DNA of 64,000 nucleotides from Tabrizicola thermarum (GTDB lineage: Bacteria > Pseudomonadota > Alphaproteobacteria > Rhodobacterales > Rhodobacteraceae). Numbering within the stretch: position 1 is the stretch's first letter; every line of letters begins with the position of its first letter. A program made the translations under genes and the position numbers. Positions 1 through 64,000 of this stretch are shown here, piece by piece. The notes beneath the pieces are model-generated. The model worked only from the letters and a program-made list of their open reading frames with translations, was not told the DNA's origin and searched no databases. The DNA is taken from contig NZ_QMJY01000018.1 of NCBI RefSeq assembly GCF_003574395.1, forward strand, positions 1-64,000. The letters are read 5' to 3'.

Positions 1-360
1 ACCATCCAGATGCAACCCCCGCCGATCCATCCCAAACCCCATCCCAACCTCAACTGTTGCGCTCCATTCTAGAGGTGAAGGATTGGCAAGGATTGCCGCG
101 CGTGCCCCGGCGGCCGCCCCCTGCCCTCGGCGCCTGTCCACTGCGGGGGCCGGGAGGCGCCTCTGGATACGGCTGCGCGTTTTCGGAAAGGCCGCTCCGG
201 GTGGTGAGTGAGGAGCCTCCGGCGGGAGTATTTGGGGAAAAGAGCAAGGGCGGGATAGTGGGGTCCGGTGGCCGCGGGCGGTCATGCCCGGGGCCCGGAA
301 GGGTGGGGCGTGGGCCTTGGTCCCGTTGGATCGGGGCGGGGGCTGGCGATCTGCCCTGGC
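1..360. other. Gene-free left edge with one dispersed repeat
   Basis: I see no convincing coding sequence here. The open frames are antisense or out-of-frame readings of GC-rich DNA, without a ribosome binding site or recognisable protein. A frame open from base 1 ends at a TAG at 70-72 and could be the last 23 codons of a gene outside the window, but its proline-rich translation matches nothing I know. The only recognisable element is the hairpin repeat at 215-248, beyond the end of the minus-strand gene that stops at 361. Confidence 0.5.
215..248 (+). repeat. Dispersed GGAGTATTTGGG hairpin element, copy 1
   Basis: A short stem (CTCC-ggc-GGGAG) is followed by TATTTGGGGAAAAGAGCAAG. The same core recurs at 21862-21894, 22074-22105 and 47773-47816, always between genes. 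Position and structure suggest a Rhodobacterales intergenic hairpin family that may act as transcription end or RNA-stabilising signal. That role is inference; the recurrence is seen directly. Confidence 0.75.
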
Positions 361-1065
361 TCAGAACCCGATGGTCTCGATCAGTCTTGCGGGCTTGACC
401 GGGACGATGCGTCCATCGGGCAGGGTGCGGGTTGCCCCACGCAGCGAGACGCGACGACCCGGCAGGCCGGCCTCGACGGCGAGGCGGTCGGCCTCGCTGA
501 CCCGGCGACCGGCGCAGGCGCCGTCCTTTTCCCACAGGGCACGGGTGATGGGACCGGCGACGACACTGGGGATGATCGCTTCGGACACGTCATTCTTCCG
601 GACCATGTTCTGCGCGACAAGGGCCTTGATGGCTTCGGCCATGACGTCAGCGGATTCCGCGAATTTCATCCCCGCGATGTCGCGTTCCCTGTCGGTCGGC
701 GTGCCGTCCTTGTTGCAGTTCCGCGCGATGAACAGCCAGTCATGCACCATGTAGGCCGGCGCATAGCCCCAGGGCGAGAAGCCCTTGAAGGCCTGGGCGA
801 TCCGGGGGATCGAGCCGCCGTCGGTATACATCATCTCGGGTCTGATCGACCTGACCGTGGCGGCGGGGTTCTTGCGCGTGAAGGTCAGTTCCTGCCCGGG
901 GACGGGAACGAAGACGAAGGTGCCAGAGCCCAGGGCCCCGCCATCGTCGATCCACATCAGGAAGATGCGGCCGCTGAACTCTCCGGGGTCTGCCTTCTGG
1001 TAGATGTTCGGGCCGCAGGCGGTGATGACGGCGGCCGACACGAGAACAAGCAATTTCGCGCGCAT
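361..1065 (-). CDS. DUF1353 family lipoprotein
   Basis: Protein of 234 residues. The start at 1065 is chosen because it gives a lipoprotein signal peptide: a charged MRAK start, a hydrophobic stretch, then VITAC with the lipidated cysteine near residue 17. The mature part carries the DUF1353 signatures DGGSIPR and, about 25 residues later, HDWLF, which contain the conserved Asp, Ser and His of that family. DUF1353 occurs in phage and bacterial proteins of unknown biochemical role. The C-terminal 60 residues, rich in Arg and Val, look family-poor. It is probably anchored to the inner or outer membrane facing the periplasm. It lies downstream of hemC on the same strand with a gap of about 165 bp, so it may have its own promoter. 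The function is unknown. Confidence 0.8.
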   Translation of the reverse strand: MRAKLLVLVSAAVITACGPNIYQKADPGEFSGRIFLMWIDDGGALGSGTFVFVPVPGQELTFTRKNPAATVRSIRPEMMYTDGGSIPRIAQAFKGFSPWGYAPAYMVHDWLFIARNCNKDGTPTDRERDIAGMKFAESADVMAEAIKALVAQNMVRKNDVSEAIIPSVVAGPITRALWEKDGACAGRRVSEADRLAVEAGLPGRRVSLRGATRTLPDGRIVPVKPARLIETIGF

Positions 1066-1231
1066 GGGCTGAACACCTTTGGGAAACAATAGCCCAAAGC
1101 GTGCCAGAATGGCGTCAGTTTGCAAGCAATCAATGCAAGAATAGGGGCGCCCGACCATGCCATCCGGCGCGGAACGGGGGCGAACCGGGCGGCGGGTCTG
1201 GCGCGCCTGACCCTGCGGTCGCATTCAGGGG

Positions 1232-2170
1232 CTAGCCGAAGAACCCCGGTTCGGCGCGGTTGAGGAGGTCTTCGGCAAGGGCCTTGCCGATGGCGGTTCC
1301 ATTGCTGACCGGGCCGCGTCTTTCCCCCGCGACGGAAGCCGAGCCGTCGGGGCGCAGGATCTCGCCGCGCAGCCAGAGTTGGTCGCCGTCGAGGATTGCA
1401 AGGCCCGCGATGGGGGTTTCGCAGGAGCCGTCGAGGGTGAGAAGGAAGCTGCGCTCGGCAGCGAGGCGGAGGCCGGTCGCCCGGTCGTGGATGGCCGACA
1501 GGAGGGCTGCGGTGCGGGGATCGTCCAGGCGGCGTTCGATGCCGATCGCTCCTTGCGCGACGGCGGGGAGCATTTCTTCGGGCGCGATGGCGGAGCGGGC
1601 GACCTGGGTCATGCCAAGTCGGGTGAGGCCGGCCATGGCGAGGAAGGTGGCATGGGCGACGCCTTCGTCGAGCTTGCGCATGCGCGTCTGCACGTTGCCG
1701 CGGAACTCCACCAGCTGCAGGTCGGGGCGGCGCAGGGCAAGCTGGGCGCGGCGGCGCAGCGAGGAGGAGCCGACGGTGGCGCCCTGGGGGAGGTCCGCGA
1801 TCGAGGCGTAGCGGGGGGAGACGAAGGCATCGCGGACGTCGGCGCGGGGGAGGTAGCAGTCGAGGATCAGGCCCTTGGGCTGGATCGTCGGCATGTCCTT
1901 CATCGAATGGACGGCGATGTCGATGGAGGCGTCGAGAAGCGCCTCTTCGATCTCGCGGGTGAAAAGGCCCTTGCCGCCGATCTCGCGGAGCGCCTTGTCC
2001 TGGATCTGGTCGCCGGTGACCTTGATGACCACGATCTCGAAGGCGGCTTCGGGCAGCGCGAAGGCCGCCATCAGGCTGCGGCGGGTCTCGTGCGCCTGCC
2101 AGAGGGCGAGGGGCGAGCCTCGGGTGCCGATCTTCAGGGGACGTGCGGGGGTGGGCAGATCATCGCTCAT
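1232..2170 (-). CDS. hemC: Porphobilinogen deaminase (hydroxymethylbilane synthase)
   Basis: Polymerises four porphobilinogen molecules into hydroxymethylbilane in the cytoplasmic heme and tetrapyrrole pathway. The 312-residue length is normal for the family. Diagnostic stretches are KIGTRGSPLALWQA near the N-terminus, VHSMKDMPT with the catalytic Asp region, GSSSLRRRAQL with the substrate-binding arginines, and DGSCETPIAG, whose cysteine (about residue 250) carries the dipyrromethane cofactor. The ATG at 2170 is preferred over an upstream in-frame ATG because family homology begins about ten residues after it. It is divergent from hemE with 92 bp between start codons, so both heme genes share one control region. 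Confidence 0.96.
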   Translation of the reverse strand: MSDDLPTPARPLKIGTRGSPLALWQAHETRRSLMAAFALPEAAFEIVVIKVTGDQIQDKALREIGGKGLFTREIEEALLDASIDIAVHSMKDMPTIQPKGLILDCYLPRADVRDAFVSPRYASIADLPQGATVGSSSLRRRAQLALRRPDLQLVEFRGNVQTRMRKLDEGVAHATFLAMAGLTRLGMTQVARSAIAPEEMLPAVAQGAIGIERRLDDPRTAALLSAIHDRATGLRLAAERSFLLTLDGSCETPIAGLAILDGDQLWLRGEILRPDGSASVAGERRGPVSNGTAIGKALAEDLLNRAEPGFFG

Positions 2171-2262
2171 GCGAGAAGGCTTAGCCCTGTCAGGCGCGGG
2201 TGACAACTCTTGACAAGCCGGGCGGGGCAGCGGACGCATGGGGCAAGACGAAAGGACCCCCG
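2171..2262. promoter_or_regulatory. hemC/hemE divergent promoter region
   Basis: The 92 bp between the two start codons must hold both promoters. A perfect TTGACA at 2210-2215 faces hemE, and TGACAA at 2201-2206 reads TTGTCA towards hemC, so two back-to-back -35 boxes are plausible. No convincing -10 box lies 17 bp from either one. AAAGGA at about 2251-2256 is a suitable ribosome binding site for hemE. Confidence 0.35.
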
Positions 2263-3306
2263 ATGACCAAGACGATCCTGCGCGCGCTGAAAGGCGAGGT
2301 GCTGCCCACGCCCCCGATCTGGATGATGCGCCAGGCGGGCCGCTATCTGCCGGAATACCGCGAGACGCGTTCCAAGGCGGGGGATTTCCTGAGCCTCTGC
2401 TACACGCCGGACCTGGCGGCGGAGGTGAGCTTGCAGCCGATCCGGCGCTATGGGTTCGATGCGGCGATCCTGTTTGCCGACATCCTGCTGTTGCCGCAGG
2501 CGCTGGGGCCGAAGCTGTGGTTCGAGACGGGGGAGGGGCCCCGGATGGAGACGACGGATACTCCGGCTCAGGTGGCGAACCTGAAGCCCGTGGAGGCGAT
2601 CCACGAGACCCTGGCTCCGGTTTATGAAACGGTGCGGATCCTGGCGCGGGAGCTGCCGAAGGAGGTGACGCTGATCGGCTTTGCGGGCGCGCCCTGGACG
2701 GTGGCGACCTACATGATCGCGGGGCGGGGGTCGAAGGATCAGGCGGCGGCGCACAGGCTGAAAGCCGAGGACCGGGCGACCTTTCAGGCGCTGATCGACA
2801 GGATCACGGAGGCGACGGTGGAATATCTGTCGGCGCAGATCGAGGCGGGGGCCGAGGTGGTCAAGCTGTTCGACAGCTGGGCCGGGTCGCTGAAAGGGCA
2901 GGATTTCAGGGACTTCGCCGAGGCCCCGGTGGCGAAGATCATCGCCGCTGTCAAGGCGCGGCATCCGGGCGTGCCGGTCATCGCCTTCCCGCGCGAGGCG
3001 GGGCAGGGCTATATCGGCTTTGCGCATCGGACCGGGGCGGATTGCGTGGCGATCGACAATTCGGTCAGCCCGGAATGGGCGGCGGCGAATGTGCAGATCG
3101 ACGGCTGCGTGCAGGGAAACCTGGCGCCCGAGCATATGGTGACGGGCGGGCAGGCGCTGATCGCGGCGACGCGGCATGTGGTGAAGGCGTTTTCCAAAGG
3201 ACCGCATATCTTCAACCTGGGGCACGGGATCACGCCGGACGCGCATCCCGACAACGTGCAGCTGATGATCGACACGGTCCGAGGAACGCCGGGCGGCGGG
3301 GCCTGA
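2263..3306 (+). CDS. hemE: Uroporphyrinogen decarboxylase
   Basis: Converts uroporphyrinogen III to coproporphyrinogen III by removing four carboxyl groups; cytoplasmic. The 347-residue protein starts at the ATG at 2263 after an AAAGGA site. Family signatures are [17 protein letters not shown] near residue 20, with the conserved arginines and Tyr, [12 protein letters not shown] with the catalytic Asp, [13 protein letters not shown], and [16 protein letters not shown] near the C-terminus with the conserved His. The next gene starts four bases after the stop, so the two may be co-transcribed. Confidence 0.97.
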
Positions 3307-3310
3307 GATC

Positions 3311-4204
3311 TTGGGCTGGGTTCTGGCGACGCTGATTGCAGCGGCCGCCCAGACCGCACGGAACGCGACGCAGGCGAGCCTGACGCGGGCCATCGGGACC
3401 CTTGGGGCGACGCAGGTCCGGTTCCTGTTCGGGCTGCCGTTTGCGGTGCTGTTTCTGGCTCTGGTCGTGGGGTTCGGTGGCGGGGCGGTGCCGCCGCTGA
3501 CAGTACCTGCCCTGGGCTTCACGCTGCTGGGCGCGCTGTCGCAGATCGCGGCGACGGCGCTGATGCTGGTCACGATGCAGTCGCAGAGCTTTGCGGTCAC
3601 CACGGCCTGGATCAAGACCGAGCCGGTGCTCGTCGCGCTGATCGGCGCGGCGGTGCTGGGGGACCCTCTGAGCCCGCCGATGCTGATGGCGATCGTGATC
3701 GCAACCGCCGGGGTGGTGCTGATGTCGGTGACGCCCGGGACCGGGCGGGCCCTCTGGCGGGACGGCGGGTCTCTGCTTGCCGGGCTGCTGGCGGGAGCGC
3801 TGTTCGGGCTGGCGGCGATCGGGTTCCGCGGCGGCATCCTTGCGCTGCCTTCGGGCGAGTTCCTGGTCCGGGCAACGACGATCCTGGTGGTCAGCCTGGC
3901 GTTGCAGGCGGGTCTTCTGACGCTGTGGCTGGTGGCCTTTGATCGGGCGGCGCTGGCCGGGTCGCTTCGGGTCTGGCGGACCTCGCTGGGGGCGGGGTTT
4001 CTGGGGGCCCTCGCGTCGCAGTTCTGGTTCATCGGGTTTTCGCTGACCTCGGCGGCGAATGTGCGGACTCTGGCGCTGGTCGAGGTGATTATGGCCCTGG
4101 GCGTGTCGCGGGTGGTGTTCGGACAGCGGATCGGCGGGCGGAAGATCCTGGGGATGGCGGTCGTCGTGCTGGGCGTGGGGCTGCTGTTGCGCAGTCAGGT
4201 CTAG
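3311..4204 (+). CDS. EamA/DMT-type permease
   Basis: Integral membrane protein of 297 residues with about ten hydrophobic segments arranged as two EamA repeats of five, the usual fold of the drug/metabolite transporter superfamily. Substrates range from amino acids to metabolites and cannot be read from the sequence. The only start close to the hemE stop is the TTG at 3311, whose MGWVLATLIAAAAQ translation begins directly with the first membrane helix; no ATG is well placed. Short loops and the Gly/Ala-rich helices fit the family. Distance to hemE suggests read-through from the heme promoter, but no metabolic link is evident. Confidence 0.85.
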   Translation: MGWVLATLIAAAAQTARNATQASLTRAIGTLGATQVRFLFGLPFAVLFLALVVGFGGGAVPPLTVPALGFTLLGALSQIAATALMLVTMQSQSFAVTTAWIKTEPVLVALIGAAVLGDPLSPPMLMAIVIATAGVVLMSVTPGTGRALWRDGGSLLAGLLAGALFGLAAIGFRGGILALPSGEFLVRATTILVVSLALQAGLLTLWLVAFDRAALAGSLRVWRTSLGAGFLGALASQFWFIGFSLTSAANVRTLALVEVIMALGVSRVVFGQRIGGRKILGMAVVVLGVGLLLRSQV

Positions 4205-4297
4205 GCGTGGGACGGCGCCGTCACGCGGCCTTTGGCCCGGGATTTTGCAAATCCGTCATGCAGGCGTTACAGGGGGCGTAACCCGCTGGAGCGTCCC

Positions 4298-5020
4298 GTG
4301 TCCGATCCCCTGCTTGAGAAAGGCCTGCGCAAGGCCCTGGCCGAGCCAGCCGCGCGGGTGCGACGGCTGGCGCTTGCCGACGGGCGGGTGTTCTGGCTGA
4401 AGCGGGTGGAGCGGCTGCAGGGGCGGTTGCGGCTGCAGAAGGGCGATCCGGTCGAGGCCTTTCAGGCAGAACGCGAGGGGCTGCGGGCGCTGGATGCGGC
4501 AGGGCTGCCGGTGGCGACCGTCGCGGCGGAGGGGCCGGACTGGGTGCTGATGCCGGATGCGGGGCCGGTGCTGCCCGAGGTCGTGGCCGATGCGGGCCGG
4601 GGCGAGGCCGAGAAGCTGCGCGCCTTCGCCCGGGCGGGGCGCGCACTTGGCCTGTTGCACTGGGCCGGGATGGCGCATGGCCGGCCGGCGGTGCGGGATG
4701 TCTGCTGGGACGGGCGCGAGGCGCGGTTCATCGACCTGGAGCGATTCCGGCACGCGCGCCGGGCGGAGTTCTGGCAGGCGGCGGATGTGGTGATGTTCGC
4801 GCAGACGGCCTTCACGCTGTGGCCGGAAGAGCCGCGCTGGCTGGAGGCGGCGCTGGCGGACTATGCGGTATCGGCACCCGAGGGGGCGATGGGCGCGGCC
4901 CGGCGGCTGGCGCTGTGGCTGCGGCCGCTGGGCTGGCTGGCGGCGGGGCTGGCGCGGCTGAAGCCGGGAAGCCGGGAGTTGCGGGCGGTGGGGCTGACGC
5001 TGGCGCGGTTGGCCCGGTAG
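4298..5020 (+). CDS. Putative lipopolysaccharide-kinase-like protein
   Basis: About 240 residues from a GTG start at 4298; an in-frame ATG at 4232 adds 22 unlikely residues. The centre contains HGRPAVRDVCWDG followed by ARFIDLERFR, the catalytic-loop and metal-binding-Asp pattern of the small kinase-like fold seen in Kdo kinase, WaaP and InaA proteins, where an HGD/HxN-type loop and a ...FIDLE segment carry out phosphotransfer. The N-terminal VFWLKRVE could provide the ATP-binding lysine. The usual Asp directly after His-Gly is Arg here, so activity is uncertain. Likely cytoplasmic or membrane-associated, acting on envelope lipids. It converges with lpd across a hairpin terminator. Confidence 0.6.
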   Translation: MSDPLLEKGLRKALAEPAARVRRLALADGRVFWLKRVERLQGRLRLQKGDPVEAFQAEREGLRALDAAGLPVATVAAEGPDWVLMPDAGPVLPEVVADAGRGEAEKLRAFARAGRALGLLHWAGMAHGRPAVRDVCWDGREARFIDLERFRHARRAEFWQAADVVMFAQTAFTLWPEEPRWLEAALADYAVSAPEGAMGAARRLALWLRPLGWLAAGLARLKPGSRELRAVGLTLARLAR

Positions 5021-5046
5021 GGCCGCGCGAGGGCCGCGCTTCGATG

Positions 5047-5088
5047 ACGACGCCACGCCTTGCTGCGGGTGGCGAGGCGTGACGTCGT
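5047..5088. terminator. Bidirectional hairpin between convergent genes
   Basis: ACGACGCCACGCC (5047-5059) and GGCGTGACGTCGT (5076-5088) pair at 12 of 13 positions around a 16-base loop. It sits exactly between the plus-strand kinase-like gene and the minus-strand lpd gene, both ending here. There is no run of T on either side, so Rho-independent strength is doubtful. Confidence 0.6.
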
Positions 5089-5107
5089 TGCAGGACGAGC
5101 GGTCCGG

Positions 5108-6496
5108 TCAGGCGTGAATCGCGCCGTCGCCGCAGGCGAGCGCGGCTTCGCGGACGGCTTCGGACCAGGTCGGGTGCGCGTGGCAGGTCAGCGCCAGGTC
5201 CTGGGCCGAGGCGCCGAATTCCATCGCCACGCAGACCTCGTGGATCAGGTCGCCAGCGGCGGGGCCGATGATGTGGCAGCCGAGGATGCGGTCGGTGGCG
5301 GCATCGGCGATGAGCTTGACGAAGCCCTCGGCCTGGAAGACGGCCTTGGCACGGGCATTGCCCATGAAGGGGAACTTGCCGACCTTGTAGGCGCGGCCTT
5401 CGGCCTTGAGTGCTTCCTCGGTAAGGCCTACGTTCGCCACCTCGGGTGTGGTGTAGATCACGCCGGGGATCACGCCATAGTTCACGTGGCCGTGCTTGCC
5501 GGCCAGGACCTCGGCCACGGCCATGCCCTCATCCTCGGCCTTGTGGGCGAGCATCGGGCCCGCAATCGCGTCGCCGATGGCGTAGAGACCGGGGATGTTG
5601 GTCTGCCAGTGCGCATCGGTCTTGATCGTCCCACGGGGCCCCATTTCGACGCCGAGCGCCTCAAGCCCCAGGCCGGCCGTGTAGGGCTTGCGGCCGGTGG
5701 CGACGAGGACGATCTCGGCGTCGAGCGAGGCCTCCTTGTCGTCCTTCTTCAGCCTGTAGGCGACCGTCGCACCGGTTTTCGTTTTCGTCACCGACTGGAC
5801 GGCGGCGCCGAGGACGAAGGTCAGGCCCTGCTTGGTCAGGATGCGCTGGAAGGTCCTGGCGACCTCGGCGTCCATGCCGGGGGTGATCGCGTCGAGGTAT
5901 TCGACCACGGTCACCTGTGTGCCAAGCCGGGCATAGACGCTGCCCATCTCCAGCCCGATCACGCCCGCGCCGATGACGACCATGGACTTCGGGATCCTGC
6001 CCAGGGTCAGGGCGCCGGTGGAGGTGACAACGGTCGTCTCGTCGATCTCGACGCCGGGGAGGGAGGAGGCTTCGGACCCCGTGGCGATGACGATGTTCCT
6101 TGCGGTGTGGGTCTCGTCGCCGACCTTGACCTGACCGGGGGCGGGGATGGTGCCCCAGCCTTTCAGCCAGGTGACCTTGTTCTTCTTGAACAGGAACTCG
6201 ATCCCCTTGGTGTTGCCGGATACGACATCGTCCTTGTAGGCCTGCATCTTGGCCCAGTCGACCTTGGGCGCGGCGCCGATCAGCCCCATCTTCGCGAAAT
6301 TCTCGTGCGTCTCGTGCAGGAGGTGCGTGGCGTGGAGGAGCGCCTTCGACGGGATGCAGCCGACGTTCAGGCAGGTGCCGCCCAGCGTCTCGCGCCCTTC
6401 GACGCAGGCGACCTTCTGGCCAAGCTGGGCGGCGCGGATCGCGGCGACATAGCCTCCGGGGCCGGCGCCGATGATGATGGTGTCGAAATCTGCCAT
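5108..6496 (-). CDS. lpdA: Dihydrolipoyl dehydrogenase (E3 of 2-oxoglutarate dehydrogenase)
   Basis: FAD enzyme that reoxidises the dihydrolipoyl group on E2 with NAD+. 462 residues, the normal length. It begins with the FAD-binding [13 protein letters not shown]; the redox-active disulfide is in [12 protein letters not shown] (Cys42 and Cys47); a NAD-binding [17 protein letters not shown] lies near residue 180; [12 protein letters not shown] is the second FAD contact; and HAHPTWSE supplies the C-terminal catalytic His-Glu pair. It is the last gene of the minus-strand suc block, separated from sucB by a hypothetical gene, two glycan-type genes and a MAPEG gene. This position marks it as the E3 dedicated to SucAB rather than to pyruvate dehydrogenase. 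Confidence 0.97.
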
Positions 6497-6525
6497 TTGG
6501 TCGGTTCCTTTGGTCTGGCCGGGGA

Positions 6526-6578
6526 ACCGGGGGTTTCACACCCCCGGACCCCCGTGGGATATTTTCGGACAGATGAAA
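6526..6578 (+). repeat. 53-bp dispersed hairpin repeat, copy A
   Basis: Begins with a perfect hairpin CCGGGGGT-ttcac-ACCCCCGG followed by ACCCCCGTGGGATATTTTC and GGACAGATGAAA. A second copy at 26562-26614 differs at a single base. It fills the gap between the lpd start codon and the MAPEG stop, lying in the opposite orientation to those genes. Near identity 20 kb apart points to recent spread, gene conversion or strong selection. Confidence 0.85.
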
Positions 6579-6581
6579 CAG

Positions 6582-6977
6582 TCAGATGAGGCTGGCCAGG
6601 ATCATCGTCAGGGTTGCGAAGAAGCCTACCGCCCAGATGACAGAGCGCCAAGGGCGCCAGCCGAGGGCATAGGCCGGGACGTAGAGGATGCGGGCGCCGA
6701 GGTAGGCCCAGGCGGCGGTCTGGGTGACTTGGGTGGACTGGTTGCCGAGCGTCACGACGACCACGGCGAGGGTGAAGAGGATCAGCCCTTCGAAATGGTT
6801 GTTCATCGCGCGTTGCAGGCGGCCGGTCATGACCGACATCTGGCGTGAGGGCGGGCGGTCGCGGGGGCTGGAGGTGTAGCCGGTGCCGAGCTCCAGGTTC
6901 GCGGGGATGGCGAAGAGGTGGAACTGCACGGCTTGCAGCAGGCCCGCGAGGGCGAGGGCGGTCAGTTCGGGGGTCAT
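6582..6977 (-). CDS. MAPEG family membrane protein
   Basis: Small four-helix integral membrane protein of 131 residues. Typical features are an N-terminal helix followed by a conserved Arg/Asn-rich loop and ...RAMNNHFEGLILF, in which the Asn-His-x-Glu pattern matches bacterial MAPEG proteins related to glutathione-dependent enzymes of eicosanoid metabolism. In bacteria the physiological substrate is generally unknown; glutathione transferase or peroxidase activity is possible. The start codon overlaps the stop codon of the upstream glycosyltransferase gene (ATGA at 6974-6977), which indicates translational coupling within the suc-lpd transcription unit. Confidence 0.85.
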   Translation of the reverse strand: MTPELTALALAGLLQAVQFHLFAIPANLELGTGYTSSPRDRPPSRQMSVMTGRLQRAMNNHFEGLILFTLAVVVVTLGNQSTQVTQTAAWAYLGARILYVPAYALGWRPWRSVIWAVGFFATLTMILASLI

Positions 6978-7933
6978 GCGGCGCCCCTTCTGGTCCAGCG
7001 GGTGAGGTTCTGTGGGGTCAGGCGGGTGGCTTTCGTGGCGGCGAACCAGTCGCGGCAGCGGGTCTCTGCTTCGGCCACGCCGGGAAGGGCGCGGAGGCGG
7101 GCGAGTTCGGCGGCGGTTTCGGGCCAGCGGGCGAGGATGGAGCGGTCCTGCGTGTCGTTCCGGTTGGCGATCCGGTGCCATTTCGAGCCGAGGTGGTATT
7201 TGTCGGACGGGGGCCCCATGCCGCGGCCGCGGTCGTTCTTCAACAGGAACACGTCGGTCGAGCGGATGGCGTAGTGGTTGACCTGGGCGCCGCCGCGCAG
7301 GGCGGTTTCCACGGGATGAAAGCGGGAGCGGGGCTTGCCGTGCAGGGGAGCGGAGGAGAGGGGCTCTCCGCCCGCGTTGACGGCAAGGGGGGCGTCGATC
7401 AGGGGCCGGGTCGGCATGTGGTCGGAGGCGGTGGCGAAGGCGCGGAAGCGGAAGAGCGACTTGAACTTGACGGTGGCGGGGTCGGGGGCGGCCTGGCAGG
7501 CGGTGAAGGCGGGGAGCGTCTCACCCGGCCAGTCGGCATGGCCGTTGTCGCCGAACAGATGCCAGGGCAGGGCGATGACATGGGCGTCCCCGGCCCGTTC
7601 GGTGATGTGCTGGACGGGGCCTGCGCCGGGGAGGATGTTCAGGAATTCGTCGCTGTCGAGATGGGCCAGCCAGTCGGCATCGGTGCTGGCCAGATGCGCC
7701 ATGGCGCGGGCGATCCCGGCAGCCTGGGGCGGGGTGCCGGGGGGCAGGGGATTGAGAAGATGGGTGACTGCGCCCGCGTCGGCGAGGCGGTCGAGGAGGC
7801 TGTCGGAGCCGTCCGCGCAGTCGTTGGTGCAGACGACCACGGGGCCGAAGCCGATCACGCGGTGATAGGCGAGCCATTCGAGGAGGTGGATCCCCTCGTT
7901 CCGCATGCAGCTGACCAGTGCGATGCGGCCCAT
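6974..7933 (-). CDS. Glycosyltransferase family 2-type protein (DUF23/GT92-like)
   Basis: 319 residues. It opens with ALVSCMRNEGIHLLEWLAYHR, contracted here as the typical SCxRNE...EWxxYHxxxG signature of putative glycosyltransferases of the Glyco_tranf_2_4 group, and contains DSDEFL near residue 94, which corresponds to the metal-binding DxD motif of the GT-A fold. A later HYAIRS and the Lys/Arg-rich C-terminus fit the same group. It probably adds a sugar to a surface glycan or protein; donor and acceptor are unknown. Genes follow with overlap downstream and a 3-bp gap upstream, so it belongs to the suc-lpd operon despite no evident link to the TCA cycle. Confidence 0.75.
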   Translation of the reverse strand: MGRIALVSCMRNEGIHLLEWLAYHRVIGFGPVVVCTNDCADGSDSLLDRLADAGAVTHLLNPLPPGTPPQAAGIARAMAHLASTDADWLAHLDSDEFLNILPGAGPVQHITERAGDAHVIALPWHLFGDNGHADWPGETLPAFTACQAAPDPATVKFKSLFRFRAFATASDHMPTRPLIDAPLAVNAGGEPLSSAPLHGKPRSRFHPVETALRGGAQVNHYAIRSTDVFLLKNDRGRGMGPPSDKYHLGSKWHRIANRNDTQDRSILARWPETAAELARLRALPGVAEAETRCRDWFAATKATRLTPQNLTRWTRRGAA

Positions 7934-7936
7934 CCG

Positions 7937-9505
7937 TCAGCCCGCCTTGCGCACACGGGCGCGGTCGAGGGCGGCTTGCAGGAAGGCCTGGAAGCTGTGC
8001 TGGGCAGCGAAGGATGCAAGATTTTCGAAAACCTGCGCTATCTCCTGGGCCGTAAGCTGGGCTTCAAGGTTGAAATAGTGCAAGTCGGATTGCAGCGGAG
8101 GAGCGAGCGGCTCCGAGACCACGGGCTTGCCGCGCAGGTAGGCTTTCAGGAAACGGGGGTATTCGGAATAGGTGCCCTCGCGGAAGTGCAGGTTCAGGAC
8201 GGCACCCTGTTTCGCGATCAGCGCGTCCAGCGGGCGTCCGAAGGTGCCGTGGGGGGCGACCTCGACGGGGCGCCTGGTCTGAAGGTCGGCAAGGAGAGCG
8301 CGACGGCGGTCGTTCAGGGCGCCGAAGAAGACCGGCGGGGCGGGTTGGAAATCGGGGGTGATGGGGGCTCCGGGGAAGATGTGCGGGCCGAAGAGGACCT
8401 TGGCCCGCAGGTCTTCGGGCAGGAAATCGTAGGCGGGGGCGTTGTCGGCGCTGAAATCCAGGAGCACGTCGTAGAAGGTCGCGTGCCGCAGGCGGAAGCG
8501 TTCCTTGGGGATGCGCCACATCGGCTGGCCCTGGCGGTCGAGGTATTGCTCGGTCTGGATACCGATCCTGACGCGACCCGTTTCGATGGGGCGGTCGATC
8601 ACATGGACGCCGACGTAGACATCGACGGGTTCGGACAGCGGTGCGGTGATGCAGCGGGCGTGGTCGTTGCCGAAGTCGCGCAGCACGCGGTGGCCGGAGT
8701 AGAGGTCGACGTTGTGAACGGTGGTCTTCTGGATGTTCACCGGTTCGGCCGGGGGCGGCGGCTCGGGCGCGACGAGGGGTTTTTCGGCCGGGATGAAGTC
8801 GCGGGCGGCGGGGCGGAAGGTCTGGAAGCCGTCGTTGGCCAGTTTCACCGGATCGACGTAAGCGAAGCTGGCGTAGAACCTATCGACCCCATAGTCGGCC
8901 AGGGTCAGGTCTGTGTAGCGCCGCAGGATTTCGTCGTAGGCCCTGGTCAGCGCCTTGTTCTTCGGGTCGAGGTTCGAGACGATGACCAACCCGGTCGGCG
9001 CGCAGTCGAGGACCTGGATCGTCAGGTCGGGGCGATACTCTTGCAGGATCGGGATCAGCTTCCAGACGTCGCCCGTCCAGGCCCCGCGGGGAATGTTGTC
9101 GATCTCGCGCGTGGTCATGCCGTGACCGAAGGGGCAGCAATCGTGCATCGCGATGACGGAATTGGGGGTGCCTGCGGCTTCGGTGTTGATGAAGTCACGC
9201 AGGAGGTATTCGAAAAGGTGCATCCCGTCGAGGAAGCTGAAGCCGGGCTTGGCCTTCAGGGTCTTCAGGTGGCCGTCGGCGAAGAAATCGTCGCTGGTCT
9301 GCTGGTAGAGGTGCAGGTGCGGCTTGTTGCCGACGACGTCGTATCTGATGCGGAACTGGGGGTCGACGGCGATCGAGGGGCTGCGGGATTTCGCCAGGGA
9401 CCGCCCGGTCTGCGAGCCGATCTCCAGATACCAGTCGAACCGCAGCTGCCGGTGCAGGGCGTCAAGGAAATCGCGGTAGTCGAGGCCCTTGGCAGGGATG
9501 AACAT
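7937..9505 (-). CDS. Fused SAM-methyltransferase / glycan-type protein
   Basis: 522 residues in two parts. The N-terminal half (about 1-220) looks like a class I methyltransferase of the Methyltransf_24 type: WYLEIGSQTGRSLA is the SAM-binding glycine-rich loop, FSFLDGMHLFEYLLRDF is the helix-and-Asp segment after strand 4, and AMHDCCPF follows. A proline-rich linker near residues 245-260 leads to a C-terminal half with VHNVDLYSGHRVL and REGTYSEYPRFLKAYL, which resembles a GT-B type region in that residues around conserved Gly, Glu and Arg recur, though I cannot assign a family. It could modify and extend one glycan. It is directly upstream of the GT2 gene (3-bp gap). Confidence 0.6.
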   Translation of the reverse strand: MFIPAKGLDYRDFLDALHRQLRFDWYLEIGSQTGRSLAKSRSPSIAVDPQFRIRYDVVGNKPHLHLYQQTSDDFFADGHLKTLKAKPGFSFLDGMHLFEYLLRDFINTEAAGTPNSVIAMHDCCPFGHGMTTREIDNIPRGAWTGDVWKLIPILQEYRPDLTIQVLDCAPTGLVIVSNLDPKNKALTRAYDEILRRYTDLTLADYGVDRFYASFAYVDPVKLANDGFQTFRPAARDFIPAEKPLVAPEPPPPAEPVNIQKTTVHNVDLYSGHRVLRDFGNDHARCITAPLSEPVDVYVGVHVIDRPIETGRVRIGIQTEQYLDRQGQPMWRIPKERFRLRHATFYDVLLDFSADNAPAYDFLPEDLRAKVLFGPHIFPGAPITPDFQPAPPVFFGALNDRRRALLADLQTRRPVEVAPHGTFGRPLDALIAKQGAVLNLHFREGTYSEYPRFLKAYLRGKPVVSEPLAPPLQSDLHYFNLEAQLTAQEIAQVFENLASFAAQHSFQAFLQAALDRARVRKAG

Positions 9506-9596
9506 CAGGCGGCTCCGGTCCTGTGCCTTGCGGATACCGGAGGGCGGGGCGGGGCCGGTGTCAAGAGCGGGGGGCAGGGGATCGGCGGGGTGCGGG

Positions 9597-10133
9597 TCAC
9601 TGGAAGGCCTGCGGGAGTTTGATGTCGAGGAGGGTGAAGTTGAACTCGAAATAGGTTTGCAGCCAGTCCGGGTGCGTGTCGCAGAGGCCCTTGACCTCGG
9701 CCCATGGCGTGTCCTCGGCGGGGATCAGGTTTTCGGGCCGTGCGGCGGTGGTGAAGGCGGCGAAGGCCTCGGGCGGGGTGTTGTGGGTTTTCAGGAGGGT
9801 GGCGGCGGCGGTGACATCGCGCTGCCAGTTTTCGGTGATCTGCCGGTGGGTGGCGGGGTCGAGGGCGGAGCAGGTGAGGAAGATGCGATGCTCGGCAATG
9901 GCCTGGGAGAGGAGGATGTCGGCGGCGGGGGTGCCGGTGGGGATGATCTGGGCCGTGGAGGGGGTGGCGAGGAGGAGAGTGGCGAGGATAAGGGCGACCC
10001 CGTCCCGGGCTTGCCCCTGCCTGACCCGGGCCTGACCCGGCGGGACCTGATGGGGTGGTGTCGCGCTGGTGGCGGAACGAGGCCCCGGCTCAGGGCCGGG
10101 GCGGGGTTCCGGCGGGTGGCCCGCCGCCCCCAT
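9597..10133 (-). CDS. Hypothetical secreted protein with uncertain 5' end
   Basis: The solid part encodes a Sec signal peptide, GVALILATLLLATPSTAQ, followed by about 115 residues of mature protein rich in helix-forming residues with two cysteines; I do not recognise a family. No ATG, GTG, TTG or CTG lies in frame just before the signal peptide. The first in-frame ATG (10133) adds 38 proline- and arginine-rich residues that look like translated intergenic repeat. Either initiation is at a rare codon or the original 5' end has been replaced by repeat DNA. The gene lies between sucB and the methyltransferase fusion. Confidence 0.45.
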   Translation of the reverse strand: MGAAGHPPEPRPGPEPGPRSATSATPPHQVPPGQARVRQGQARDGVALILATLLLATPSTAQIIPTGTPAADILLSQAIAEHRIFLTCSALDPATHRQITENWQRDVTAAATLLKTHNTPPEAFAAFTTAARPENLIPAEDTPWAEVKGLCDTHPDWLQTYFEFNFTLLDIKLPQAFQ

Positions 10134-10134
10134 C

Positions 10135-10150
10135 CCCTCGCCACGGAGGG
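10135..10150. repeat. CCCCTC-GAGGGG hairpin repeat
   Basis: CCCCTC and GAGGGG face each other across a short loop. Similar G/C-run hairpins lie at 21781-21800, 21996-22016 and 24271-24302, always in non-coding DNA. The surrounding sequence up to about 10200 is unusually simple in composition. Confidence 0.55.
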
Positions 10151-10230
10151 GGAGGGGAGGCGCTTCGGGTGTGGCGGTGGGGGTGGGGTGGGGCATGTGG
10201 GGTCCGGGGTGCCGGGTGGGGGTGGCGTAG

Positions 10231-10248
10231 GGTGCGCTACAGCGCACC
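10231..10248. terminator. Perfect 18-bp palindrome downstream of sucB
   Basis: GGTGCGCTACAGCGCACC has 8-bp perfect arms and a 2-base centre. It lies 18 bp after the sucB stop codon (10266) on the minus strand and is preceded by GTAG on the plus strand, a pattern shared with the hairpins after sucD and mdh. It is a likely transcript-end or RNA-stability signal. Confidence 0.55.
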
Positions 10249-10265
10249 GCACGGCTCGGTGGCCC

Positions 10266-11486
10266 TCACAGGTCCATCAGCAGGCGACGCGGGTCCTCCA
10301 GCGCCTCCTTGACGCGCACGAGGAACGTCACCGCTCCCTTCCCGTCCACGATCCGGTGGTCGTAGCTGAGCGCCAGATACATCATCGGGCGGATGACGAT
10401 CTGGCCGTTCACCACGACGGGGCGGTCCTGGATCTTGTGCATGCCGAGGATGCCGGACTGCGGGGGGTTGAGGATGGGTGACGACATCAGCGAGCCATAG
10501 ACGCCGCCGTTCGAGATGGTGAAGCTGCCGCCCTGCATCTCGGCCATCGACAGCTTGCCGTCGCGGGCGCGCTGCCCAAGTTCGGCGATCTTCTTCTCGA
10601 TCTCGGCAAAGGACATCCGGTCGGCATCGCGCACCACGGGGACGACGAGGCCCGAAGGCGTGCCGACCGCCACGCCCATGTGGACGTAGTTCTTGTAGAC
10701 GATGTCCTGGCCGTCGATCTCGGCGTTGACCTCGGGGACCTCTTTCAGCGCGTGGCAGCAGGCCTTCACGAAGAAGGACATGAAGCCCATCTTCACGCCG
10801 TGCTTCTTCTCGAAGGCGTCCTTGTAGGCGTTGCGCAGGTCCATGATGCCGGACATGTCGACCTCGTTGTAGGTCGTCAGCATCGCGGCGGTGTTCTGCG
10901 CGTCCTTGAGCCGCCGGGCGATGGTGGCGCGGAGGCGGGTCATCTTCACCCGTTCCTCACGCGCGGCGTCTTCGGCGGGGACGGGGGCGCGGGGGAGGGC
11001 GGCGGGGGCCGGGGCGGGCGCCGCAGCGGCAGCTTGCGCGCCGGCGGCACCCGCGACGGTGCGGGCCACGTCTTCCTTCATGATGCGGCCGTCACGGCCG
11101 GTGCCCTGGACCTGATCCGGCGTCAGGCCCGCCTCGGCCATCGCCTTTTTCGCGGCGGGGGCGTCTTCCACGGATTTCGCGGCGGGCTCCTCCTTCCGCT
11201 CCTCCTTCGGCGCGGGTGCTTCGGTCTTCGCTGCCGTCGTCGCGGCGGCGGCACCTTCGGTCACGATGGCGAGGCGGGCGTTTGCCGCCACGGTCGTGCC
11301 TTCGGGCGCCAGGATCTCGGCCAGGACGCCGGACACGGGCGAGGGGACCTCGACCGAGACCTTGTCGGTTTCCAGCTCGCACAGCATTTCGTCCTGCTTC
11401 ACCGCATCGCCGGGTTTCTTGAACCAGGTGGATACGGTGGCCTCGGACACGGATTCGCCAAGGGCGGGCACCATCACGTCAGTCAT
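10266..11486 (-). CDS. sucB: 2-oxoglutarate dehydrogenase E2, dihydrolipoyl succinyltransferase
   Basis: Core of the 2-oxoglutarate dehydrogenase complex: transfers succinyl groups from lipoamide to CoA. 406 residues: one lipoyl domain (1-80) with the lipoylated Lys42 in ETDKVSVEV; an Ala/Pro/Glu-rich linker; an E3-binding domain around 118-150 (KKAMAEAGL...[13 protein letters not shown]); a second Ala/Pro linker; and the catalytic domain from about 185 on, ending with SYDHRIVDG, where His377 and Asp381 are catalytic. The ATG at 11486 is preferred since the lipoyl domain begins immediately there. 16 bp downstream of sucA, in one operon. Confidence 0.97.
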
Positions 11487-11502
11487 TTGTCTTCTCCGGT
11501 CT

Positions 11503-14475
11503 TCAGGCTGACAGGCCAAGGGCCTGGGCGACGAGGGTTTGCTGTTCTTGCTTGTGGCGGGAGGCGAGGCCCGTGGCGGGCGACGCGCTGGCCTTGCGGC
11601 CCGCATAGGACATCCGGGTGGTCTTGCCGCGGATCCTGGTCAGGATCACCTCGATCTCGGGCTCGATGAAGGACCAGGCGCCCTGGTTCTTCGGTTCCTC
11701 CTGGCACCAGACGAAATCGGCCTTCGGGAAGCGGGACAGTTCCTGGGTCAGCGAGATGCCGGGCACCGGGTAAAGCTGTTCGACGCGGAGGAGATAGATG
11801 TCGTCGAGGCCCTGCGCGTCGCGTTCGGCGAGAAGGTCGTAGTAGACCTTGCCCGAACACAGGATGACGCGCCTGATCTTGTCGTCGGGTTTCAGCTTCA
11901 GCGTGGAGTTGCCCTTCTGCGCATCGTCCCAGAGGACGCGGTGGAAGGTCGAGCCGTCGGTGAAATCCTCGGCCCGGCTGATGCACATCGGATGCCGGAG
12001 GAGCGACTTCGGCGTCATCAGGATCAGCGGTTTGCGGTAGGTCCGGTGCAGCTGGCGGCGCAGGATGTGGAAGTAGTTCGCCGGCGTCGAGCAGTTCGCC
12101 ACGATCCAGTTGTCCTCGGCCGAGAGTTGCAGGAAGCGTTCGAGCCGGGCGGAGGAATGTTCCGGGCCCTGGCCTTCGAACCCGTGCGGCAGAAGGACGA
12201 CGAGGCCCGACATCCGCAGCCATTTCGATTCGCCCGAGTTGATGAACTGGTCGAACATGATCTGCGCGCCGTTGGCGAAATCGCCGAACTGGGCCTCCCA
12301 GATCGTCAGCGCGTTCGGTTCGGACAGCGAATAGCCGTACTCAAACCCGAGGACGGCATATTCGGACAGCATCGAATCGATCACCTCATACCGCGCCTGG
12401 CCGGGGCGGATGTGGTTCAGGGGGTAGTGGCGTTCCTCGGTCGTCTGGTCGATCCAGCCGGAATGGCGCTGCGAGAAGGTGCCGCGGGTGCAGTCCTGGC
12501 CGGACAGACGGACGGGGAAGCCTTCCAGTTGCAGCGAACCGAAAGCCAGTGCTTCGGCCGTGGCCCAGTCGAAGCCCTTGCCGGTGGCGAACATTTCCTT
12601 CTTCGCTTCCAGCTGGCGGGCCACGGTCTTGTGCAGGTCGAAGCCTTCGGGCACGCGGGTCAACGCCGCGCCGATCTCGGCCAGGGTCTCGGCCTTGATC
12701 CAGGTCTCGCCGCGCTGATAGTTGTTGAGGTCCTTGGTCTGAAGGTTCTTCCAGCGGCCATCCAGCCAGTCGGCCTTGTTCGGCAGGAAGGACTTGCCGG
12801 CCTCGAATTCCTCGTTCAGGCGGGCCTGGAAGGCGGCCTTCATGTCCTCGATCTCGCCGGCCGAAATCAGCCCGTCGGCCACCAGACGTTCGGTGTAAAG
12901 CTGAAGCGTGGTCTTCTGCTTGCGGATGCGGTTGTACATCGCCGGGTTGGTGAACATCGGCTCGTCGCCTTCGTTGTGACCGAAGCGGCGGTAGCAGAAG
13001 ATGTCGATGACCACGTCCTTGTGGAACTTCTGGCGGAACTCGGTCGCCACCTTGGCGGCATGGACCACGGCCTCGGGGTCGTCGCCGTTGACGTGGAAGA
13101 TCGGGGCCTCGACCATGAGCGCGATGTCGGTGGGGTAGGGCGAGGTGCGGCTGAAGGCCGGGGCGGTGGTGAAGCCGATCTGGTTGTTGACGATGATGTG
13201 GATGCAGCCGCCGGTGCGGTGGCCCTTGATGCCCGACAGTTGCAGGCATTCCGCCACCACGCCCTGGCCCGCAAAGGCCGCGTCGCCGTGGAGAAGGATC
13301 GGCAGCACGGCGATGCGTTCGGCGGTGTCGTTCAGCTGGTCCTGCTTGGCGCGGACCTTGCCAAGGACCACCGGGTTCACCGCCTCGAGGTGGCTGGGGT
13401 TGGCGGTCAGCGACAGGTGGACCTTGTTGCCGTCGAATTCCCGGTCGGACGAGGCGCCGAGGTGGTATTTCACGTCGCCGGAGCCGTCCACATCCTCGGG
13501 CTTGTAGGAGCCGCCCTGGAATTCGTGGAAGATCGCCCGGTAGGGTTTCTGCATCACGTTGGCGAGGATGTTCAGACGCCCCCGGTGCGGCATGCCGATG
13601 ATGATTTCCTTCACCCCAAGCGCACCGCCACGCTTGATGATCTGTTCCATCGCCGGGATCAGCGCCTCGCCCCCGTCAAGGCCGAAGCGTTTGGTGCCCA
13701 TGTATTTGACGTGGAGGAACTTCTCGTAGCCTTCGGCTTCCACGAGCTTGTTCAGGATCGCCTTGCGCCCCTCTCGCGTGAAGGCGATTTCCTTGCCGTA
13801 GCCTTCGATCCGTTCCTTGAGCCAGGCGGCCTGTTCGGGGTCGGAAATGTGCATGTATTGCAGCGCGAAGGTGCCGCAATAGGTGCGCTTGAGGATGTCG
13901 ATGATCTGCCGCATCGAGGCATGGGTCAGGCCCAGCACGTTGTCGATGAAGATCGGGCGGTCCATGTCGGCTTCGGTGAAGCCGTAGGAGGCCGGGTCAA
14001 GCTCGGGGTGGGACTTCTTCTCGGCCAGACCCAGCGGGTCGAGGTCGGCGGCGAGGTGGCCGCGAATCCGGTAGGCGCGGATGATCATCAGCGCGCGGAT
14101 GGAATCGAGCACGGCGCGCTGGATCTGATCCTCGGTCAGCTGCACCCCGGCCTCGGCGGCCTTGGCGGCGATCCTGGCACCGGCGGCTCTCGCCTCCCTG
14201 GCGGGCGGCGGGGCGGCCCATTCGCCGGTCAGCGCGGCGGTCAGCTCGTCGGCGGGGGTCGGCGGCCAGTCGGCGCGCGCCCAGGAGGGGCCTTGCGCGG
14301 CGCGTTTGGCGTCAAGCTCGGAATCGCCGAGGGCACGGAAGAATTCGGCCCATTGCGGATCGACGGAGTTGGGGTCTGCCGCGTGGCGGGCAGCCAGCTG
14401 GTCGACGTAATCGGCATTGGCCCCGTCCAGGAAGGACGAGGCGGCAAAGGCGGCAGTGGGGGATTGGTCGGTCAT
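11503..14475 (-). CDS. sucA: 2-oxoglutarate dehydrogenase E1 component
   Basis: Thiamine-diphosphate enzyme that decarboxylates 2-oxoglutarate and succinylates the E2 lipoyl group. 990 residues, as expected. The N-terminal segment [16 protein letters not shown] is the typical E2-binding region; [14 protein letters not shown] precedes the active site; [14 protein letters not shown] to [13 protein letters not shown] is the ThDP/Mg site; GHNEGDEP and the C-terminal RVEQLYPVP complete the transketolase-like pyrimidine domain. It lies between sucD and sucB in the conserved order. Confidence 0.98.
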
Positions 14476-14520
14476 GACGGGCTTCCTTGTGGGGCGGGGC
14501 GTCCCCCGCCGGGAAAGTGA

Positions 14521-14542
14521 GTCGGGGAGACCCCCGACCTAC
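14521..14542. terminator. Hairpin containing the sucD stop codon
   Basis: GTCGGGG-agac-CCCCGAC (14521-14538) is a 7-bp perfect stem with a 4-base loop. On the minus strand it reads GTAGGTCGGGG, and its TAG is the sucD stop codon. A similar GTAGGTCGG hairpin follows mdh. It could reduce read-through from sucCD into sucAB or protect the upstream mRNA. Confidence 0.55.
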
Positions 14543-15423
14543 GCCTTGATTGCTTTCAGAACGGCTTCGCCAAGGCCCGCGGGGCTGTCGGCCACCACGA
14601 TCCCGGCGGATTTCATCGCCTCGATCTTCGAGCCCGCGTCGCCCTTGCCGCCCGCGACGATGGCACCGGCATGGCCCATGCGGCGGCCGGGGGGGGCGGT
14701 GCGGCCGGCGATGAAGCCGGCGGTGGGCTTCCAGCGGCCGCGTTTTTTCTCGTCGGCAAGGAACTGGGCGGCGTCCTCTTCGGCCGAACCGCCGATCTCG
14801 CCGATCATGATGATCGAGTGGGTGTCGGGGTCGGCGAGGAACATCTCCAGCACGTCGATGTGCTCGGTGCCCTTGATCGGGTCGCCGCCGATGCCGACGG
14901 CGGTGGACTGGCCTAGCCCGACGTCGGTGGTCTGCTTCACGGCCTCGTAGGTGAGCGTGCCGGAGCGGGAGACGACACCGACCGAGCCCTTGGAGAAGAT
15001 GGAGCCCGGCATGATGCCGATCTTGCATTCGCCGGGGGTCAGGACGCCGGGGCAGTTCGGGCCGATCAGGCGCGACTTCGAGTTGATGAGGGCGCGCTTG
15101 ACCTTCATCATGTCGAGGACCGGGATGCCTTCGGTGATGCAGACGATCAGCGGGATCTCGGCGTCGATGGCCTCGAGGATCGAGTCGGCGGCGAAGGGCG
15201 GCGGGACGTAGATCGCGGTGGCGTTGGCGCCGGTCCTGGCGACGGCTTCGTGCACGCTGTCGAAGACGGGGAGACCGAGGTGTTCGGTCCCGCCCTTGCC
15301 GGGGGTCACGCCGCCGACCATCTGCGTGCCGTAGGCGATGGCCTGTTCGGAGTGGAACGTGCCCTGCGAGCCGGTGAAGCCCTGGCAGATGACGCGGGTG
15401 GATTTGTTGACGAGGACGGACAT
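14539..15423 (-). CDS. sucD: Succinyl-CoA synthetase alpha subunit
   Basis: Nucleotide-forming step of the TCA cycle with SucC. 294 residues. The CoA-binding Rossmann fold begins with [34 protein letters not shown]-type [11 protein letters not shown] and [10 protein letters not shown] follow; the phosphorylated histidine is His251 in RRMGHAGAI. The start at 15423 is preferred to an ATG five codons upstream because MSVLVNK matches the family start. In this operon it is separated from sucC by a 117-codon gene. Confidence 0.97.
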
Positions 15424-15450
15424 GGTTGTGTTTCCCAACTCAGAGCTGTT

Positions 15451-15804
15451 TCAGGGGGCTATAGTCAGTTCGACGCCAAGCCTTTCGGCGCGAGCGACGA
15501 GAACCATCGCCTGGACTGAATGAAGCCAATTCTTCCGATAAACGGCTAGCGCGTCAGGAGCATTCAACGCTCCGGAAGCCTCTAGCATTGCATCTCTTTC
15601 AGTGTGGCAGGCTGCAGAGAAAACCATTTCTGCCAGATCGAGCATGTTATCTTGTAACGGCTCTAGCTGCGTTGCCCAGTGAGCCAGGCATTGCGTCAGA
15701 CTTTGGGTGGTTTCTTCAACTCGCAAGTCATCAGCTTGCACCGCCGGAGCCAACAAGCCCGCCAGAAGAGCACAAACCACAAGGCTGAACGGAAGGAGTC
15801 TCAC
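15451..15804 (-). CDS. AT-richer small secreted protein between sucC and sucD
   Basis: 117 residues from a GTG start that overlaps the sucC stop codon (GTGA, 15801-15804). A clear signal peptide ([24 protein letters not shown], of which the first 20 residues are hydrophobic) precedes a short helical mature domain with two cysteines and ERLG-type C-terminal pattern. Third codon positions are often A or T (for example GTT, GCT, CTT, AAT), very unlike the GC-ending codons of sucC and sucD, which suggests horizontal acquisition into the operon. I do not recognise a family. Translational coupling to sucC indicates that it is expressed. Confidence 0.7.
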
Positions 15805-16994
15805 CCCCGCACCGCCTTGACGATCTTCTGGGCCGCATCCGACAGGTCGTCGGCGGCGATGACGTTCAGGCCGGACTTGTTGATGATGTCCTTGCCAAGC
15901 TCGACGTTGGTGCCTTCCAGCCGGACGACCAGCGGGACCTTGAGGCCGACTTCCTTCACCGCGGCGATCACGCCCTCGGCGATGATGTCGCAGCGCATGA
16001 TGCCGCCGAAGATGTTGACGAGGATGCCTTTGACGTTGGGGTCGGAGGTGATGATCTTGAAGGCCTCGGTCACCTTTTCCTTGGTGGCACCCCCGCCCAC
16101 GTCGAGGAAGTTGGCGGGCTCGGCGCCGTAAAGCTTGATGATGTCCATCGTGGCCATCGCGAGGCCCGCGCCGTTCACCATGCAGCCGATCTCGCCATCC
16201 AAGGCGATGTAGTTCAGGTCGAATTTCGAGGCGGCGAGTTCCTTGGGGTCCTCCTCGGTCTCGTCGCGCAGGGCGGCGATGTCGGGGTGGCGGTAGATCG
16301 CGTTGCCATCAAAGCCCATCTTGGCGTCAAGAAGGCGCAAGGAGCCGTCCTTCAGCACGCAGAAGGGGTTGATCTCCAGCATGTCCATGTCCTTGTCCAG
16401 GAACAGCTGGTAGAGCTTCTTCACGATCTGGACGCATTGCTTGACCTGCGCTCCGGTCAGCCCCAGCGCAAAGGCCACGCGGCGGCCGTGGAAGTCCTGG
16501 ATGCCCGTGGCGGGGTCGATGGTGAAGGTGTGGATCTTTTCCGGCGTGTCGTGGGCGACGTCCTCGATGCTCATCCCGCCTTCGGTCGAGGCGACGATCG
16601 AGATGCGGCTGGTCTGACGGTCGATCAGGAGGGCAAGGTAGAACTCGCGCTCAATGTCGGAACCGTCCTCGATGTAGATGCGGTTGACCTGCTTGCCGGC
16701 GGGGCCGGTCTGGACGGTGACAAGCGTGCGGCCCAGCATCTGACGGGCGAATTCGGCGGCCTCGCCGACCGAGCGGGCAAGGCGGACGCCGCCCTTTTCC
16801 CCGGCCTCGGGTTCCTTGAAATGGCCCTTGCCGCGGCCGCCCGCGTGGATCTGGGCCTTCACCACCCAGAGCGGGCCGTCCAGTTCGCCCGCGGCGGTCT
16901 TGGCGTCTTCGGCCTTCAGGACGACGCGGCCGTCAGAGACCGGGATGCCGTAGCTGCGCAGAAGGTCCTTGGCCTGGTATTCGTGGATGTTCAT
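15801..16994 (-). CDS. sucC: Succinyl-CoA synthetase beta subunit
   Basis: ATP-grasp subunit that binds the nucleotide and succinate. 397 residues. The start [12 protein letters not shown] is characteristic and is preceded by good spacing at 16994. Further signatures are [16 protein letters not shown] (ATP-grasp), LEINPFCVL (metal-binding), and [11 protein letters not shown] and LDVGGGAT in the C-terminal CoA ligase domain. First gene of the minus-strand suc operon; its upstream region carries the GTGATCAC array described below. Confidence 0.97.
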
Positions 16995-17104
16995 CGGGCG
17001 CCTCTTCTCGGCCGGGATTGTCAGGGGCGTTCTGGCACGGGTCGGGGCCGGTTCCAAACGGCAAATGCCTGTAATGCGGGGGAAATGCCGGGAAAATGAT
17101 GGAT

Positions 17105-17154
17105 GTGATCACGAGGTGGAAACGTGTGATCACGTGAGCGAAACGTGTGATCAC
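17105..17154. promoter_or_regulatory. Triple GTGATCAC operator array upstream of sucC
   Basis: Three perfect GTGATCAC palindromes begin at 17105, 17126 and 17147, exactly 21 bp apart, two DNA helical turns. The spacers share GAAACGT before the second and third sites. The array is 110-160 bp upstream of the sucC start and between it and the divergent aminotransferase gene. Two more copies with the same 21-bp spacing stand before sdhC. This is the hallmark of cooperative binding by a dimeric regulator, which I cannot name. Confidence 0.75.
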
Positions 17155-17156
17155 AT

Positions 17157-17172
17157 GATGGCGGTAACGCCA
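17157..17172. promoter_or_regulatory. GGCGGTAACGCC element, suc copy
   Basis: TGGCGGTAACGCCA (17159-17172) has 5-bp arms around GTAA. Its GATGGCGGTAACG resembles GTTAGCGGTAACG before mdh (23411-23423) and GCTAGCGGCAACA before sdhC (27954-27966). The central CG flanked by near-symmetric arms is typical of LacI-family operators. Confidence 0.4.
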
Positions 17173-17260
17173 GATGCGGGGGCGAATCACCCCGGGCGTG
17201 GTCAGATTGACAAGGATCGGGCGGATTGCGAAGGCTGGGCGGCACTCAGAGGAGCCCGCC

Positions 17261-18586
17261 ATGCCACGCCCAAGCGCCAACGACATCACGCAAGACCGGT
17301 TGCCGAAGATCAGCCACGGGCGCGGGGTCTATCTGTGGGATGTGGAGGGGCGGCAGTACATCGACGGTTCGGGCGGGCCGGCGGTGTTTTCCATCGGGCA
17401 TGGCGACCCGCGCGTGAACGCGGCGGTGGCGGCGCAGATGGAGAAGGTGGCCTATGGCTACCGCTATCTGTTTTCCAGCGATCCGCTGGAGGAGATGAGC
17501 GACATGCTGCGCCGCTCTACCGGGCTGGCGGAGATGGTCTACACGACCTCGGGGTCCGAGGCAGTGGAAAGTGCCGTGAAGATCGCGTTGCAGTATCATT
17601 ACGACCGGGGCGATCCGGCGCGGGTCAAATTCATCGCTCGGCGGCGGTCCTGGCACGGCAATACGCTGATGGCGACGGCGCTGTCGGGGTTCGAGGAGCG
17701 GCAGCGCGCCTTTGCCGGGGCCTTGCCGGTGGTCGGGCGGGTGAGTGCGGCCAATGCCTACCGGCTGCCGGAAGGGGTAAGCCGCGAGGGACTGGTTGCC
17801 CATCTGGCGGCCGAGCTGGAGGCAGAGATCCTGCGGCTGGGGCCGGAGACGGTGGCGGGCTTCATCTTCGAGCCGGTGGTGGGGGCTGCGGGCGGGGCCT
17901 TGCCTGCGCCCGAGGGTTACGCGAAGGCGGTGGCCGAGGTCTGCCGCCGCCACGGGGTGCTGGTGATCTGCGACGAGGTGATGTGCGGCTCGGGCCGGAC
18001 CGGGGTCTGGCGGGCGTCGGAAGAGGACGGGATCGCGGCGGACATCATCACCGTGGCGAAGTCGCTGTCGGGGGGCTATCTGCCGCTGGGTGCTGCGATC
18101 TACAGCCGCGAGATCGCAGAGGTGATGGCGGCGGGGCATGGCGGGCCTCTGACCGGGCACACCTATACCGGGCATACCGCCTGTCTTGCGGCGGGTGTGG
18201 CGGTGCAGAAGATCGTGGCGGAAGAGGGGCTGCTGGCGCGCATCCGAGACAAGGGGCCGCGCTGGCAGGCGGAATTGCGGGCGCGGCTGGCGCATCTGCC
18301 GCAGGTGGGCGACGTGCGGGGGCGGGGGTATTTCATCGGGGTGGAAGTGGTGGCGGACCCGGCGACGAAGGCTCCGTTCGAGGCAAGCCTGGGGGTGAAC
18401 GGGCGCATCCGGGCGGAAGGCCTGCGGCGGGGGCTGATCTGCTATCCCTCGGGCGGGAATGCGGACGGGGTGGCGGGGGATACGGTGATCCTGGCCCCGC
18501 CGTTCAATGCCAGCGATGCCGAACTGGACGAGATCGCGGACAAGCTGGTCGCTACGCTGGAGACGGTGCTGAACGGGTTGGCCTAG
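17261..18586 (+). CDS. Class III PLP-dependent aminotransferase
   Basis: 441 residues from an ATG preceded by AGAGGAG. The family pattern is complete: a GVYLWDVEGRQYIDG start, GSEAVESAVK, SWHGNTL, the FEPVVGAAGG and ICDEVMCGSGRTG segments with the PLP-contacting Asp, the Schiff-base lysine in VAKSLSGGYLPLGA, and TGHTYTGHTA. Class III enzymes include omega-transaminases for beta-alanine, taurine, diamines and 2,2-dialkylglycine, using pyruvate or 2-oxoglutarate. The substrate cannot be told; homologues in Rhodobacteraceae are annotated only as aspartate aminotransferase family proteins. It is divergent from sucC and might share its operator array. Cytoplasmic. Confidence 0.88.
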   Translation: MPRPSANDITQDRLPKISHGRGVYLWDVEGRQYIDGSGGPAVFSIGHGDPRVNAAVAAQMEKVAYGYRYLFSSDPLEEMSDMLRRSTGLAEMVYTTSGSEAVESAVKIALQYHYDRGDPARVKFIARRRSWHGNTLMATALSGFEERQRAFAGALPVVGRVSAANAYRLPEGVSREGLVAHLAAELEAEILRLGPETVAGFIFEPVVGAAGGALPAPEGYAKAVAEVCRRHGVLVICDEVMCGSGRTGVWRASEEDGIAADIITVAKSLSGGYLPLGAAIYSREIAEVMAAGHGGPLTGHTYTGHTACLAAGVAVQKIVAEEGLLARIRDKGPRWQAELRARLAHLPQVGDVRGRGYFIGVEVVADPATKAPFEASLGVNGRIRAEGLRRGLICYPSGGNADGVAGDTVILAPPFNASDAELDEIADKLVATLETVLNGLA

Positions 18587-18589
18587 GAG

Positions 18590-18633
18590 CCGGAATTCGT
18601 GCGAATTCCGGTCCGATTTCCGCAGGAAATCGG
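18590..18633. terminator. Twin hairpin terminator
   Basis: Two perfect hairpins in tandem: CCGGAATTCG-tg-CGAATTCCGG (18590-18611) and CCGATTTCC-gca-GGAAATCGG (18613-18633). They sit between the aminotransferase stop (18586) and the stop of the convergent minus-strand gene (18645), so they can serve both transcripts. Confidence 0.75.
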
Positions 18634-18644
18634 CGCCCGGACGA

Positions 18645-19826
18645 TCAGTTCAGGAAGACGGCAAACAGCATCGCATCGCCCTGGACGATGTCACTGAAGT
18701 CGCGCCAGGCCTGGCCGGACATCAGCGGGCCTTTCTCGGCATAGGGCAGCAGGCCCTCGCCCTGGATCCAGGTGATGAGGTCAACGGCGGGCGGGGTCTC
18801 GAAAGCCTTTTTCAGGTTGATCCCGGCCTCGGCCCCGAAGCGCCAGTGCGGGATGAGAAGCTCTCCCTTCAGCGCCTTTTCGGCGTTGGCCAGCACCGCC
18901 TGCCAGCGCGCGCCGGTGCCGGGCGGCATCCGCAGGCCAAGGCCGGAGGTGTGGGTATCGTTCGGCACCCATTCGCCGGTGTTGTCGGTTTCCAGCGTGA
19001 CGAGCGACCAGAAGCGGCGGTTCTCCTGGATCATCGACAGGAAGTGGCCGTAGGCATCCTGGGCGAGGGCCTTGTCCGGGGTGTTCGAGAGGGCGCCCAA
19101 GACCATCGCGGCGCGGTCGACCTGGCGGCCGAACATCATGTCCATCGCGTTGTTCGGCGGCGTGGTGCCCCAAAGGGCATAGATCTGTTTCGACGAATCG
19201 AGGACGCGCTGGATCGCGGGTTCGGGGTCGTAGGCAAGCGCGGTGGAGGCGAAGCCGGAGAGGAAATGGGTGTAGGCGGCCAGCCAGGCGGCATCGGCGG
19301 TGTCGAAGGTGATGACCGGGTCTTCGACCGCGACGCCCATGCCCCGGCGGCCGCCGAGGGCCATGTCGGTGACTTCGGCGAGGTCTTCTCCCGCATCACG
19401 GGTGCCGTTGGCGTTGATGTCGAACCAGAGGTCGCTGACGCGGATCGGCAGGGCGAAGGGCTTGTCGCCCAATCGGGCCAGTGCCGCGCGTGAGGCCTCC
19501 ATGTCGGCGTCGAGATTGCGGATCAGCGCGGTGAAATCGGCGGCCTGGAAGGGGATGGCGTCGGGGTTTTCCGGGATCGGCAGGCGCAGGATCGGCAGTT
19601 CCGACCAGTCGGCCTTGACCCCGGTCTTCCAGCGAAGTTGCAGGGCCTGTTCGATCCCGCCGAGGAAGTGGAGCCCGGCCAGGGCGAAGAGGTCCTCGTT
19701 GGTGGGCGAGGGCAGGGCTGCGAGGCGCGTCTCGGTCGCGGAAAGGCCGGTGCGAGCGATTTCCTCGGAGAGGGTCTCGGCGGCGGCGGGGGTGGCGAGG
19801 AGCAGGGCGAGGGCAAGCGTACGCAT
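18645..19826 (-). CDS. Secreted or periplasmic protein of unknown function
   Basis: 393 residues with a signal peptide (MRTLALALLLATPAAAETL, cut after AAA). The mature protein is mostly helical, contains DINANGTRDAGED, which looks like a single calcium-binding loop, and has many conserved-looking Trp residues (WFDIN, WIQGEGLLPYAE). I do not recognise the family; the length and Trp pattern suggest a conserved Rhodobacterales periplasmic protein. Convergent with the aminotransferase gene and divergent from the glycosyltransferase gene at 19947. Its start is the only ATG giving a signal peptide. Confidence 0.75.
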   Translation of the reverse strand: MRTLALALLLATPAAAETLSEEIARTGLSATETRLAALPSPTNEDLFALAGLHFLGGIEQALQLRWKTGVKADWSELPILRLPIPENPDAIPFQAADFTALIRNLDADMEASRAALARLGDKPFALPIRVSDLWFDINANGTRDAGEDLAEVTDMALGGRRGMGVAVEDPVITFDTADAAWLAAYTHFLSGFASTALAYDPEPAIQRVLDSSKQIYALWGTTPPNNAMDMMFGRQVDRAAMVLGALSNTPDKALAQDAYGHFLSMIQENRRFWSLVTLETDNTGEWVPNDTHTSGLGLRMPPGTGARWQAVLANAEKALKGELLIPHWRFGAEAGINLKKAFETPPAVDLITWIQGEGLLPYAEKGPLMSGQAWRDFSDIVQGDAMLFAVFLN

Positions 19827-19946
19827 GGGGGGCCTCCTGTATCGGCGGGGGCGAGTGTGAAGTCGCTTGCGGATGGGCGCAAGTCGGGTTGCCCGGAACC
19901 TTCGGGTGATCTTTACCGGTTCGGGACGGCTGGCTAAAGGTCGGGG

Positions 19947-20810
19947 ATGCGCCATGTCATCACACTGTCGACGATCCCGCCGCGCTTTGGCAGCCTTGGA
20001 CCCACGCTGCTTTCGCTGCGAGCGCAATCTTCGCGGCCCGAGGCGATCGAGGTTTACATTCCGAAAGGCTATCGCCGATTTCCCGACTGGGGCGGCGGGT
20101 TGCCGGAGGTGCCCGAGGGGGTGAGGATCGTCCGCTCGGACGAGGATCATGGGCCTGCCACGAAGATCCTGCCGGCGGCGCAGGCCTATCGCGGGCAGGA
20201 GGTCGAGCTTCTGTATGTCGATGACGACCACGTCTACGGGCGGGACTGGGCGGCGAAGTCGCTTGCGCTGCGAAAGGCGCATCCCGAGGCTGTCATCTGC
20301 GCCGGGGCCACGACGGTCGACAGGTTGGGGGTGCGCTGGAAGGCGAAGGAGCCGCTGCCCCGAGCGGTCCTTGCGCCACCCCATGCGCTGCAACTCGGGT
20401 TCCAGCTGCGGCTTGCCCTGTTCCGGCTTCGCGGCGGCAAGGTGACGGCCAGGGCGCTTTTCCCGCGGTTCCGCAAGGTCGAAAGCTCGGGCTATGCCGA
20501 CATCGCCGAGGGCTATGCGGGGGTCGGCATCCGGCCGGACTTCCTGGATGACGCGGCCTATGCGATCCCGGCCGTCGTCTGGGCGGTCGATGACGTCTGG
20601 CTGTCGGGTCACTATGCGCGGCGGGGCATACCGGTCTGGGCGGACAGGGAGCTGAACCTGGCGCGGGCGGTGCTGCAGTCGTCGCGGGCCGAGGCGTTGA
20701 ACCGGGCGGTGATCGACGGGGCGGGGCGGGATGCGGCGAACCGGGCCTGCATCGACCACATGCGGCGGACCTACGGGATCTGGGGCGGGGTTGCGACCCA
20801 GAGCACCTGA
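19947..20810 (+). CDS. Glycosyltransferase-like protein
   Basis: 287 residues. MRHVITLSTIPPRF at the N-terminus and ELLYVDDDHVYG near residue 90 give the GT-A pattern: an N-terminal beta strand, then a DDD metal/nucleotide-sugar motif. AVDDVWLSGHYARRGI near residue 215 corresponds to the later acidic-residue region of these proteins. Proteins of this type occur in Rhodobacteraceae as orphan family 2-like glycosyltransferases. Donor and acceptor are unknown. Its 3' end overlaps the convergent methyltransferase gene by 40 bp. Confidence 0.65.
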   Translation: MRHVITLSTIPPRFGSLGPTLLSLRAQSSRPEAIEVYIPKGYRRFPDWGGGLPEVPEGVRIVRSDEDHGPATKILPAAQAYRGQEVELLYVDDDHVYGRDWAAKSLALRKAHPEAVICAGATTVDRLGVRWKAKEPLPRAVLAPPHALQLGFQLRLALFRLRGGKVTARALFPRFRKVESSGYADIAEGYAGVGIRPDFLDDAAYAIPAVVWAVDDVWLSGHYARRGIPVWADRELNLARAVLQSSRAEALNRAVIDGAGRDAANRACIDHMRRTYGIWGGVATQST

Positions 20811-21436
20811 CCGCGCGGCAAGAGCATCGGGCTGCGGGTCGGGGTGAAGCCGGCGGACCGGATGGTACCGAGGACGCTGCTTTCCGGAACATGGTAGGGC
20901 GGGCGGTCGGGGTGGGTGACGACGCCGTCGGGTTGTCGCGCCGGGCCGGAGGCGTCGGAGAGGAACACAGTGAAGAGCACGCTTCGCATCAGCGGGAAGC
21001 GGCGGAGGTTCGTCAGCGCGGTGGCGAGGTCGGCGTGGGGGAGGTGGGTGAAGACGCCGAAGGCGATGGCGAGCGTGATCGTGTCGGGGATGCCGGGAAA
21101 GGCGAACCGGGCGTCCTCGATCAGGTGGTCTTCGGGGAGGCGCGCGGGGTCGGGGAGTTCGGTGAGCCGCCCGTGGCGCATCAGGGCGAGGGAGGCGTCG
21201 GTGCCCCAGTAGTGGCCGGGTCTGAGGTATGGGACGGCCTTGTGCCCCAGACGCAGCGCGCCGCAACCGATGTCGAGGAGGTGGTCCTCGGGGGTCATGC
21301 CCTGGCTGAGGAGGGCCTGCATCTGGACACGGGCGGTCTCGTCCCAGCGGCCACCGACGATGTCGCGGTGGCGGCCCCTGGCGATGGCCTCGTCATAGAA
21401 GCCGGGGGCGAGGTAGGGGGACTTAAGGCGGGTCAG
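20771..21436 (-). CDS. SAM-dependent class I methyltransferase
   Basis: The catalytic domain is clear: HLLDIGCGALRLGHKAVPYL is the SAM-binding loop, GTDASLAL the acidic end of strand 2, and FGVFTHLPHADL the post-strand-4 segment. The first ATG is at 21322, but the frame stays open upstream and encodes FYDEAIARGRHRDIVGGRWD, a typical N-terminus for this family, so the true start is probably earlier, perhaps the CTG at 21436 that overlaps the upstream stop codon. The acceptor is unknown. It forms a pair with the glycosyltransferase at 19947, tail to tail. Confidence 0.65.
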   Translation of the reverse strand: MTRLKSPYLAPGFYDEAIARGRHRDIVGGRWDETARVQMQALLSQGMTPEDHLLDIGCGALRLGHKAVPYLRPGHYWGTDASLALMRHGRLTELPDPARLPEDHLIEDARFAFPGIPDTITLAIAFGVFTHLPHADLATALTNLRRFPLMRSVLFTVFLSDASGPARQPDGVVTHPDRPPYHVPESSVLGTIRSAGFTPTRSPMLLPRGQVLWVATPPQIP

Positions 21437-21603
21437 GCCTTGTCGCCCTTCTTCGCGGCGGCGGCGGCCTTCATGCGGGCGAGGAGCTGTTCCTGGGTCT
21501 CGCGCGGGGGCTTGACCGCCTTGGGCGCGCCTTTCTGGGCGTGGTCGGGGCCGCGAAGGGTGCTGCGGGCACCCTTGGGGTTGCCGGATTTCGAGTAGTC
21601 CAT
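21433..21603 (-). CDS. Small basic conserved hypothetical protein
   Basis: 56 residues starting MDYSKSGNPKG, with a Lys/Ala-rich helical C-terminus (MKAAAAAKKGDKA). The clean start at 21603 after GGGACCC-type DNA and the charged composition suggest a small cytoplasmic protein seen widely in Rhodobacteraceae; function unknown. Its stop codon overlaps the likely start of the methyltransferase gene. Confidence 0.6.
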   Translation of the reverse strand: MDYSKSGNPKGARSTLRGPDHAQKGAPKAVKPPRETQEQLLARMKAAAAAKKGDKA

Positions 21604-21770
21604 GGGGTGGGTCCCTTCGGGGGTGGTCTGGCCCCTGGGGATGCCGGATTCGGGGGGCGGGGGCAAGGGGGCTTGTCGCGCGCCGCGCGCGGCGCGGTCA
21701 ATGGGGCTAGGGAAATCAAGGGTTTGGGCGTGGGCATTTACCGGCTGTTAGGATTTCGACGGGCGCCTCC

Positions 21771-22165
21771 CACCCCCCTCCCCTCCCCACCGGGGGGGGA
21801 CGCGCCTTGCCGTGCGGTTGGTTCCGGCGGTCAGGGGGTGCGCCTGGGCCCGGGGGAGGATGCCTCCGGCGGGAGTATTTGGGAAAAGAGCAAGAGCCGG
21901 TACGACGCGCCAGGGTTTTCCGAGGGCGCCGGGCGCCGCACCGGGCCCTGCACCGGGCATCAGCGGACCCGCATTGCGGCCTCCCCGCGACCTTCCCCTC
22001 CCCACCGGGGGAGGGGATTTGCCGTCCGGGTCTTCCTGGCGGTCATCTGGCGCGCCTGGCGCGTCGGCGGGATGCCTCCGGCGGGAGTATTTGGGAAAGG
22101 GCAAGGGCAGGCAGGGCGCAGCAGGGTGTTCCGAGGGCATCGGGAACCGCACCGGGCCTGTGGGG
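21771..22165. repeat. Two degenerate tandem copies of a compound intergenic repeat
   Basis: The stretch from 21667 to 22264 has no gene. Within it, a unit of about 213 bp occurs twice: a CCCTCCCCACCGG hairpin (21781 and 21996), then a spacer, then GATGCCTCCGGCGGGAGTAT (from 21859 and 22071), then TTCCGAGGGC and CCGCACCGGG boxes. Component distances are 215 and 212 bp. It is a nested array of two dispersed repeat families, not a coding region. Confidence 0.65.
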
Positions 22166-22264
22166 CAAGTCTTCGATGAGGGCCGGATCTGCGGGTCGGG
22201 TGGGGCGATCCGGTCGCGGCGCATCCGGGGGCGGCTGGTCGAGATGCCAGAGGATGCCGGGCAT

Positions 22265-22290
22265 GAAAAAGGGCGCGCCGAGGCGCACCC
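22265..22290 (-). terminator. mdh intrinsic terminator
   Basis: On the minus strand, GGGTGCGCC-TC-GGCGCGCCC is followed by TTTTTC. This is the clearest Rho-independent terminator in the window, 32 bp after the mdh stop codon, and is preceded by a GTAGGTCGG hairpin (22300-22318). Confidence 0.8.
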
Positions 22291-22321
22291 TTGGGAGCCG
22301 GTCTGAAGTCCGACCTACAGA

Positions 22322-23293
<972 letters not shown>

Positions 23294-23360
23294 CTATGGG
23301 GTGAATCGGGGGTTGGGTAGCCGCTTATCGGGCGTGAGTCCAGCACCGGAATGGGGTTCA

Positions 23361-23425
23361 GTATACCATGGTATGCGAAATTTTGCAGCTTTCGGTCGTC
23401 GGGTGGAGGCGTTAGCGGTAACGCC
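23361..23425. promoter_or_regulatory. Palindromes in the mdh / TauE-permease gap
   Basis: Two elements: ATACCATGGTAT (23363-23374), a perfect 12-bp palindrome 79 bp upstream of mdh, and GGCGTTA-gcgg-TAACGCC (23408-23425), a perfect 7-bp inverted repeat 14 bp upstream of the TauE start. The first has the ATAC..GTAT form usual for GntR-family sites; the second has a LacI-family-like core also found before suc and sdh. Regulator assignments are inference. Confidence 0.5.
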
Positions 23426-23438
23426 AGCGGAGGGCGGC

Positions 23439-24188
23439 ATGGCGGATATCTGGTTCTGGCTGGCGGCGGTGGTTGCGGCGGCGATGGTGGGGTTGGGCAA
23501 GGGCGGGGTCCCGATCGTGGGGATGCTGGCGGTGCCGGTGATGGCGCTGGTGATGAACCCGATCGTCGCGGCGGGGATGCTGTTGCCGGTCTTCGTGGTG
23601 TCGGACGCCTTCGGGCTTTACGCCTATCGCCGGGAGTTCGACCGGCGGGTGCTGGCGATCGTGGTGCCGGGGGCGATCCTGGGCATCGGGATCGGCTGGG
23701 CCACGGCCTCGGTGGTGCCGGAGGCGGCGGTGACGTTGCTGGTGGGCGTGATCGGGCTGGCCTTTGCGCTGACCCTGATCCTGCGGCGTCCGGTCGGGGG
23801 CGCGCGGAAGCGGGCGGAGGTGGTGCCGGGTCTGTTCTGGGGCGCCGTGACGGGGTTCACGAGCTTCGTCAGCCACGCGGGCGCCCCGCCCTATCAGGTC
23901 TATACCCTGCCGCTGGGGATGCCGAAGGCGGTATTTGCCGGGACCTCGACGATTGCCTTCGCGATCATCAATGCGGTGAAGCTGGTGCCCTATTACGCGC
24001 TGGGCCAGCTGAACCCCGGCAATCTGAAGATGGCGGCGGTGCTGGCGGTACCGGCGGTGGTTGCGGTGTTCGCGGGCGTGCGGCTGGTCCGGCGGATGCC
24101 GGAAAAGCTGTTCTTTCAGGCCGTGACCTGGGCGCTTTTGCTGATCTCGCTGAAGCTGATCCGGGACGGGGTTTCGGGGCTGATCTGA
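23439..24188 (+). CDS. TauE/SafE family sulfite exporter-like permease
   Basis: 249 residues, seven to eight membrane helices. The start MADIWFWLAAVV follows a GGAGGG site at 23439; longer upstream frames are antisense to mdh and rejected. Typical TauE repeats: GLGKGGVPIVGMLAVPVM near residue 25 and FTSFVSHAGAPPYQVY near 140, each with the conserved Gly/Pro. Family members move sulfite or other organosulfonate breakdown products. No sulfonate genes are nearby, so the substrate is open. It sits head to head with mdh. Confidence 0.85.
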   Translation: MADIWFWLAAVVAAAMVGLGKGGVPIVGMLAVPVMALVMNPIVAAGMLLPVFVVSDAFGLYAYRREFDRRVLAIVVPGAILGIGIGWATASVVPEAAVTLLVGVIGLAFALTLILRRPVGGARKRAEVVPGLFWGAVTGFTSFVSHAGAPPYQVYTLPLGMPKAVFAGTSTIAFAIINAVKLVPYYALGQLNPGNLKMAAVLAVPAVVAVFAGVRLVRRMPEKLFFQAVTWALLLISLKLIRDGVSGLI

Positions 24189-24270
24189 CCCGGATCCTGC
24201 GGGATCGGTGCTGGCCGGGCTGTGTCCGGTCGTCGGCCGTGCAATGCTGCCGGGGAGGGCCCGCCCCCCA

Positions 24271-24302
24271 CCCTCTCCCTCCCCCACGGAGGGGGGAGGG
24301 GA
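24271..24302. repeat. CCCTCCCCC hairpin repeat
   Basis: CCCTCCCCC and GGGGGGAGGG pair around ACGGA. Same G/C-run family as at 10135 and in the 21.8-22.0 kb array. It lies between the permease stop and the small Ada-domain gene. Confidence 0.55.
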
Positions 24303-24337
24303 TCGAGATGCGCCGGGGCCTGGTCAGGAGTTTGCCG

Positions 24338-24595
24338 ATGCTGCCCGATGCCGATGTGCTTTACGCATTGCTTGCCGCCCGGGACGGGCGCTTTGCCGGG
24401 CAGGCGTTCGTCTGCGTCATGACGACCGGGATCTTCTGCCGGATGACCTGCCCGGCGCGGACGCCGTTGCGGAAGAACGTGGCGTTCCGCGCGACGGTTG
24501 CGGAGTGCGAGGCGGCGGGTTTTCGCGCCTGCAGACGGTGCCGGCCTCAGGCGGGGTCGCCCCCGGCCGGGAGGTCTTCGGTCAGCGCCTCGTAG
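24338..24595 (+). CDS. Stand-alone Ada-type zinc-binding domain protein
   Basis: 85 residues after an AGGAG site. It is the N-terminal methylphosphotriester domain of Ada/AlkA repair regulators with nothing after it: ALLAARDGRFAGQAFV, TTGIFCRMTCPARTP and FRACRRCRP. The zinc ligands are Cys34, Cys38, Cys65 and Cys68, with the same spacing as Cys38, 42, 69 and 72 of E. coli Ada. The AraC-type DNA-binding and methyltransferase domains are absent; the gene overlaps the convergent gene by 49 bp. It might accept methyl groups from DNA phosphotriesters as a small sensor, or be a leftover of a larger ada gene. A normal ribosome binding site argues for use. Confidence 0.75.
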   Translation: MLPDADVLYALLAARDGRFAGQAFVCVMTTGIFCRMTCPARTPLRKNVAFRATVAECEAAGFRACRRCRPQAGSPPAGRSSVSAS

Positions 24596-24858
24596 TTCGA
24601 GCCCGAGGCCATCAGGCACATCCGTCCGTCCGGCAGGGTCAGCGTGATGGACCAGGTGCCGGTGGCGTCGGAGGCGAAAAGCTCCATCACCGCGGCCTGA
24701 CCGGCGATTCCGATCGAGCGGCGGGTTTCGCCGTAGCGGTCGGCGAGGAGGGCGGTCACCGCCTCGCGGCTGTCGCATTGCGGGGCGCCATGGGCGATGT
24801 CGGCGGCGGCGAGCATCGCGGCGAGGCCGAAGGAGAGGGCGAACATCTGCTGGGTCAT
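24547..24858 (-). CDS. Small periplasmic protein of unknown function
   Basis: 103 residues with a signal peptide (MTQQMFALSFGLAAMLAAAD, cut near AHG-A). The mature part begins APQCDSREAVTALLADRYGE and has SIGIAGQAAVMELFASD and WSITLTLPDGRMCLM, with two cysteines that could form a disulfide. I recognise this pattern only as a conserved Rhodobacteraceae protein of unknown role. Convergent with the Ada-domain gene. Confidence 0.7.
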   Translation of the reverse strand: MTQQMFALSFGLAAMLAAADIAHGAPQCDSREAVTALLADRYGETRRSIGIAGQAAVMELFASDATGTWSITLTLPDGRMCLMASGSNYEALTEDLPAGGDPA

Positions 24859-25047
24859 GCGCGGGCCTTTCTGGCTTTGGGACGGCTCACAGGCTGCCGG
24901 GGGCCGGCTGACAGGCGGTTAACGGAGCGGACGGAGAGGGCGGCGGGACAGCGGCCGGGGAGGGCGGAACGGCCCTTCCTGCGGGGCAGGAATTTCTGCG
25001 CTGCGGCGAAAATGGGCTTGCCGTTTGTGTCCGATCCGTGCTTTCAA

Positions 25048-25064
25048 GCGCAAGAATGTTGCGC
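25048..25064. promoter_or_regulatory. GCGCAA-N5-TTGCGC inverted repeat before mcl2
   Basis: A perfect 6-bp inverted repeat 12 bp upstream of the mcl2 start codon, immediately before the AGAGG ribosome binding site. Its position could block transcription or translation if bound. A partly similar TTGCAAAATTGCGC lies before ccr at about 44161. The regulator is unknown. Confidence 0.35.
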
Positions 25065-25076
25065 AGAGGTGAGTCG

Positions 25077-25949
25077 ATGGCCAAGAGCCTTGCCCGTCCC
25101 TATCGGTCAGTCCTGTATATCCCGGCCTCGAAGGAGCGGGCGCTGGAGAAGGCGCGGGACCTGGCCGCGGATGCGATCATCTTCGATCTGGAGGATGCGG
25201 TGGCGCCGGAAGAGAAGGTCCGGGCGCGGGAGCTGCTGAGCGAGGTCCTGGCGGGCACGGACTATGGGCGGCGGGTGCGACTCGTGCGGGTGAATGGCCT
25301 TGGGACCGAGTGGGTGGACGGCGACCTTGCGGCGTTCCGGGCGCATCCGGGGGTGGATGCGGTGCTGCTGCCCAAGGTGAATGGTCCGGCGGATCTGGAC
25401 GCGGTGGCGGGTCGGGTGCAGGCGCCTCTTTGGGCGATGATGGAGACGGCGAAGGGCTGCCTGAACGCGGGCGCGATTGCGGCGCATCCCCGGCTGGAGG
25501 GGATGGTGATGGGAACGAACGACCTGGCGAAGGAGCTGGGCGCGCGGCACCGCAGCGACCGGCTGCCGCTGATGGCGTCGCTGGGGGCCTGTGTGATGGC
25601 GGCGCGGGCGGAGAGCAAGGTCATCGTGGACGGGGTGTTCAACGCCTTCAGGGACGAGGCGGGCCTGCGGGTGGAATGCGAGCAGGGCCGCGACATGGGG
25701 TTCGACGGCAAGACGCTGATCCATCCCGCACAGCTGGACATCGCAAACGCGGTCTTTGCGCCGTCCGAGGAGGAGGTGGCCCTGGCCCGGCGGATGATCT
25801 CGGCCTATCGCGAGGCGCGGGCGCGGGGCGAGGGGGTGGCGGTGCTGGACGGGCGGATCGTCGAGAACCTGCATGTGGCCAGCGCCGAGGCGCTGATCGG
25901 CAAGGCCGAGACAATTGCGGCGCAGTCGATTGCGGCGGCGGCGGAATGA
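25077..25949 (+). CDS. mcl2: (3S)-malyl-CoA thioesterase (Mcl2-type)
   Basis: HpcH/HpaI-CitE fold lyase family. 290 residues. SVLYIPASKERALEKA at the N-terminus, FDLEDAVAPEEK, the acidic metal ligand in MMETAKGCLNA and the Asp in MGTNDLAKEL define the TIM-barrel active site. Two paralogues exist in R. sphaeroides: Mcl1, a malyl-CoA lyase of about 318 residues, and Mcl2, which hydrolyses (S)-malyl-CoA to malate and CoA and is shorter. The length and its position next to mch and sdh match mcl2. It makes net malate synthesis from glyoxylate and acetyl-CoA irreversible in the ethylmalonyl-CoA pathway. Discrimination from lyase rests on length and synteny, not on catalytic residues. Confidence 0.78.
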   Translation: MAKSLARPYRSVLYIPASKERALEKARDLAADAIIFDLEDAVAPEEKVRARELLSEVLAGTDYGRRVRLVRVNGLGTEWVDGDLAAFRAHPGVDAVLLPKVNGPADLDAVAGRVQAPLWAMMETAKGCLNAGAIAAHPRLEGMVMGTNDLAKELGARHRSDRLPLMASLGACVMAARAESKVIVDGVFNAFRDEAGLRVECEQGRDMGFDGKTLIHPAQLDIANAVFAPSEEEVALARRMISAYREARARGEGVAVLDGRIVENLHVASAEALIGKAETIAAQSIAAAAE

Positions 25950-25985
25950 CGGCAGTGTGGCGCCCGCAACCGATGGAGGGCAGCA

Positions 25986-26555
25986 ATGACACTGATCGTT
26001 CTGGGACTGGCGCTGTGGTGGGGCGCGCATCTGTGGAAGCGGGTGGCCCCGGGGTCTCGGGCGCGGATGGGCGATCCGGGCAAGGGGCTGGTCGCGGTGC
26101 TGGTGCTGGCCGGCGTGGTGCTGATGGTCATCGGCTGGCGCGGCAGCGCCTGGCTGGGGATCGAGCCGGTGGAGACCGTCTTTGTCTGGGACCCGCCGCG
26201 GTTCCTGATCCACGTCAACAACCTGCTGATGCTGTTCGCTTTCTATCTGTATGCGGCCAGCGGCATGAAGACGCGGATCACCCGCGTCATCCGGCATCCG
26301 CAGCTGACGGCGGTGAAGACCTGGGCGGTGGCGCATCTTCTGGTGAACGGCGATCTGGCGGCGATCGTGCTGTTCGGCGGGCTTCTGGCCTGGGCGGTGG
26401 TCGAGGTGATCCTGATCAACCGGGCCGAGCCGCGCGGGCGGGTGCCGGAGCCTGCGCCGATGGGCAAGGAGATCGGGGCCGTCGTGGGCGCTGTCGTGGT
26501 GATGGGGGCGGTGATGCTGATCCACAACTGGCTGGGTGTGGCGCCCTGGGGCTGA
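25986..26555 (+). CDS. NnrU family membrane protein
   Basis: 189 residues with about five hydrophobic helices. It opens with MTLIVLGLALWWGAHLWKRV and contains FLIHVNNLLMLFAFYLYAA, RHPQLTAVKTWAVAHLLVNG and the HN in the last helix, the NnrU pattern with conserved His residues that resembles a heme- or quinone-binding membrane protein. NnrU was first named in nitrite/NO reduction gene clusters, but the family is widespread and this gene is not next to denitrification genes. It follows mcl2 after 36 bp with a GGAGG site and ends before the 26562 repeat. Membrane located; role unknown. Confidence 0.75.
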   Translation: MTLIVLGLALWWGAHLWKRVAPGSRARMGDPGKGLVAVLVLAGVVLMVIGWRGSAWLGIEPVETVFVWDPPRFLIHVNNLLMLFAFYLYAASGMKTRITRVIRHPQLTAVKTWAVAHLLVNGDLAAIVLFGGLLAWAVVEVILINRAEPRGRVPEPAPMGKEIGAVVGAVVVMGAVMLIHNWLGVAPWG

Positions 26556-26561
26556 GGTCGG

Positions 26562-26614
26562 ACCGGGGGTTTCACACCCCCGGACCCCCGTGGGATATTT
26601 TTGGACAGATGAAA
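26562..26614 (+). repeat. 53-bp dispersed hairpin repeat, copy B
   Basis: Identical to 6526-6578 except one base (T for C in the ATATTTT tract). It starts seven bases after the NnrU stop codon, so here it is in the sense orientation and could terminate that transcript: a perfect 8-bp stem followed, after 12 bases, by a T-rich stretch. Confidence 0.85.
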
Positions 26615-26650
26615 GACAATCCTGGTCGAATTGTCTGAGGTTTGGGGAAG

Positions 26651-26854
26651 ATGAAGCTCTATCGGTTCCTGAGTGCGGATGACACGTCGGCCTTCTGTCA
26701 CAAGGTGACGGCGGCCCTGAACAAGGGGTGGGAGCTGCATGGGTCGCCCGCTTACGCCTTCGATGCGGCCCACGGCGTGATGCGCTGCGGGCAGGCGGTG
26801 GTGAAGGAGGTGGCGGGAGACTATCACCCCGAGCTGAAGCTGGGCGAGCTATGA
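26651..26854 (+). CDS. DUF1737 family protein
   Basis: 67 residues. Pattern MKLYRFLSADDTSAFCHKV, LNKGWELHGSP, MRCGQAVVKEV is the DUF1737 signature; the family is small and of unknown function. The stop codon overlaps the mch start (ATGA at 26851), so it is likely co-translated with mch. ATG at 26651 is preferred, with GGGGA in front, over the TTG nine bases earlier. Confidence 0.8.
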   Translation: MKLYRFLSADDTSAFCHKVTAALNKGWELHGSPAYAFDAAHGVMRCGQAVVKEVAGDYHPELKLGEL

Positions 26855-27873
26855 AGACCAATCCGGGGCGTTTCTTCGAGGATTACCGGCTGGGCGAGGT
26901 GATCCGGCACGCGGTGCCCCGAACAGTGGGTCAGGGCGAGCGGGCGCTGTATCATGCGCTGTATCCGGCGCGGGGGGCCCTGTATTCCTCGGACGAATTT
27001 GCGCGGTCGGTGGGGCTGAAGGCCAGCCCGCTGGATGATCTGGTGGCGTTTCACACGGTTTTCGGCAAGACGGTGCCGGATGTTTCGCTGAACGCGGTGG
27101 CGAATCTCGGCTATGCCGAAGGGCGCTGGCTGAAGCCGGTCTGGCCCGGGGATACGCTGCGGTCCGAGTCCGAGGTGATCGGGCTGAAGGAGACCTCCAG
27201 CGGCGCGACGGGGGTCGTCTGGGTGCGGACGAAGGGGCTGAACCAGCACGGGGACGTGGTGCTGGAGTACGTGCGCTGGGTGATGGTGCGGAAGCGGCGG
27301 CGCGAGGTGGTGATGCCGGTCGCGGTGCCGGAGCTGGCGCCGGTGGTGGACCCGGGGGCGCTGGTGGTGCCGGAGGGGCTGGACTTCAGCCGCTATGACT
27401 TTGACCTGGCGGGGGAGCCGCACCGCTGGGGGGATTACGCGGTGGGCGAGGTCATCGACCATGTCGATGCGGTGACGGTCGAGGAAGCCGAGCACATGCT
27501 GGCGACGCGGTTGTGGCAGAACACCTCGAAGGTGCATTTCGACGTGGGCCAGCGCGAGGACGGGCGGCGGCTGATCTATGGCGGGCATGTGATCAGCCTG
27601 GCGCGGGCCCTGTCGTTCAACGGCCTGGCCAATGCGCAGATGATCGTGGCGCTGAACGCAGGCGCCCATGCGAACCCGTGCTTTGCCGGGGATACGGTGC
27701 GGGCCTGGTCGGAGGTGCTGGACAAGGCCGAGACCCCGGTGCCCTCGGTGGGGGCCCTGCGGCTGCGGCTGGTGGCGACGAAGGGTGCGGCGGGGGCCTT
27801 GCGGGGGCCGGAGGGCAGGTATCTGCCCGAAGTGCTGCTGGACCTGGACTACTGGGCGCTGGTGCCGGTCTGA
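26851..27873 (+). CDS. mch: Mesaconyl-CoA hydratase
   Basis: Hydrates mesaconyl-C1-CoA to beta-methylmalyl-CoA in the ethylmalonyl-CoA pathway (reaction reversible). 340 residues built from two hot-dog MaoC-type halves: the first contains TVGQGERALYHALYPARGALYSSDEFA and VANLGYAEGRW, the second HRWGDYAVGEVIDHVDAVTVE and GGHVISLARALSFNG with the catalytic Asp/His region. Length and its place directly before sdhC match the Rhodobacter enzyme. Shares an overlapping start with the DUF1737 gene. Cytoplasmic. Confidence 0.9.
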   Translation: MKTNPGRFFEDYRLGEVIRHAVPRTVGQGERALYHALYPARGALYSSDEFARSVGLKASPLDDLVAFHTVFGKTVPDVSLNAVANLGYAEGRWLKPVWPGDTLRSESEVIGLKETSSGATGVVWVRTKGLNQHGDVVLEYVRWVMVRKRRREVVMPVAVPELAPVVDPGALVVPEGLDFSRYDFDLAGEPHRWGDYAVGEVIDHVDAVTVEEAEHMLATRLWQNTSKVHFDVGQREDGRRLIYGGHVISLARALSFNGLANAQMIVALNAGAHANPCFAGDTVRAWSEVLDKAETPVPSVGALRLRLVATKGAAGALRGPEGRYLPEVLLDLDYWALVPV

Positions 27874-27903
27874 GTCGCGCAGCGGCGGCGAGCGGCGTAT
27901 TCT

Positions 27904-27966
27904 GTGATCACGGATTTTCAAGGCGTGATCACAAAGCGCGGAAATCGTGCTCCGCTAGCGGCAACA
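27904..27966. promoter_or_regulatory. sdh upstream operators: GTGATCAC pair and CCGCTAGCGG
   Basis: Two perfect GTGATCAC palindromes start at 27904 and 27925, again 21 bp apart, in the 209-bp mch-sdhC gap. A perfect CCGCTAGCGG palindrome (27952-27961) lies within GCTAGCGGCAACA, similar to elements before mdh and suc. A further single GTGATCAC is inside the end of sdhC (28443-28450). The arrangement mirrors the sucC upstream array. Confidence 0.7.
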
Positions 27967-28082
27967 TGCTGCAATCGCGGCATTCGCTGCGTGACACGGG
28001 CGAAATCCGCGCTATTCAGAAGAATGAACGACAGCCAGGTGCTGCCCCGGGGGGGCCGCGCCGCCAGACGTGAGGACCGACC

Positions 28083-28469
28083 ATGGCAGACGTGAAGCAG
28101 GCGGCGCGACCCCTGTCGCCCCATCTTCAGATCTATCGCTGGCAAGTGCCGATGCTGACCTCGATCCTGACGCGGATCACCGGGCACGCGCTGATCGCGG
28201 GCGTGGTGCTGGGGGTCTGGTGGCTGCTGGCGGCGGCGACATCGGACGCCTATTTCGCGGTGGCGAACGCGGTGGCGACGAGCTGGTTCGGCGATCTGGT
28301 GTTCACCGGGTCCTTGTGGGCGGTGTGGTATCACTATCTCGCCGGGCTTCGGCACCTTTACTATGACGCGGGCCGGGGCCTCGATATTCCGACGGCGGAA
28401 AAGCTGGGCTGGGCCGTCATCATCGGGTCGGTCGTGCTGACTGTGATCACAATTCTTCTGGTGCAGTGA
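28083..28469 (+). CDS. sdhC: Succinate dehydrogenase cytochrome b556 subunit
   Basis: Membrane anchor of complex II, with SdhD binding heme b and ubiquinone. 128 residues, three transmembrane helices. SPHLQIYRWQVPMLTSILTR at the N-terminus is the family start with the quinone-site Ser/Arg. His84 in HYLAGLRHLYYD is the heme b ligand (same number as E. coli SdhC), with His91 nearby. Opens the sdh operon about 150 bp after the GTGATCAC pair. Confidence 0.95.
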   Translation: MADVKQAARPLSPHLQIYRWQVPMLTSILTRITGHALIAGVVLGVWWLLAAATSDAYFAVANAVATSWFGDLVFTGSLWAVWYHYLAGLRHLYYDAGRGLDIPTAEKLGWAVIIGSVVLTVITILLVQ

Positions 28470-28480
28470 GGGAGGCCGTC

Positions 28481-28852
28481 ATGCGCTATATCACCCCCCG
28501 CAAGCGGGCCGAGGGCCGGGGTGCTGCCCATCACGGGACGGAGCATCATTGGTCGATGACGGTGTCCTCGGTCGGCCTCGCCTTCCTGGTGCCGGTCTGG
28601 CTGTATGTCTTCGGGCGCGCGCTGGGCCAAAGCCGGGAGGCGGTGGTCGCCACCTTCGGCAGCCCCTTCCCGGCGATCCTGACGGCGCTGCTGCTGGTCG
28701 TCGGGATGCGGCATTTCGCCATGGGTGCGACCACGATGATCGAGGATTATTCCAGGGGCTCGGCGCGGAAGATGCTGATCATCTTCGTGACCTGTCTTGC
28801 CTGGGTGATCGCCGCGACGGGGCTGTTCGCCCTGGCCCGCATGGCTCTGTAA
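28481..28852 (+). CDS. sdhD: Succinate dehydrogenase hydrophobic membrane anchor
   Basis: 123 residues, three transmembrane helices; partner of SdhC. The start [12 protein letters not shown] follows a GGGAGG site; an upstream in-frame codon is rejected. Helix 2 ends in [16 protein letters not shown], where His78 is the likely second heme ligand and Asp/Tyr after it contribute to the quinone site. Eleven bases after sdhC and seven before sdhA, so part of the same operon. Confidence 0.93.
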
Positions 28853-28859
28853 GGATCTG

Positions 28860-30665
28860 ATGATGACCGCCTATCCGTATGAGACGCATGAATATGACGT
28901 GGTCGTGGTGGGGGCCGGCGGCGCCGGTCTGCGCGCGACCCTGGGCATGGCCGAGCAGGGGCTGCGCACGGCCTGCGTGACCAAGGTCTTCCCGACCCGG
29001 TCGCACACTGTGGCGGCGCAGGGGGGGATTGCGGCGAGCCTTGGCAACATGGGGCCGGACCACTGGCAATGGCACATGTACGACACGGTGAAGGGGTCGG
29101 ACTGGCTGGGCGATACGGACGCGATGGAGTATCTGGCGCGCGAGGCCCCGAAGGCTGTTTACGAGCTGGAGCATTACGGGGTGCCCTTCAGCCGCACCGA
29201 AGAGGGCAAGATCTATCAGCGGCCCTTTGGCGGGCACACGACCGAGTTCGGCAACGGGCCTCCGGTGCAGCGGACCTGCGCGGCGGCGGACCGGACGGGG
29301 CATGCGATTCTGCATACTCTGTACGGGCAGAGCCTGAAGAACAACGCGGAGTTCTACATCGAGTATTTCGCCATCGACCTCATCATCACCGACGGGGCCT
29401 GCACCGGCGTTGTTGCCTGGAAGCTGGATGATGGCACGATCCATGTCTTCAACGCGAAGATGGTGGTGCTGGCGACGGGCGGCTATGGCCGGGCCTATTT
29501 CAGCGCGACCTCGGCGCATACCTGCACCGGGGACGGCGGCGGGATGGTGGCGCGGGCCGGTCTGCCCTTGCAGGACATGGAGTTCGTGCAGTTCCACCCG
29601 ACCGGCATCTATGGCTCGGGGTGCCTCATCACCGAAGGCGCGCGCGGCGAGGGCGGCTATCTGACCAACAGCGAGGGCGAGCGGTTCATGGAACGCTATG
29701 CGCCGCATTACAAGGACCTCGCGCCGCGCGACTATGTCAGCCGCTGCATGACGATCGAAATCCGGGAAGGCCGGGGGGTGGGGCCGAACAAGGACCATAT
29801 CCACCTGAACCTGTCGCACCTGCCGAAGGAATCGCTGGAGCAGCGCCTGCCGGGGATCACCGAGAGCGCGCGCATCTTCGCGGGCGTGGACCTGCACAAG
29901 GAGCCGATCCCGGTGCTGCCCACGGTGCATTACAACATGGGCGGCATCCCCACGAACTATTGGGGCGAGGTGCTGAACCCGACGAAGGACAACCCCGATG
30001 CGGTGTTCCCCGGGCTGATGGCGGTGGGCGAGGCGGGCTGTGCATCCGTGCATGGCGCGAACCGGCTGGGATCGAACAGCCTGATCGACCTGGTGGTCTT
30101 CGGCCGCGCTGCCGCGATCCGCGCCGGGCAGGTGGTGGACCGGGGCGCCTCGGTCCCCGCGACCAACAAGGCCGAGGTGGACAAGGCCCTGGCCCGGTTC
30201 GACGCGCTGCGCCATGCGAACGGGGCGGTGCCGACGGCCGAGTTGCGGCTGGAGATGCAGCGCACGATGCAGGCCGATGCGGCGGTGTTCCGGGCCGAGG
30301 AGACCCTGGCGGAGGGCGAGAAGAAGATGACGGCGATCGCGGGCAAGATGGGCGACCTGCATGTCACCGACCGCAGCCTGATCTGGAACAGCGACCTGAT
30401 GGAGACGCTGGAGCTGACCAACCTGATGCCGAACGCGCTGGCGACGATCTACGCGGCGCATGCCCGGACCGAAAGCCGCGGCGCCCATGCGCACGAGGAC
30501 TATCCGGCCCGTGACGATGTCAACTGGCGCAAACATTCGCTGGCCTGGGTGGCTGGCAACAAGGTGACGCTTGACTACCGCCCGGTGCACGGAGACCCTC
30601 TGACCAGCGAGGCAGAGGGCGGGATCCCCCTGGCCAAGATCGCCCCGGCGGAAAGGAAGTTCTGA
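28860..30665 (+). CDS. sdhA: Succinate dehydrogenase flavoprotein subunit
   Basis: Oxidises succinate to fumarate; FAD is covalently bound. 601 residues. [18 protein letters not shown] binds FAD, His49 in [11 protein letters not shown] carries the 8-alpha-histidyl FAD, and the catalytic arginine lies in [29 protein letters not shown] and [12 protein letters not shown] complete the active-site region. The gene starts with two ATGs in a row (28860 or 28863). The sdhA stop overlaps the start of an FkbM methyltransferase gene, which is unusual. Confidence 0.98.
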
Positions 30666-31501
30666 TGGCAGTCACGCTGCCGAGCCCGGAAGAAGCGCCG
30701 TTCGGGACCTTTTCGCCCGATACGGTGGCCCGTCTGGTGCTGGGCAAGCGTGACTTCAACCGCCCGCGCCGGGCTTGGCCCCTTTGGCGCAAGCTGGGGC
30801 GCGCGTGGTTGCACCGGTCGCGGCGGATTTTCGACGTGACCTATCATGGCTTTCGACTGCGACTGCACCCGGCTACCAACGCCGGGGACGAAGGCATAGT
30901 TCTGAACGGCATCCATGGCGAGGAGGATGAATTTGCCCGCGTGGCTGAGCGTGTGGCGGCCTATGAGAACTTCATCGACATTGGGGCCAACATCGGACTT
31001 TACAGCCTGATCGCGGCGCGGTTCCTGCCGGAAGGTCGGTCGATCATTGCCTTCGAGCCGGATCCCGGCACCGCGCGGCGGTTGCGGATCAACCTGGCGC
31101 TGAACGGCGTGACGCGGGTCGAGATCGTGCAGGCGGCGGTGTCGCCCGAACGGGGCGAGATGACGATCTACCGGGCACCGCACAGCATCGGGCTGACCAG
31201 TGCCAACAAACGGTTCGACGACTGGATCGAAGAGAGGGTGCCGACTGTGCCCTTGGCCGAGCGGGGTATCACCCGGATCGGGATGCTGAAGATCGACATC
31301 GAGGGGTTCGAGGACCAGGAGCTGCTGCCCTATTTCGACACGATGCCGCCCGAGGCATGGCCGCGCTATATCCTGATCGAGGTCTGCCACCACAAGTACT
31401 GGAAGCGCGACGTGGTGGCCGAACTGCGCGCAAAGGGCTACCGCGAAGTCTTCAGCAACATCCGCAACCTGCATTTCGAACGGGAAGGAGACCGGGCGTG
31501 A
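30665..31501 (+). CDS. FkbM family methyltransferase
   Basis: 278 residues. SAM-binding FIDIGANIGLYSLIAARFL near residue 100, AFEPDPGTARRL at the end of strand 2, and MLKIDIEGFEDQELL, the FkbM signature near residue 202. The family O-methylates sugars or other hydroxyls, often in natural-product or glycan pathways. The start codon overlaps the sdhA stop (TGATG), so translation is coupled to sdhA. Three further genes follow with overlaps or short gaps. No relation to complex II is evident; a glycan-modification role is inferred. Confidence 0.85.
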   Translation: MAVTLPSPEEAPFGTFSPDTVARLVLGKRDFNRPRRAWPLWRKLGRAWLHRSRRIFDVTYHGFRLRLHPATNAGDEGIVLNGIHGEEDEFARVAERVAAYENFIDIGANIGLYSLIAARFLPEGRSIIAFEPDPGTARRLRINLALNGVTRVEIVQAAVSPERGEMTIYRAPHSIGLTSANKRFDDWIEERVPTVPLAERGITRIGMLKIDIEGFEDQELLPYFDTMPPEAWPRYILIEVCHHKYWKRDVVAELRAKGYREVFSNIRNLHFEREGDRA

Positions 31502-31821
31502 CACGACTTCTGGGTTTTGTGGCCTTGCTGGGAACGCTGGCCGCCTGCGACCCGGCGGAACTGGTGCAGGACACGCTGAAGCGCACGGCGCATACGGTGG
31601 TGTTCCCGGTGGTGAACATCGACATGCCGGCGGAACCGGCGCGGAAGGCGACGAAATGCATCCTCGACGCGGCAAGCGAGGAGGAGTTGCGGCTTCTGGC
31701 GCGGGATGTGGGGGTGGAGGCCGGCACTTCGACCAAGGCCACCATCCGCGAGATCGCCGGGCGTCCGGCGGCGCGGGCCTGTTATGCGGCGAACGGCGTG
31801 CCGCCTCTGGTGGGCGGCTGA
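31498..31821 (+). CDS. Small lipoprotein inside the sdh operon
   Basis: 107 residues from a GTG start at 31498 that overlaps the upstream stop (GTGA). Signal: RLLGFVALLGTLAAC, with the lipobox cysteine in LAAC. The mature part has KCILDAASEEELRLLARD and ACYAANGVPPLVG, with two more cysteines that may form a disulfide. I do not recognise a family. It is probably anchored in the envelope. Confidence 0.65.
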   Translation: MTRLLGFVALLGTLAACDPAELVQDTLKRTAHTVVFPVVNIDMPAEPARKATKCILDAASEEELRLLARDVGVEAGTSTKATIREIAGRPAARACYAANGVPPLVGG

Positions 31822-31828
31822 CCGCGGG

Positions 31829-32665
31829 ATGGCAGAGCGGGCGGCATCGAAGGGGCGCATCAAGCCGGACCTGAGGGTCGCGGTCGTCTTCTTCGGCATC
31901 ACGCGCGCCTTGCGGCTGACCCTGCCCGCGATCGAGGCCAACATCATCGCCCCGGCCCGCGCCATCGCGCAAGAGGTGCGGCTGTTCGGGCATTTCTTCC
32001 GGCAGACGGAAATCAGCAATCCCCGCTCGGGCGAAAGCGGCGCGCTGGACCCCGAGGAATACCGGCTTCTGGCGCTGGACGCGGTGGAGATCGAGGAGCC
32101 GGGCGCCTGTCTGGACCTGTATCCGGTGGCCGAGATGCAGGCGAAGGGCGACATCTGGCGCGACGATTTCGCGTCGTTCAGGAACCTCGTGCACCAGCTG
32201 CATTCGTTGAAACGGGCAACTCTGCTGGCCGAAGGGGTCCGGCCCGACATCGTGATCTTCGCCCGGCCGGACCTGCTTTACCATGACAGCATGGCCGAGG
32301 CTCTGGACTTTCTGGCGCGCGTGCATCGGCAGTTCGTGCTGGTGCCGGACTGGTCGCAGTGGTTCGGGCTGAACGACCGCTTTGCGCTGGTGAAGGGGGC
32401 GGAGGCGATCGCGGCCTATGGCAGGCGGGCCGAGCGGATGGGCGAATATTGTGCGCGGGGCAAGCGGCTTCATGCCGAACGCTTCCTGAAATACGCGCTG
32501 GAGGGTCAGCGGGTGCGCCCGGTGCATCTGCGCGCCTCGCGCGTGAGGTCGAACGGGTTGCAGGTGCTGGAAGATTTCACCCCCGGTCGCGGGCCGATGG
32601 GCAAGCCGGACCTCGTGCCGCTGGGGACGATCCGGGCCGAGACGCCTGTGGCGAGGAGTGCATGA
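31829..32665 (+). CDS. Putative glycan-related protein, family not recognised
   Basis: 278 residues from ATG at 31829. LRVAVVFFGITRALRLTLPA at the start, DIVIFARPDLLYHDS near residue 150 and WFGLNDRFALVKGAEAIAAY form the pattern of orphan glycan-biosynthesis proteins in Rhodobacteraceae, in which ARPDLxY replaces the usual DxD motif. It has no signal peptide. Weak ribosome binding site. I infer a glycosyltransferase-like role but cannot prove it. Confidence 0.5.
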   Translation: MAERAASKGRIKPDLRVAVVFFGITRALRLTLPAIEANIIAPARAIAQEVRLFGHFFRQTEISNPRSGESGALDPEEYRLLALDAVEIEEPGACLDLYPVAEMQAKGDIWRDDFASFRNLVHQLHSLKRATLLAEGVRPDIVIFARPDLLYHDSMAEALDFLARVHRQFVLVPDWSQWFGLNDRFALVKGAEAIAAYGRRAERMGEYCARGKRLHAERFLKYALEGQRVRPVHLRASRVRSNGLQVLEDFTPGRGPMGKPDLVPLGTIRAETPVARSA

Positions 32666-32967
32666 TGAAACAGGGGATCGCGGCAGGGCTGCTTCTGGCG
32701 TCGCTGGTTCTGGGTGCCTGCGGGCCGATGTCGCTGGCCGAGGCCGAGCGGCAGTGCTTTGAGCGCGCGCGGCTGGCCAAGCAGCCCCGGGGCGAGGTGT
32801 CGGTCGGCGTGGGCTCGGGCGGGCGGACTTCGGCGGGGCTGGAGCTGAACGTGAGTTCGGATTTCCTGCTGGGCCGCGACCCCTCGGCGGTCTATGAGTC
32901 CTGCGTGATGCAGAAGGCGGGCGAGCCGCCGAGCAGACCCCTGTATGCAAGGCCGGACTGGCGGTGA
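32665..32967 (+). CDS. Small lipoprotein
   Basis: About 100 residues; MKQGIAAGLLLASLVLGACG gives a lipobox (LGAC). Then EAERQCFERARLAKQPRGEV and a Gly/Ser-rich stretch SVGVGSGGRTSAG that leads to DPSAVYESCVMQKAG. The pattern of two cysteines in helices flanking a glycine-rich strand occurs in small envelope lipoproteins of Rhodobacterales; function unknown. ATG at 32665 follows GGAG with 6 bases; ATG at 32662 overlaps the previous stop. Confidence 0.65.
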   Translation: MKQGIAAGLLLASLVLGACGPMSLAEAERQCFERARLAKQPRGEVSVGVGSGGRTSAGLELNVSSDFLLGRDPSAVYESCVMQKAGEPPSRPLYARPDWR

Positions 32968-33752
32968 TGGCCCAGGATGTGATCCCCACGCCCGACCCGA
33001 AGGCCGTGCGCTTCGCCAGAGGTGCGCTGGAGCGCATCCGGCGGCGGCGTGTGCGCGAGTTCGAGGCGATGGTGGCGACCGGCTTCACCCGGACCTGTCC
33101 GGTCTGCGGCTATGTGGGCGAGTTTGCCCCGGTCGGCGAGCCGCCGCGTCTGGACGGGTTGTGCCCCCTGTGCCGGTCGCGGGAACGCCATCGCCTGTTC
33201 AAGCTGTGGATCGACCGGCGGGGGGGCATCGGCAAGGAGATGTCGGTGCTGCATTTCGCGCCGGAACCGATGTTCGAGCCGATCCTGCGGGGGTTGGCGG
33301 GCACCTATGTCACCGCCGATTTCATGCGCAGGAAGGTCGACCGCAAGCTGAACATCGAGGCTCTGGAGCTGGAGGATGCCAGTTTCGACCTGATCGTCGC
33401 ACATCAGATCCTGGAACATGTGGATCATCACAAGGCGCTGGCCGAGTGTTTCCGGTGCCTGAGGCCCGGCGGTCGGCTGGTGGTGACGACCCCCGTGATC
33501 GAGGCCTGGGCGACGACCTATGTCAATCCGGCCATCACCACCCCGCGCGAGCGGATGCTGCATTTCGGCCAGAAGGATCACAGCCGCTATTTCGGCCGCG
33601 ACCTGAAGGATCACATGCGCGCGGCCGGGTTCGAGCTTTACGAATTCGTCTCGGTCGAGCCGGACGTTTCCACCTATTCCCTCATGCGCGGCGAGACCTT
33701 GTACGAGCTGACGAAACCCGCCGCACCGAACCCCAAGACCAGGAAAGGCTGA
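32967..33752 (+). CDS. SAM methyltransferase with N-terminal zinc ribbon
   Basis: About 261 residues. A two-CxxC zinc ribbon (CPVCGYVG near residue 43 and LCPLCRSRERHR near 65) precedes a class I methyltransferase: SVLHFAPEPMFE, FDLIVAHQILEHVDHH (post-strand-4, with His-Val-Asp as in other members) and GGRLVVTTPV. Known relatives are type 11 methyltransferases associated with polysaccharide loci. Last of five inserted genes before sdhB. The start ATG overlaps the previous stop (TGATG). Confidence 0.8.
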   Translation: MAQDVIPTPDPKAVRFARGALERIRRRRVREFEAMVATGFTRTCPVCGYVGEFAPVGEPPRLDGLCPLCRSRERHRLFKLWIDRRGGIGKEMSVLHFAPEPMFEPILRGLAGTYVTADFMRRKVDRKLNIEALELEDASFDLIVAHQILEHVDHHKALAECFRCLRPGGRLVVTTPVIEAWATTYVNPAITTPRERMLHFGQKDHSRYFGRDLKDHMRAAGFELYEFVSVEPDVSTYSLMRGETLYELTKPAAPNPKTRKG

Positions 33753-33755
33753 GAC

Positions 33756-34535
33756 ATGGTTCAGTTCTCGCTCCCCAAGAATTCCAGGATCCGCACCGGC
33801 AAGACCTGGCCGAAGCCAGAGGGCGCAAAGAACGTGCGGAAGTTCCAGATCTACCGCTGGAACCCCGATGACGGCGAAAATCCGCGGGTGGACACCTATT
33901 TCGTCGACATGGACAGCTGCGGCCCGATGGTTCTTGACGCGCTGATCAAGATCAAGACCGAGATCGACCCGACGCTGACGTTCCGGCGGTCCTGCCGCGA
34001 AGGCATCTGCGGGTCCTGTGCGATGAACATCGACGGGATCAACACGCTGGCCTGCATCTACGGGCTGGACGAGATCAAGGGGGATGTGAAGATCTACCCC
34101 CTGCCGCATATGGCGGTCATCAAGGACCTGATCCCGGATCTTACGCATTTCTACGCCCAGCACGCCAGTATCATGCCCTGGCTGGAGACCAAGACCAACC
34201 GCCCGGCGAAGGAGTGGCGGCAGTCGATCGAGGACCGGAAGAAGCTGGACGGGCTTTATGAATGCGTGATGTGCGCGTCGTGCTCGACGTCGTGCCCGTC
34301 CTATTGGTGGAACAGCGACCGCTATCTGGGTCCGGCGGCTTTGTTGCATGCCTATCGCTGGATCATTGACTCACGGGACGAGGCGACGGGGGAGCGGCTG
34401 GATCAGCTGGAGGACCCGTTCAAGCTGTATCGCTGCCACACGATCATGAACTGCGCCAAGACCTGCCCCAAGGGGCTGAACCCGGCGAAGGCGATCGCCG
34501 AGATCAAGAAGATGATGGTCGAGCGGGTGGTGTAA
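33756..34535 (+). CDS. sdhB: Succinate dehydrogenase iron-sulfur subunit
   Basis: Transfers electrons from the flavin to ubiquinone. 259 residues. [2Fe-2S] ligands in [16 protein letters not shown] plus the later Cys; [4Fe-4S] in [13 protein letters not shown]; [3Fe-4S] in the following [14 protein letters not shown]. All expected cysteines are present. It is the end of the sdh operon but lies 3.1 kb from sdhA because five non-sdh genes intervene. A four-base gap leads to the next gene. Confidence 0.97.
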
Positions 34536-34538
34536 CCC

Positions 34539-34733
34539 TTGCCGCTGCTGCTGCTGGTTCTGGGGGTCGGGGTTTACCTGTTCCTCTGGCACCAGTGGCG
34601 GACGACGACGCTGACGCGCGACTGCCGCTGGCGGCTGGACCGGCGCGAGGCGCCGGACTTCTGGCGCTGTGCGGTCTGCGGGGCCGAGGCGCGGGGGGCA
34701 GAGCCCAGGGATTGTCTGCGGGCGCGGCGGTAG
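34539..34733 (+). CDS. Small membrane protein with a CxxC pair
   Basis: 64 residues from a TTG start at 34539. One N-terminal transmembrane helix (LLLLVLGVGVYLFLW), then a basic segment and FWRCAVCGAEARG with a CxxC. A membrane-anchored half zinc ribbon is likely; a small protein at this place after sdhB is common in Rhodobacterales. The role is unknown. Confidence 0.6.
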   Translation: MPLLLLVLGVGVYLFLWHQWRTTTLTRDCRWRLDRREAPDFWRCAVCGAEARGAEPRDCLRARR

Positions 34734-34777
34734 GGCTGGTTTCCGCTTTTCCCGCGCGAGGTGATGGTGCCTCCGGG

Positions 34778-35761
34778 TCAGGAATAGCGTTCCACCGTCG
34801 CGGCCATGTGGTCATCGTAGCGGTCGCCCCAGGCCCAGCCGACGGGGAGGAGGCGGTCGATCTCCTGCCGGTCGTCGTCGGTCAGGTCGATCTCGGGCGC
34901 CATGGCCCAGGCGCGCAGGTGATCGGCCGTGCGGGTGCCGGGGATGGGGATGATGTGGGGCGCGCGGTCGAGAAGCCAGGCCAGGGCAAGCGCGGCGGGG
35001 GTGAAGCCGCGTTGCCGCGCGAAGGCGTGGAAGGCGTCAAGCCGCGTCTTGTTGTGCGGCCAGTTTTCGGGCGCAAAGCGGGGGATGCGGCTGCGAAACT
35101 CGTTCGGGGCGAAGGTGGCGGGGTCGGCCATGGGCGTTCCGAAGGCACCGCGGGCGAGGGGGGAGAAGGGGACGAAGGCCACGCCAAGCTGCGCGCAACG
35201 CTGGATCAGGCCAAGTTCCGGCGTGCGGGTCCAGAGCGAGTATTCGCTTTGCACAGCCATCACCGGATGGACGGCGTGGCAGCGTTCCAGCGTATAGGGG
35301 CCGACTTCGGAAAGGCCGTAGCCGAGGATTTTCCCTTCCTCATGCAGGCGTTGCATGGTGCCGGCAAGGTCCTCGGCCGGGATCCGGGGGTCGTGGCGGT
35401 GGGCGTAGAACAGGGTCACGTGGTCCAGGCCGAGGCGTTTCAGCGAGCCTTCCAGTTCGGTACGCATGTGCTCGGGCCGGTTGTCGATGCGGCGGGCGGG
35501 GTCGTCGGTGAAGGCGGCCTTGGTGGCGATGTGGGGGCGGTGGCCTGACCGTTTCAGCCAGGTGCCGATGAAGGTTTCGCTGACGCCCTTGCCATAGCCG
35601 TTGGCGGTGTCGAGGAAGGTGATCCCGGCCTCCCAGGCGGCGTCGAGAGTGCGCAGGGTTTCGGCCTCGGTCGTAGGACCGAACATGCCGCCGAAGGAGA
35701 GGCAGCCAAGGCCGAGGGCGGAAACGTCAGGGCCGGAGCGGCCGAGTTTGCGGGTTCTCAT
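34778..35761 (-). CDS. Aldo/keto reductase
   Basis: 327 residues. TIM-barrel NADPH-dependent reductase of the Tas/YajO-like group: the start RTRKLGRSGPDVSALGLG, FLDTANGYGKGVSE with Asp and the catalytic Tyr (Tyr in NGYG), HIATKAAF with the catalytic Lys region, and FYAHRHD with the active His. The substrate is unknown. The start codon overlaps the stop of the SHMT-like gene (ATGA at 35758-35761), so the two are translated together; the SHMT-like enzyme may supply an aldehyde or keto product for this reductase. This pairing is inference. Confidence 0.85.
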   Translation of the reverse strand: MRTRKLGRSGPDVSALGLGCLSFGGMFGPTTEAETLRTLDAAWEAGITFLDTANGYGKGVSETFIGTWLKRSGHRPHIATKAAFTDDPARRIDNRPEHMRTELEGSLKRLGLDHVTLFYAHRHDPRIPAEDLAGTMQRLHEEGKILGYGLSEVGPYTLERCHAVHPVMAVQSEYSLWTRTPELGLIQRCAQLGVAFVPFSPLARGAFGTPMADPATFAPNEFRSRIPRFAPENWPHNKTRLDAFHAFARQRGFTPAALALAWLLDRAPHIIPIPGTRTADHLRAWAMAPEIDLTDDDRQEIDRLLPVGWAWGDRYDDHMAATVERYS

Positions 35762-37077
35762 GGCGTAACATAATGCAGGCCCTGAAACCGGGCGCGCAGG
35801 GCGCGGGTGCGGGGCGCGATTGTTTCGGGGGCGTTGGAGCGCAGGGCCTCGGCGATGAGCGCGGCGAGGGCAGGGGCGTCGGCGGGGGTGACGCCGCGGC
35901 GGACGAGTTCCGGCGTGCCGATGCGGAGGCCGTTCATGTCGCCCGGCACGTCGGGGAGGGGCAGGCCGATGCCGCAGGCGAGGAAGCCCGCCTTGCGGAG
36001 CGTCTTGGAGGCGGCCTGGCCCCCGCCGAAGGGGGCGGCCTCGATGGCGAACTGGTGCGAGGTGGTGGCGCCCCGGTCGGCGGCAAAGACGGGCAGGCCG
36101 AGTTGGGTGAGTTCGCGGGCGAGGGCCTTTGCGAGCTCCACCATGGCCCTGGCATAGGCCGCGCCGTGGTCGCGCCAGTCGAGGAGGGTATAGGCCAGCG
36201 CCGCCGATTTCGCGGCGTCGAAGTTGGCGGTGAGGCCGGGGAAGGCGATGGCGTCGAGACGTTCGGCGATGGTGGCGTCGTTGGTGACGATCAGGCCGCC
36301 GGCGGGGCCGCCGAGGGACTTGTAGGTGGACATCGTCATCAGATGCGCGCCCTCGGTGAGCGGGTTGGCCCAGACCCCGCCCGCGATGATGCCGCATTGA
36401 TGGGCGGCGTCGAAGAGGACCTTGGCGCCGACCTGATCGGCGATCTTGCGAACCTCGGCGACCGGGTGGGAGAACAGGTTCAGGCTGCCGCCAACTGTGA
36501 TGATCTTGGGGCGGACGGCGTGGGCGAGGTCGTGAAGTGCTGCAAGATCAAGCGTGTAGCCGTCGGCGTCGATGGGGGCGGCGTGGGTGGTCAGCCCGTA
36601 AAGCCCCGCGCAACCGGCGGCGTGGTGGGTGACGTGGCCGCCGATGGTGGCGGGGGGCGCGATGATGCTGTCCCCGGGCTTGGCCAGCGCCATAAAGCCG
36701 TAGAGGTTGGCCAAGGCGCCAGAGCCGACGCGAATCTCGGCGTAACGCGCCTGGAAGATTTCGGCGGCGAGTTCGGCGGCGATGACCTCGATCTCCTCGA
36801 TCGCCTCCAGCCCCATTTCATACTTGTCGCCGGGGTAGCCCAGCGAGGGGCGCGAGCCGAGGCCGGAGGCCAGCGCCGCCTCGGCCCGGGGGTTCATCAC
36901 GTTGGTCGCGGGGTTGAGGTTGAAGCAGTCCTGATCGTGGATCTGCAGGTTCGCCTGGATCAGCGCCTCGATCCGGTCGGCCACGTGGGGAGAGGGCCGG
37001 GAAGCGGTGGCGGCAAGGATCTGGACTTGCGCCTCGCAGGCGGGGGGCACCCAGGGGCGGGGGGAGAGGTGGGGCAT
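35758..37077 (-). CDS. Divergent SHMT-fold PLP enzyme
   Basis: 439 residues with the overall serine hydroxymethyltransferase fold: LFDAAHQCGI gives PLP-contacting Asp223 and His226, the Schiff-base lysine is Lys253 in STYKSLGGPAGG, and GYPGDKYEMG resembles the SHMT GYPxxRYYGG loop. But two catalytic positions differ from true SHMT: where the family has SEN with the catalytic Glu there is ATN (Thr58), and the residue before the lysine is Tyr instead of His. It is therefore unlikely to be the folate-dependent GlyA. Possible activities are a threonine/beta-hydroxyamino acid aldolase or alpha-methylserine hydroxymethyltransferase. It is translationally coupled to an aldo/keto reductase. Confidence 0.75.
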   Translation of the reverse strand: MPHLSPRPWVPPACEAQVQILAATASRPSPHVADRIEALIQANLQIHDQDCFNLNPATNVMNPRAEAALASGLGSRPSLGYPGDKYEMGLEAIEEIEVIAAELAAEIFQARYAEIRVGSGALANLYGFMALAKPGDSIIAPPATIGGHVTHHAAGCAGLYGLTTHAAPIDADGYTLDLAALHDLAHAVRPKIITVGGSLNLFSHPVAEVRKIADQVGAKVLFDAAHQCGIIAGGVWANPLTEGAHLMTMSTYKSLGGPAGGLIVTNDATIAERLDAIAFPGLTANFDAAKSAALAYTLLDWRDHGAAYARAMVELAKALARELTQLGLPVFAADRGATTSHQFAIEAAPFGGGQAASKTLRKAGFLACGIGLPLPDVPGDMNGLRIGTPELVRRGVTPADAPALAALIAEALRSNAPETIAPRTRALRARFQGLHYVTP

Positions 37078-37137
37078 GGGGCGGGCTCCTTCACCCCCTC
37101 ATGGATACAGAGGGGGGAAGGTTCCGCAAGGGCGGCC

Positions 37138-38073
37138 CTAGGGATGCCCGACGTAGATCACGATCTTGCCGGTGGCGCGGCCCGTCTCGCTGAGTTCCTG
37201 GGCCTTGGCCGTGTCGTTCAGGCCGAATTCGGCGCCGATCACGGGGCGGACCTGACCCGCGTCGACCATCCGGGCGAGTTCGGTCAGGATCGCGGCGTTG
37301 GGGTCGATGAAGACGTAACCGGCGCGCTTGCCTTCGGCTTTGGCGCGCTCCTCGGACGGGCGGTCGGTGATGGAAACGAGCATCCCGCCGGGTTTGAGGA
37401 CGCTCCAGGATTTCTCCTGCACCTCGCCGCCGAGGGTGTCGAAGACGACGTCCATGTCCTTGGCAACACTTGCGAAATCCTGGCAGCGGTAATCGATCAC
37501 CTCATCCGCGCCCAAAGACTTCACCAGCGCAAGCTTGGCGGCGGAGGCGGTGGCGGTGACATGCGCGCCCCTGGCTTTCGCAAGTTGCACGGCGATGGAG
37601 CCAACGCCCCCGGCCCCGGCGTGGATCAGCACCCTTTGCCCAGAGGTCAGGTTGGCGGTGGTGAAGAGCGATTCCCACGCGGTGATCGAGACGAGGGGGA
37701 GGCTCGCCGCCTCGATATGGCTGATGGTGGCGGGCTTGAATGCGATCTCGCTTTCGCGGACGGCAATGAACTCGGCATAGGCGCCGTTGCGGCGGATGTC
37801 GGGGCGGGAATAGACTGCGTCGCCGGGCTTGAACTTGGTGACCGCCGCGCCGGTTTTCTCAACGATGCCAGAGACATCCCAGCCCATGATGAGTGGCATC
37901 TCATAGGGGATGTACGACTTCAGGTAGCCCTTGCGGATCTTCCAGTCGACCGGGTTGACGCTGGTGGCCACAGTGCGGATCAGCACGTCGTCGTCATTGA
38001 GGGTGGGGAGGGGGGCGTCCTCGATCCGGATTTCGGAGGGGTCGCCATAGGCGTGGATGCGGGCGGCTTTCAT
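37138..38073 (-). CDS. NADP-dependent MDR-family quinone oxidoreductase
   Basis: 311 residues, zinc-free medium-chain dehydrogenase/reductase. Signatures: MKAARIHAYGDPSEI start, VNPVDWKIRKGYLK, DVSGIVEKTG, the nucleotide-binding VLIHAGAGGVGSIAVQLAKA and SLGADEVIDYR. It would reduce quinones or enones with NADPH. No zinc ligands are visible. It sits between the SHMT-like gene and deoD on the minus strand, possibly in one transcription unit; no pathway is evident. Confidence 0.88.
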   Translation of the reverse strand: MKAARIHAYGDPSEIRIEDAPLPTLNDDDVLIRTVATSVNPVDWKIRKGYLKSYIPYEMPLIMGWDVSGIVEKTGAAVTKFKPGDAVYSRPDIRRNGAYAEFIAVRESEIAFKPATISHIEAASLPLVSITAWESLFTTANLTSGQRVLIHAGAGGVGSIAVQLAKARGAHVTATASAAKLALVKSLGADEVIDYRCQDFASVAKDMDVVFDTLGGEVQEKSWSVLKPGGMLVSITDRPSEERAKAEGKRAGYVFIDPNAAILTELARMVDAGQVRPVIGAEFGLNDTAKAQELSETGRATGKIVIYVGHP

Positions 38074-38138
38074 AGGGGGACCAATCGGTTGGGGAGCTTT
38101 GCCCGGACATAGGGCGCTCCGCTCCGCTGCTCAAGGGG

Positions 38139-38843
38139 TCAGGCGAAAGCCGCCTCCAGCGCGATTTCCACCATCGCGCCGAAGCTGCGTTCGCGCTGGT
38201 CGGCGGGCAGGGCTTCTCCGGTCGTGATGTGGTCGGAGACGGTGAGGATCGCCAGCGCCCGTGCGCCGTGGCGGGCGGCGACCATGTACAGCTCGGCGGC
38301 CTCCATCTCGACCCCCAGGCAGCCGTGGCGGACAAGTTGTTCCGACAGGTCGGGGCGTTCGTCGTAGAAGGTGTCCGAGGAATAGATGCCCCCGACATGG
38401 ACGGGCGTGCCCTTGGCGGTGGCGGCAGCGTAGGCCTTTGAAAGCAGGTGGAAATCAGCGCAGGGGGCGAAGTTGAGTTCGCGGAAGATCGTGCGCGAGG
38501 GCGAGCCGACGGTCGAGGCGGTCTGGGCCAGGATCACGTCGCGGACCTTGACGCTTTCAGGCAGGGCACCGGCCGAGCCGATGCGAATCAGGGTCTTCGC
38601 GCCATAGTCGCGGATCAGTTCGTTGGCATAGATCGACAGCGACGGCATTCCCATGCCCGAGCCGTGGATCGTCACGCGGTGGCCGTTCCAGTTGCCGGTA
38701 TAGCCCAGCATCCCCCGCACCTCGTTCACCAGAACCGCGTCCTTCAGGAAGGTCTGCGCGGCCCAGCGGGCGCGGTAGGGGTCGCCGGGCAGAAGAACGG
38801 TTTCGGCGATGTCGCCCGGCTTGGCTCCGATGTGGAAGGTCAT
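38139..38843 (-). CDS. deoD: Purine-nucleoside phosphorylase, DeoD type
   Basis: Cleaves purine ribonucleosides and deoxynucleosides with phosphate. 234 residues, the family size. [19 protein letters not shown] at the start, [18 protein letters not shown] and [18 protein letters not shown] (phosphate binding), [11 protein letters not shown] (ribose contact), and the catalytic Asp in VSDHITTGE. Hexameric cytoplasmic salvage enzyme. Divergent from the gene at 38974. Confidence 0.96.
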
Positions 38844-38973
38844 GAACGCGCTCTCCAGGGCAGATGTGACGACATGCTATGAAGCGTCGCGCAGGCGCAG
38901 ACAAGCAAATCGGTTGGCCAGCCGCGATCTGGCGCGGTATTCGGGGGCCGGGGGCAACGGACGGGGGCCGGGC

Positions 38974-39717
38974 TTGGACTATGACGTGACGCTGATTGCC
39001 GGTCACCGCGAGGCGCTGCTGGCGCGGACGCTGGAGTCGTTTTCGCGCGACGTCTTTCCGAACTTCCCGATCCGCCGCCTGATCGCAAATATCGACCGAT
39101 TCATGGGCGACGATGCCGAAGGCGACCGCTGCGAGGCGCTGATCCGGCGGCATTTCCCGGAGGCGCTGATCTTCCGGCCGGCGACGCCCGATTTCGCCTC
39201 GGCGGTGAAGCGGACCTGGGAGGCGACAACAGCGCCGCGCGTGTTGCATCTGGAGGACGACTGGATCGCGCTGGAGCCGTTCGGGCCGGAAAGGATCGAG
39301 CCTCTGTTCGAGCCGGATGTCGGGGCGGTGACCTTCATGTGCGTGACCAAGCATACGCGGGGGCTGCGCCACCAGACCGCGCGCCGGGTGGTCAGGAAGG
39401 GGCGGCGGATCGTCGAGGATGTTCTGGTGAACGCCTTTTCCACCTCGCCCGGGGTGTTCGACGGCGCGTTCCTGCGCGAGGCGGCGCGGCGGATGCGGCC
39501 GGGGCTGGACCCGGAAAAGCAGTTCTACCGGCAGATCAACCCGGAGCTGGAGGCCCATGCGCTGCCCAGGCGATGCATGTTCCTGCGCGGCAGCACGCGC
39601 CGAGAGCTGGTGGCGGACATCGGGCGCCAGGCGCGGGCGGATGTGGGGCTGGTCAAGCTGTACGAGAACGGCGCTTCGGTCTGGCGCAAGGCCGAAGTGC
39701 CGCCCGATGCCGGGTGA
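38974..39717 (+). CDS. Putative glycosyltransferase-like protein
   Basis: About 247 residues. The likely start is the TTG at 38974, since the ordered part begins DYDVTLIAGHREALLARTLES; upstream ATGs are antisense to deoD. RVLHLEDDWIALEPFG near residue 85 shows the EDD metal motif of GT-A type proteins, and AFSTSPGVFDGAFLREA follows. Also recognisable are a C-terminal KLYENGASVWRKAE. Related to the orphan glycosyltransferase-like genes at 19947 and 31829 in style. Substrate unknown. Confidence 0.55.
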   Translation: MDYDVTLIAGHREALLARTLESFSRDVFPNFPIRRLIANIDRFMGDDAEGDRCEALIRRHFPEALIFRPATPDFASAVKRTWEATTAPRVLHLEDDWIALEPFGPERIEPLFEPDVGAVTFMCVTKHTRGLRHQTARRVVRKGRRIVEDVLVNAFSTSPGVFDGAFLREAARRMRPGLDPEKQFYRQINPELEAHALPRRCMFLRGSTRRELVADIGRQARADVGLVKLYENGASVWRKAEVPPDAG

Positions 39718-39724
39718 GTCGGGA

Positions 39725-40171
39725 TCAGCTTTCCGGGATCGTCGTCAGCGACTGCGTCGCCGGGTCCCAGGTCATGCGGAAGGTGCCGGGCTCGGGCCTG
39801 TTGAGCAGTTCGCCCGCGATGGTGACCTGAAGAAGCTGCCGGTCGTCGTCCGGGATCAGCGACCAGTCGAGGACGACGAGGCTGTGCTGCGCTTCGCCCA
39901 CGAAGACGTTGATCTCGCGCCCGATGCCCTCGGCGGTGAACATGCGCGGGGCGGTCGAGCAGGAGAGTTTGCCCGAGTCGAGGATCAATGCGGGGTCCTC
40001 GGGGCCGAGGAGGAAAGCCGGCAAGACGGCGTCGTCGGGGAGGCTGAGCGTGCCGCCCTGCGCGGAACAGGCGGCCTGGTGGTAGTCGAGCAGCGATTGG
40101 AGCGCCTGGGGACGGTCCTGCGCGGCCGCGGGGCTGGCCAGCGCCAGAAGCAGGGCGGCGCGGATCCTCAT
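39725..40171 (-). CDS. Secreted protein of unknown function (paired)
   Basis: 148 residues, signal peptide MRIRAALLLALASPAAAQD. Mature part has two cysteines (AACSAQGG and KLSCSTAPRMF) and ENDS TWDPATQSLTTIPES. The start at 40171 overlaps the stop of the next upstream gene (ATGA), so the pair is translated together. SCSTAPRMFTAEGIGREI resembles the RCSTSTSLYCGTAGC of the partner, suggesting distant duplication. Function unknown. Confidence 0.7.
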   Translation of the reverse strand: MRIRAALLLALASPAAAQDRPQALQSLLDYHQAACSAQGGTLSLPDDAVLPAFLLGPEDPALILDSGKLSCSTAPRMFTAEGIGREINVFVGEAQHSLVVLDWSLIPDDDRQLLQVTIAGELLNRPEPGTFRMTWDPATQSLTTIPES

Positions 40172-40563
40172 TGCAACTGCCATTCGCTGCCGGTCCAGAG
40201 GAAGCGGACGGTTTCGCCCCGGTCGTTCGGGGCGATGAGATAGGTGATGCCACCTTCGGTCACGGTGTCCCAGGAGTGCAGCAGGAGCGAGCCGCGGGTG
40301 CCGTCGATGACAGTATCGACGCCGCAGCCGGCGGTGCCGCAGTAGAGGCTGGTCGAGGTCGAGCACCGGAACGCCCCGCTGTCGACGACCCAGTCGAGCG
40401 TGCCGTCGCCATTCAGGTCCACTGGCGTAATGGCTTCGGGGGCGGCGGTGAAGGTGCCGTCGCAGATGCCCTTGGCCTCTTCGACGATGGCGGCGACTTC
40501 GGGCGGTGGGTCCTGCGCAAGGGCGGGAGAGGCGAGGAGGATCAGGGCAAGCGCGACGCGCAT
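40168..40563 (-). CDS. Secreted protein with calcium-like loop (paired)
   Basis: 131 residues, signal peptide MRVALALILLASPALAQD. DLNGDGTLDWVVD resembles a calcium-binding FG-GAP/EF-hand loop, and RCSTSTSLYCGTAGC provides three close cysteines. The paired gene downstream shares the loop-Cys layout. Probably periplasmic, role unknown. Confidence 0.7.
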   Translation of the reverse strand: MRVALALILLASPALAQDPPPEVAAIVEEAKGICDGTFTAAPEAITPVDLNGDGTLDWVVDSGAFRCSTSTSLYCGTAGCGVDTVIDGTRGSLLLHSWDTVTEGGITYLIAPNDRGETVRFLWTGSEWQLQ

Positions 40564-40633
40564 GGAGGGGCCTTTCGGTTGCAGACGCGCCCTTGGTAGG
40601 GCGCGGCAAACCGGTGCGAAAGGCAGGAAAACC

Positions 40634-42589
40634 CTATTCGGCGGCGACCTTGGCAGGATCGGCCAGGGCCACGAGGTCCAGCATGATCCGGTTCAGCTGG
40701 AAGTCCTTGGGCGTGTAGACCTGGGCGACGCCCATCGCCTTGAGCGTCCTGGCATCATCGTCGGGGATGATGCCGCCGACGACGAGCGGTTGGGTCAGGC
40801 CGTGCTGGCGCATGAGGTCGAGCGTTTCGCGGATCAGGGGGATGTGGCTGCCGGACAGGATCGACAGGCCGATCACGTCGGGCTGTTTCTCGGCGGCGGC
40901 GGCGACGATTTCCTGCGGGGTCAGGCGGATGCCGTCATAGGTGATCTCGATCCCGCAGTCGCGGGCGCGGGCGGCGATCTGCTCGGCCCCGTTGGAATGA
41001 CCGTCGAGGCCGGGCTTGCCGAGGAGGAGGCGAAGGGGGCGGCCGAGTTTGGTGGCCACGGCGGCGACGGCGTCGCGGACGGGTTCAAGGCCCTCGGTCC
41101 GGTTGGACGGGTTCCGGCTGACGCCGGTGGGCGCGCGGTATTCGCCGTAAAGCGCGCGCATCGCCCCGCCCCATTCGCCGGTTGTGACCCCGGCCCTGGC
41201 GCAGAGGATCGAGGCGGGCATGATGTTCTCGCCCGATTGCGCGGCCTGGCGGAGGGCGGCGAGGGCTTCGGCGACCTTCTGCGGGTCACGGGCTTCGCGC
41301 CAGGCGGCCAGGCGGGCGCATTGGTCGGCCTCGGCCTGCGGGTCGGCCTGCATGATCGCGCCTTCGCCGGTGGCGAGGGGGGATGGTTCGGTGGTGGTGA
41401 AGCGGTTGACGCCGACCACGGTGGTCGCGCCGGATTCGATGCGGGCGAGACGTTCGGCGTTCGCTTCGACCAGGCGGCCCTTCATGTAGGCGATGGCGGC
41501 GACGGCCCCACCCATCGCGTCGATACGGGCGAGTTCTTCCAGAGCCCCGGCCTTCAGTTCGTTGACTTTGCGCTCGATCGCGGGGTTGCCGTCGAAGAGG
41601 TCGTCATATTCCAGCAGGTCGGTCTCGTAGGCCAGGATCTGCTGCATGCGCAGCGACCATTGCTGATCCCAGGGGCGGGGCAGGCCCAGCGCCTCGTTCC
41701 AGGCGGGCAGCTGGACGGCGCGGGCGCGGGCGTTCTTCGAGAGCGTGACGGCCAGCATTTCCAGCAGGATGCGGTAGACGTTGTTTTCCGGCTGCTGTTC
41801 GGTCAGGCCGAGAGAGTTGACCTGCACCCCATAGCGGAAGCGGCGGAACTTCGGGTCGGCGATGCCGTAGCGGGATTCCAGCAGCTCGTCCCAAAGCGCG
41901 GTGAAGGCGCGCATCTTGCACAGCTCGGTCACGAAGCGGATGCCGGCATTGACAAAAAACGACATTCTGCCCGCCATTGCCGGGAAATCTGCCGCCGGGA
42001 CTTTCACTTTCAGATCATCCAGCACCGCGCAGGCGGTGGCCAGCGCGAAGGCCAGTTCCTGTTCCGGCGTGGCCCCGGCCTCTTGCAGGTGGTAGGAACA
42101 GACGTTCATCGGGTTCCACTTCGGCAAGTGTCTGCCGGTGTAGGCCGCGACATCGGTGATGAGGCGGAGCGAGGGCTCGGGCGGCAGGATGTAGGTGCCG
42201 CGGGAGAGGTATTCCTTGATGATGTCGTTCTGCACCGTGCCCTGGAGTCTGGACACGTCCGCGCCCTGTTCCTCGGCCACGGCGATGTAGAGCGCCAGAA
42301 GCCAGGGGGCGGTGGCGTTGATCGTCATCGAGGTGTTCATCTGTTCGAGCGGGATGTCCGCGAACAGCGCGCGCATGTCGCCGAGATGGGCGACGGGCAC
42401 GCCGACCTTGCCGACCTCGCCCCGCGCGCGGGGGTCGTCGCTGTCATAGCCGGTCTGGGTCGGCAGGTCGAAGGCCACCGAGAGGCCGGTCTGACCCTTG
42501 GCGAGGTTGGTGCGATACAGCGCGTTCGAGGCCGCGGCGGTGGAATGGCCGGCATAGGTGCGGAAGAGCCAGGGTTTTTCTGCGGTCAT
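40634..42589 (-). CDS. ecm: Ethylmalonyl-CoA mutase
   Basis: Adenosylcobalamin enzyme that converts (2R)-ethylmalonyl-CoA to (2S)-methylsuccinyl-CoA. 651 residues: the N-terminal catalytic TIM barrel begins WLFRTYAGHSTA (distinct from methylmalonyl-CoA mutase) and has FDLPTQTGYDSDDPRARGEVG, GTVQNDIIKEYLSRGTYI and the C-terminal B12 domain with GLDGHSNGAEQIA, where His binds cobalt, and SGSHIPLI and VVGGIIPDDD. It acts after Ccr in the same pathway. Separated from ccr by a divergent acyltransferase gene, so the two have separate promoters. Confidence 0.93.
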   Translation of the reverse strand: MTAEKPWLFRTYAGHSTAAASNALYRTNLAKGQTGLSVAFDLPTQTGYDSDDPRARGEVGKVGVPVAHLGDMRALFADIPLEQMNTSMTINATAPWLLALYIAVAEEQGADVSRLQGTVQNDIIKEYLSRGTYILPPEPSLRLITDVAAYTGRHLPKWNPMNVCSYHLQEAGATPEQELAFALATACAVLDDLKVKVPAADFPAMAGRMSFFVNAGIRFVTELCKMRAFTALWDELLESRYGIADPKFRRFRYGVQVNSLGLTEQQPENNVYRILLEMLAVTLSKNARARAVQLPAWNEALGLPRPWDQQWSLRMQQILAYETDLLEYDDLFDGNPAIERKVNELKAGALEELARIDAMGGAVAAIAYMKGRLVEANAERLARIESGATTVVGVNRFTTTEPSPLATGEGAIMQADPQAEADQCARLAAWREARDPQKVAEALAALRQAAQSGENIMPASILCARAGVTTGEWGGAMRALYGEYRAPTGVSRNPSNRTEGLEPVRDAVAAVATKLGRPLRLLLGKPGLDGHSNGAEQIAARARDCGIEITYDGIRLTPQEIVAAAAEKQPDVIGLSILSGSHIPLIRETLDLMRQHGLTQPLVVGGIIPDDDARTLKAMGVAQVYTPKDFQLNRIMLDLVALADPAKVAAE

Positions 42590-42774
42590 CGGAGCCTCGC
42601 GAGTCGCGTCGGTAATTTTATTGCGTCAAGGATGGAATATGGGAAAGATCATGCCGTTGTCAATCGCTGCGCTGCGGCGATGCTCCTCGTCCGCCTTCGG
42701 CGTCTCGTCGCGGGACGGGGCCGAGGCGTGACGAAGTCATCGACGCGGGGGCCGGTTTGGGGCAGGCTTTGCCG

Positions 42775-44133
42775 ATGTTCGGCACGGTTGCGGTTCCCGT
42801 CTGGTTGCTGGTTCTGATCCTGGGGTTTGCCGCGATCAGCTTTGCCACGCATTTCCTGTTCCCCAGCGTGCGCTGGTTCTTCCGGCGGCGGGCAGAGAAG
42901 GCGCTGTCGCAGCTGAACGCGCGGCTGGACCGCAAGATCGACCTGTTCAAGCTGGCCCGGCGGGCGGACATGGTGGCGCGGCTGGCCTATGACCAGAAGG
43001 TGGTCGAGGCCGCAATGGCCCATGCGGCCGAGACGGGCGTGCCGGGGGAAGTCGCCTTCGAGGAGGCCCGGCGCTATGCCCGCGAGATCGTGCCGGGCTT
43101 TTCGGCGACGGTCTACTTCGGCTTTGGCACTCGGGCGGCGAAATGGCTGAGTCGGCTGCTGTTCCGGGTGCGGGTCGGCAAGGTGGATCAGGCGCTTCAG
43201 ACCATCGACCCGAAGGCGACGGTGATCTTCGTGATGAACCATCGCAGCAACATGGACTATGTGCTGGTGACCTGGCTGGTCTCGGACCGGTCGGCCATCA
43301 GTTACGCGGTGGGCGAATGGGCGCGGGTCTGGCCCCTGTCGGCGCTGATCCGGTCGATGGGGGCCTATTTCATCCGGCGCGGCAGCCGGAACGCTTTGTA
43401 TCGCCGCGTGCTGGCGCGCTATGTGCAGATGGCGACCGAGGAGGGGACGACGCAGGCGATCTTCCCCGAAGGCGGGCTGTCGCTGGACGGGCGCGTGGGG
43501 CCGGCAAAGCTGGGGCTGCTGAGCTATATCGTGGAGGGCTGGGAGCCGGGGGACCGCGATGTGGTCTTTGTCCCGGTGGGCCTGGCCTATGACCGGGTGC
43601 TGGAGGACCGGGTGCTGATCGAGGCGGCGCGGTCGGAGACGCGGCGGTTCCGCAACCGGCCTCTCTGGGTCGCCTGGCACGCGATCGGGTTCCTGTGGGC
43701 GCGGTTCCGGGGCCGGACGAAGGGGTTCGGGACGGCCGCGGCGGGGTTCGGCGCGCCGGTCAGCCTGCGTGAGCATCTGGCAGGCGGCGGGACCGTCGAT
43801 ACTTTGGGTGAGCGGCTTATGTCCTCGATTGCCTCCGTCGTGCCGGTTCTGCCTGTCCCCCTTGTCGCCAAGGCGCTGGGCGAGGGTGCGGCGAGCCGCG
43901 ACGAGCTGCTGGCCCGGGTAGAGGCCCTGACCCGGCGGTTGCAGGCTGCGGGGGCCGTTCTGAGACTGCCACCGCAGGGCCCGGCAGTCGTGCTGGAAGA
44001 GGGTCTTCAGCCGCTGATCCGGCGCGGCGTGGTCGACGCGGCCTTGCAGCCGGTGGCTTCCGAGCGTGCCTTGCTGGCATTCTACGCGGCATCGGTGCCG
44101 GAAACCGATCTTGCTGCAACGCCGCAGACATAA
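42775..44133 (+). CDS. Glycerolipid acyltransferase (PlsB/PlsC-like)
   Basis: 452 residues. The first helix TVAVPVWLLVLILGFAAI is membrane-bound, followed by a cytoplasmic domain with MNHRSNMDYVLVTWLV, the NHxxxxD acyltransferase box, then FIRRGSRNALYRR and FPEGGLSLDGR, the further conserved blocks of glycerol-3-phosphate or 1-acylglycerol-3-phosphate acyltransferases. Length and the N-terminal extension suggest a glycerol-3-phosphate 1-O-acyltransferase of the type used by Rhodobacter instead of E. coli PlsB. It overlaps no neighbours and lies between ecm and ccr. A TTG 18 bases upstream is an alternative start. Confidence 0.8.
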   Translation: MFGTVAVPVWLLVLILGFAAISFATHFLFPSVRWFFRRRAEKALSQLNARLDRKIDLFKLARRADMVARLAYDQKVVEAAMAHAAETGVPGEVAFEEARRYAREIVPGFSATVYFGFGTRAAKWLSRLLFRVRVGKVDQALQTIDPKATVIFVMNHRSNMDYVLVTWLVSDRSAISYAVGEWARVWPLSALIRSMGAYFIRRGSRNALYRRVLARYVQMATEEGTTQAIFPEGGLSLDGRVGPAKLGLLSYIVEGWEPGDRDVVFVPVGLAYDRVLEDRVLIEAARSETRRFRNRPLWVAWHAIGFLWARFRGRTKGFGTAAAGFGAPVSLREHLAGGGTVDTLGERLMSSIASVVPVLPVPLVAKALGEGAASRDELLARVEALTRRLQAAGAVLRLPPQGPAVVLEEGLQPLIRRGVVDAALQPVASERALLAFYAASVPETDLAATPQT

Positions 44134-44236
44134 AATTTCAAGATAGGCCGTTAAGACTATTGCAAAATTGCGCGCAGGAAGTTTACCTGCTGCCAAGGGC
44201 GCGGCGATTCTGCGGCGCGGCATAAGGTTGGAGGCT

Positions 44237-45532
44237 ATGTTGGCTTTGGATACGCAAAACGCTGCTGTGATCTACGACGCGCCGAAGAAGGACCTTTACG
44301 AGCTGGGTGAGATGCCGCCCCTGGGCCATGTGCCGGCCAAGATGTATGCCTGGGCGATCCGGCGCGAGCGGCACGGGGCCCCTGACCAGTCGTTCCAGGT
44401 CGAGGTGGTGGATACCTGGAAGATCGACAGCCATGAAGTGCTGGTCATGGTGATGGCGGCGGGCGTCAACTACAACGGGGTCTGGGCGGGCCTGGGCCAG
44501 CCGATCAGCCCGTTCGACGGGCACAAGGCGGCCTATCACATCGCGGGGTCGGACGCGGCGGGGATCGTCTGGGCGGTGGGAGACAAGGTCAAGCGCTGGA
44601 AGGTCGGCGACGAGGTGGTGATCCACTGCAACCAGGACGACGGCGACGACGAGGAATGCAACGGCGGCGACCCGATGTTCAGCCCCAGCCAGCGGATCTG
44701 GGGCTACGAGACGCCGGACGGCAGCTTCGCCCAGTTCACCCGGGTGCAGGCCCAGCAGCTGATGCCGCGCCCGAAGCATCTGACCTGGGAGGAATCGGCC
44801 TGCTACACGCTGACGCTGGCCACCGCCTACCGGATGCTGTTCGGGCATGAGCCACATGATCTGAAACCGGGGCAGAACGTGCTGGTCTGGGGCGCCTCGG
44901 GCGGCCTCGGGTCCTATGCGATCCAGCTGATCAACACGGCGGGGGCCAATGCGATCGGGGTCATCAGCGACGAATCGAAGCGCGATTTCGTGCTGGGCCT
45001 GGGCGCAAAGGGTGTCATCAATCGCAACGAGTTCAAATGCTGGGGGCAGCTGCCCAAGGTCAACAGCCCCGAATACAACGAGTGGCTGAAGGAGGCGCGG
45101 CGCTTCGGCAAGGCGATCTGGGACATCACCGGCAAGGGCGTGAACGTCGACATGGTGTTCGAGCATCCGGGCGAGGCGACTTTCCCGGTCTCGAGCCTCG
45201 TCTGCAAGAAGGGCGGCATGGTGGTGATCTGCGCAGGCACCAGCGGGTTCAACTGCACCTTCGACGTGCGCTACATGTGGATGCACCAGAAACGCCTGCA
45301 AGGCAGCCACTTCGCGCATCTGAAGCAGGCGTCCTCGGCCAACAAGCTGATGATCGAGCGGCGGCTGGACCCCTGCATGTCCGAGGTCTTCCCCTGGGCC
45401 GACATCCCCAAGGCGCATATGCTGATGTGGAAGAACCAGCACAAGCCGGGCAACATGGCGGTGCTGGTGCAGGCGCCACGGACCGGCCTGCGCACCTTCG
45501 AGGACACGCTGGAGGCGAGTCGCTTGAATTAG
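44237..45532 (+). CDS. ccr: Crotonyl-CoA carboxylase/reductase
   Basis: Key enzyme of the ethylmalonyl-CoA pathway: reductively carboxylates crotonyl-CoA with NADPH and CO2 to ethylmalonyl-CoA. 431 residues, as in Rhodobacter. Distinctive blocks are SDAAGIVWAVGDKVKRWK, VIHCNQDDGDDEECNGGDP, SQRIWGYETPDGSFAQF, the nucleotide loop VLVWGASGGLGSYAIQL, VINRNEFKCWGQLP, and FNCTFDVRYMWMHQK. Start ATG at 44237 follows TTGGAGG; an upstream frame is rejected. The AT-richer 100 bp before it looks like a promoter. Confidence 0.97.
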   Translation: MLALDTQNAAVIYDAPKKDLYELGEMPPLGHVPAKMYAWAIRRERHGAPDQSFQVEVVDTWKIDSHEVLVMVMAAGVNYNGVWAGLGQPISPFDGHKAAYHIAGSDAAGIVWAVGDKVKRWKVGDEVVIHCNQDDGDDEECNGGDPMFSPSQRIWGYETPDGSFAQFTRVQAQQLMPRPKHLTWEESACYTLTLATAYRMLFGHEPHDLKPGQNVLVWGASGGLGSYAIQLINTAGANAIGVISDESKRDFVLGLGAKGVINRNEFKCWGQLPKVNSPEYNEWLKEARRFGKAIWDITGKGVNVDMVFEHPGEATFPVSSLVCKKGGMVVICAGTSGFNCTFDVRYMWMHQKRLQGSHFAHLKQASSANKLMIERRLDPCMSEVFPWADIPKAHMLMWKNQHKPGNMAVLVQAPRTGLRTFEDTLEASRLN

Positions 45533-45649
45533 AGTCAACCTTTAACTACCTATTCACCCCTCGACCTTCGAACTGTGCTTTACTGGCCTGGTCCTGCGCG
45601 CCTTCGTAACGGGCCGCGCAGGGGGCGAGCGCTGGCGGCCGGGGGATTG

Positions 45650-45859
45650 ATGCATCACGAATGGGTCTTCGATGTGTTGCAGGACATGCTGTCCTACGCG
45701 ACATTGAACGGGCTGCCCCGACTGGCGGAACAGGTCGCAGAGGCGTTGGAAGTGGCGCGCGAAGAGATTGCGGCGCTGGACGGTCCCTGCGATCCGACGG
45801 ACGGGCCAGCGGACGGGGCGCCGAAAACGGTGCGCGGGACGAACCGGCAGACGCATTGA
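45650..45859 (+). CDS. Small conserved hypothetical protein
   Basis: 69 residues from ATG at 45650, after GGGGG. MHHEWVFDVLQDMLSYATL, then LPRLAEQVAEALEVAREEI, an acidic helical protein. The pattern occurs across Rhodobacteraceae as an uncharacterised small protein, here directly upstream of the helicase gene (41 bp). Cytoplasmic. Confidence 0.65.
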   Translation: MHHEWVFDVLQDMLSYATLNGLPRLAEQVAEALEVAREEIAALDGPCDPTDGPADGAPKTVRGTNRQTH

Positions 45860-45899
45860 CGCCTTACGCCCGGCCGCGACTGGCGCTAGGATTGCCGTC

Positions 45900-47438
45900 A
45901 TGCAGGCCCCCGCGCTGATCTTTTCCGACGACCAGGCCGAGGCCTATGATCGCCTGACCGCAGGGTTTCTGGGGGCCGGCATCGACCTGACCGAGGGCAG
46001 TCTGACCCCGCTGGCCGAGGGTCGGACCAGTGTTCTGGCGGTTGTCGGCAAGGCGGGATCGGGCAAGACGATGCTGCTGGCCGAGCTGTATCGCGGGCTG
46101 AAGGCGGCCGGCGTCGAGGTGATCTCGGGCGATTATGAAGGGCGCAAGCGCAAGGACCGGCGGACGCTGGCGATCCTTGCACCGACGAACAAGGCGGCGT
46201 CGGTGCTGCGGCTGCGAGGGGTGCCGGCGACGACGATCCACCGGATCCTTTACACTCCGGTCTATGACCCGGAATACGAGAAGATCGCCGAATGGCTGGC
46301 GGGGACAGGCTCGCGGCCGGCGGCGGGCAACCTGGCGATTGCGGGGCTGACCGATCTGGCGCTTGACCGGGCGCAGGCGTTCTACAGCCAGGTGGCCTCG
46401 ATTCCCGGCGCGCTGGCGGCGGCGGGGCTGAAGGGCAGCGATTTCATCAAGGGCTGGAAGCGGCGGGAGGAGCCGCTGGACGTGGGCTTCGTCGACGAAT
46501 CCTCGATGCTGGACGAACGCCAGTTCGAGGACCTGCGGGAAATCTTTCCGACGCTGGTCCTGTTCGGCGATCCCGCGCAGCTGGCCCCTGTCGGGCAGTC
46601 CGGCGAGATGGTGTTCGACAAGCTGTCCGAGGGCCAGAAGCTGATCCTCCACCGCATCCATCGGCAGACGCAGGACAACCCGATCCTGGACCTGGCCCAT
46701 GCGCTGGGCGATGACCGGCTGGGGTTCGAGGACTTCGAGGCGCTGGTGCAGGAGAAGGCGCGGGACGACGACCGGGTGGTCTGGGCCGAGCGGGTCGAGT
46801 CCGGGCTGATGGCGCGGTCCCCCGTCCTGGTCTGGCGCAACGCGACGCGGGTGCGGCTGATCCAGGCCTTCCGGGGCGCCTTCGGCGCGCCCGAGGATGC
46901 GCTTTTACCGGGCGAGCCGCTGATCTGCGACGGGATCGAGCTGCCCCTCAAGCACCGCAAGAAACGGATCGACCTCGAGGCGCGGGGCCTGATTAAGGGC
47001 GCGCAGGTGATCTACCTGGGCGAAGGCAATCGCGAGGGGTTTGCCAGGCTGCACGTGGTGGGGGCAGAGGAGCCGCAGTTATCGGCGGCAAGCATCATCA
47101 AGATCGAGAAGCCTGACGAGGAAGAGCCCTTCATCCCGCACGCCGCGCGGATGGGCGCGACCTTCCTGCACGGCGCGGCGGTGACGATCCACAAGGCGCA
47201 AGGCAGCCAGTGGGACGAGGTCCAGGTCTTCGCGCCCGACCTTTATGCGGCGGCACAGTCCGGGCGGTCCGAGGCAGGGGTGCCCTTGTGGAAGCGGCTT
47301 GCCTATGTGGCCATCACCCGGGCGCAGACGCGGCTATACTGGGTGGTGCGGAACCGTCTGGCGCGGCCTTCGGGGCCATTGACGGTAGACGACCTGCGGC
47401 GCGAGCCCTCTCTCCTGGCGCTGGATCAGGCCGAGTGA
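45900..47438 (+). CDS. RecD-like ATP-dependent helicase
   Basis: 512 residues, superfamily 1B helicase. Walker A LAVVGKAGSGKTML near residue 45, ILAPTNKAASVLRLRGV (motif Ia), VGFVDESSMLDERQF (motif II), LFGDPAQLAPVG (motif III), and the C-terminal VTIHKAQGSQWDEV and LAYVAITRAQTRLYW (motifs V and VI, UvrD_C_2). Most like the RecD2/Dda type used in DNA repair or conjugation, without nuclease domain. No partner genes adjacent. Confidence 0.9.
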   Translation: MQAPALIFSDDQAEAYDRLTAGFLGAGIDLTEGSLTPLAEGRTSVLAVVGKAGSGKTMLLAELYRGLKAAGVEVISGDYEGRKRKDRRTLAILAPTNKAASVLRLRGVPATTIHRILYTPVYDPEYEKIAEWLAGTGSRPAAGNLAIAGLTDLALDRAQAFYSQVASIPGALAAAGLKGSDFIKGWKRREEPLDVGFVDESSMLDERQFEDLREIFPTLVLFGDPAQLAPVGQSGEMVFDKLSEGQKLILHRIHRQTQDNPILDLAHALGDDRLGFEDFEALVQEKARDDDRVVWAERVESGLMARSPVLVWRNATRVRLIQAFRGAFGAPEDALLPGEPLICDGIELPLKHRKKRIDLEARGLIKGAQVIYLGEGNREGFARLHVVGAEEPQLSAASIIKIEKPDEEEPFIPHAARMGATFLHGAAVTIHKAQGSQWDEVQVFAPDLYAAAQSGRSEAGVPLWKRLAYVAITRAQTRLYWVVRNRLARPSGPLTVDDLRREPSLLALDQAE

Positions 47439-47492
47439 GGCTTTCCCTTCGCCGCGCGGCGGGCTAGATTCGACGCAAGACAGGAGGCCCCG

Positions 47493-47729
47493 ATGGCATT
47501 GGTATTCGTCCAGTTCCGCTGCACGCCCGGCATGACCTATGCGGTCGCCAATGCGATCTGGGACCGGGAAGTGGTCAGCGAGCTTTATTCGACCAGCGGC
47601 GACTACGACCTGATCGCCAAGGTCTACATCCCCGACGATCAGGATGTCGGGCATTATCTGTCGTCGAAGCTGTTCGACATCCCCGGCATCCAGCGGACGC
47701 TGACAACGATGACGTTCAAGGCGTTCTGA
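47493..47729 (+). CDS. Stand-alone Lrp/AsnC RAM-domain protein
   Basis: 78 residues equal to the ligand-binding (RAM/ACT-like) domain of Lrp/AsnC regulators, with no helix-turn-helix domain: ALVFVQFRCTPGMTYAVANAI, SGDYDLIAKVYIPDDQDV and PGIQRTLTTMTFKAF. Such SraA-like proteins oligomerise and bind amino acids, and may tune full-length Lrp proteins or enzymes. The gene has its own ribosome binding site. It precedes a dispersed repeat and the convergent pyrD. Confidence 0.82.
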   Translation: MALVFVQFRCTPGMTYAVANAIWDREVVSELYSTSGDYDLIAKVYIPDDQDVGHYLSSKLFDIPGIQRTLTTMTFKAF

Positions 47730-47772
47730 TCGGCTTCGAGATCGGGCAAGACGTTCGGATAGGTGACACCGA

Positions 47773-47816
47773 CCGGGGTTCCACCCCGGACCCCGGAGTA
47801 TTTGGGAAAAGAGCAA
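47773..47816 (+). repeat. Hairpin element, copy 4 of the GGAGTATTTGGG family
   Basis: CCGGGG-ttcca-CCCCGG is followed by ACCCCGGAGTATTTGGGAAA and AGAGCAAA. It links the two repeat classes: the hairpin part resembles the 53-bp repeat, the tail resembles copies at 215, 21862 and 22074. Located after the RAM-protein gene and after the convergent pyrD gene. Confidence 0.75.
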
Positions 47817-47831
47817 ATCCCGTTGGGCAGG

Positions 47832-48896
47832 TCAAAGCCAGGCGGCGCGGCCGGTTCCCACGGCAAGCGAGACATTGGCGTAGCCGTCACGCGCGAGGAG
47901 CGCGTCGAGGCCGGTGGCGACCTTCGGGACCATCGAGATGCCCTGATAGACCATCGCCGTATACAGCTGCACAGCCGTCGCCCCGGCGCGGATCTTTTCA
48001 TAGGCCTGTTCCGCCGACCCGACGCCTCCGACCCCGATCAAGGGCAGGAGGCCATGGGTGAGTTGCGACAGCCGCGCCAGCACTCGCGTGGACTTTTCGA
48101 ACAACGGCGCACCGGAAAGGCCGCCGATTTCGCCACGATTTGCAGATTTCAAACCTTCTCGCTGCAAGGTGGTGTTGGTTGCGATGATCCCGGCCACCTT
48201 GGCGGCAAGGGCCACATCGACGATATCCTCCAGTTCGCCGGTCGAAAGATCCGGGGCGATCTTCAGAAAGACCGGGATCGGCCGGGCAAGCCGGAGCCGC
48301 GCCTCCATCACCTGGGCCAGGAGCCCGGCCAGCAAGGTCCGGCCTTGCAGGTTGCGCAGGCCCTCGGTGTTGGGAGAGCTGACGTTGACGGTGGCAAAGT
48401 CGACATGAGGGCCGCAGTGAGCCAGGACCTTGGCGAAGTCGGCGGCGCGGTTGTCCGAGGTCTTGTTGGCGCCCAGGTTCAGACCGACCGGAACCGGGCC
48501 CCGGGTGCGGGCGGCAAGTCGGGCGCCGATCGCCTGCATGCCGTGGTTGTTGAAGCCGAAGCGGTTGATCGCCGCACGGTCCTCGGTCAGCCGGAAGAGG
48601 CGCGGGCGGTCGTTGCCTGGCTGCGGCAGCGGCGTCGCGGCGCCGACTTCCAGAAAGCCGAACCCCGCGCGGGACAGGGCGGCGATGGCCTGCGCGTTCT
48701 TGTCATAGCCGGCGGCCAGACCGACCGGATTGAGCAGCGGCAGACCGGCAAGGGTGACATGCAGGCGCGGCAGGTCCACGGGGCCAGGCAGCGGTGCAAG
48801 GCCCATCCGCAGGGCGAGGAGCGACAGTCCATGCGCGCGCTCGGGGTCCAGACGGTGCAGCGCGGCAAGGCTGAGACGCTCGATCGCTGTCACCAT
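47832..48896 (-). CDS. pyrD: Dihydroorotate dehydrogenase (quinone), class 2
   Basis: Fourth step of pyrimidine biosynthesis, oxidising dihydroorotate with ubiquinone. 354 residues. Begins with a membrane-facing helix [19 protein letters not shown], then [13 protein letters not shown] (FMN), [28 protein letters not shown] with the catalytic Lys, NTTLQRE and [11 protein letters not shown]. Class 2 is shown by the N-terminal helix and membrane type. Its 5' end overlaps the 3' end of a DUF952 gene by 7 bp. Confidence 0.96.
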
Positions 48897-49228
48897 AGCC
48901 CCTCGGGGAAGATGTGACCGGTCGCACCAAGGGGAAGGGACTTGTCCCAGACGACCTCATCCAGCCGCAGGGGGCGGTAGAGATGCGGGAAGAGCTGGCC
49001 GCCCCGCGAGGGTTCCCATTTCAGCGCCGGCCCCAGCCGGTCGGGGTCGAAGGCCACAAGGACCAGATCGCTTTCGGTGGCGAACCACTTCGCCGCGGTC
49101 TCGGCGACCTGGGCGGGGGTGGAGAAATGGATATAGCCGTCGGCAAGATCGACCGGCGCGCCAAGGGTTTCCCCGGCGGCCTTGAACGCATCCCATTCGG
49201 GGCGGCGGAAGATCTTGAGGATCAGCAT
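48890..49228 (-). CDS. DUF952 family protein
   Basis: 112 residues: [33 protein letters not shown] and [18 protein letters not shown] form the DUF952 signature. Family proteins have an ADP-ribosyltransferase-like fold by prediction; the His in GYIHFS and the Arg-Pro-Leu region may form an active site. Stop overlaps the pyrD start. Cytoplasmic, unknown role. Same arrangement with pyrD is common in Rhodobacterales. Confidence 0.85.
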
Positions 49229-49373
49229 GCTGGCCGAATAGCGAAGGTTGACGCGGCTGGCAATGGGATGCCCATCATCACCTGTCTGTCACGATTTCGG
49301 GCGATCAGTTTGACAGCCGCGTCATGTCAGGCGCAAGTTGGGGCGTGGCGGTTCAATCACGGGGAGAGTTCCA

Positions 49374-50873
49374 ATGAAACGGTTTTCGAGGCTAGCCATC
49401 CTTGCGGCGCTGGTTGCCGGACCTGCCGGGGCGGAGACGGTCAAGCTGACGCTTCTGGGCGTGGGCGACGTCTACAACTTCGAGGAAGAGGACGGGCGCG
49501 GCGGCTTTGCCCGTTTGAACGCGGTGGCCAAGGCCGAGCGCGCGGCCAACCCGAACACGCTGTACCTGTTCAACGGGGACATGCTGTCGCCCTCGCTCGC
49601 CTCGGGGTTCGACAAGGGGCAGAACACCATCGACTTCACCAACCTGGTGCCCTTCGATCTGGCTGTGCCGGGGAACCACGAGTTCGACTTCGGGCCCGAG
49701 AATTTCATGGAGAAGATGAAGGCGTCGAAATACCCCTGGGCGGCGATCAACATCACCAATGGCGACGGGTCGGCGATCGAAGGCCTGGGCGGGGTGATGG
49801 TGAAAGAGGTTGCCGGCCTGAAGGTCGCGCTGATCCCGGTGGCGCAGGATACCTCGCCCGAAGTGTCGTCCACGGGCAGCCTGAAGTTCCTGCCGACGGT
49901 GGAAACCGGGGTCGCAGCGGCCAAGGCGGCGCGGGACGAGGGCGCCGACCTTGTCGTCGGCGTGGTGCAGACCAACATGGAGAACGACCGCGCGCTGATG
50001 GCGAGCGGGGCTTTCGATGTGATCCTGTCGGGGGACGACCATTCCTATGCCACGGCCTATGACGGGCGGACGGCCTATGTGGAGACAAGCATCGACGGGC
50101 AGTTCCTGTCTCCGGTTGACCTGACGGTCGAGATCAAGGTGGCCGAGGATGGCAAGCGGTCGATCAGCTGGGTGCCCGCTTTCCGCTTCATCGACACGGC
50201 CACGGTGACGCCGGACCCGGACTCGGTGGCGATGGCAGATGCCTTGCGGGCGCAGATGGACGAGACACTGAACGTCGAGATCGGCACGGTCGAGGCGCCG
50301 CTGGACAGCCGCCGCAACGTGGTGCGGGGCGAGGAGGCGACGATGGGCAACCTGATCGCTGATGCGATGCGGGATGCGACGGGGGCCGACATCGCGATCA
50401 TGAACGGCGGCGGCATCCGCGGTGACACGACCTATGAGGCGGGCCGAAAGCTGACGCGGCGCGACATCCTGACGGAACTGCCCTTCGGCAATGTCACGGT
50501 GGTGACGGAACTGCCGGGGTCGCAGGTGTTGCTGGCGCTGGAGAACGGGGTCAGCCAGGTCGAGAAGGGCTCGGGACGGTTCCCGCAGGTTTCCGGCCTG
50601 ACCTTTGCCTTCGATGCCTCGGCCCCGGCGGGGTCGCGGGTCAGCGAGGTGATGGTGGGCGGCGCGCCTCTGGAGGCGGACAAGCTGTACAAGGTGGCGG
50701 TGAACGATTACATCCTGGGCGGCGGCGACGGTTATGCGGCGCTGGGCGGCGGGCGGATCGTCACGGATGGGCCAACCGGGCAGCTGGTTGCCAATGACGT
50801 GATGGCCTATGTCGAGAAGCTGGGCAGCGTGAAGGTCGCGGTCGAGGGCCGGATCAGGAAGCTGGGGCAGTAG
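49374..50873 (+). CDS. 5'-nucleotidase-like periplasmic phosphatase
   Basis: 499 residues, signal peptide (MKRFSRLAILAALVAGPAGA). The start at 49374 has a GGAGAG site. N-terminal metallophosphatase domain with LFNGDMLSPS and GNHEFDFGPE; C-terminal 5'-nucleotidase domain with MGNLIADAMR, NGGGIRGD and NDYILGGGDGY. Compared with E. coli UshA, several metal ligands differ: the first motif is GDVYN (Tyr where His is usual) and the GHSQ-like motif is GDDHSY (Tyr instead of Gln). This is either a subfamily with changed metal use or changed substrate. It likely recovers phosphate from nucleotides in the periplasm. Confidence 0.8.
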   Translation: MKRFSRLAILAALVAGPAGAETVKLTLLGVGDVYNFEEEDGRGGFARLNAVAKAERAANPNTLYLFNGDMLSPSLASGFDKGQNTIDFTNLVPFDLAVPGNHEFDFGPENFMEKMKASKYPWAAINITNGDGSAIEGLGGVMVKEVAGLKVALIPVAQDTSPEVSSTGSLKFLPTVETGVAAAKAARDEGADLVVGVVQTNMENDRALMASGAFDVILSGDDHSYATAYDGRTAYVETSIDGQFLSPVDLTVEIKVAEDGKRSISWVPAFRFIDTATVTPDPDSVAMADALRAQMDETLNVEIGTVEAPLDSRRNVVRGEEATMGNLIADAMRDATGADIAIMNGGGIRGDTTYEAGRKLTRRDILTELPFGNVTVVTELPGSQVLLALENGVSQVEKGSGRFPQVSGLTFAFDASAPAGSRVSEVMVGGAPLEADKLYKVAVNDYILGGGDGYAALGGGRIVTDGPTGQLVANDVMAYVEKLGSVKVAVEGRIRKLGQ

Positions 50874-50876
50874 GGA

Positions 50877-51476
50877 TCAAGGCCGCACCACGCTGTGCAA
50901 GGCTAGGTCGCGGCTTTCGTCGTCCTTGAAGAAGGCCATCCATTCTTCGGCCCCGTCCGGGTGCCTGTGGATCATGTGCGGGGCGCCGGTCATCTCGGCG
51001 CCCTTTGCCATGAGGCTGGCATGGGCCGTGGCGATGTCGGGAGTGGAGAGGTAAAGGATGTCGGCTTCGTCCCGCGCGCCGGTTTCGCGGAGCATGAGCC
51101 GAGTGCCGCCAAGGTCGAAGAAGGCGAGGCCGGGAAAGGCGTAGAGCTCGGGGATCTGCAGCGTGTCGCGCCAGAAAGTGCGGGCGCGGTCCAGGTTTTC
51201 GACTCGGCGGGCGATTTGCGAGAGCAGGGGCATGGCGATCCCTTCGGAGTGTTGGCGGGCGGACCCGGCGCGGATGCCGGGCCAATAGCGGAGGTCGTGG
51301 CGCGAGGTGAGGCCCAGCTTGTCGCGGGCGGCGCGGGCCTGAGCCTTGACGGCATCGGGGCTGATGCCAAGGAGCCGGGCGATGGCCGCCGTGGACTGGC
51401 CGTGGCGGACAAGCTCGACCACGCGCCATTCGGCGGGGGTGAGCTGGTCGGGGTGGGGCGGGCGTCCGCGGGCCAT
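50877..51476 (-). CDS. LuxR-type HTH fused to a glyoxalase-fold domain
   Basis: 199 residues. Residues 1-65 form a LuxR C-terminal-like helix-turn-helix: LTPAEWRVVELVRHGQSTAA, IARLLGISPDAVKAQARAAR. The rest is a VOC (glyoxalase/bleomycin) domain: VENLDRARTFWRDTLQIPEL, PGLAFFDLGGTRLML, DILYLSTPDIATAHASLMAKG and ending in WMAFFKDDESRDLALHS. The fusion suggests a one-component regulator that senses a small molecule with the VOC fold. An internal ATG (about 51233) could give the VOC part alone. It converges with the phosphatase gene with three bases between the stops. No operon partner. Confidence 0.75.
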   Translation of the reverse strand: MARGRPPHPDQLTPAEWRVVELVRHGQSTAAIARLLGISPDAVKAQARAARDKLGLTSRHDLRYWPGIRAGSARQHSEGIAMPLLSQIARRVENLDRARTFWRDTLQIPELYAFPGLAFFDLGGTRLMLRETGARDEADILYLSTPDIATAHASLMAKGAEMTGAPHMIHRHPDGAEEWMAFFKDDESRDLALHSVVRP

Positions 51477-51558
51477 GGCGCAAGGCTAGCGTGGATGGGG
51501 TCGAATTTCACTCCCCCAGCGGCTTGGCCGGGGCGCGGCTTGAGCCTATCTTCGGAGC

Positions 51559-52215
51559 ATGTGCGGACGCTTCACCATAACCCATCCGAACGAAGCCTTG
51601 GCGGCGCTGTTCGATGCCGTGCCGGGCAACGACCTGCCGCCGGTGCCGAATTACAACGTCTGCCCGACGAACACGGTGGCGGTGGTCACCTCGGAGGGCG
51701 GGGTGCGGCGTCTGCGGGCGATGCGCTGGGGGTTCATCCCGACCTGGTACAAGGCGCCGAACGATGGGCCTCTCATCATCAACGCCCGGTCCGATACGGT
51801 GGCGACGAAACCCGCCTTCAGGTCTGCCATCCGCGAGCGGCGTTGCATCGTTCCGGCCAGCGGGTTCTACGAATGGAGCGAGGGGGAGAACAAGGCGCGG
51901 TTGCCCTGGTATTTCACCCGGGCGGACGGTCTGCCGATGGCGCTGGCCGGGGTCTGGCAACGCTGGGGTGACATGGACACGGTGGCGATCGTGTCAACCG
52001 AGGCGGGGCCCGGGATGGCAGCGATCCACCACCGCGAGCCGGTGATCCTGGAGCGCGAGGACTGGCCCTTGTGGCTGGGCGAGGCGGGGCACGGGGCGGC
52101 CGTCCTGATGAAGGCCACCGCCGAAGGGGTGATGACAAAGCCCTACCGCGTGGGCGTCGCGGTCAATTCCAACCGCGCCTCCGGGGCGCAGTTGATCGAG
52201 CCCATCGCGGCCTGA
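51559..52215 (+). CDS. SOS-associated peptidase YedK/HMCES family
   Basis: 218 residues. Cys2 right after the initiator Met forms a thiazolidine crosslink with abasic sites in single-stranded DNA. Also conserved: NARSDTVATKPAF with the active Asn, CIVPASGFYEW with Glu, and HHREPVI with the catalytic His. Protects abasic ssDNA during replication. No LexA site was visible upstream. Divergent from the HTH-VOC gene. Confidence 0.94.
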   Translation: MCGRFTITHPNEALAALFDAVPGNDLPPVPNYNVCPTNTVAVVTSEGGVRRLRAMRWGFIPTWYKAPNDGPLIINARSDTVATKPAFRSAIRERRCIVPASGFYEWSEGENKARLPWYFTRADGLPMALAGVWQRWGDMDTVAIVSTEAGPGMAAIHHREPVILEREDWPLWLGEAGHGAAVLMKATAEGVMTKPYRVGVAVNSNRASGAQLIEPIAA

Positions 52216-52223
52216 AAGCGCCG

Positions 52224-52643
52224 TCAGTCCGGGATGACGGCGGTCGCGTCGATTTCCACCAGCCATTCGGGGCGGGCCAGCGCCACGACGGTCAGCCCGG
52301 TGCAGACGGGATGCACGCCCCTGATGTATTCGCCCATCACCCGATAGACGGGTTCACGGTGGCGGACATCGGTCAGATAGACCACCAGCTTGACGAGGTG
52401 CTCCATCTTCCCGCCGGCTTCCTCGATCAGCTGCCTGATGTTCTGCATGACCTTGTGCGTCTGGGCGGCGGGGTCGGTGGTCATCAGGCTTTCCGAGGTG
52501 TCGAGGTCCTGCGGGCAGGCGCCCCGGAACCAGAGCGTGGTGCCGCCCCGGGTGGCGACCAGGTGGCAGAGGTCGTTGTCGAGGTTCTGCTCGGGGTAGG
52601 TCACCCTGGTGTTGAACTTGCGGTAGCGGGTGTGGGTGGTCAT
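52224..52643 (-). CDS. RidA family protein
   Basis: 139 residues, the Rid/YjgF fold that hydrolyses reactive enamines and imines or related substrates. LWFRGACPQDL, HKVMQNIRQLIEEAGG, VKLVVYLTDVRHREPVY and the C-terminal RPEWLVEIDATAVIP; in RidA proper the latter holds Arg and Glu of the active site, here Arg appears in the RPEW segment. The gene lies beside a flavoprotein cluster for amine oxidation (10 bp gap), which would produce imines; a clearing role is a reasonable inference. Confidence 0.85.
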   Translation of the reverse strand: MTTHTRYRKFNTRVTYPEQNLDNDLCHLVATRGGTTLWFRGACPQDLDTSESLMTTDPAAQTHKVMQNIRQLIEEAGGKMEHLVKLVVYLTDVRHREPVYRVMGEYIRGVHPVCTGLTVVALARPEWLVEIDATAVIPD

Positions 52644-52653
52644 CTGGTTTGCC

Positions 52654-53874
52654 TCATCCTCTGGCTGCGACCTGGGTCGCGATGTGTTCGCCGTCCTTCC
52701 AGCAGCCCCAGATGAAACTGGAGCCGCGCCGTGTCAGCCAGGGCAGGCCGACGAAGTAGAAGCCCGGAACGCGCGTCACGCCCCGGGAATGGTCGGGTCG
52801 GCCTTCCGGGGTCAGCACCGGAAGGTCGAGCCAGCCGTAGTCATAGGCAAAGCCCGTGGCCCAGATGATCGTGCCGATGCCTTCGGCCTTCAGGTCCAGC
52901 GACCGGGTCGGGTCGGTCAGGCAGGGGGGATCGGGGTAGGTCCGGCGGGCTTCGGGGTCCTCGGGCAGGTCGAGGCCATGGGCACGGACATGGGCGTCGC
53001 ATTCGTCCAGAAGGCTCGCCAGATAGCGGTCGCCGTTGGCGATGTTGGTCAGCAGATCGTCGGCGATGGTCAGGATGCCGTTCTGGCAGGCGCTTGTCCG
53101 GCCAAGCAGCCGCAGACCCTCGCCCGCGAGGCGGCGGAAGTCGATGGTCTGCCCGCCATAGGCGCCCGAGACGGCGATGGTCACATGTTCGGTGCCGGGG
53201 GAGGGGGCTTCAAGGTCCCATTTCCCAAGCGCGCCCAGCCACCAGACGAAATCCTTGCCGCGATAGCGGCGGGGCGGGCGGTCGTGGGGGCCGAGCGACA
53301 GCCAGGTCGGGCGGCCGGCGCGGTTCAACTCATCGGCGATCTGGGTGCCGGAGGAGCCGCCGCCGACGACCAGAACGCCTCCGGGCGGCAGTTGCGCGGG
53401 GTTGCGGTAGTGGGTGGAATGGATCTGCATCAGGCCGAGGTCGTCGGGGACCAGCGGCGGGATCATCGGCTTCTGGAACGACCCGGTGGCCGAGATCACA
53501 TTGCGGGCGGTGATCGTCCCGGCGGGGGTCGTGGCGTGGAAGAGGCCGTCGGGTCCATGCGTGAGCCGCGTCACCTCCACCCCTTCCCGGATCGGGCAGC
53601 GGTTGCTGCGGGCGAAGGCGCGGAGGTAGTCGGCCACGTCCTCTTTCCCTGGGAAGGCGTCGGGGTCGGTTGCAAACTCCATCTCGGGAAAGCGGTCGTG
53701 CCAGGCCGGACCATTGGCGACCAGCGAGTCCCAGCGTTCGGCGCGCCAGCGGTGGGCGATCTGGTGGCGTTCAAGGACGAGGTGCGGCACGCCCTTGCGC
53801 CCGAGATGGACCGAGGTGGCGATCCCGGCCTGCCCGGCCCCGATCACCAGCGTATCGACATGTTCGGCGGTCAT
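52654..53874 (-). CDS. FAD-dependent monooxygenase (flavin-containing/Baeyer-Villiger type)
   Basis: 406 residues from ATG at 53874. FAD-binding TLVIGAGQAGIATSVHLGRK, RWDSLVANGPAWHDRFP, NADPH-binding VLVVGGGSSGTQIADEL and ATGFAYDYGWL near the C-terminus. Closest in type to group B monooxygenases such as flavin-containing or YUC-like enzymes, which oxygenate amine nitrogen or sulfur. The BVMO fingerprint FxGxxxHxxxW is only partly matched. Upstream in the transcription unit is the amine dehydrogenase; 13 bp separate them. Confidence 0.8.
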   Translation of the reverse strand: MTAEHVDTLVIGAGQAGIATSVHLGRKGVPHLVLERHQIAHRWRAERWDSLVANGPAWHDRFPEMEFATDPDAFPGKEDVADYLRAFARSNRCPIREGVEVTRLTHGPDGLFHATTPAGTITARNVISATGSFQKPMIPPLVPDDLGLMQIHSTHYRNPAQLPPGGVLVVGGGSSGTQIADELNRAGRPTWLSLGPHDRPPRRYRGKDFVWWLGALGKWDLEAPSPGTEHVTIAVSGAYGGQTIDFRRLAGEGLRLLGRTSACQNGILTIADDLLTNIANGDRYLASLLDECDAHVRAHGLDLPEDPEARRTYPDPPCLTDPTRSLDLKAEGIGTIIWATGFAYDYGWLDLPVLTPEGRPDHSRGVTRVPGFYFVGLPWLTRRGSSFIWGCWKDGEHIATQVAARG

Positions 53875-53887
53875 GGTCGGGGTCCTT

Positions 53888-55981
53888 TCAGGCGGGCAGG
53901 CGGGAGGGAAGGGGGTCAAGGGCCGCCACCTCGCGGCGGAAGGCAGGGGTGTCGCCGCGGTCGTCGGGCTGGTCCAGCTCCTCGGCAAAGCGGCGGCCGG
54001 CGTAGGTGGCCCAGGCGATGGGGCCGGGGGCTGCGGCGTCGCCGATCAGCTTGACGGAGCGGATCCCGGCGGCTTCCCACTCGCCCTGCCGGGCGCGGAG
54101 GTCTTGGTAGAGCGTATCATGCGGCGTGCGCGAAGTGACCATCACCACGGCATCGGCGGGCAGGGTTTCGGTGCGGCCGGTCCAGGTGCAGGCCAGCGTG
54201 ACCTCGCCCGCGCCGATGGTTTCGGGGGCCTTGTTGACGATGACGTTGACCCCGATGTCCAGCATCCGGCGCATGATGATGCCCTGTTCCAGGGTGTTCG
54301 TCGTCCATTCGGCGATCTTCGTCGCAGGGCAGACCAGATCGACCGTGCAGCCACGGGAGATCAGAAGCTCGGCCAGGACCGAGCCCATGTAGAAATGGTC
54401 GTCGTCGTAGATCGTCACGCGCCCGGCCGAGGGGCCGGCGCCCGCCATCAGGTCGTCGGGGGTGAAGACGGGCATGGCGGGGTCGGTCGGGATCGGATGC
54501 AGGTGAAGCCGCGCCACGGTGTCCCGCCGCCAGCTGGCCCCGGTGGCGATGGCCACGTGTTCGGCACCCATGGCCAGGACGTCATCGGCGGTCAGACGGC
54601 TGTCGCGATAGACGTCGAGATTGGTCATCGGGGCGATCTGGCCGGTGCGGTAGTCGGCGACCCGGCCCCAGGCGGAAAGGCCGGGGAGGAGGCGTTCCCT
54701 GGCCACGCGACCGCCGAGGGTGGTCGTCGCCTCGGCGAGCGTCACCTGATAGCCGCGCCGGGCGGATTGCAGCGCGGCCTCAAGCCCCGCTGGCCCGGCG
54801 CCGACCACCAGCACGCTGGTTGACGGCCCCTTGGGGCGCGGCCGTTCCGGGTGCCAGCCCTTGCGCCATTCCTCCATGAAGGCGGTGTTCTGGGTGCAGC
54901 GGCTGATCGCGCCGGTCATGTCGCCTGACACGCAGATGTTGCAGCCGATGCATTCGCGGATGTCCGCGATCCGGCCTTCCTCGATCTTCTTCGGCAGGAA
55001 GGGGTCGGCGATCGAGGGGCGGGCGGCGCCGATGAAATCGAGGATGCCGGAGCGGATCTGCCGCACCATGGCATCGGCGCTGGTGAAGCGTCCGACGCCG
55101 ACCACGGGGCGCGAGGTGAGCGCCTTGATCCCGCGCACGAGGTCTTCCTGAGCGCCTTCGTCCTTGAAGCGGGACGTGCCCGAGCAGGCCTCCCATGTGC
55201 CATGGGCGAGGTCCCAGAGATCGGGCAGGTCGCCGTGCATCTCGACGAAGTCGCGGACCTCGGCGTTGGAAAAGCCATAGGGGCCGTCTTCATGCAGGCT
55301 CATCCGGTAGGTGATGGCCAGTTCGCCCCTGGTTTCCTCCCGGGCGTCCTCGATCACTTCGCGGAGGAAGCGGGCGCGGTTTTCCAGGGACCCGCCGTAG
55401 TCGTCGGTCCGCTGGTTGGTGGCGCGGGACAGGAAATGCTGGAAGATGCCGAAGCCGTGGGCGCCGTAGAGGCAGATCAGGTCGAAGCCAGCGGTCTGGG
55501 CGCGGCGGAAGGCGTTGCGGAACCAGCGGCGCAGGTCACGGATATCCTCGCGGTCCAGGGTGCGGGCCTGGACGGGGTCGGAGGTGAAGGTCAGGATCGG
55601 CCCGCCGGTCACCGCAAGCGGCACGTCGCGGGAATAGAGGTTCGGGCCGTTGATCCCGGAATAGGCCAGCTGGATGCCCGCGAGCGCGCCATGGGATTTC
55701 ATCGCCTCGGCCATGCGGGCGAGGGCGGGGATGTCCTTGTCCTCCCACAGGTGCTGTTCGATGAAGGGGGTGATCTCGGACGAAGGGTGGATTTCCGTCT
55801 GTTCGGTGAAGATCACGCCCCATCCGCCCTCGGCCTTGGTGCGCCGCATCTCGGCCACGGCGGAAGGGTCGCGGTAGCCGCCACCGTTGCAGTGCGGGAC
55901 CTGATAGAAGCGGTTCTTCGCGGTCTTCGGCCCGATCCGGACGGGGTCGAACAGGATGTCGTAGCGGCTGTCCAGGGTCAT
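53888..55981 (-). CDS. Histamine-dehydrogenase-like FMN/4Fe-4S amine dehydrogenase
   Basis: 697 residues, trimethylamine dehydrogenase (TMADH) family: an old-yellow-enzyme barrel (1-330), a [4Fe-4S] site and a pair of FAD/NAD-type domains. Cys31 in FYQVPHCNGGG matches the Cys that carries covalent FMN in TMADH; Tyr172 and His175 in LYGAHGF match the catalytic pair; Cys344, 347, 350 and 362 bind [4Fe-4S]. TMADH's aromatic bowl (Tyr60, Trp264, Trp355) aligns with Gln61, Trp256 and Asp354. I recall Gln, Trp and Asp at these three places in histamine dehydrogenase. So a primary amine such as histamine or another non-quaternary amine is the likely substrate. Product: aldehyde plus ammonia, electrons to ETF or a copper protein. 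Confidence 0.75.
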   Translation of the reverse strand: MTLDSRYDILFDPVRIGPKTAKNRFYQVPHCNGGGYRDPSAVAEMRRTKAEGGWGVIFTEQTEIHPSSEITPFIEQHLWEDKDIPALARMAEAMKSHGALAGIQLAYSGINGPNLYSRDVPLAVTGGPILTFTSDPVQARTLDREDIRDLRRWFRNAFRRAQTAGFDLICLYGAHGFGIFQHFLSRATNQRTDDYGGSLENRARFLREVIEDAREETRGELAITYRMSLHEDGPYGFSNAEVRDFVEMHGDLPDLWDLAHGTWEACSGTSRFKDEGAQEDLVRGIKALTSRPVVGVGRFTSADAMVRQIRSGILDFIGAARPSIADPFLPKKIEEGRIADIRECIGCNICVSGDMTGAISRCTQNTAFMEEWRKGWHPERPRPKGPSTSVLVVGAGPAGLEAALQSARRGYQVTLAEATTTLGGRVARERLLPGLSAWGRVADYRTGQIAPMTNLDVYRDSRLTADDVLAMGAEHVAIATGASWRRDTVARLHLHPIPTDPAMPVFTPDDLMAGAGPSAGRVTIYDDDHFYMGSVLAELLISRGCTVDLVCPATKIAEWTTNTLEQGIIMRRMLDIGVNVIVNKAPETIGAGEVTLACTWTGRTETLPADAVVMVTSRTPHDTLYQDLRARQGEWEAAGIRSVKLIGDAAAPGPIAWATYAGRRFAEELDQPDDRGDTPAFRREVAALDPLPSRLPA

Positions 55982-55984
55982 GGG

Positions 55985-56743
55985 TCAGATGGTCCTCAAG
56001 TCCTGCCGTTGGGTGCTGATCCGCTGCGGATCGACCGGGGGGATGTCGGCGATCAGGAGGGCCGGGTGTTCGCCCGCCTGGGCCAGCACCTCGCCATGCG
56101 GCCCGGCGATCAGGCTGCCGCCGACATAGGTCAGGTCGCCCTCGGTGCCGCAGAAGTTGGCATAGGCGATGGCGAGGCCGTGGTTCGCGGCCATGGCCGG
56201 GACGGTGTGCCGGACCACATGGGTGAAGGGCTGCATGTTGGCGGTCGGGACCAGGATCGCCTCGACCCCCCGCGCGGCAAGAGAGGCGACATGGGGGGCG
56301 AATTCGACGTCGTAGCAGATGAGAAGCGCGAGTTTGCGGCCTGCAAGGTCGAAGGTCACATGCCGGTCGCCGGGCCGGTAGATCGCCTTTTCGCGCGGCC
56401 CGTAGAGCTGGATCTTGCGGTAGCGGGCGAGGTCGCGCCCATCGGGGCCGATACAAAGCGCCGTATTCCAGATCGCGCCTTCCGCTGCTTCGGCAAAGCC
56501 AAGGACGAGGGCGGAGCCGGACCGACCCGCCGCCGCGCGCAGGCGGTTCAGCGCCGGGGCGTCATCGGGCAGCGCAAGACCCGCGACATCGGGCTGGTTG
56601 TAGCCAGGCAGAAAGACCTCGGGCACGACAAGGGCTGTGGCGCCTGCGGCACCGGCAGCGGCGAGCGCGCGTTCGATCACGGCGCAGGCAGCGTCAAGGT
56701 CACCGCCGGGGGAGGGCGCTTGGAGGACGGCGAGGCGCATCAT
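55985..56743 (-). CDS. Nitrilase-fold carbon-nitrogen hydrolase
   Basis: 252 residues with the catalytic triad of the nitrilase superfamily: Glu in ALVVPEVFLPGY, Lys in RYRKIQLYGP and Cys in ALLICYDVEFAP. The compact size resembles amidases and N-carbamoyl-amine hydrolases rather than true nitrilases. It lies three bases upstream of the amine dehydrogenase gene, so an amide or carbamoyl amine substrate within the same catabolic route is plausible. Cytoplasmic. Two adjacent ATGs are possible starts. Confidence 0.85.
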   Translation of the reverse strand: MMRLAVLQAPSPGGDLDAACAVIERALAAAGAAGATALVVPEVFLPGYNQPDVAGLALPDDAPALNRLRAAAGRSGSALVLGFAEAAEGAIWNTALCIGPDGRDLARYRKIQLYGPREKAIYRPGDRHVTFDLAGRKLALLICYDVEFAPHVASLAARGVEAILVPTANMQPFTHVVRHTVPAMAANHGLAIAYANFCGTEGDLTYVGGSLIAGPHGEVLAQAGEHPALLIADIPPVDPQRISTQRQDLRTI

Positions 56744-56761
56744 GTCACCATTCGGGAAAGG

Positions 56762-56787
56762 GCCCTGCCGGATCGGCCCGGCAGGGC
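56762..56787 (-). terminator. Strong hairpin after the solute-binding-protein gene
   Basis: GCCCTGCCGG-atcggc-CCGGCAGGGC has ten perfect base pairs. It lies just after the binding-protein stop (56798) and before the hydrolase gene. Such hairpins commonly let the binding protein be made in excess over downstream products by stabilising its mRNA or reducing read-through. No T-run follows, so read-through is likely. Confidence 0.65.
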
Positions 56788-56797
56788 GGTGCGGGAA

Positions 56798-57814
56798 TCA
56801 CTTCTTCAGGTTGGTCCAGATAGCGTCGTACATCGCCTGGGTTTCGGCATCGCAGGCCTGGATGAATTCGCCCTTCTGGCCCGCCGGCGTGTTGTTTTCC
56901 GGCGAATCCTTGATTGCGGCATCCAGGAATTCGGTCGCGCCCAGAACCCCGGGGCTGTAGGCGGCGTAATTGGTCACGGCAGCCGCGTTCTGCGGATCAA
57001 GCAGGAAGTTCATGAACTTGAGCGCATTGTCGCGGTTCGGCGCGTCCTTCAGCAGGACCACGTTGTCCATCCAGACGACATAGCCTTCCTTGGGAAAGCC
57101 GTATTCGACGTTGGCACCTTCGGCCCGGGCCTTGGCGGCAAAGCCGTTGTAGATCATCCCCGCCGCCGCATCGCCCGAGACCAGCACGTCCTTGGCGATG
57201 TCCGATCCGAACGAGGCCCAGTTTTCCTTGGCCGCAAGCAGCATGTCGTTCAGCGCCTTCAGCTGCGCGCGGTCGCTGCTGCACTGGGGGATACCCATGT
57301 AAAGCGAGGCGAGCGCAAGGACTTCGCCCTGGCTGTCGAGGACGTTGATCCTGCCCTTCAGCTCTTCCGGCGGGTCGAAGATGATGGACAGCGAGCCGAT
57401 GTCGCCCTTGTACACATCGCGGTTCACCGCATAGGCGGTGGAGCCCCACTGGTACGGGATCGAATGCTTGCGGCCGGGGTCGAAGGGGACGTCGAGCCAC
57501 TGCGGGTCGATGTTGGCGAAGTTCGGCATCTCTTCGGGCGCGAATTCGCCCAGGATGCCTTCGCCGCGCATGATTTCCACCATGTAGTCGCCGGGAACCG
57601 CCACGTCGTACTGGCCGAGTTTCCCGGCTTTCAGCGAGGCCAGCATCGCCTCGTTGCTGTCGTAGGTGTCGATTGTCACCTTGATCCCGGTCTCGGCGGT
57701 GAACTTGTCCACCAGTTCCTGCGGGATGTATTCGAACCAGTGGTAGACCTTCAGTTCCCCTTCAGCGAAGGCCGGGGTGGCGAGAAGGGTGGTGAGGGCC
57801 AGAAGTCGTTTCAT
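56798..57814 (-). CDS. Periplasmic polyamine-type substrate-binding protein
   Basis: 338 residues with signal peptide MKRLLALTTLLATPAFAEG. Family resemblance to PotD/PotF: LKVYHWFEYIPQELVDKF, VTIDTYDSNEAMLASLKAG, YDVAVPGDYMVEIM, SIPYQWGSTAYAVN and NRDNALKFMNFLLDPQNAAA. The acidic and aromatic residues (YHW, YDSNEAM, VPGDYMVE) would bind the amine groups of putrescine/spermidine-like or other cationic amines. Substrate not certain; downstream enzymes suggest a biogenic amine. First delivered to the PotB/PotC-like permease. Confidence 0.9.
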   Translation of the reverse strand: MKRLLALTTLLATPAFAEGELKVYHWFEYIPQELVDKFTAETGIKVTIDTYDSNEAMLASLKAGKLGQYDVAVPGDYMVEIMRGEGILGEFAPEEMPNFANIDPQWLDVPFDPGRKHSIPYQWGSTAYAVNRDVYKGDIGSLSIIFDPPEELKGRINVLDSQGEVLALASLYMGIPQCSSDRAQLKALNDMLLAAKENWASFGSDIAKDVLVSGDAAAGMIYNGFAAKARAEGANVEYGFPKEGYVVWMDNVVLLKDAPNRDNALKFMNFLLDPQNAAAVTNYAAYSPGVLGATEFLDAAIKDSPENNTPAGQKGEFIQACDAETQAMYDAIWTNLKK

Positions 57815-57831
57815 GCGGTGTCTCCCTGTGC

Positions 57832-58632
57832 TTATCGGGCCGGGCGGCCCCTGCGGTTGATGAGGTAGCTGAGGCTGACGAACAGGACCGAGACCCCCAG
57901 CATCAGGGTCGAGATCGCCATGATGTTCGGCTTGATCCCCTGTTTCACCGACCCGAAGATCGCGGTGGGCAGGGTCTCCATCCCGGCACCCTTGACGAAG
58001 TTGGTGATGATGAAGTCGTCGAGGCTGATGATGAAGGCCAGCAGGTAGCCCGAAAGGATGCCGGGGCCGAGCAGCGGCAGAAGGATCAGGCGGAAGGCCT
58101 GCCAGGGGCTGGCGTAAAGGTCGCGGGCGGCCTGTTCGTAGAAGCCCTCGATCCCCGACAGCCGGGCCGCGATGGGCAGGTAGGCGAAGGGGATGCAGAA
58201 GGTGATGTGGGCGATGAGGATGGTCAGGTAGCCGGTGGTCAGCCCGATGGTGGTGAAGAAGATGAGGCTGGCCACGGCGACCACGATTTCCGGGACCAGC
58301 AGCGGCAGGTTGATCAGCGCATAGCTGGCCGTCTTGCCCCGGAACCTGCCGCCGCGGATCATCGCCAGGGCTGCGGCCGTGGCGATCACGGTCGAGACGG
58401 TCGCGGCGATGATGGCGATGGTCAGCGAGTTCCACGCGGCCTGACCGAAGCGCGCTGCCTCGGGCCCGGTGAAGACATCGGCATACCAGCGCAAGGAAAA
58501 GCCGCCCCAGCTGGTGATCGAGGTCGAGCCGTTGAAGGAATAGACGGCAACCACGGTCAGCGGCAGGTAGAGGACCAGAAGGCAGAGAAGGGTGATGGCC
58601 AGAAAGCCGGGATAGTGACGGACGCCCTTCAT
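57832..58632 (-). CDS. ABC transporter permease, PotC-type
   Basis: 266 residues, six helices. [20 protein letters not shown] is typical of PotC/PotI permeases, and the EAA loop is [15 protein letters not shown] near residue 160, which contacts the ATPase. The start codon overlaps the stop of the PotB-like gene (ATGA). Forms the inner-membrane channel with the PotB-like subunit. Confidence 0.92.
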
Positions 58633-59552
58633 CGCTCGGCCCTCGTCGCGGCGCGGGCCTGGATCATCAGGACGATCAGGACCAGCGTCATCAGGATCAC
58701 CGACACCGCCGCGCCGAAGGGCCAGTTGCCCTGGCTGCCCCGGAACTGCTCGTCGATCAACGAGCCGATCATGAAGGTCTTGGCCCCGCCCAGAAGGTCG
58801 GGCGCAAGGAAGGCGCCAAGGGCGGGGACGAAGACCAGGATGCATCCCGCGACGATGCCGGGCCGGACGACGGGCAGCACCACCTCGACCAGCGTGCGCC
58901 AGCGGTTGGCGCCAAGGTCGGCTGCGGCTTCGGAGAGGGCGAAGTTGTAGCGTTCCACGGCGGCGTAGATCGGCAGGACCATGAAGGGCAGGTAGCTGTA
59001 GAACAAGCCAAGCTGCACGGCGAGGTTGGTGTTCAGGAGGGCGAGGGGCTGGTCGATCAGGCCCATTCCGATCAGCGCGTCGTTCATCGGCCCCTGGTCG
59101 CGCAGGATGAAGCGCAGCGAGACGGTGCGGATCAGGAGGTTGACCCAGTAGGGGATGGTAATCAGGAACAGCCACACCGGGCGCGAGGTTTCCGGCCTTG
59201 TGGCGATGAACCAGGCCGTCGGAAAGCCGATGAGGAGACAGAAGAGCGTGGCCAGCCCCGCCTGCCAGATCGATCGCCAGAAGATCATGATGTAGGTCCA
59301 TTCGATCCGGGCGGGTTCGTCCCCGAACAGGCCGCGGTCGAAAAAGAACTGGTCGTAGGCGGCAAGGGTGAAATCCCAGATGACGCCGCCGCGAAACTCC
59401 TTGGTCAGGAAGGAATAGACGACCATCAGAAGGACGGGGAGCAGAAGGAAGGTGCCGATCACCGCCCAGGTCGGCGCGAGGAGCGGCCGGCGCAGGCGGG
59501 CATAGGTCGCGTCGCTGCCGCCGGTTTCGGGGATGGGTGCCGCCCCGGCCAT
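58629..59552 (-). CDS. ABC transporter permease, PotB-type
   Basis: 307 residues, six helices. [21 protein letters not shown] and the EAA loop [17 protein letters not shown] are typical of PotB/PotH. The stop overlaps the PotC-like start and its start overlaps the ATPase stop, consistent with a coupled operon ATPase-PotB-PotC-PotD reading away from the LuxR gene. Confidence 0.92.
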
Positions 59553-60610
59553 CAGTCGGCCAGAAGACGCGCCGCGCCTTCCTCCAGCTTCAGCCCGATG
59601 CGCGCGCCGGGGTCCGGCAGGGCCGTCCGCGATGCGTTCTGCAGGCGGAGCGCGAACGGCTCACCCCCATCCAGCCGGGTGATGAGGTGCAGGTCGGTGC
59701 CAAGGTAGATCACCCGTTCGACGGTGGCGTGCAGGTCTGGCGCATCGGCCGCAAGCGCAACCCGCTCAGGCCGGATCGAGAGGGCATGGCGTCCGCCAGA
59801 GTTCGTGGCGGCTGCGCAGACCACCCGGTGGCCGCCCGGCAAGGTGACTGTCGCACGACCGTCCGAGACGCTGTCCACCTCGACCTCGATCAGGTTCGTC
59901 TCGCCGATGAAGTCAGCGACAAAGCGGTTGACGGGGGCTTCGTAGATTTCGCGCGGGGTGCCGATCTGCTGGACCCGGCCCGCCGACATCACCGCGATCC
60001 GGTCGGACATGGCCAGGGCTTCCTCCTGGTCGTGGGTGACGAAGATGAAGGTGATCCCGGTTTCCTCTTGCAGGGCCTTGAGTTCCACCCGCATCGCCTG
60101 GCGCAGCTTCAGGTCCAGTGCCGACAGCGGCTCGTCCAGGAGCAGGACCTTCGGCTGCGGCGCCAATGCCCGGGCCAGCGCCACGCGCTGCTGCTGGCCG
60201 CCCGACAGTTGCGCGGGCTTGCGGTCGGCGAAGCCCGACAGATGGACAAGCTCCAGCATCTTCGCCGCTCGGGCGTTGCGTTCGGCCAGGCCCATGCCCT
60301 TCATCTTCAGGCCGAAGGCCACGTTCTCCAGCACGGTCAGGTGCGGGAACAGGGCATATTGCTGGAAGACCGTGTTGACCGGGCGCTTTTCCGGCGGCAG
60401 GGACGCGATCCTTTCGCCGAAGAGGAGGATCTCGCCCTCGGTGACATCCTCGAACCCGGCCAGCATCCGCAGAAGGGTGGTCTTGCCGCAGCCCGAGGGG
60501 CCGAGGAGCGTGAAGAATTCGTTGTCGGCGATGTCCATCGACACGTCCTGAAGCGCGGTCACGGGGCCGTATCGCTTTACGGCCCGGCGGATCGAGATCG
60601 CCGTCTGCAT
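59552..60610 (-). CDS. ABC transporter ATPase, PotA-type
   Basis: 352 residues. Walker [14 protein letters not shown], signature [15 protein letters not shown], Walker [13 protein letters not shown], switch His in [14 protein letters not shown], then a TOBE-type regulatory domain ([12 protein letters not shown] onwards). Typical PotA/MalK-like importer ATPase. First gene of the transport-catabolism operon; its start codon is 8 bp from a 20-bp inverted repeat that may bind the divergent LuxR protein. Confidence 0.94.
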
Positions 60611-60618
60611 CCTTGGTA

Positions 60619-60687
60619 TACCCCTTGATTCGGGGGTAAAGGGTATGCTCGGCGGTTTTGGGTTGTATATACCCCCGCAGAGGTATC
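60619..60687. promoter_or_regulatory. Two lux-box-like inverted repeats
   Basis: TACCCC-N8-GGGGTA (60619-60638) is a 20-bp perfect inverted repeat close to the ATPase start (60610). A second, with ATACC-N8-GGTAT arms (60669-60686), ends two bases before the LuxR-gene start codon (60689) and covers its AGAGG ribosome binding site. The 20-bp frame with eight-base centre fits LuxR-type operators. The first could control the transport operon, the second could autoregulate the LuxR gene. GTATATACC runs also overlap the second site. Confidence 0.6.
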
Positions 60688-60688
60688 G

Positions 60689-61501
60689 ATGCGATCAGAG
60701 CCCTTTTCCGTCGAGCAGAAGCTGGCCGCGGCCATCCGTGCCAACGGAACGGGCGATTTTCCGGCTGCCCTGTTCGACTATCTGGTCGAGGCGACCGAAG
60801 CCGACAATCTGGTCATTCTTGCCTTTCCCAGGGGCGGTGCGCCGCAGGTCCTGTTCCACAAGGCCGAGGACCAGCGAGTCTTTGCGCAGATCGAGACGAC
60901 CTATGTGGACGGTGCCTATCTTCTGGATCCGATCTACGAGCTGCAACGGTCCGGCGCGCCGCCGGGGGCGTATCGTCTGCTGGACATCGCGCCCGACGCC
61001 TTTCACCGCAGCCGGTATTTCCAGGAATACTACCGGCAGACCACGATCCAGGATGAGGTGGCCTTCCTTCTGTATCCGCGGCCGGGGGTCGGGCTGACGC
61101 TGTGCATCGCGCGGGACGGCAGTTCCGGCCGGCCATTTTCGCCTCGGGCGCTGGAGACCTGCCAGCGCATCGCCCCCGTCGTCGTGGCCCTTGCCGAAAA
61201 GCACTGGCCCGATCTTGCTGGCGAGCCGCAGGAAGGGCCGGATGCTGTGGCGCGGATGACCAGGGCGCTGGAGCGGGACAGGGGCATCGTCCTTTCGGCC
61301 CGGCAAAGCGAAGTCGCGCTGTTGATCCTGCGCGGACACTCGACCGCGTCGATCGCGCAGCGGCTGGGGCTTTCGCCGTTGACGGTAAAGGTGTTCCGCC
61401 GCCAGATCTACCAACGCTGCGCGATCTCGTCCCAGGCTGAACTCTTCGCCCTCATGATCCCGCATCTGGATATCGCCCGGACAAGCCCGACCAAGCCATA
61501 G
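60689..61501 (+). CDS. LuxR family transcriptional regulator (solo)
   Basis: 270 residues. N-terminal ligand-binding-type domain (1-190) with [14 protein letters not shown], where the Asp-Pro pair recalls the autoinducer-binding fold, but the usual Trp residues are missing, so an N-acyl-homoserine lactone is improbable. C-terminal helix-turn-helix: [40 protein letters not shown]. No synthase gene is nearby, so it is a solo, probably sensing an amine or derived metabolite for the divergent operon. It is followed by a long gene-poor stretch. Confidence 0.85.
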
Positions 61502-62356
61502 GTCACTGCAAGGTTGATCCGCGTGTTCTGCCGTTCCGGCCGATGAGGGATGGAACGGGCTCGGCTAGCCCTGCTGGCATGTGGTCTTTTCACCATGCGT
61601 GTCTTGTTCCGTGCCTTTTCCCGTTTCCCTTCGGGGCGAGAGCGCAGGAGGTGGCCGCTACACCTCTGGAAATCCAGCCGTCCGGCAAGGCCTATCCGAG
61701 ATCCCGGGCTATTGCGGCATCCAGACCGATGTCGGATATCATGATCCGACTGGCGCCTTGCCGGCACCGGACAGGCGGCAGCAAGCTGCAAGGCCGCCGC
61801 AGCCTGACGAAGCCGTGCCGGACATCGCCCCGACCGCCCGTCTGTTGACGGCAACGCCGGCAGCGGCAGCCCTGGCGCGGACGGTGAAGACGAACGGCGT
61901 GATCCTGCAACCCGGCTGAGCCATGCGCGACACCTTGTGCCGCATCCCGCACGGACAGGCTGCTGATTCCGGGAAGCATCGGCCTTCTGATGCGGTCGGC
62001 AGCCCGCCTGCGCGCCGAACGCGAGGCTGACTGGTGGCTTCCGGTCGCTGCCCACCCGGGCCGAACGTCGGGGCGGCGCCGGATGGACCATGCGGATGCC
62101 CGCGATCTGGCGGCCGGCCATCGTCGGGCCACCACCTCTCTGGCGATTGCCGGGGAAATCTCTCTCGACCGGGCGCTGCTTGACTATACCAAGGCGCTCA
62201 CGGCCCGGGCCCATCCGTGTGTCTGTGTCCCGCAGGCGCGGCTTGGCGGGCCGGTGCGCAGGTTCTTCACCGCATCGGCCCCGCAGGCGCTGCGGCGATC
62301 CCGGCCATTCATCCTGATCGGGTTACTCTCCAGGGGGCTGATCTGAATGCACTCGC
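61502..62356. other. Gene-poor 855 bp with possible decayed coding remnants
   Basis: No confident gene. A frame with start at about 61576 reads a plausible signal peptide (MWSFHHACLVPCLFPFPFGA followed by RAQE), but GC-rich third positions appear only further on in another frame that ends at a TGA at 61917-61919. This looks like a frameshifted secreted-protein gene or chance. A plus-strand open frame at 61990-62346 has no recognisable protein. On the minus strand nothing is convincing. Confidence 0.4.
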
Positions 62357-62378
62357 CCCGGCAGCGCGCGTTGCCGGG
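62357..62378. terminator. Hairpin downstream of mtkB
   Basis: CCCGGCA-gcgcgcgt-TGCCGGG is a perfect 7-bp stem with an 8-base loop, 12 bp beyond the mtkB stop codon (minus strand). No T-run follows. Confidence 0.5.
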
Positions 62379-62389
62379 ACGTCGTACTA

Positions 62390-63289
62390 TCAGGCCGCTG
62401 CGCGGTGCTGGCTCAGGACCCTCGCCATCGTTTCGCCCATCGCCGAAGGGTTCGGCGCGACGGTGATGCCGGCGGCGGTCAGGATTTCCACCTTCTCTTG
62501 CGCGCTTTCGCCGAAGGCCGAAATGATCGCCCCGGCATGGCCCATCTTCCGGCCCTTGGGGGCCGATAGCCCGGCAATATAGGCCACGATCGGCTTGGTC
62601 ATGTGCTTCGCTGCCCAGGCCGCAGCCTCGGCCTCCTGCGGGCCGCCGATCTCGCCGATCATCATCACGGCGTCGGTCTCCGGATCCTGCTGGAACAGCT
62701 CCAGAATGTCGCGGAAGGACGAACCGTTGATCGGATCGCCCCCGATGCCGACGCTGGTCGAGACGCCGATCCCAAGCTCTTTCATCTGCGAGGCGGCCTC
62801 ATAGCCCAGCGTCCCCGACCGGCCGATGATGCCGACGCGGCCCGGCATGTAGATGTGCGGCGGCATGATCCCCATGAAGCCCTTGCCGGGCGAGATGATG
62901 CCCGCGCAGTTCGGCCCGATCAGACGCATCTTGCGGCTTTCCGGATAGCGGCGCAGGAAGCGTTTGACCCGCATCATGTCCTGCGCGGGGATGCCGTCGG
63001 TGACGCAGACGGCGGTGCGGATGCCGGCATCCGCAGCCTCCATGATCGCGTCGGCGGCAAAGGGTGGGGGCACGAAGACAAGCGAGGCTTCGGCTCCGGT
63101 CGCCTCGACCGCTTCGCGGACGGTGTTGAACAGCGGGCGATCCAGCAGACGCTCGCCGCCCTTGCCGGGGGTCACGCCGCCGACGACGTTGGTGCCGTGC
63201 CGTATCATGTCGGCGGCATGGAACTGGCCGATGCGGCCGGACATGCCCTGGACGATGACGCGGGTCTTTTCGGTGATCAGGATGGCCAT
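62390..63289 (-). CDS. mtkB: Malate-CoA ligase alpha subunit (malate thiokinase small subunit)
   Basis: 299 residues, same fold as Suc[29 protein letters not shown], and the phosphorylated His251 in GRKMGHAGAII. It is closer to the methylotroph MtkB than to the SucD at 14.5 kb: TDGIPAQDMMRVKRFLRRYP and GRSGTLGYEAASQMKELGIG and NGSSFRDIL match the MtkB pattern I recall from Methylobacterium. With MtkA it forms malyl-CoA from malate, ATP and CoA, which a lyase then splits to acetyl-CoA and glyoxylate (serine-cycle direction). Located nine bases after mtkA. Confidence 0.87.
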   Translation of the reverse strand: MAILITEKTRVIVQGMSGRIGQFHAADMIRHGTNVVGGVTPGKGGERLLDRPLFNTVREAVEATGAEASLVFVPPPFAADAIMEAADAGIRTAVCVTDGIPAQDMMRVKRFLRRYPESRKMRLIGPNCAGIISPGKGFMGIMPPHIYMPGRVGIIGRSGTLGYEAASQMKELGIGVSTSVGIGGDPINGSSFRDILELFQQDPETDAVMMIGEIGGPQEAEAAAWAAKHMTKPIVAYIAGLSAPKGRKMGHAGAIISAFGESAQEKVEILTAAGITVAPNPSAMGETMARVLSQHRAAA

Positions 63290-63298
63290 GCTGTCCTC

Positions 63299-64000
63299 CT
63301 ATGCAGCCAGTTTCGGACGGGCGGCCACGGCCTTGGCGGCGGCCTCGGCCAGAGTATCGGCGGTGATGAGCGGCAGCCCCGAGCTTTCGAGGATCGCCTT
63401 GCCTTCCTCGACATTGGTGCCCGCCAGGCGGACGACGACGGGGATGGTCATGCCGACCTCGCGGTAGGCCTTCACGACGCCCTCGGCCACCCAGTCGCAG
63501 CGGTTGATCCCGGCGAAGATGTTCACAAGGATCACGCTGACATTGCGGTCGGCCAGCACGGTGCGGAAGGCGCGGACCACGCGGTCGGGGCTGGCGCCGC
63601 CGCCGATGTCGAGGAAGTTGGCAGGTTCGCCGCCAGCCAGCTTTATCATGTCCATCGTGGCCATGGCGAGGCCCGCGCCGTTGATGATGCAGCCGATGTC
63701 CCCGGTCAGGCCCACATAGGCGAGGCCATGGTCCCCGGCGGTGGATTCACGCGGGTCCTCCTGGCTGCGGTCGCGCAGTTCGGCGATCTCGGGGCGGCGG
63801 AAGAGGGCCTTGGTGTCGAAGCTCATCTTCGCATCGACCGCCAGAAGGTCGCCCGCCCCGGTGATGACCAGGGGGTTGATCTCGACCATCATCGCGTCAA
63901 GGTCGCGGTAGGCGCGGTAGCAGGCCTGAAGGATGGTCACCATCTGGGTGATCTGCGTGCCCGACAGGCCAAGCCCGAAGGCGAGTTCGCGGGCCTGGAA
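63299..64000 (-). CDS. mtkA: Malate-CoA ligase beta subunit, partial (3' part)
   Basis: The C-terminal 233 residues are in the window; the gene continues beyond the right edge with no stop, reading back from [19 protein letters not shown] at the border. [45 protein letters not shown] and [17 protein letters not shown] follow the SucC/MtkA pattern. The [15 protein letters not shown] segment, where SucC has [15 protein letters not shown], marks it as the malate-specific family. ATP-dependent subunit of malate thiokinase with MtkB. Confidence 0.85.

Follow-up and report, generated by a model that had tools for sequence, protein, structure and literature searches.

The window analyzed here, the whole 64-kb stretch of Tabrizicola thermarum DNA, contains two large operons of the TCA cycle. 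The sucC-sucD-sucA stretch starts with sucC, and the succinate dehydrogenase operon starts with sdhC (Table 1). The start of sucC was set at 16994 via the conserved sequence MNIHEYQ; the ORF call itself began at an upstream TTG. Upstream of sucCD/sucAB-lpd and of sdh lie five palindromes, all of which are exact copies of GTGATCAC. The first two palindromes before sucC (17105-17133) constitute the sucC pair that corresponds to the pair seen in relatives. Putative -35 and -10 elements were assigned between each operator and its gene.

Table 1. Genes, palindromes, and predicted promoter elements at the two operators in the window.
Feature	Position	Strand	Basis and remarks
sucC, first gene of the sucC-sucD-sucA stretch	15801..16994	-	ORF, conserved start MNIHEYQ
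sucC predicted -10 (weak)	17029-17034	-	Inferred from operator-anchored alignment of relatives
sucC predicted -35, TTGGAA	17052..17057	-	Inferred from operator-anchored alignment of relatives
sucC operator, promoter-proximal palindrome	17105..17112		Exact match; centre ~114 bp from the sucC start codon
sucC operator, second palindrome	17126..17133		Exact match; 21 bp from the first
sucC operator, third palindrome	17147..17154		Exact match; a further 21 bp on
sdhC operator, distal palindrome	27904..27911		Exact match
sdhC operator, proximal palindrome	27925..27932		Exact match; 21 bp from the distal one
sdhC predicted -35, GTGACA	27991..27996	+	Conserved CGTGACA block, assigned in 71/81 regions
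sdhC predicted -10, TATTCA	28013..28018	+	16 bp past the -35 element
sdhC, first gene of the succinate dehydrogenase operon	28083..28469	+	ORF

By exact match, GTGATCAC occurs six times in the window: the five copies in Table 1 and one copy starting at 28443. Shuffling the window 100 times gave 0.87 copies on average and 4 at maximum. All six copies are at the positions given in the original prediction. The copy at 28443 is inside sdhC, where it encodes the codons Val-Ile-Thr. A copy of GTGATCAC within ~1.3 kb downstream of the operator was observed in 13 of 81 sdhC loci, at differing positions, and therefore the copy at 28443 is probably due to chance; it was rejected as a part of the operator. 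A repeat of GAAACGT in each spacer of the sucC array had also been reported. This heptamer does end both sucC spacers, but it is a local feature, as the spacer across 65 sucC regions shows only an A/T-rich middle part.

The whole genome (3.65 Mb) contains 26 copies of GTGATCAC. Among the 20 single copies beyond the window, 17 are inside called ORFs and three are outside (L002, L007, and L320), based on crude ORF calling. The number of copies in the genome is lower than the ~50 scaled from the window shuffles; GTGATCAC may be avoided outside operators. The exact pair GTGATCAC-N13-GTGATCAC is observed only three times in the genome, twice in overlapping arrangement before sucC and once before sdhC. 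No pair with one mismatch, one pair with two mismatches, and 41 pairs with three mismatches were found, while the reversed pattern, used as a control, had no match in the whole genome. G191, from the same genus, likewise has three pair matches in its genome, and most other genomes of the family have one or two.

The exact pair is present in 205 of 248 genomes from the same family (247 genera), mostly once or twice per genome, and the reversed-pattern control is found in none of the 248. The 21-bp pitch is thus conserved in relatives, as the original prediction had required. In a draw of 289 genomes from the class, three of the four family members have the pair vs two of the 285 genomes from other families. 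A scan of gaps from 0 to 30 bp in 120 family genomes revealed 210 pairs, 177 of which have the gap of 13 bp. A gap of 12 bp is seen, among the matches listed, in G069 (twice), G079, and G087.

The scan of named genomes yielded at least 120 stretches with at least 127 pairs, of which 58 are before sucC, 43 are before sdhC, and 26 are at neither gene. The earlier claim that the palindromes are an operator of the TCA cycle holds. Among the matches listed, the 26 pairs at neither gene are divided into 21 outside Rhodobacterales and five in Rhodobacterales. Three pairs from Rhodobacterales (L183, L210, and L214) adjoin mdh in cut-off stretches and are presumed to represent the sucC side. The presence of scattered pairs would fit a reading in which the pairs arise by chance, or as a structural repeat without a regulator. 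Against it stand the return of the same two operons again and again and the empty reversed-pattern control in the family; because of this conservation, the reading is already refuted, and the probability left to it is negligible.

Two scattered pairs were considered as operators and rejected. The L203 pair is inside an ABC-transporter-like ORF and the L208 pair, from Rhodobacterales, is inside a folC-like ORF, both read from translations; they are taken as chance occurrences. At L266:5062-5090 (Yoonia) there is an exact pair, and genes of the TCA cluster were not matched in that locus. In G042, a genome of the family, a third exact pair lies away from sucC and sdhC (L295:2294-2322, C16). At L076:5933-5961 the pair is before sucA, and neither sucC nor sucD was matched in the locus; it therefore appears that the 2-oxoglutarate dehydrogenase genes have kept the operator.

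Among 20 chosen loci, each 18.6-20 kb long, the pair is before sdhC in all 20 and before sucC in 19, and the second pair of L076 is the one before sucA; these loci were picked for both pairs lying near each other, and the counts are therefore no measure of frequency. The alignment of 65 sucC and 59 sdhC regions showed the shape of the site. The distal palindrome is extended to approximately TTTGTGATCACA and the proximal palindrome to approximately TGTGATCACAAA, and the spacer has an A/T-rich middle part. The invariance of the core in these aligned regions is built in because nearly all of them were fetched with the exact pattern, and it is the flanks and the spacer that are free results.

We take RSP_0981 of R. 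sphaeroides to be AkgR, and genome G051 is presumably R. sphaeroides 2.4.1. The control of these operons by AkgR has reportedly been tested in the AkgR paper. In the excerpts available from published sources, GTGATCAC was identified among the sites bound by AkgR, a GntR-type activator in R. sphaeroides (PMC6365646), and a network paper from 2015 predicted that RSP_0981, a GntR protein, regulates RSP_0967-6 (sucCD), RSP_0974-6 (sdh), and RSP_0965-62 (2-oxoglutarate dehydrogenase) (PMC4344238). The operator, its regulator, and its targets are already known, and with these records the suggestion of an undescribed operator falls. It is almost certain that AkgR, a regulator already described, docks at this palindrome.

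The akgR ortholog is located outside the window in the Tabrizicola genome (G000 C68, ~149-793, minus strand). It encodes a protein with the GntR domain and the ligand domain FCD, which shares 81% identity with the protein from the presumed R. sphaeroides genome. The nearest solved structure to AkgR by sequence is that of E. coli McbR (4p9f). In the presumed R. sphaeroides genome, pairs are found before sucC and sdhC, and the GntR gene corresponding to AkgR is located ~0.7 kb behind sdhB. As for autoregulation of akgR, no GTGATCAC was found in the 4.5 kb around Tabrizicola akgR (L060). A paralog of AkgR with 40-44% identity is encoded at L062:2962-3618, beside ORFs that read as sugar-metabolism genes.

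Another published regulator of the TCA cycle is CceR (RSP_1663), and it is predicted to regulate succinate dehydrogenase and mdh (PMC4344238). This speaks for CceR as the owner of the site. However, the motif predicted for CceR in the available part of that paper is [A/G/T]GTT-N6-8-AAC[A/C/T] (PMC4344238), and GTGATCAC does not contain the GTT-N6-8-AAC inverted repeat. CceR was rejected on this motif, and it is very improbable as the owner of the site.

The distribution of AkgR was compared with that of the pair. With a presence call of E <= 1e-50, AkgR is found in 224 of the 248 family genomes. Both AkgR and the pair are present in 202 genomes, only AkgR in 22, only the pair in three, and neither in 21, corresponding to an odds ratio of 64, uncorrected for ancestry. 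The single control, the second GntR protein of the Tabrizicola genome, gave 173, 17, 32, and 26 genomes in the same order and an odds ratio of 8.3. The control also tracks the pair, indicating that shared ancestry explains part of the link between AkgR and the pair. AkgR fits the distribution of the pair much better than the one control GntR protein does. In the class draw, AkgR is found in all four family members and in none of the 285 other genomes.

Among the three genomes with the pair but without close AkgR, G019 and G114 encode relatives 36-37% identical to AkgR, and in G096 (77% complete) no relative of AkgR was detected at E <= 1e-15. Among the 22 genomes with AkgR but without the exact pair, the matches listed include pairs with another gap in G009, G055, G061, G066, G069, and G087. 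G040, which belongs to the same group, has two pairs with a single mismatch each, 7.5 kb apart, among the matches listed.

One of the two pairs outside the family in the class draw is L308:992-1020. It has the same 21-bp pitch and is immediately before an ORF (1028-1903) for a GntR/FCD protein 32% identical to AkgR. The ORF was called from 1028, and the true start may be further in. A gene for a TonB receptor faces away on the other side of the pair, and a near-copy, ATGATCAC, is present 20 bp further up from the pair.

The operator could be used by a regulator other than AkgR. The three pair-positive genomes without close AkgR and the association of the control GntR protein with the pair are compatible with this. 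The sites of the FadR subfamily of GntR regulators, as described in the excerpt of the source, usually have three (or two) nucleotides between GT and AC, most typically as GT-N3-AC, whereas the palindrome of AkgR has four, GT-N4-AC (PMC4494728). On the other hand, published work ties GTGATCAC to AkgR (PMC6365646) and AkgR to these operons (PMC4344238), the odds ratio is 64 for AkgR against 8.3 for the control, and at L308, outside the family, the pair immediately precedes a gene for an AkgR-like protein. We consider another regulator quite improbable.

Similar arrangements are known for related regulators, as far as the excerpts of the sources describe them. Regulators of the FadR subfamily also have paired sites at a constant distance, which were read as one cooperative site; unlike the pairs for AkgR, they are found in divergent regions with the regulator gene (PMC4494728). 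PS417_07240, which regulates deoxyribonate oxidation in Pseudomonas simiae, is 32% identical to AkgR, and its cluster contains a conserved GTGATCAC. It differs from AkgR in its target genes, and a single palindrome is described for it, spanning -47 to -40 relative to the predicted start codon (PMC6365646).

The geometry between operator and promoter was analyzed with positions counted from the base at which the distal palindrome begins. Peaks of A/T content are observed near 31, 41, 51, 61, and 71 at both the sucC and sdhC operons. The amplitude of A/T content at 10.4 bp in the region 30-110 is 0.107 for sucC and 0.122 for sdhC, while the maxima of 500 phase-randomized sets are 0.032 and 0.035, respectively. 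Upstream of the operator (-55 to -5), the amplitude is 0.039 for sucC and 0.020 for sdhC vs 0.026 and 0.026 in the randomized sets. The value of 0.039 against 0.026 indicates a weak A/T rhythm upstream of the sucC operator too.

Promoters were searched in enlarged sets of 96 sucC and 81 sdhC regions. For sdhC, the search was of the leave-one-out type with a block of 33 columns (CGTGACA...TAt), a start free between 32 and 149, and a chosen cut-off of 6 bits. It was ended after 15 rounds, and a search with nine columns settled after 7. With 33 columns, 71 of the 81 regions were assigned: 57 at the main place (-1 to +2), seven at +10 to +12, and seven at +20 to +22. In all 71, the site is upstream of the -35 element and in phase with the predicted promoter, as in class I activation; the other 10 of the 81 are below the cut-off and outside the phase count, with best placements scattered from -52 to +47.

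Nine columns of the -35 block alone, which do not include an A-tract, assigned 70 regions, with 54 at the main place, seven at +11 to +13, and seven at +20 to +22; the two exceptions are at -10 and -30, so 68 of 70 fall either into the main class or into the classes one and two turns beyond it. Literal counts of GTGAC are in agreement, with 54 at 87-90, six at 99-100, and seven at 108-110, with single occurrences at 45, 78, and 116. A set of 12 held-out sdhC regions is consistent with this pattern. The 33 columns assigned 10 of them, nine falling at 0 to +1 and the tenth at -12; the nine columns assigned 11, with nine at 0 to +1 and the other two at -11 and -12. In the held-out region at -12, the predicted promoter is approximately one turn closer and misses an exact turn by 1-2 bp.

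In a quick tree of 78 rows (68 assigned), the three spacing classes of sdhC require a minimum of 11 changes when gains and losses are pooled, and seven of these are forced by well-supported branches (main class). When the unassigned rows are counted as the main class, there are 12 changes, eight of which are forced. By these placements, the sdhC operator seems to have shifted on many occasions by one or two whole turns, whereas no assigned case represents a shift by a half turn.

The promoter block is weaker at sucC than at sdhC. The first search for the sucC promoter drifted into coding DNA, and its result was not used. In the search used here, the coding part was shut out and the cut-off was 5 bits (6 bits for sdhC). 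With 33 columns, 78 of the 96 sucC regions were assigned and 18 were left unassigned. The predicted promoter is in phase with the operator in 76 of the 78 and off phase in two, and nine of the 76 are one or two turns away. Blocks of 41 or 18 columns gave more scattered placements than the 33-column block. The main predicted promoter of sucC is ~11 bp, or one turn, nearer to the operator than that of sdhC.

With respect to the AkgR operators of R. sphaeroides, the palindrome and the operons are the same and the regulator is orthologous. Published accounts, in the parts available, provide the palindrome and the target prediction, whereas the 21-bp pair, the third sucC copy, and the whole-turn spacing come from the present analysis of Tabrizicola and the family. 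These three features were not found in the excerpts of literature searched, a set in which the primary AkgR paper is not included. The pair and the whole-turn promoter spacing are possibly undescribed.

Taken together, the arrangement suggests a mechanism. It is very likely that AkgR dimers on palindromes spaced by 21 bp, on one face of the DNA, would activate the sucC and sdhC promoters from far upstream. Two AkgR dimers, perhaps three at sucC, would bind neighboring palindromes on the same helix face and would probably touch each other. From the geometry alone, we infer that the binding is cooperative. AkgR would then activate the sigma-70 promoters of sucC(DAB) and sdhC(DAB) from ~87-97 bp upstream of the predicted start. 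The centre of the nearest palindrome is at ~-87 for sucC and ~-97 for sdhC, assuming a start 7 bp past the predicted -10. The contact with RNA polymerase is proposed to need the right helical face, since the distance between operator and promoter shifts by approximately whole turns. The in-phase A/T tracts that occupy the gap would serve either to bind the alpha subunit of the polymerase or to bend the DNA. The alpha-subunit contact, the start sites, and the ligand are points that we infer.

AkgR might instead be a repressor or a dual regulator, in which case the turn-phased spacing would reflect DNA looping or bending and not activation. Geometry alone cannot separate activation from repression, and phased A/T tracts are also a mark of curved DNA. 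However, it is rare for operators to block polymerase when they are 87 bp or more ahead of the promoter. AkgR is, moreover, described as a transcriptional activator in the excerpt of the source (PMC6365646). A role as repressor or dual regulator is unlikely.

Activation by AkgR would have a parallel in E. coli CRP, for which the available part of the source reports that activation varies with the ~10.5-bp helical periodicity of the distance to the promoter (PMC6301791). Class I CRP is similarly an upstream activator with a helical dependence on promoter distance. Unlike AkgR, CRP is not a GntR protein, and the measured CRP sites are single sites at -60.5 to -82.5, while the AkgR pairs are centred further up (PMC6301791). 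The periodicity for CRP is that of measured expression, whereas the periodicity for the AkgR pair is read from evolution.

The geometry predicts that an operator moved by an insertion of 10 or 11 bp works and one moved by 5 bp fails, and it hints at how a GntR-type activator reaches RNA polymerase. The pair can also serve as an almost exact string with which to search genomes of Rhodobacteraceae for control of the TCA cycle by AkgR. In a wider reading, to which we incline only slightly, the 21-bp tandem would be a protein property of AkgR-like GntR/FCD regulators, which would bind as phased dimer pairs, be reused outside the TCA cycle as at L308, and keep operator and promoter locked to one face. 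If this wider reading is true, the shifts of the sdhC operator would amount to a natural experiment on helix phasing by an activator of the GntR family, legible in genome sequences by themselves.

Two other observations concern the gene composition of the window. Between sdhA and sdhB, ~3 kb (30665-33752) is occupied by other ORFs, some of which are methyltransferase-like, as read from translations; the gap between sdhA and sdhB also varies among the relatives in the 20 chosen loci, with a few bases at one extreme and more than 3 kb at the other. At the right edge (62390-63943), far from the TCA cluster, there are ORFs whose translations resemble a second pair of the sucC/sucD type.
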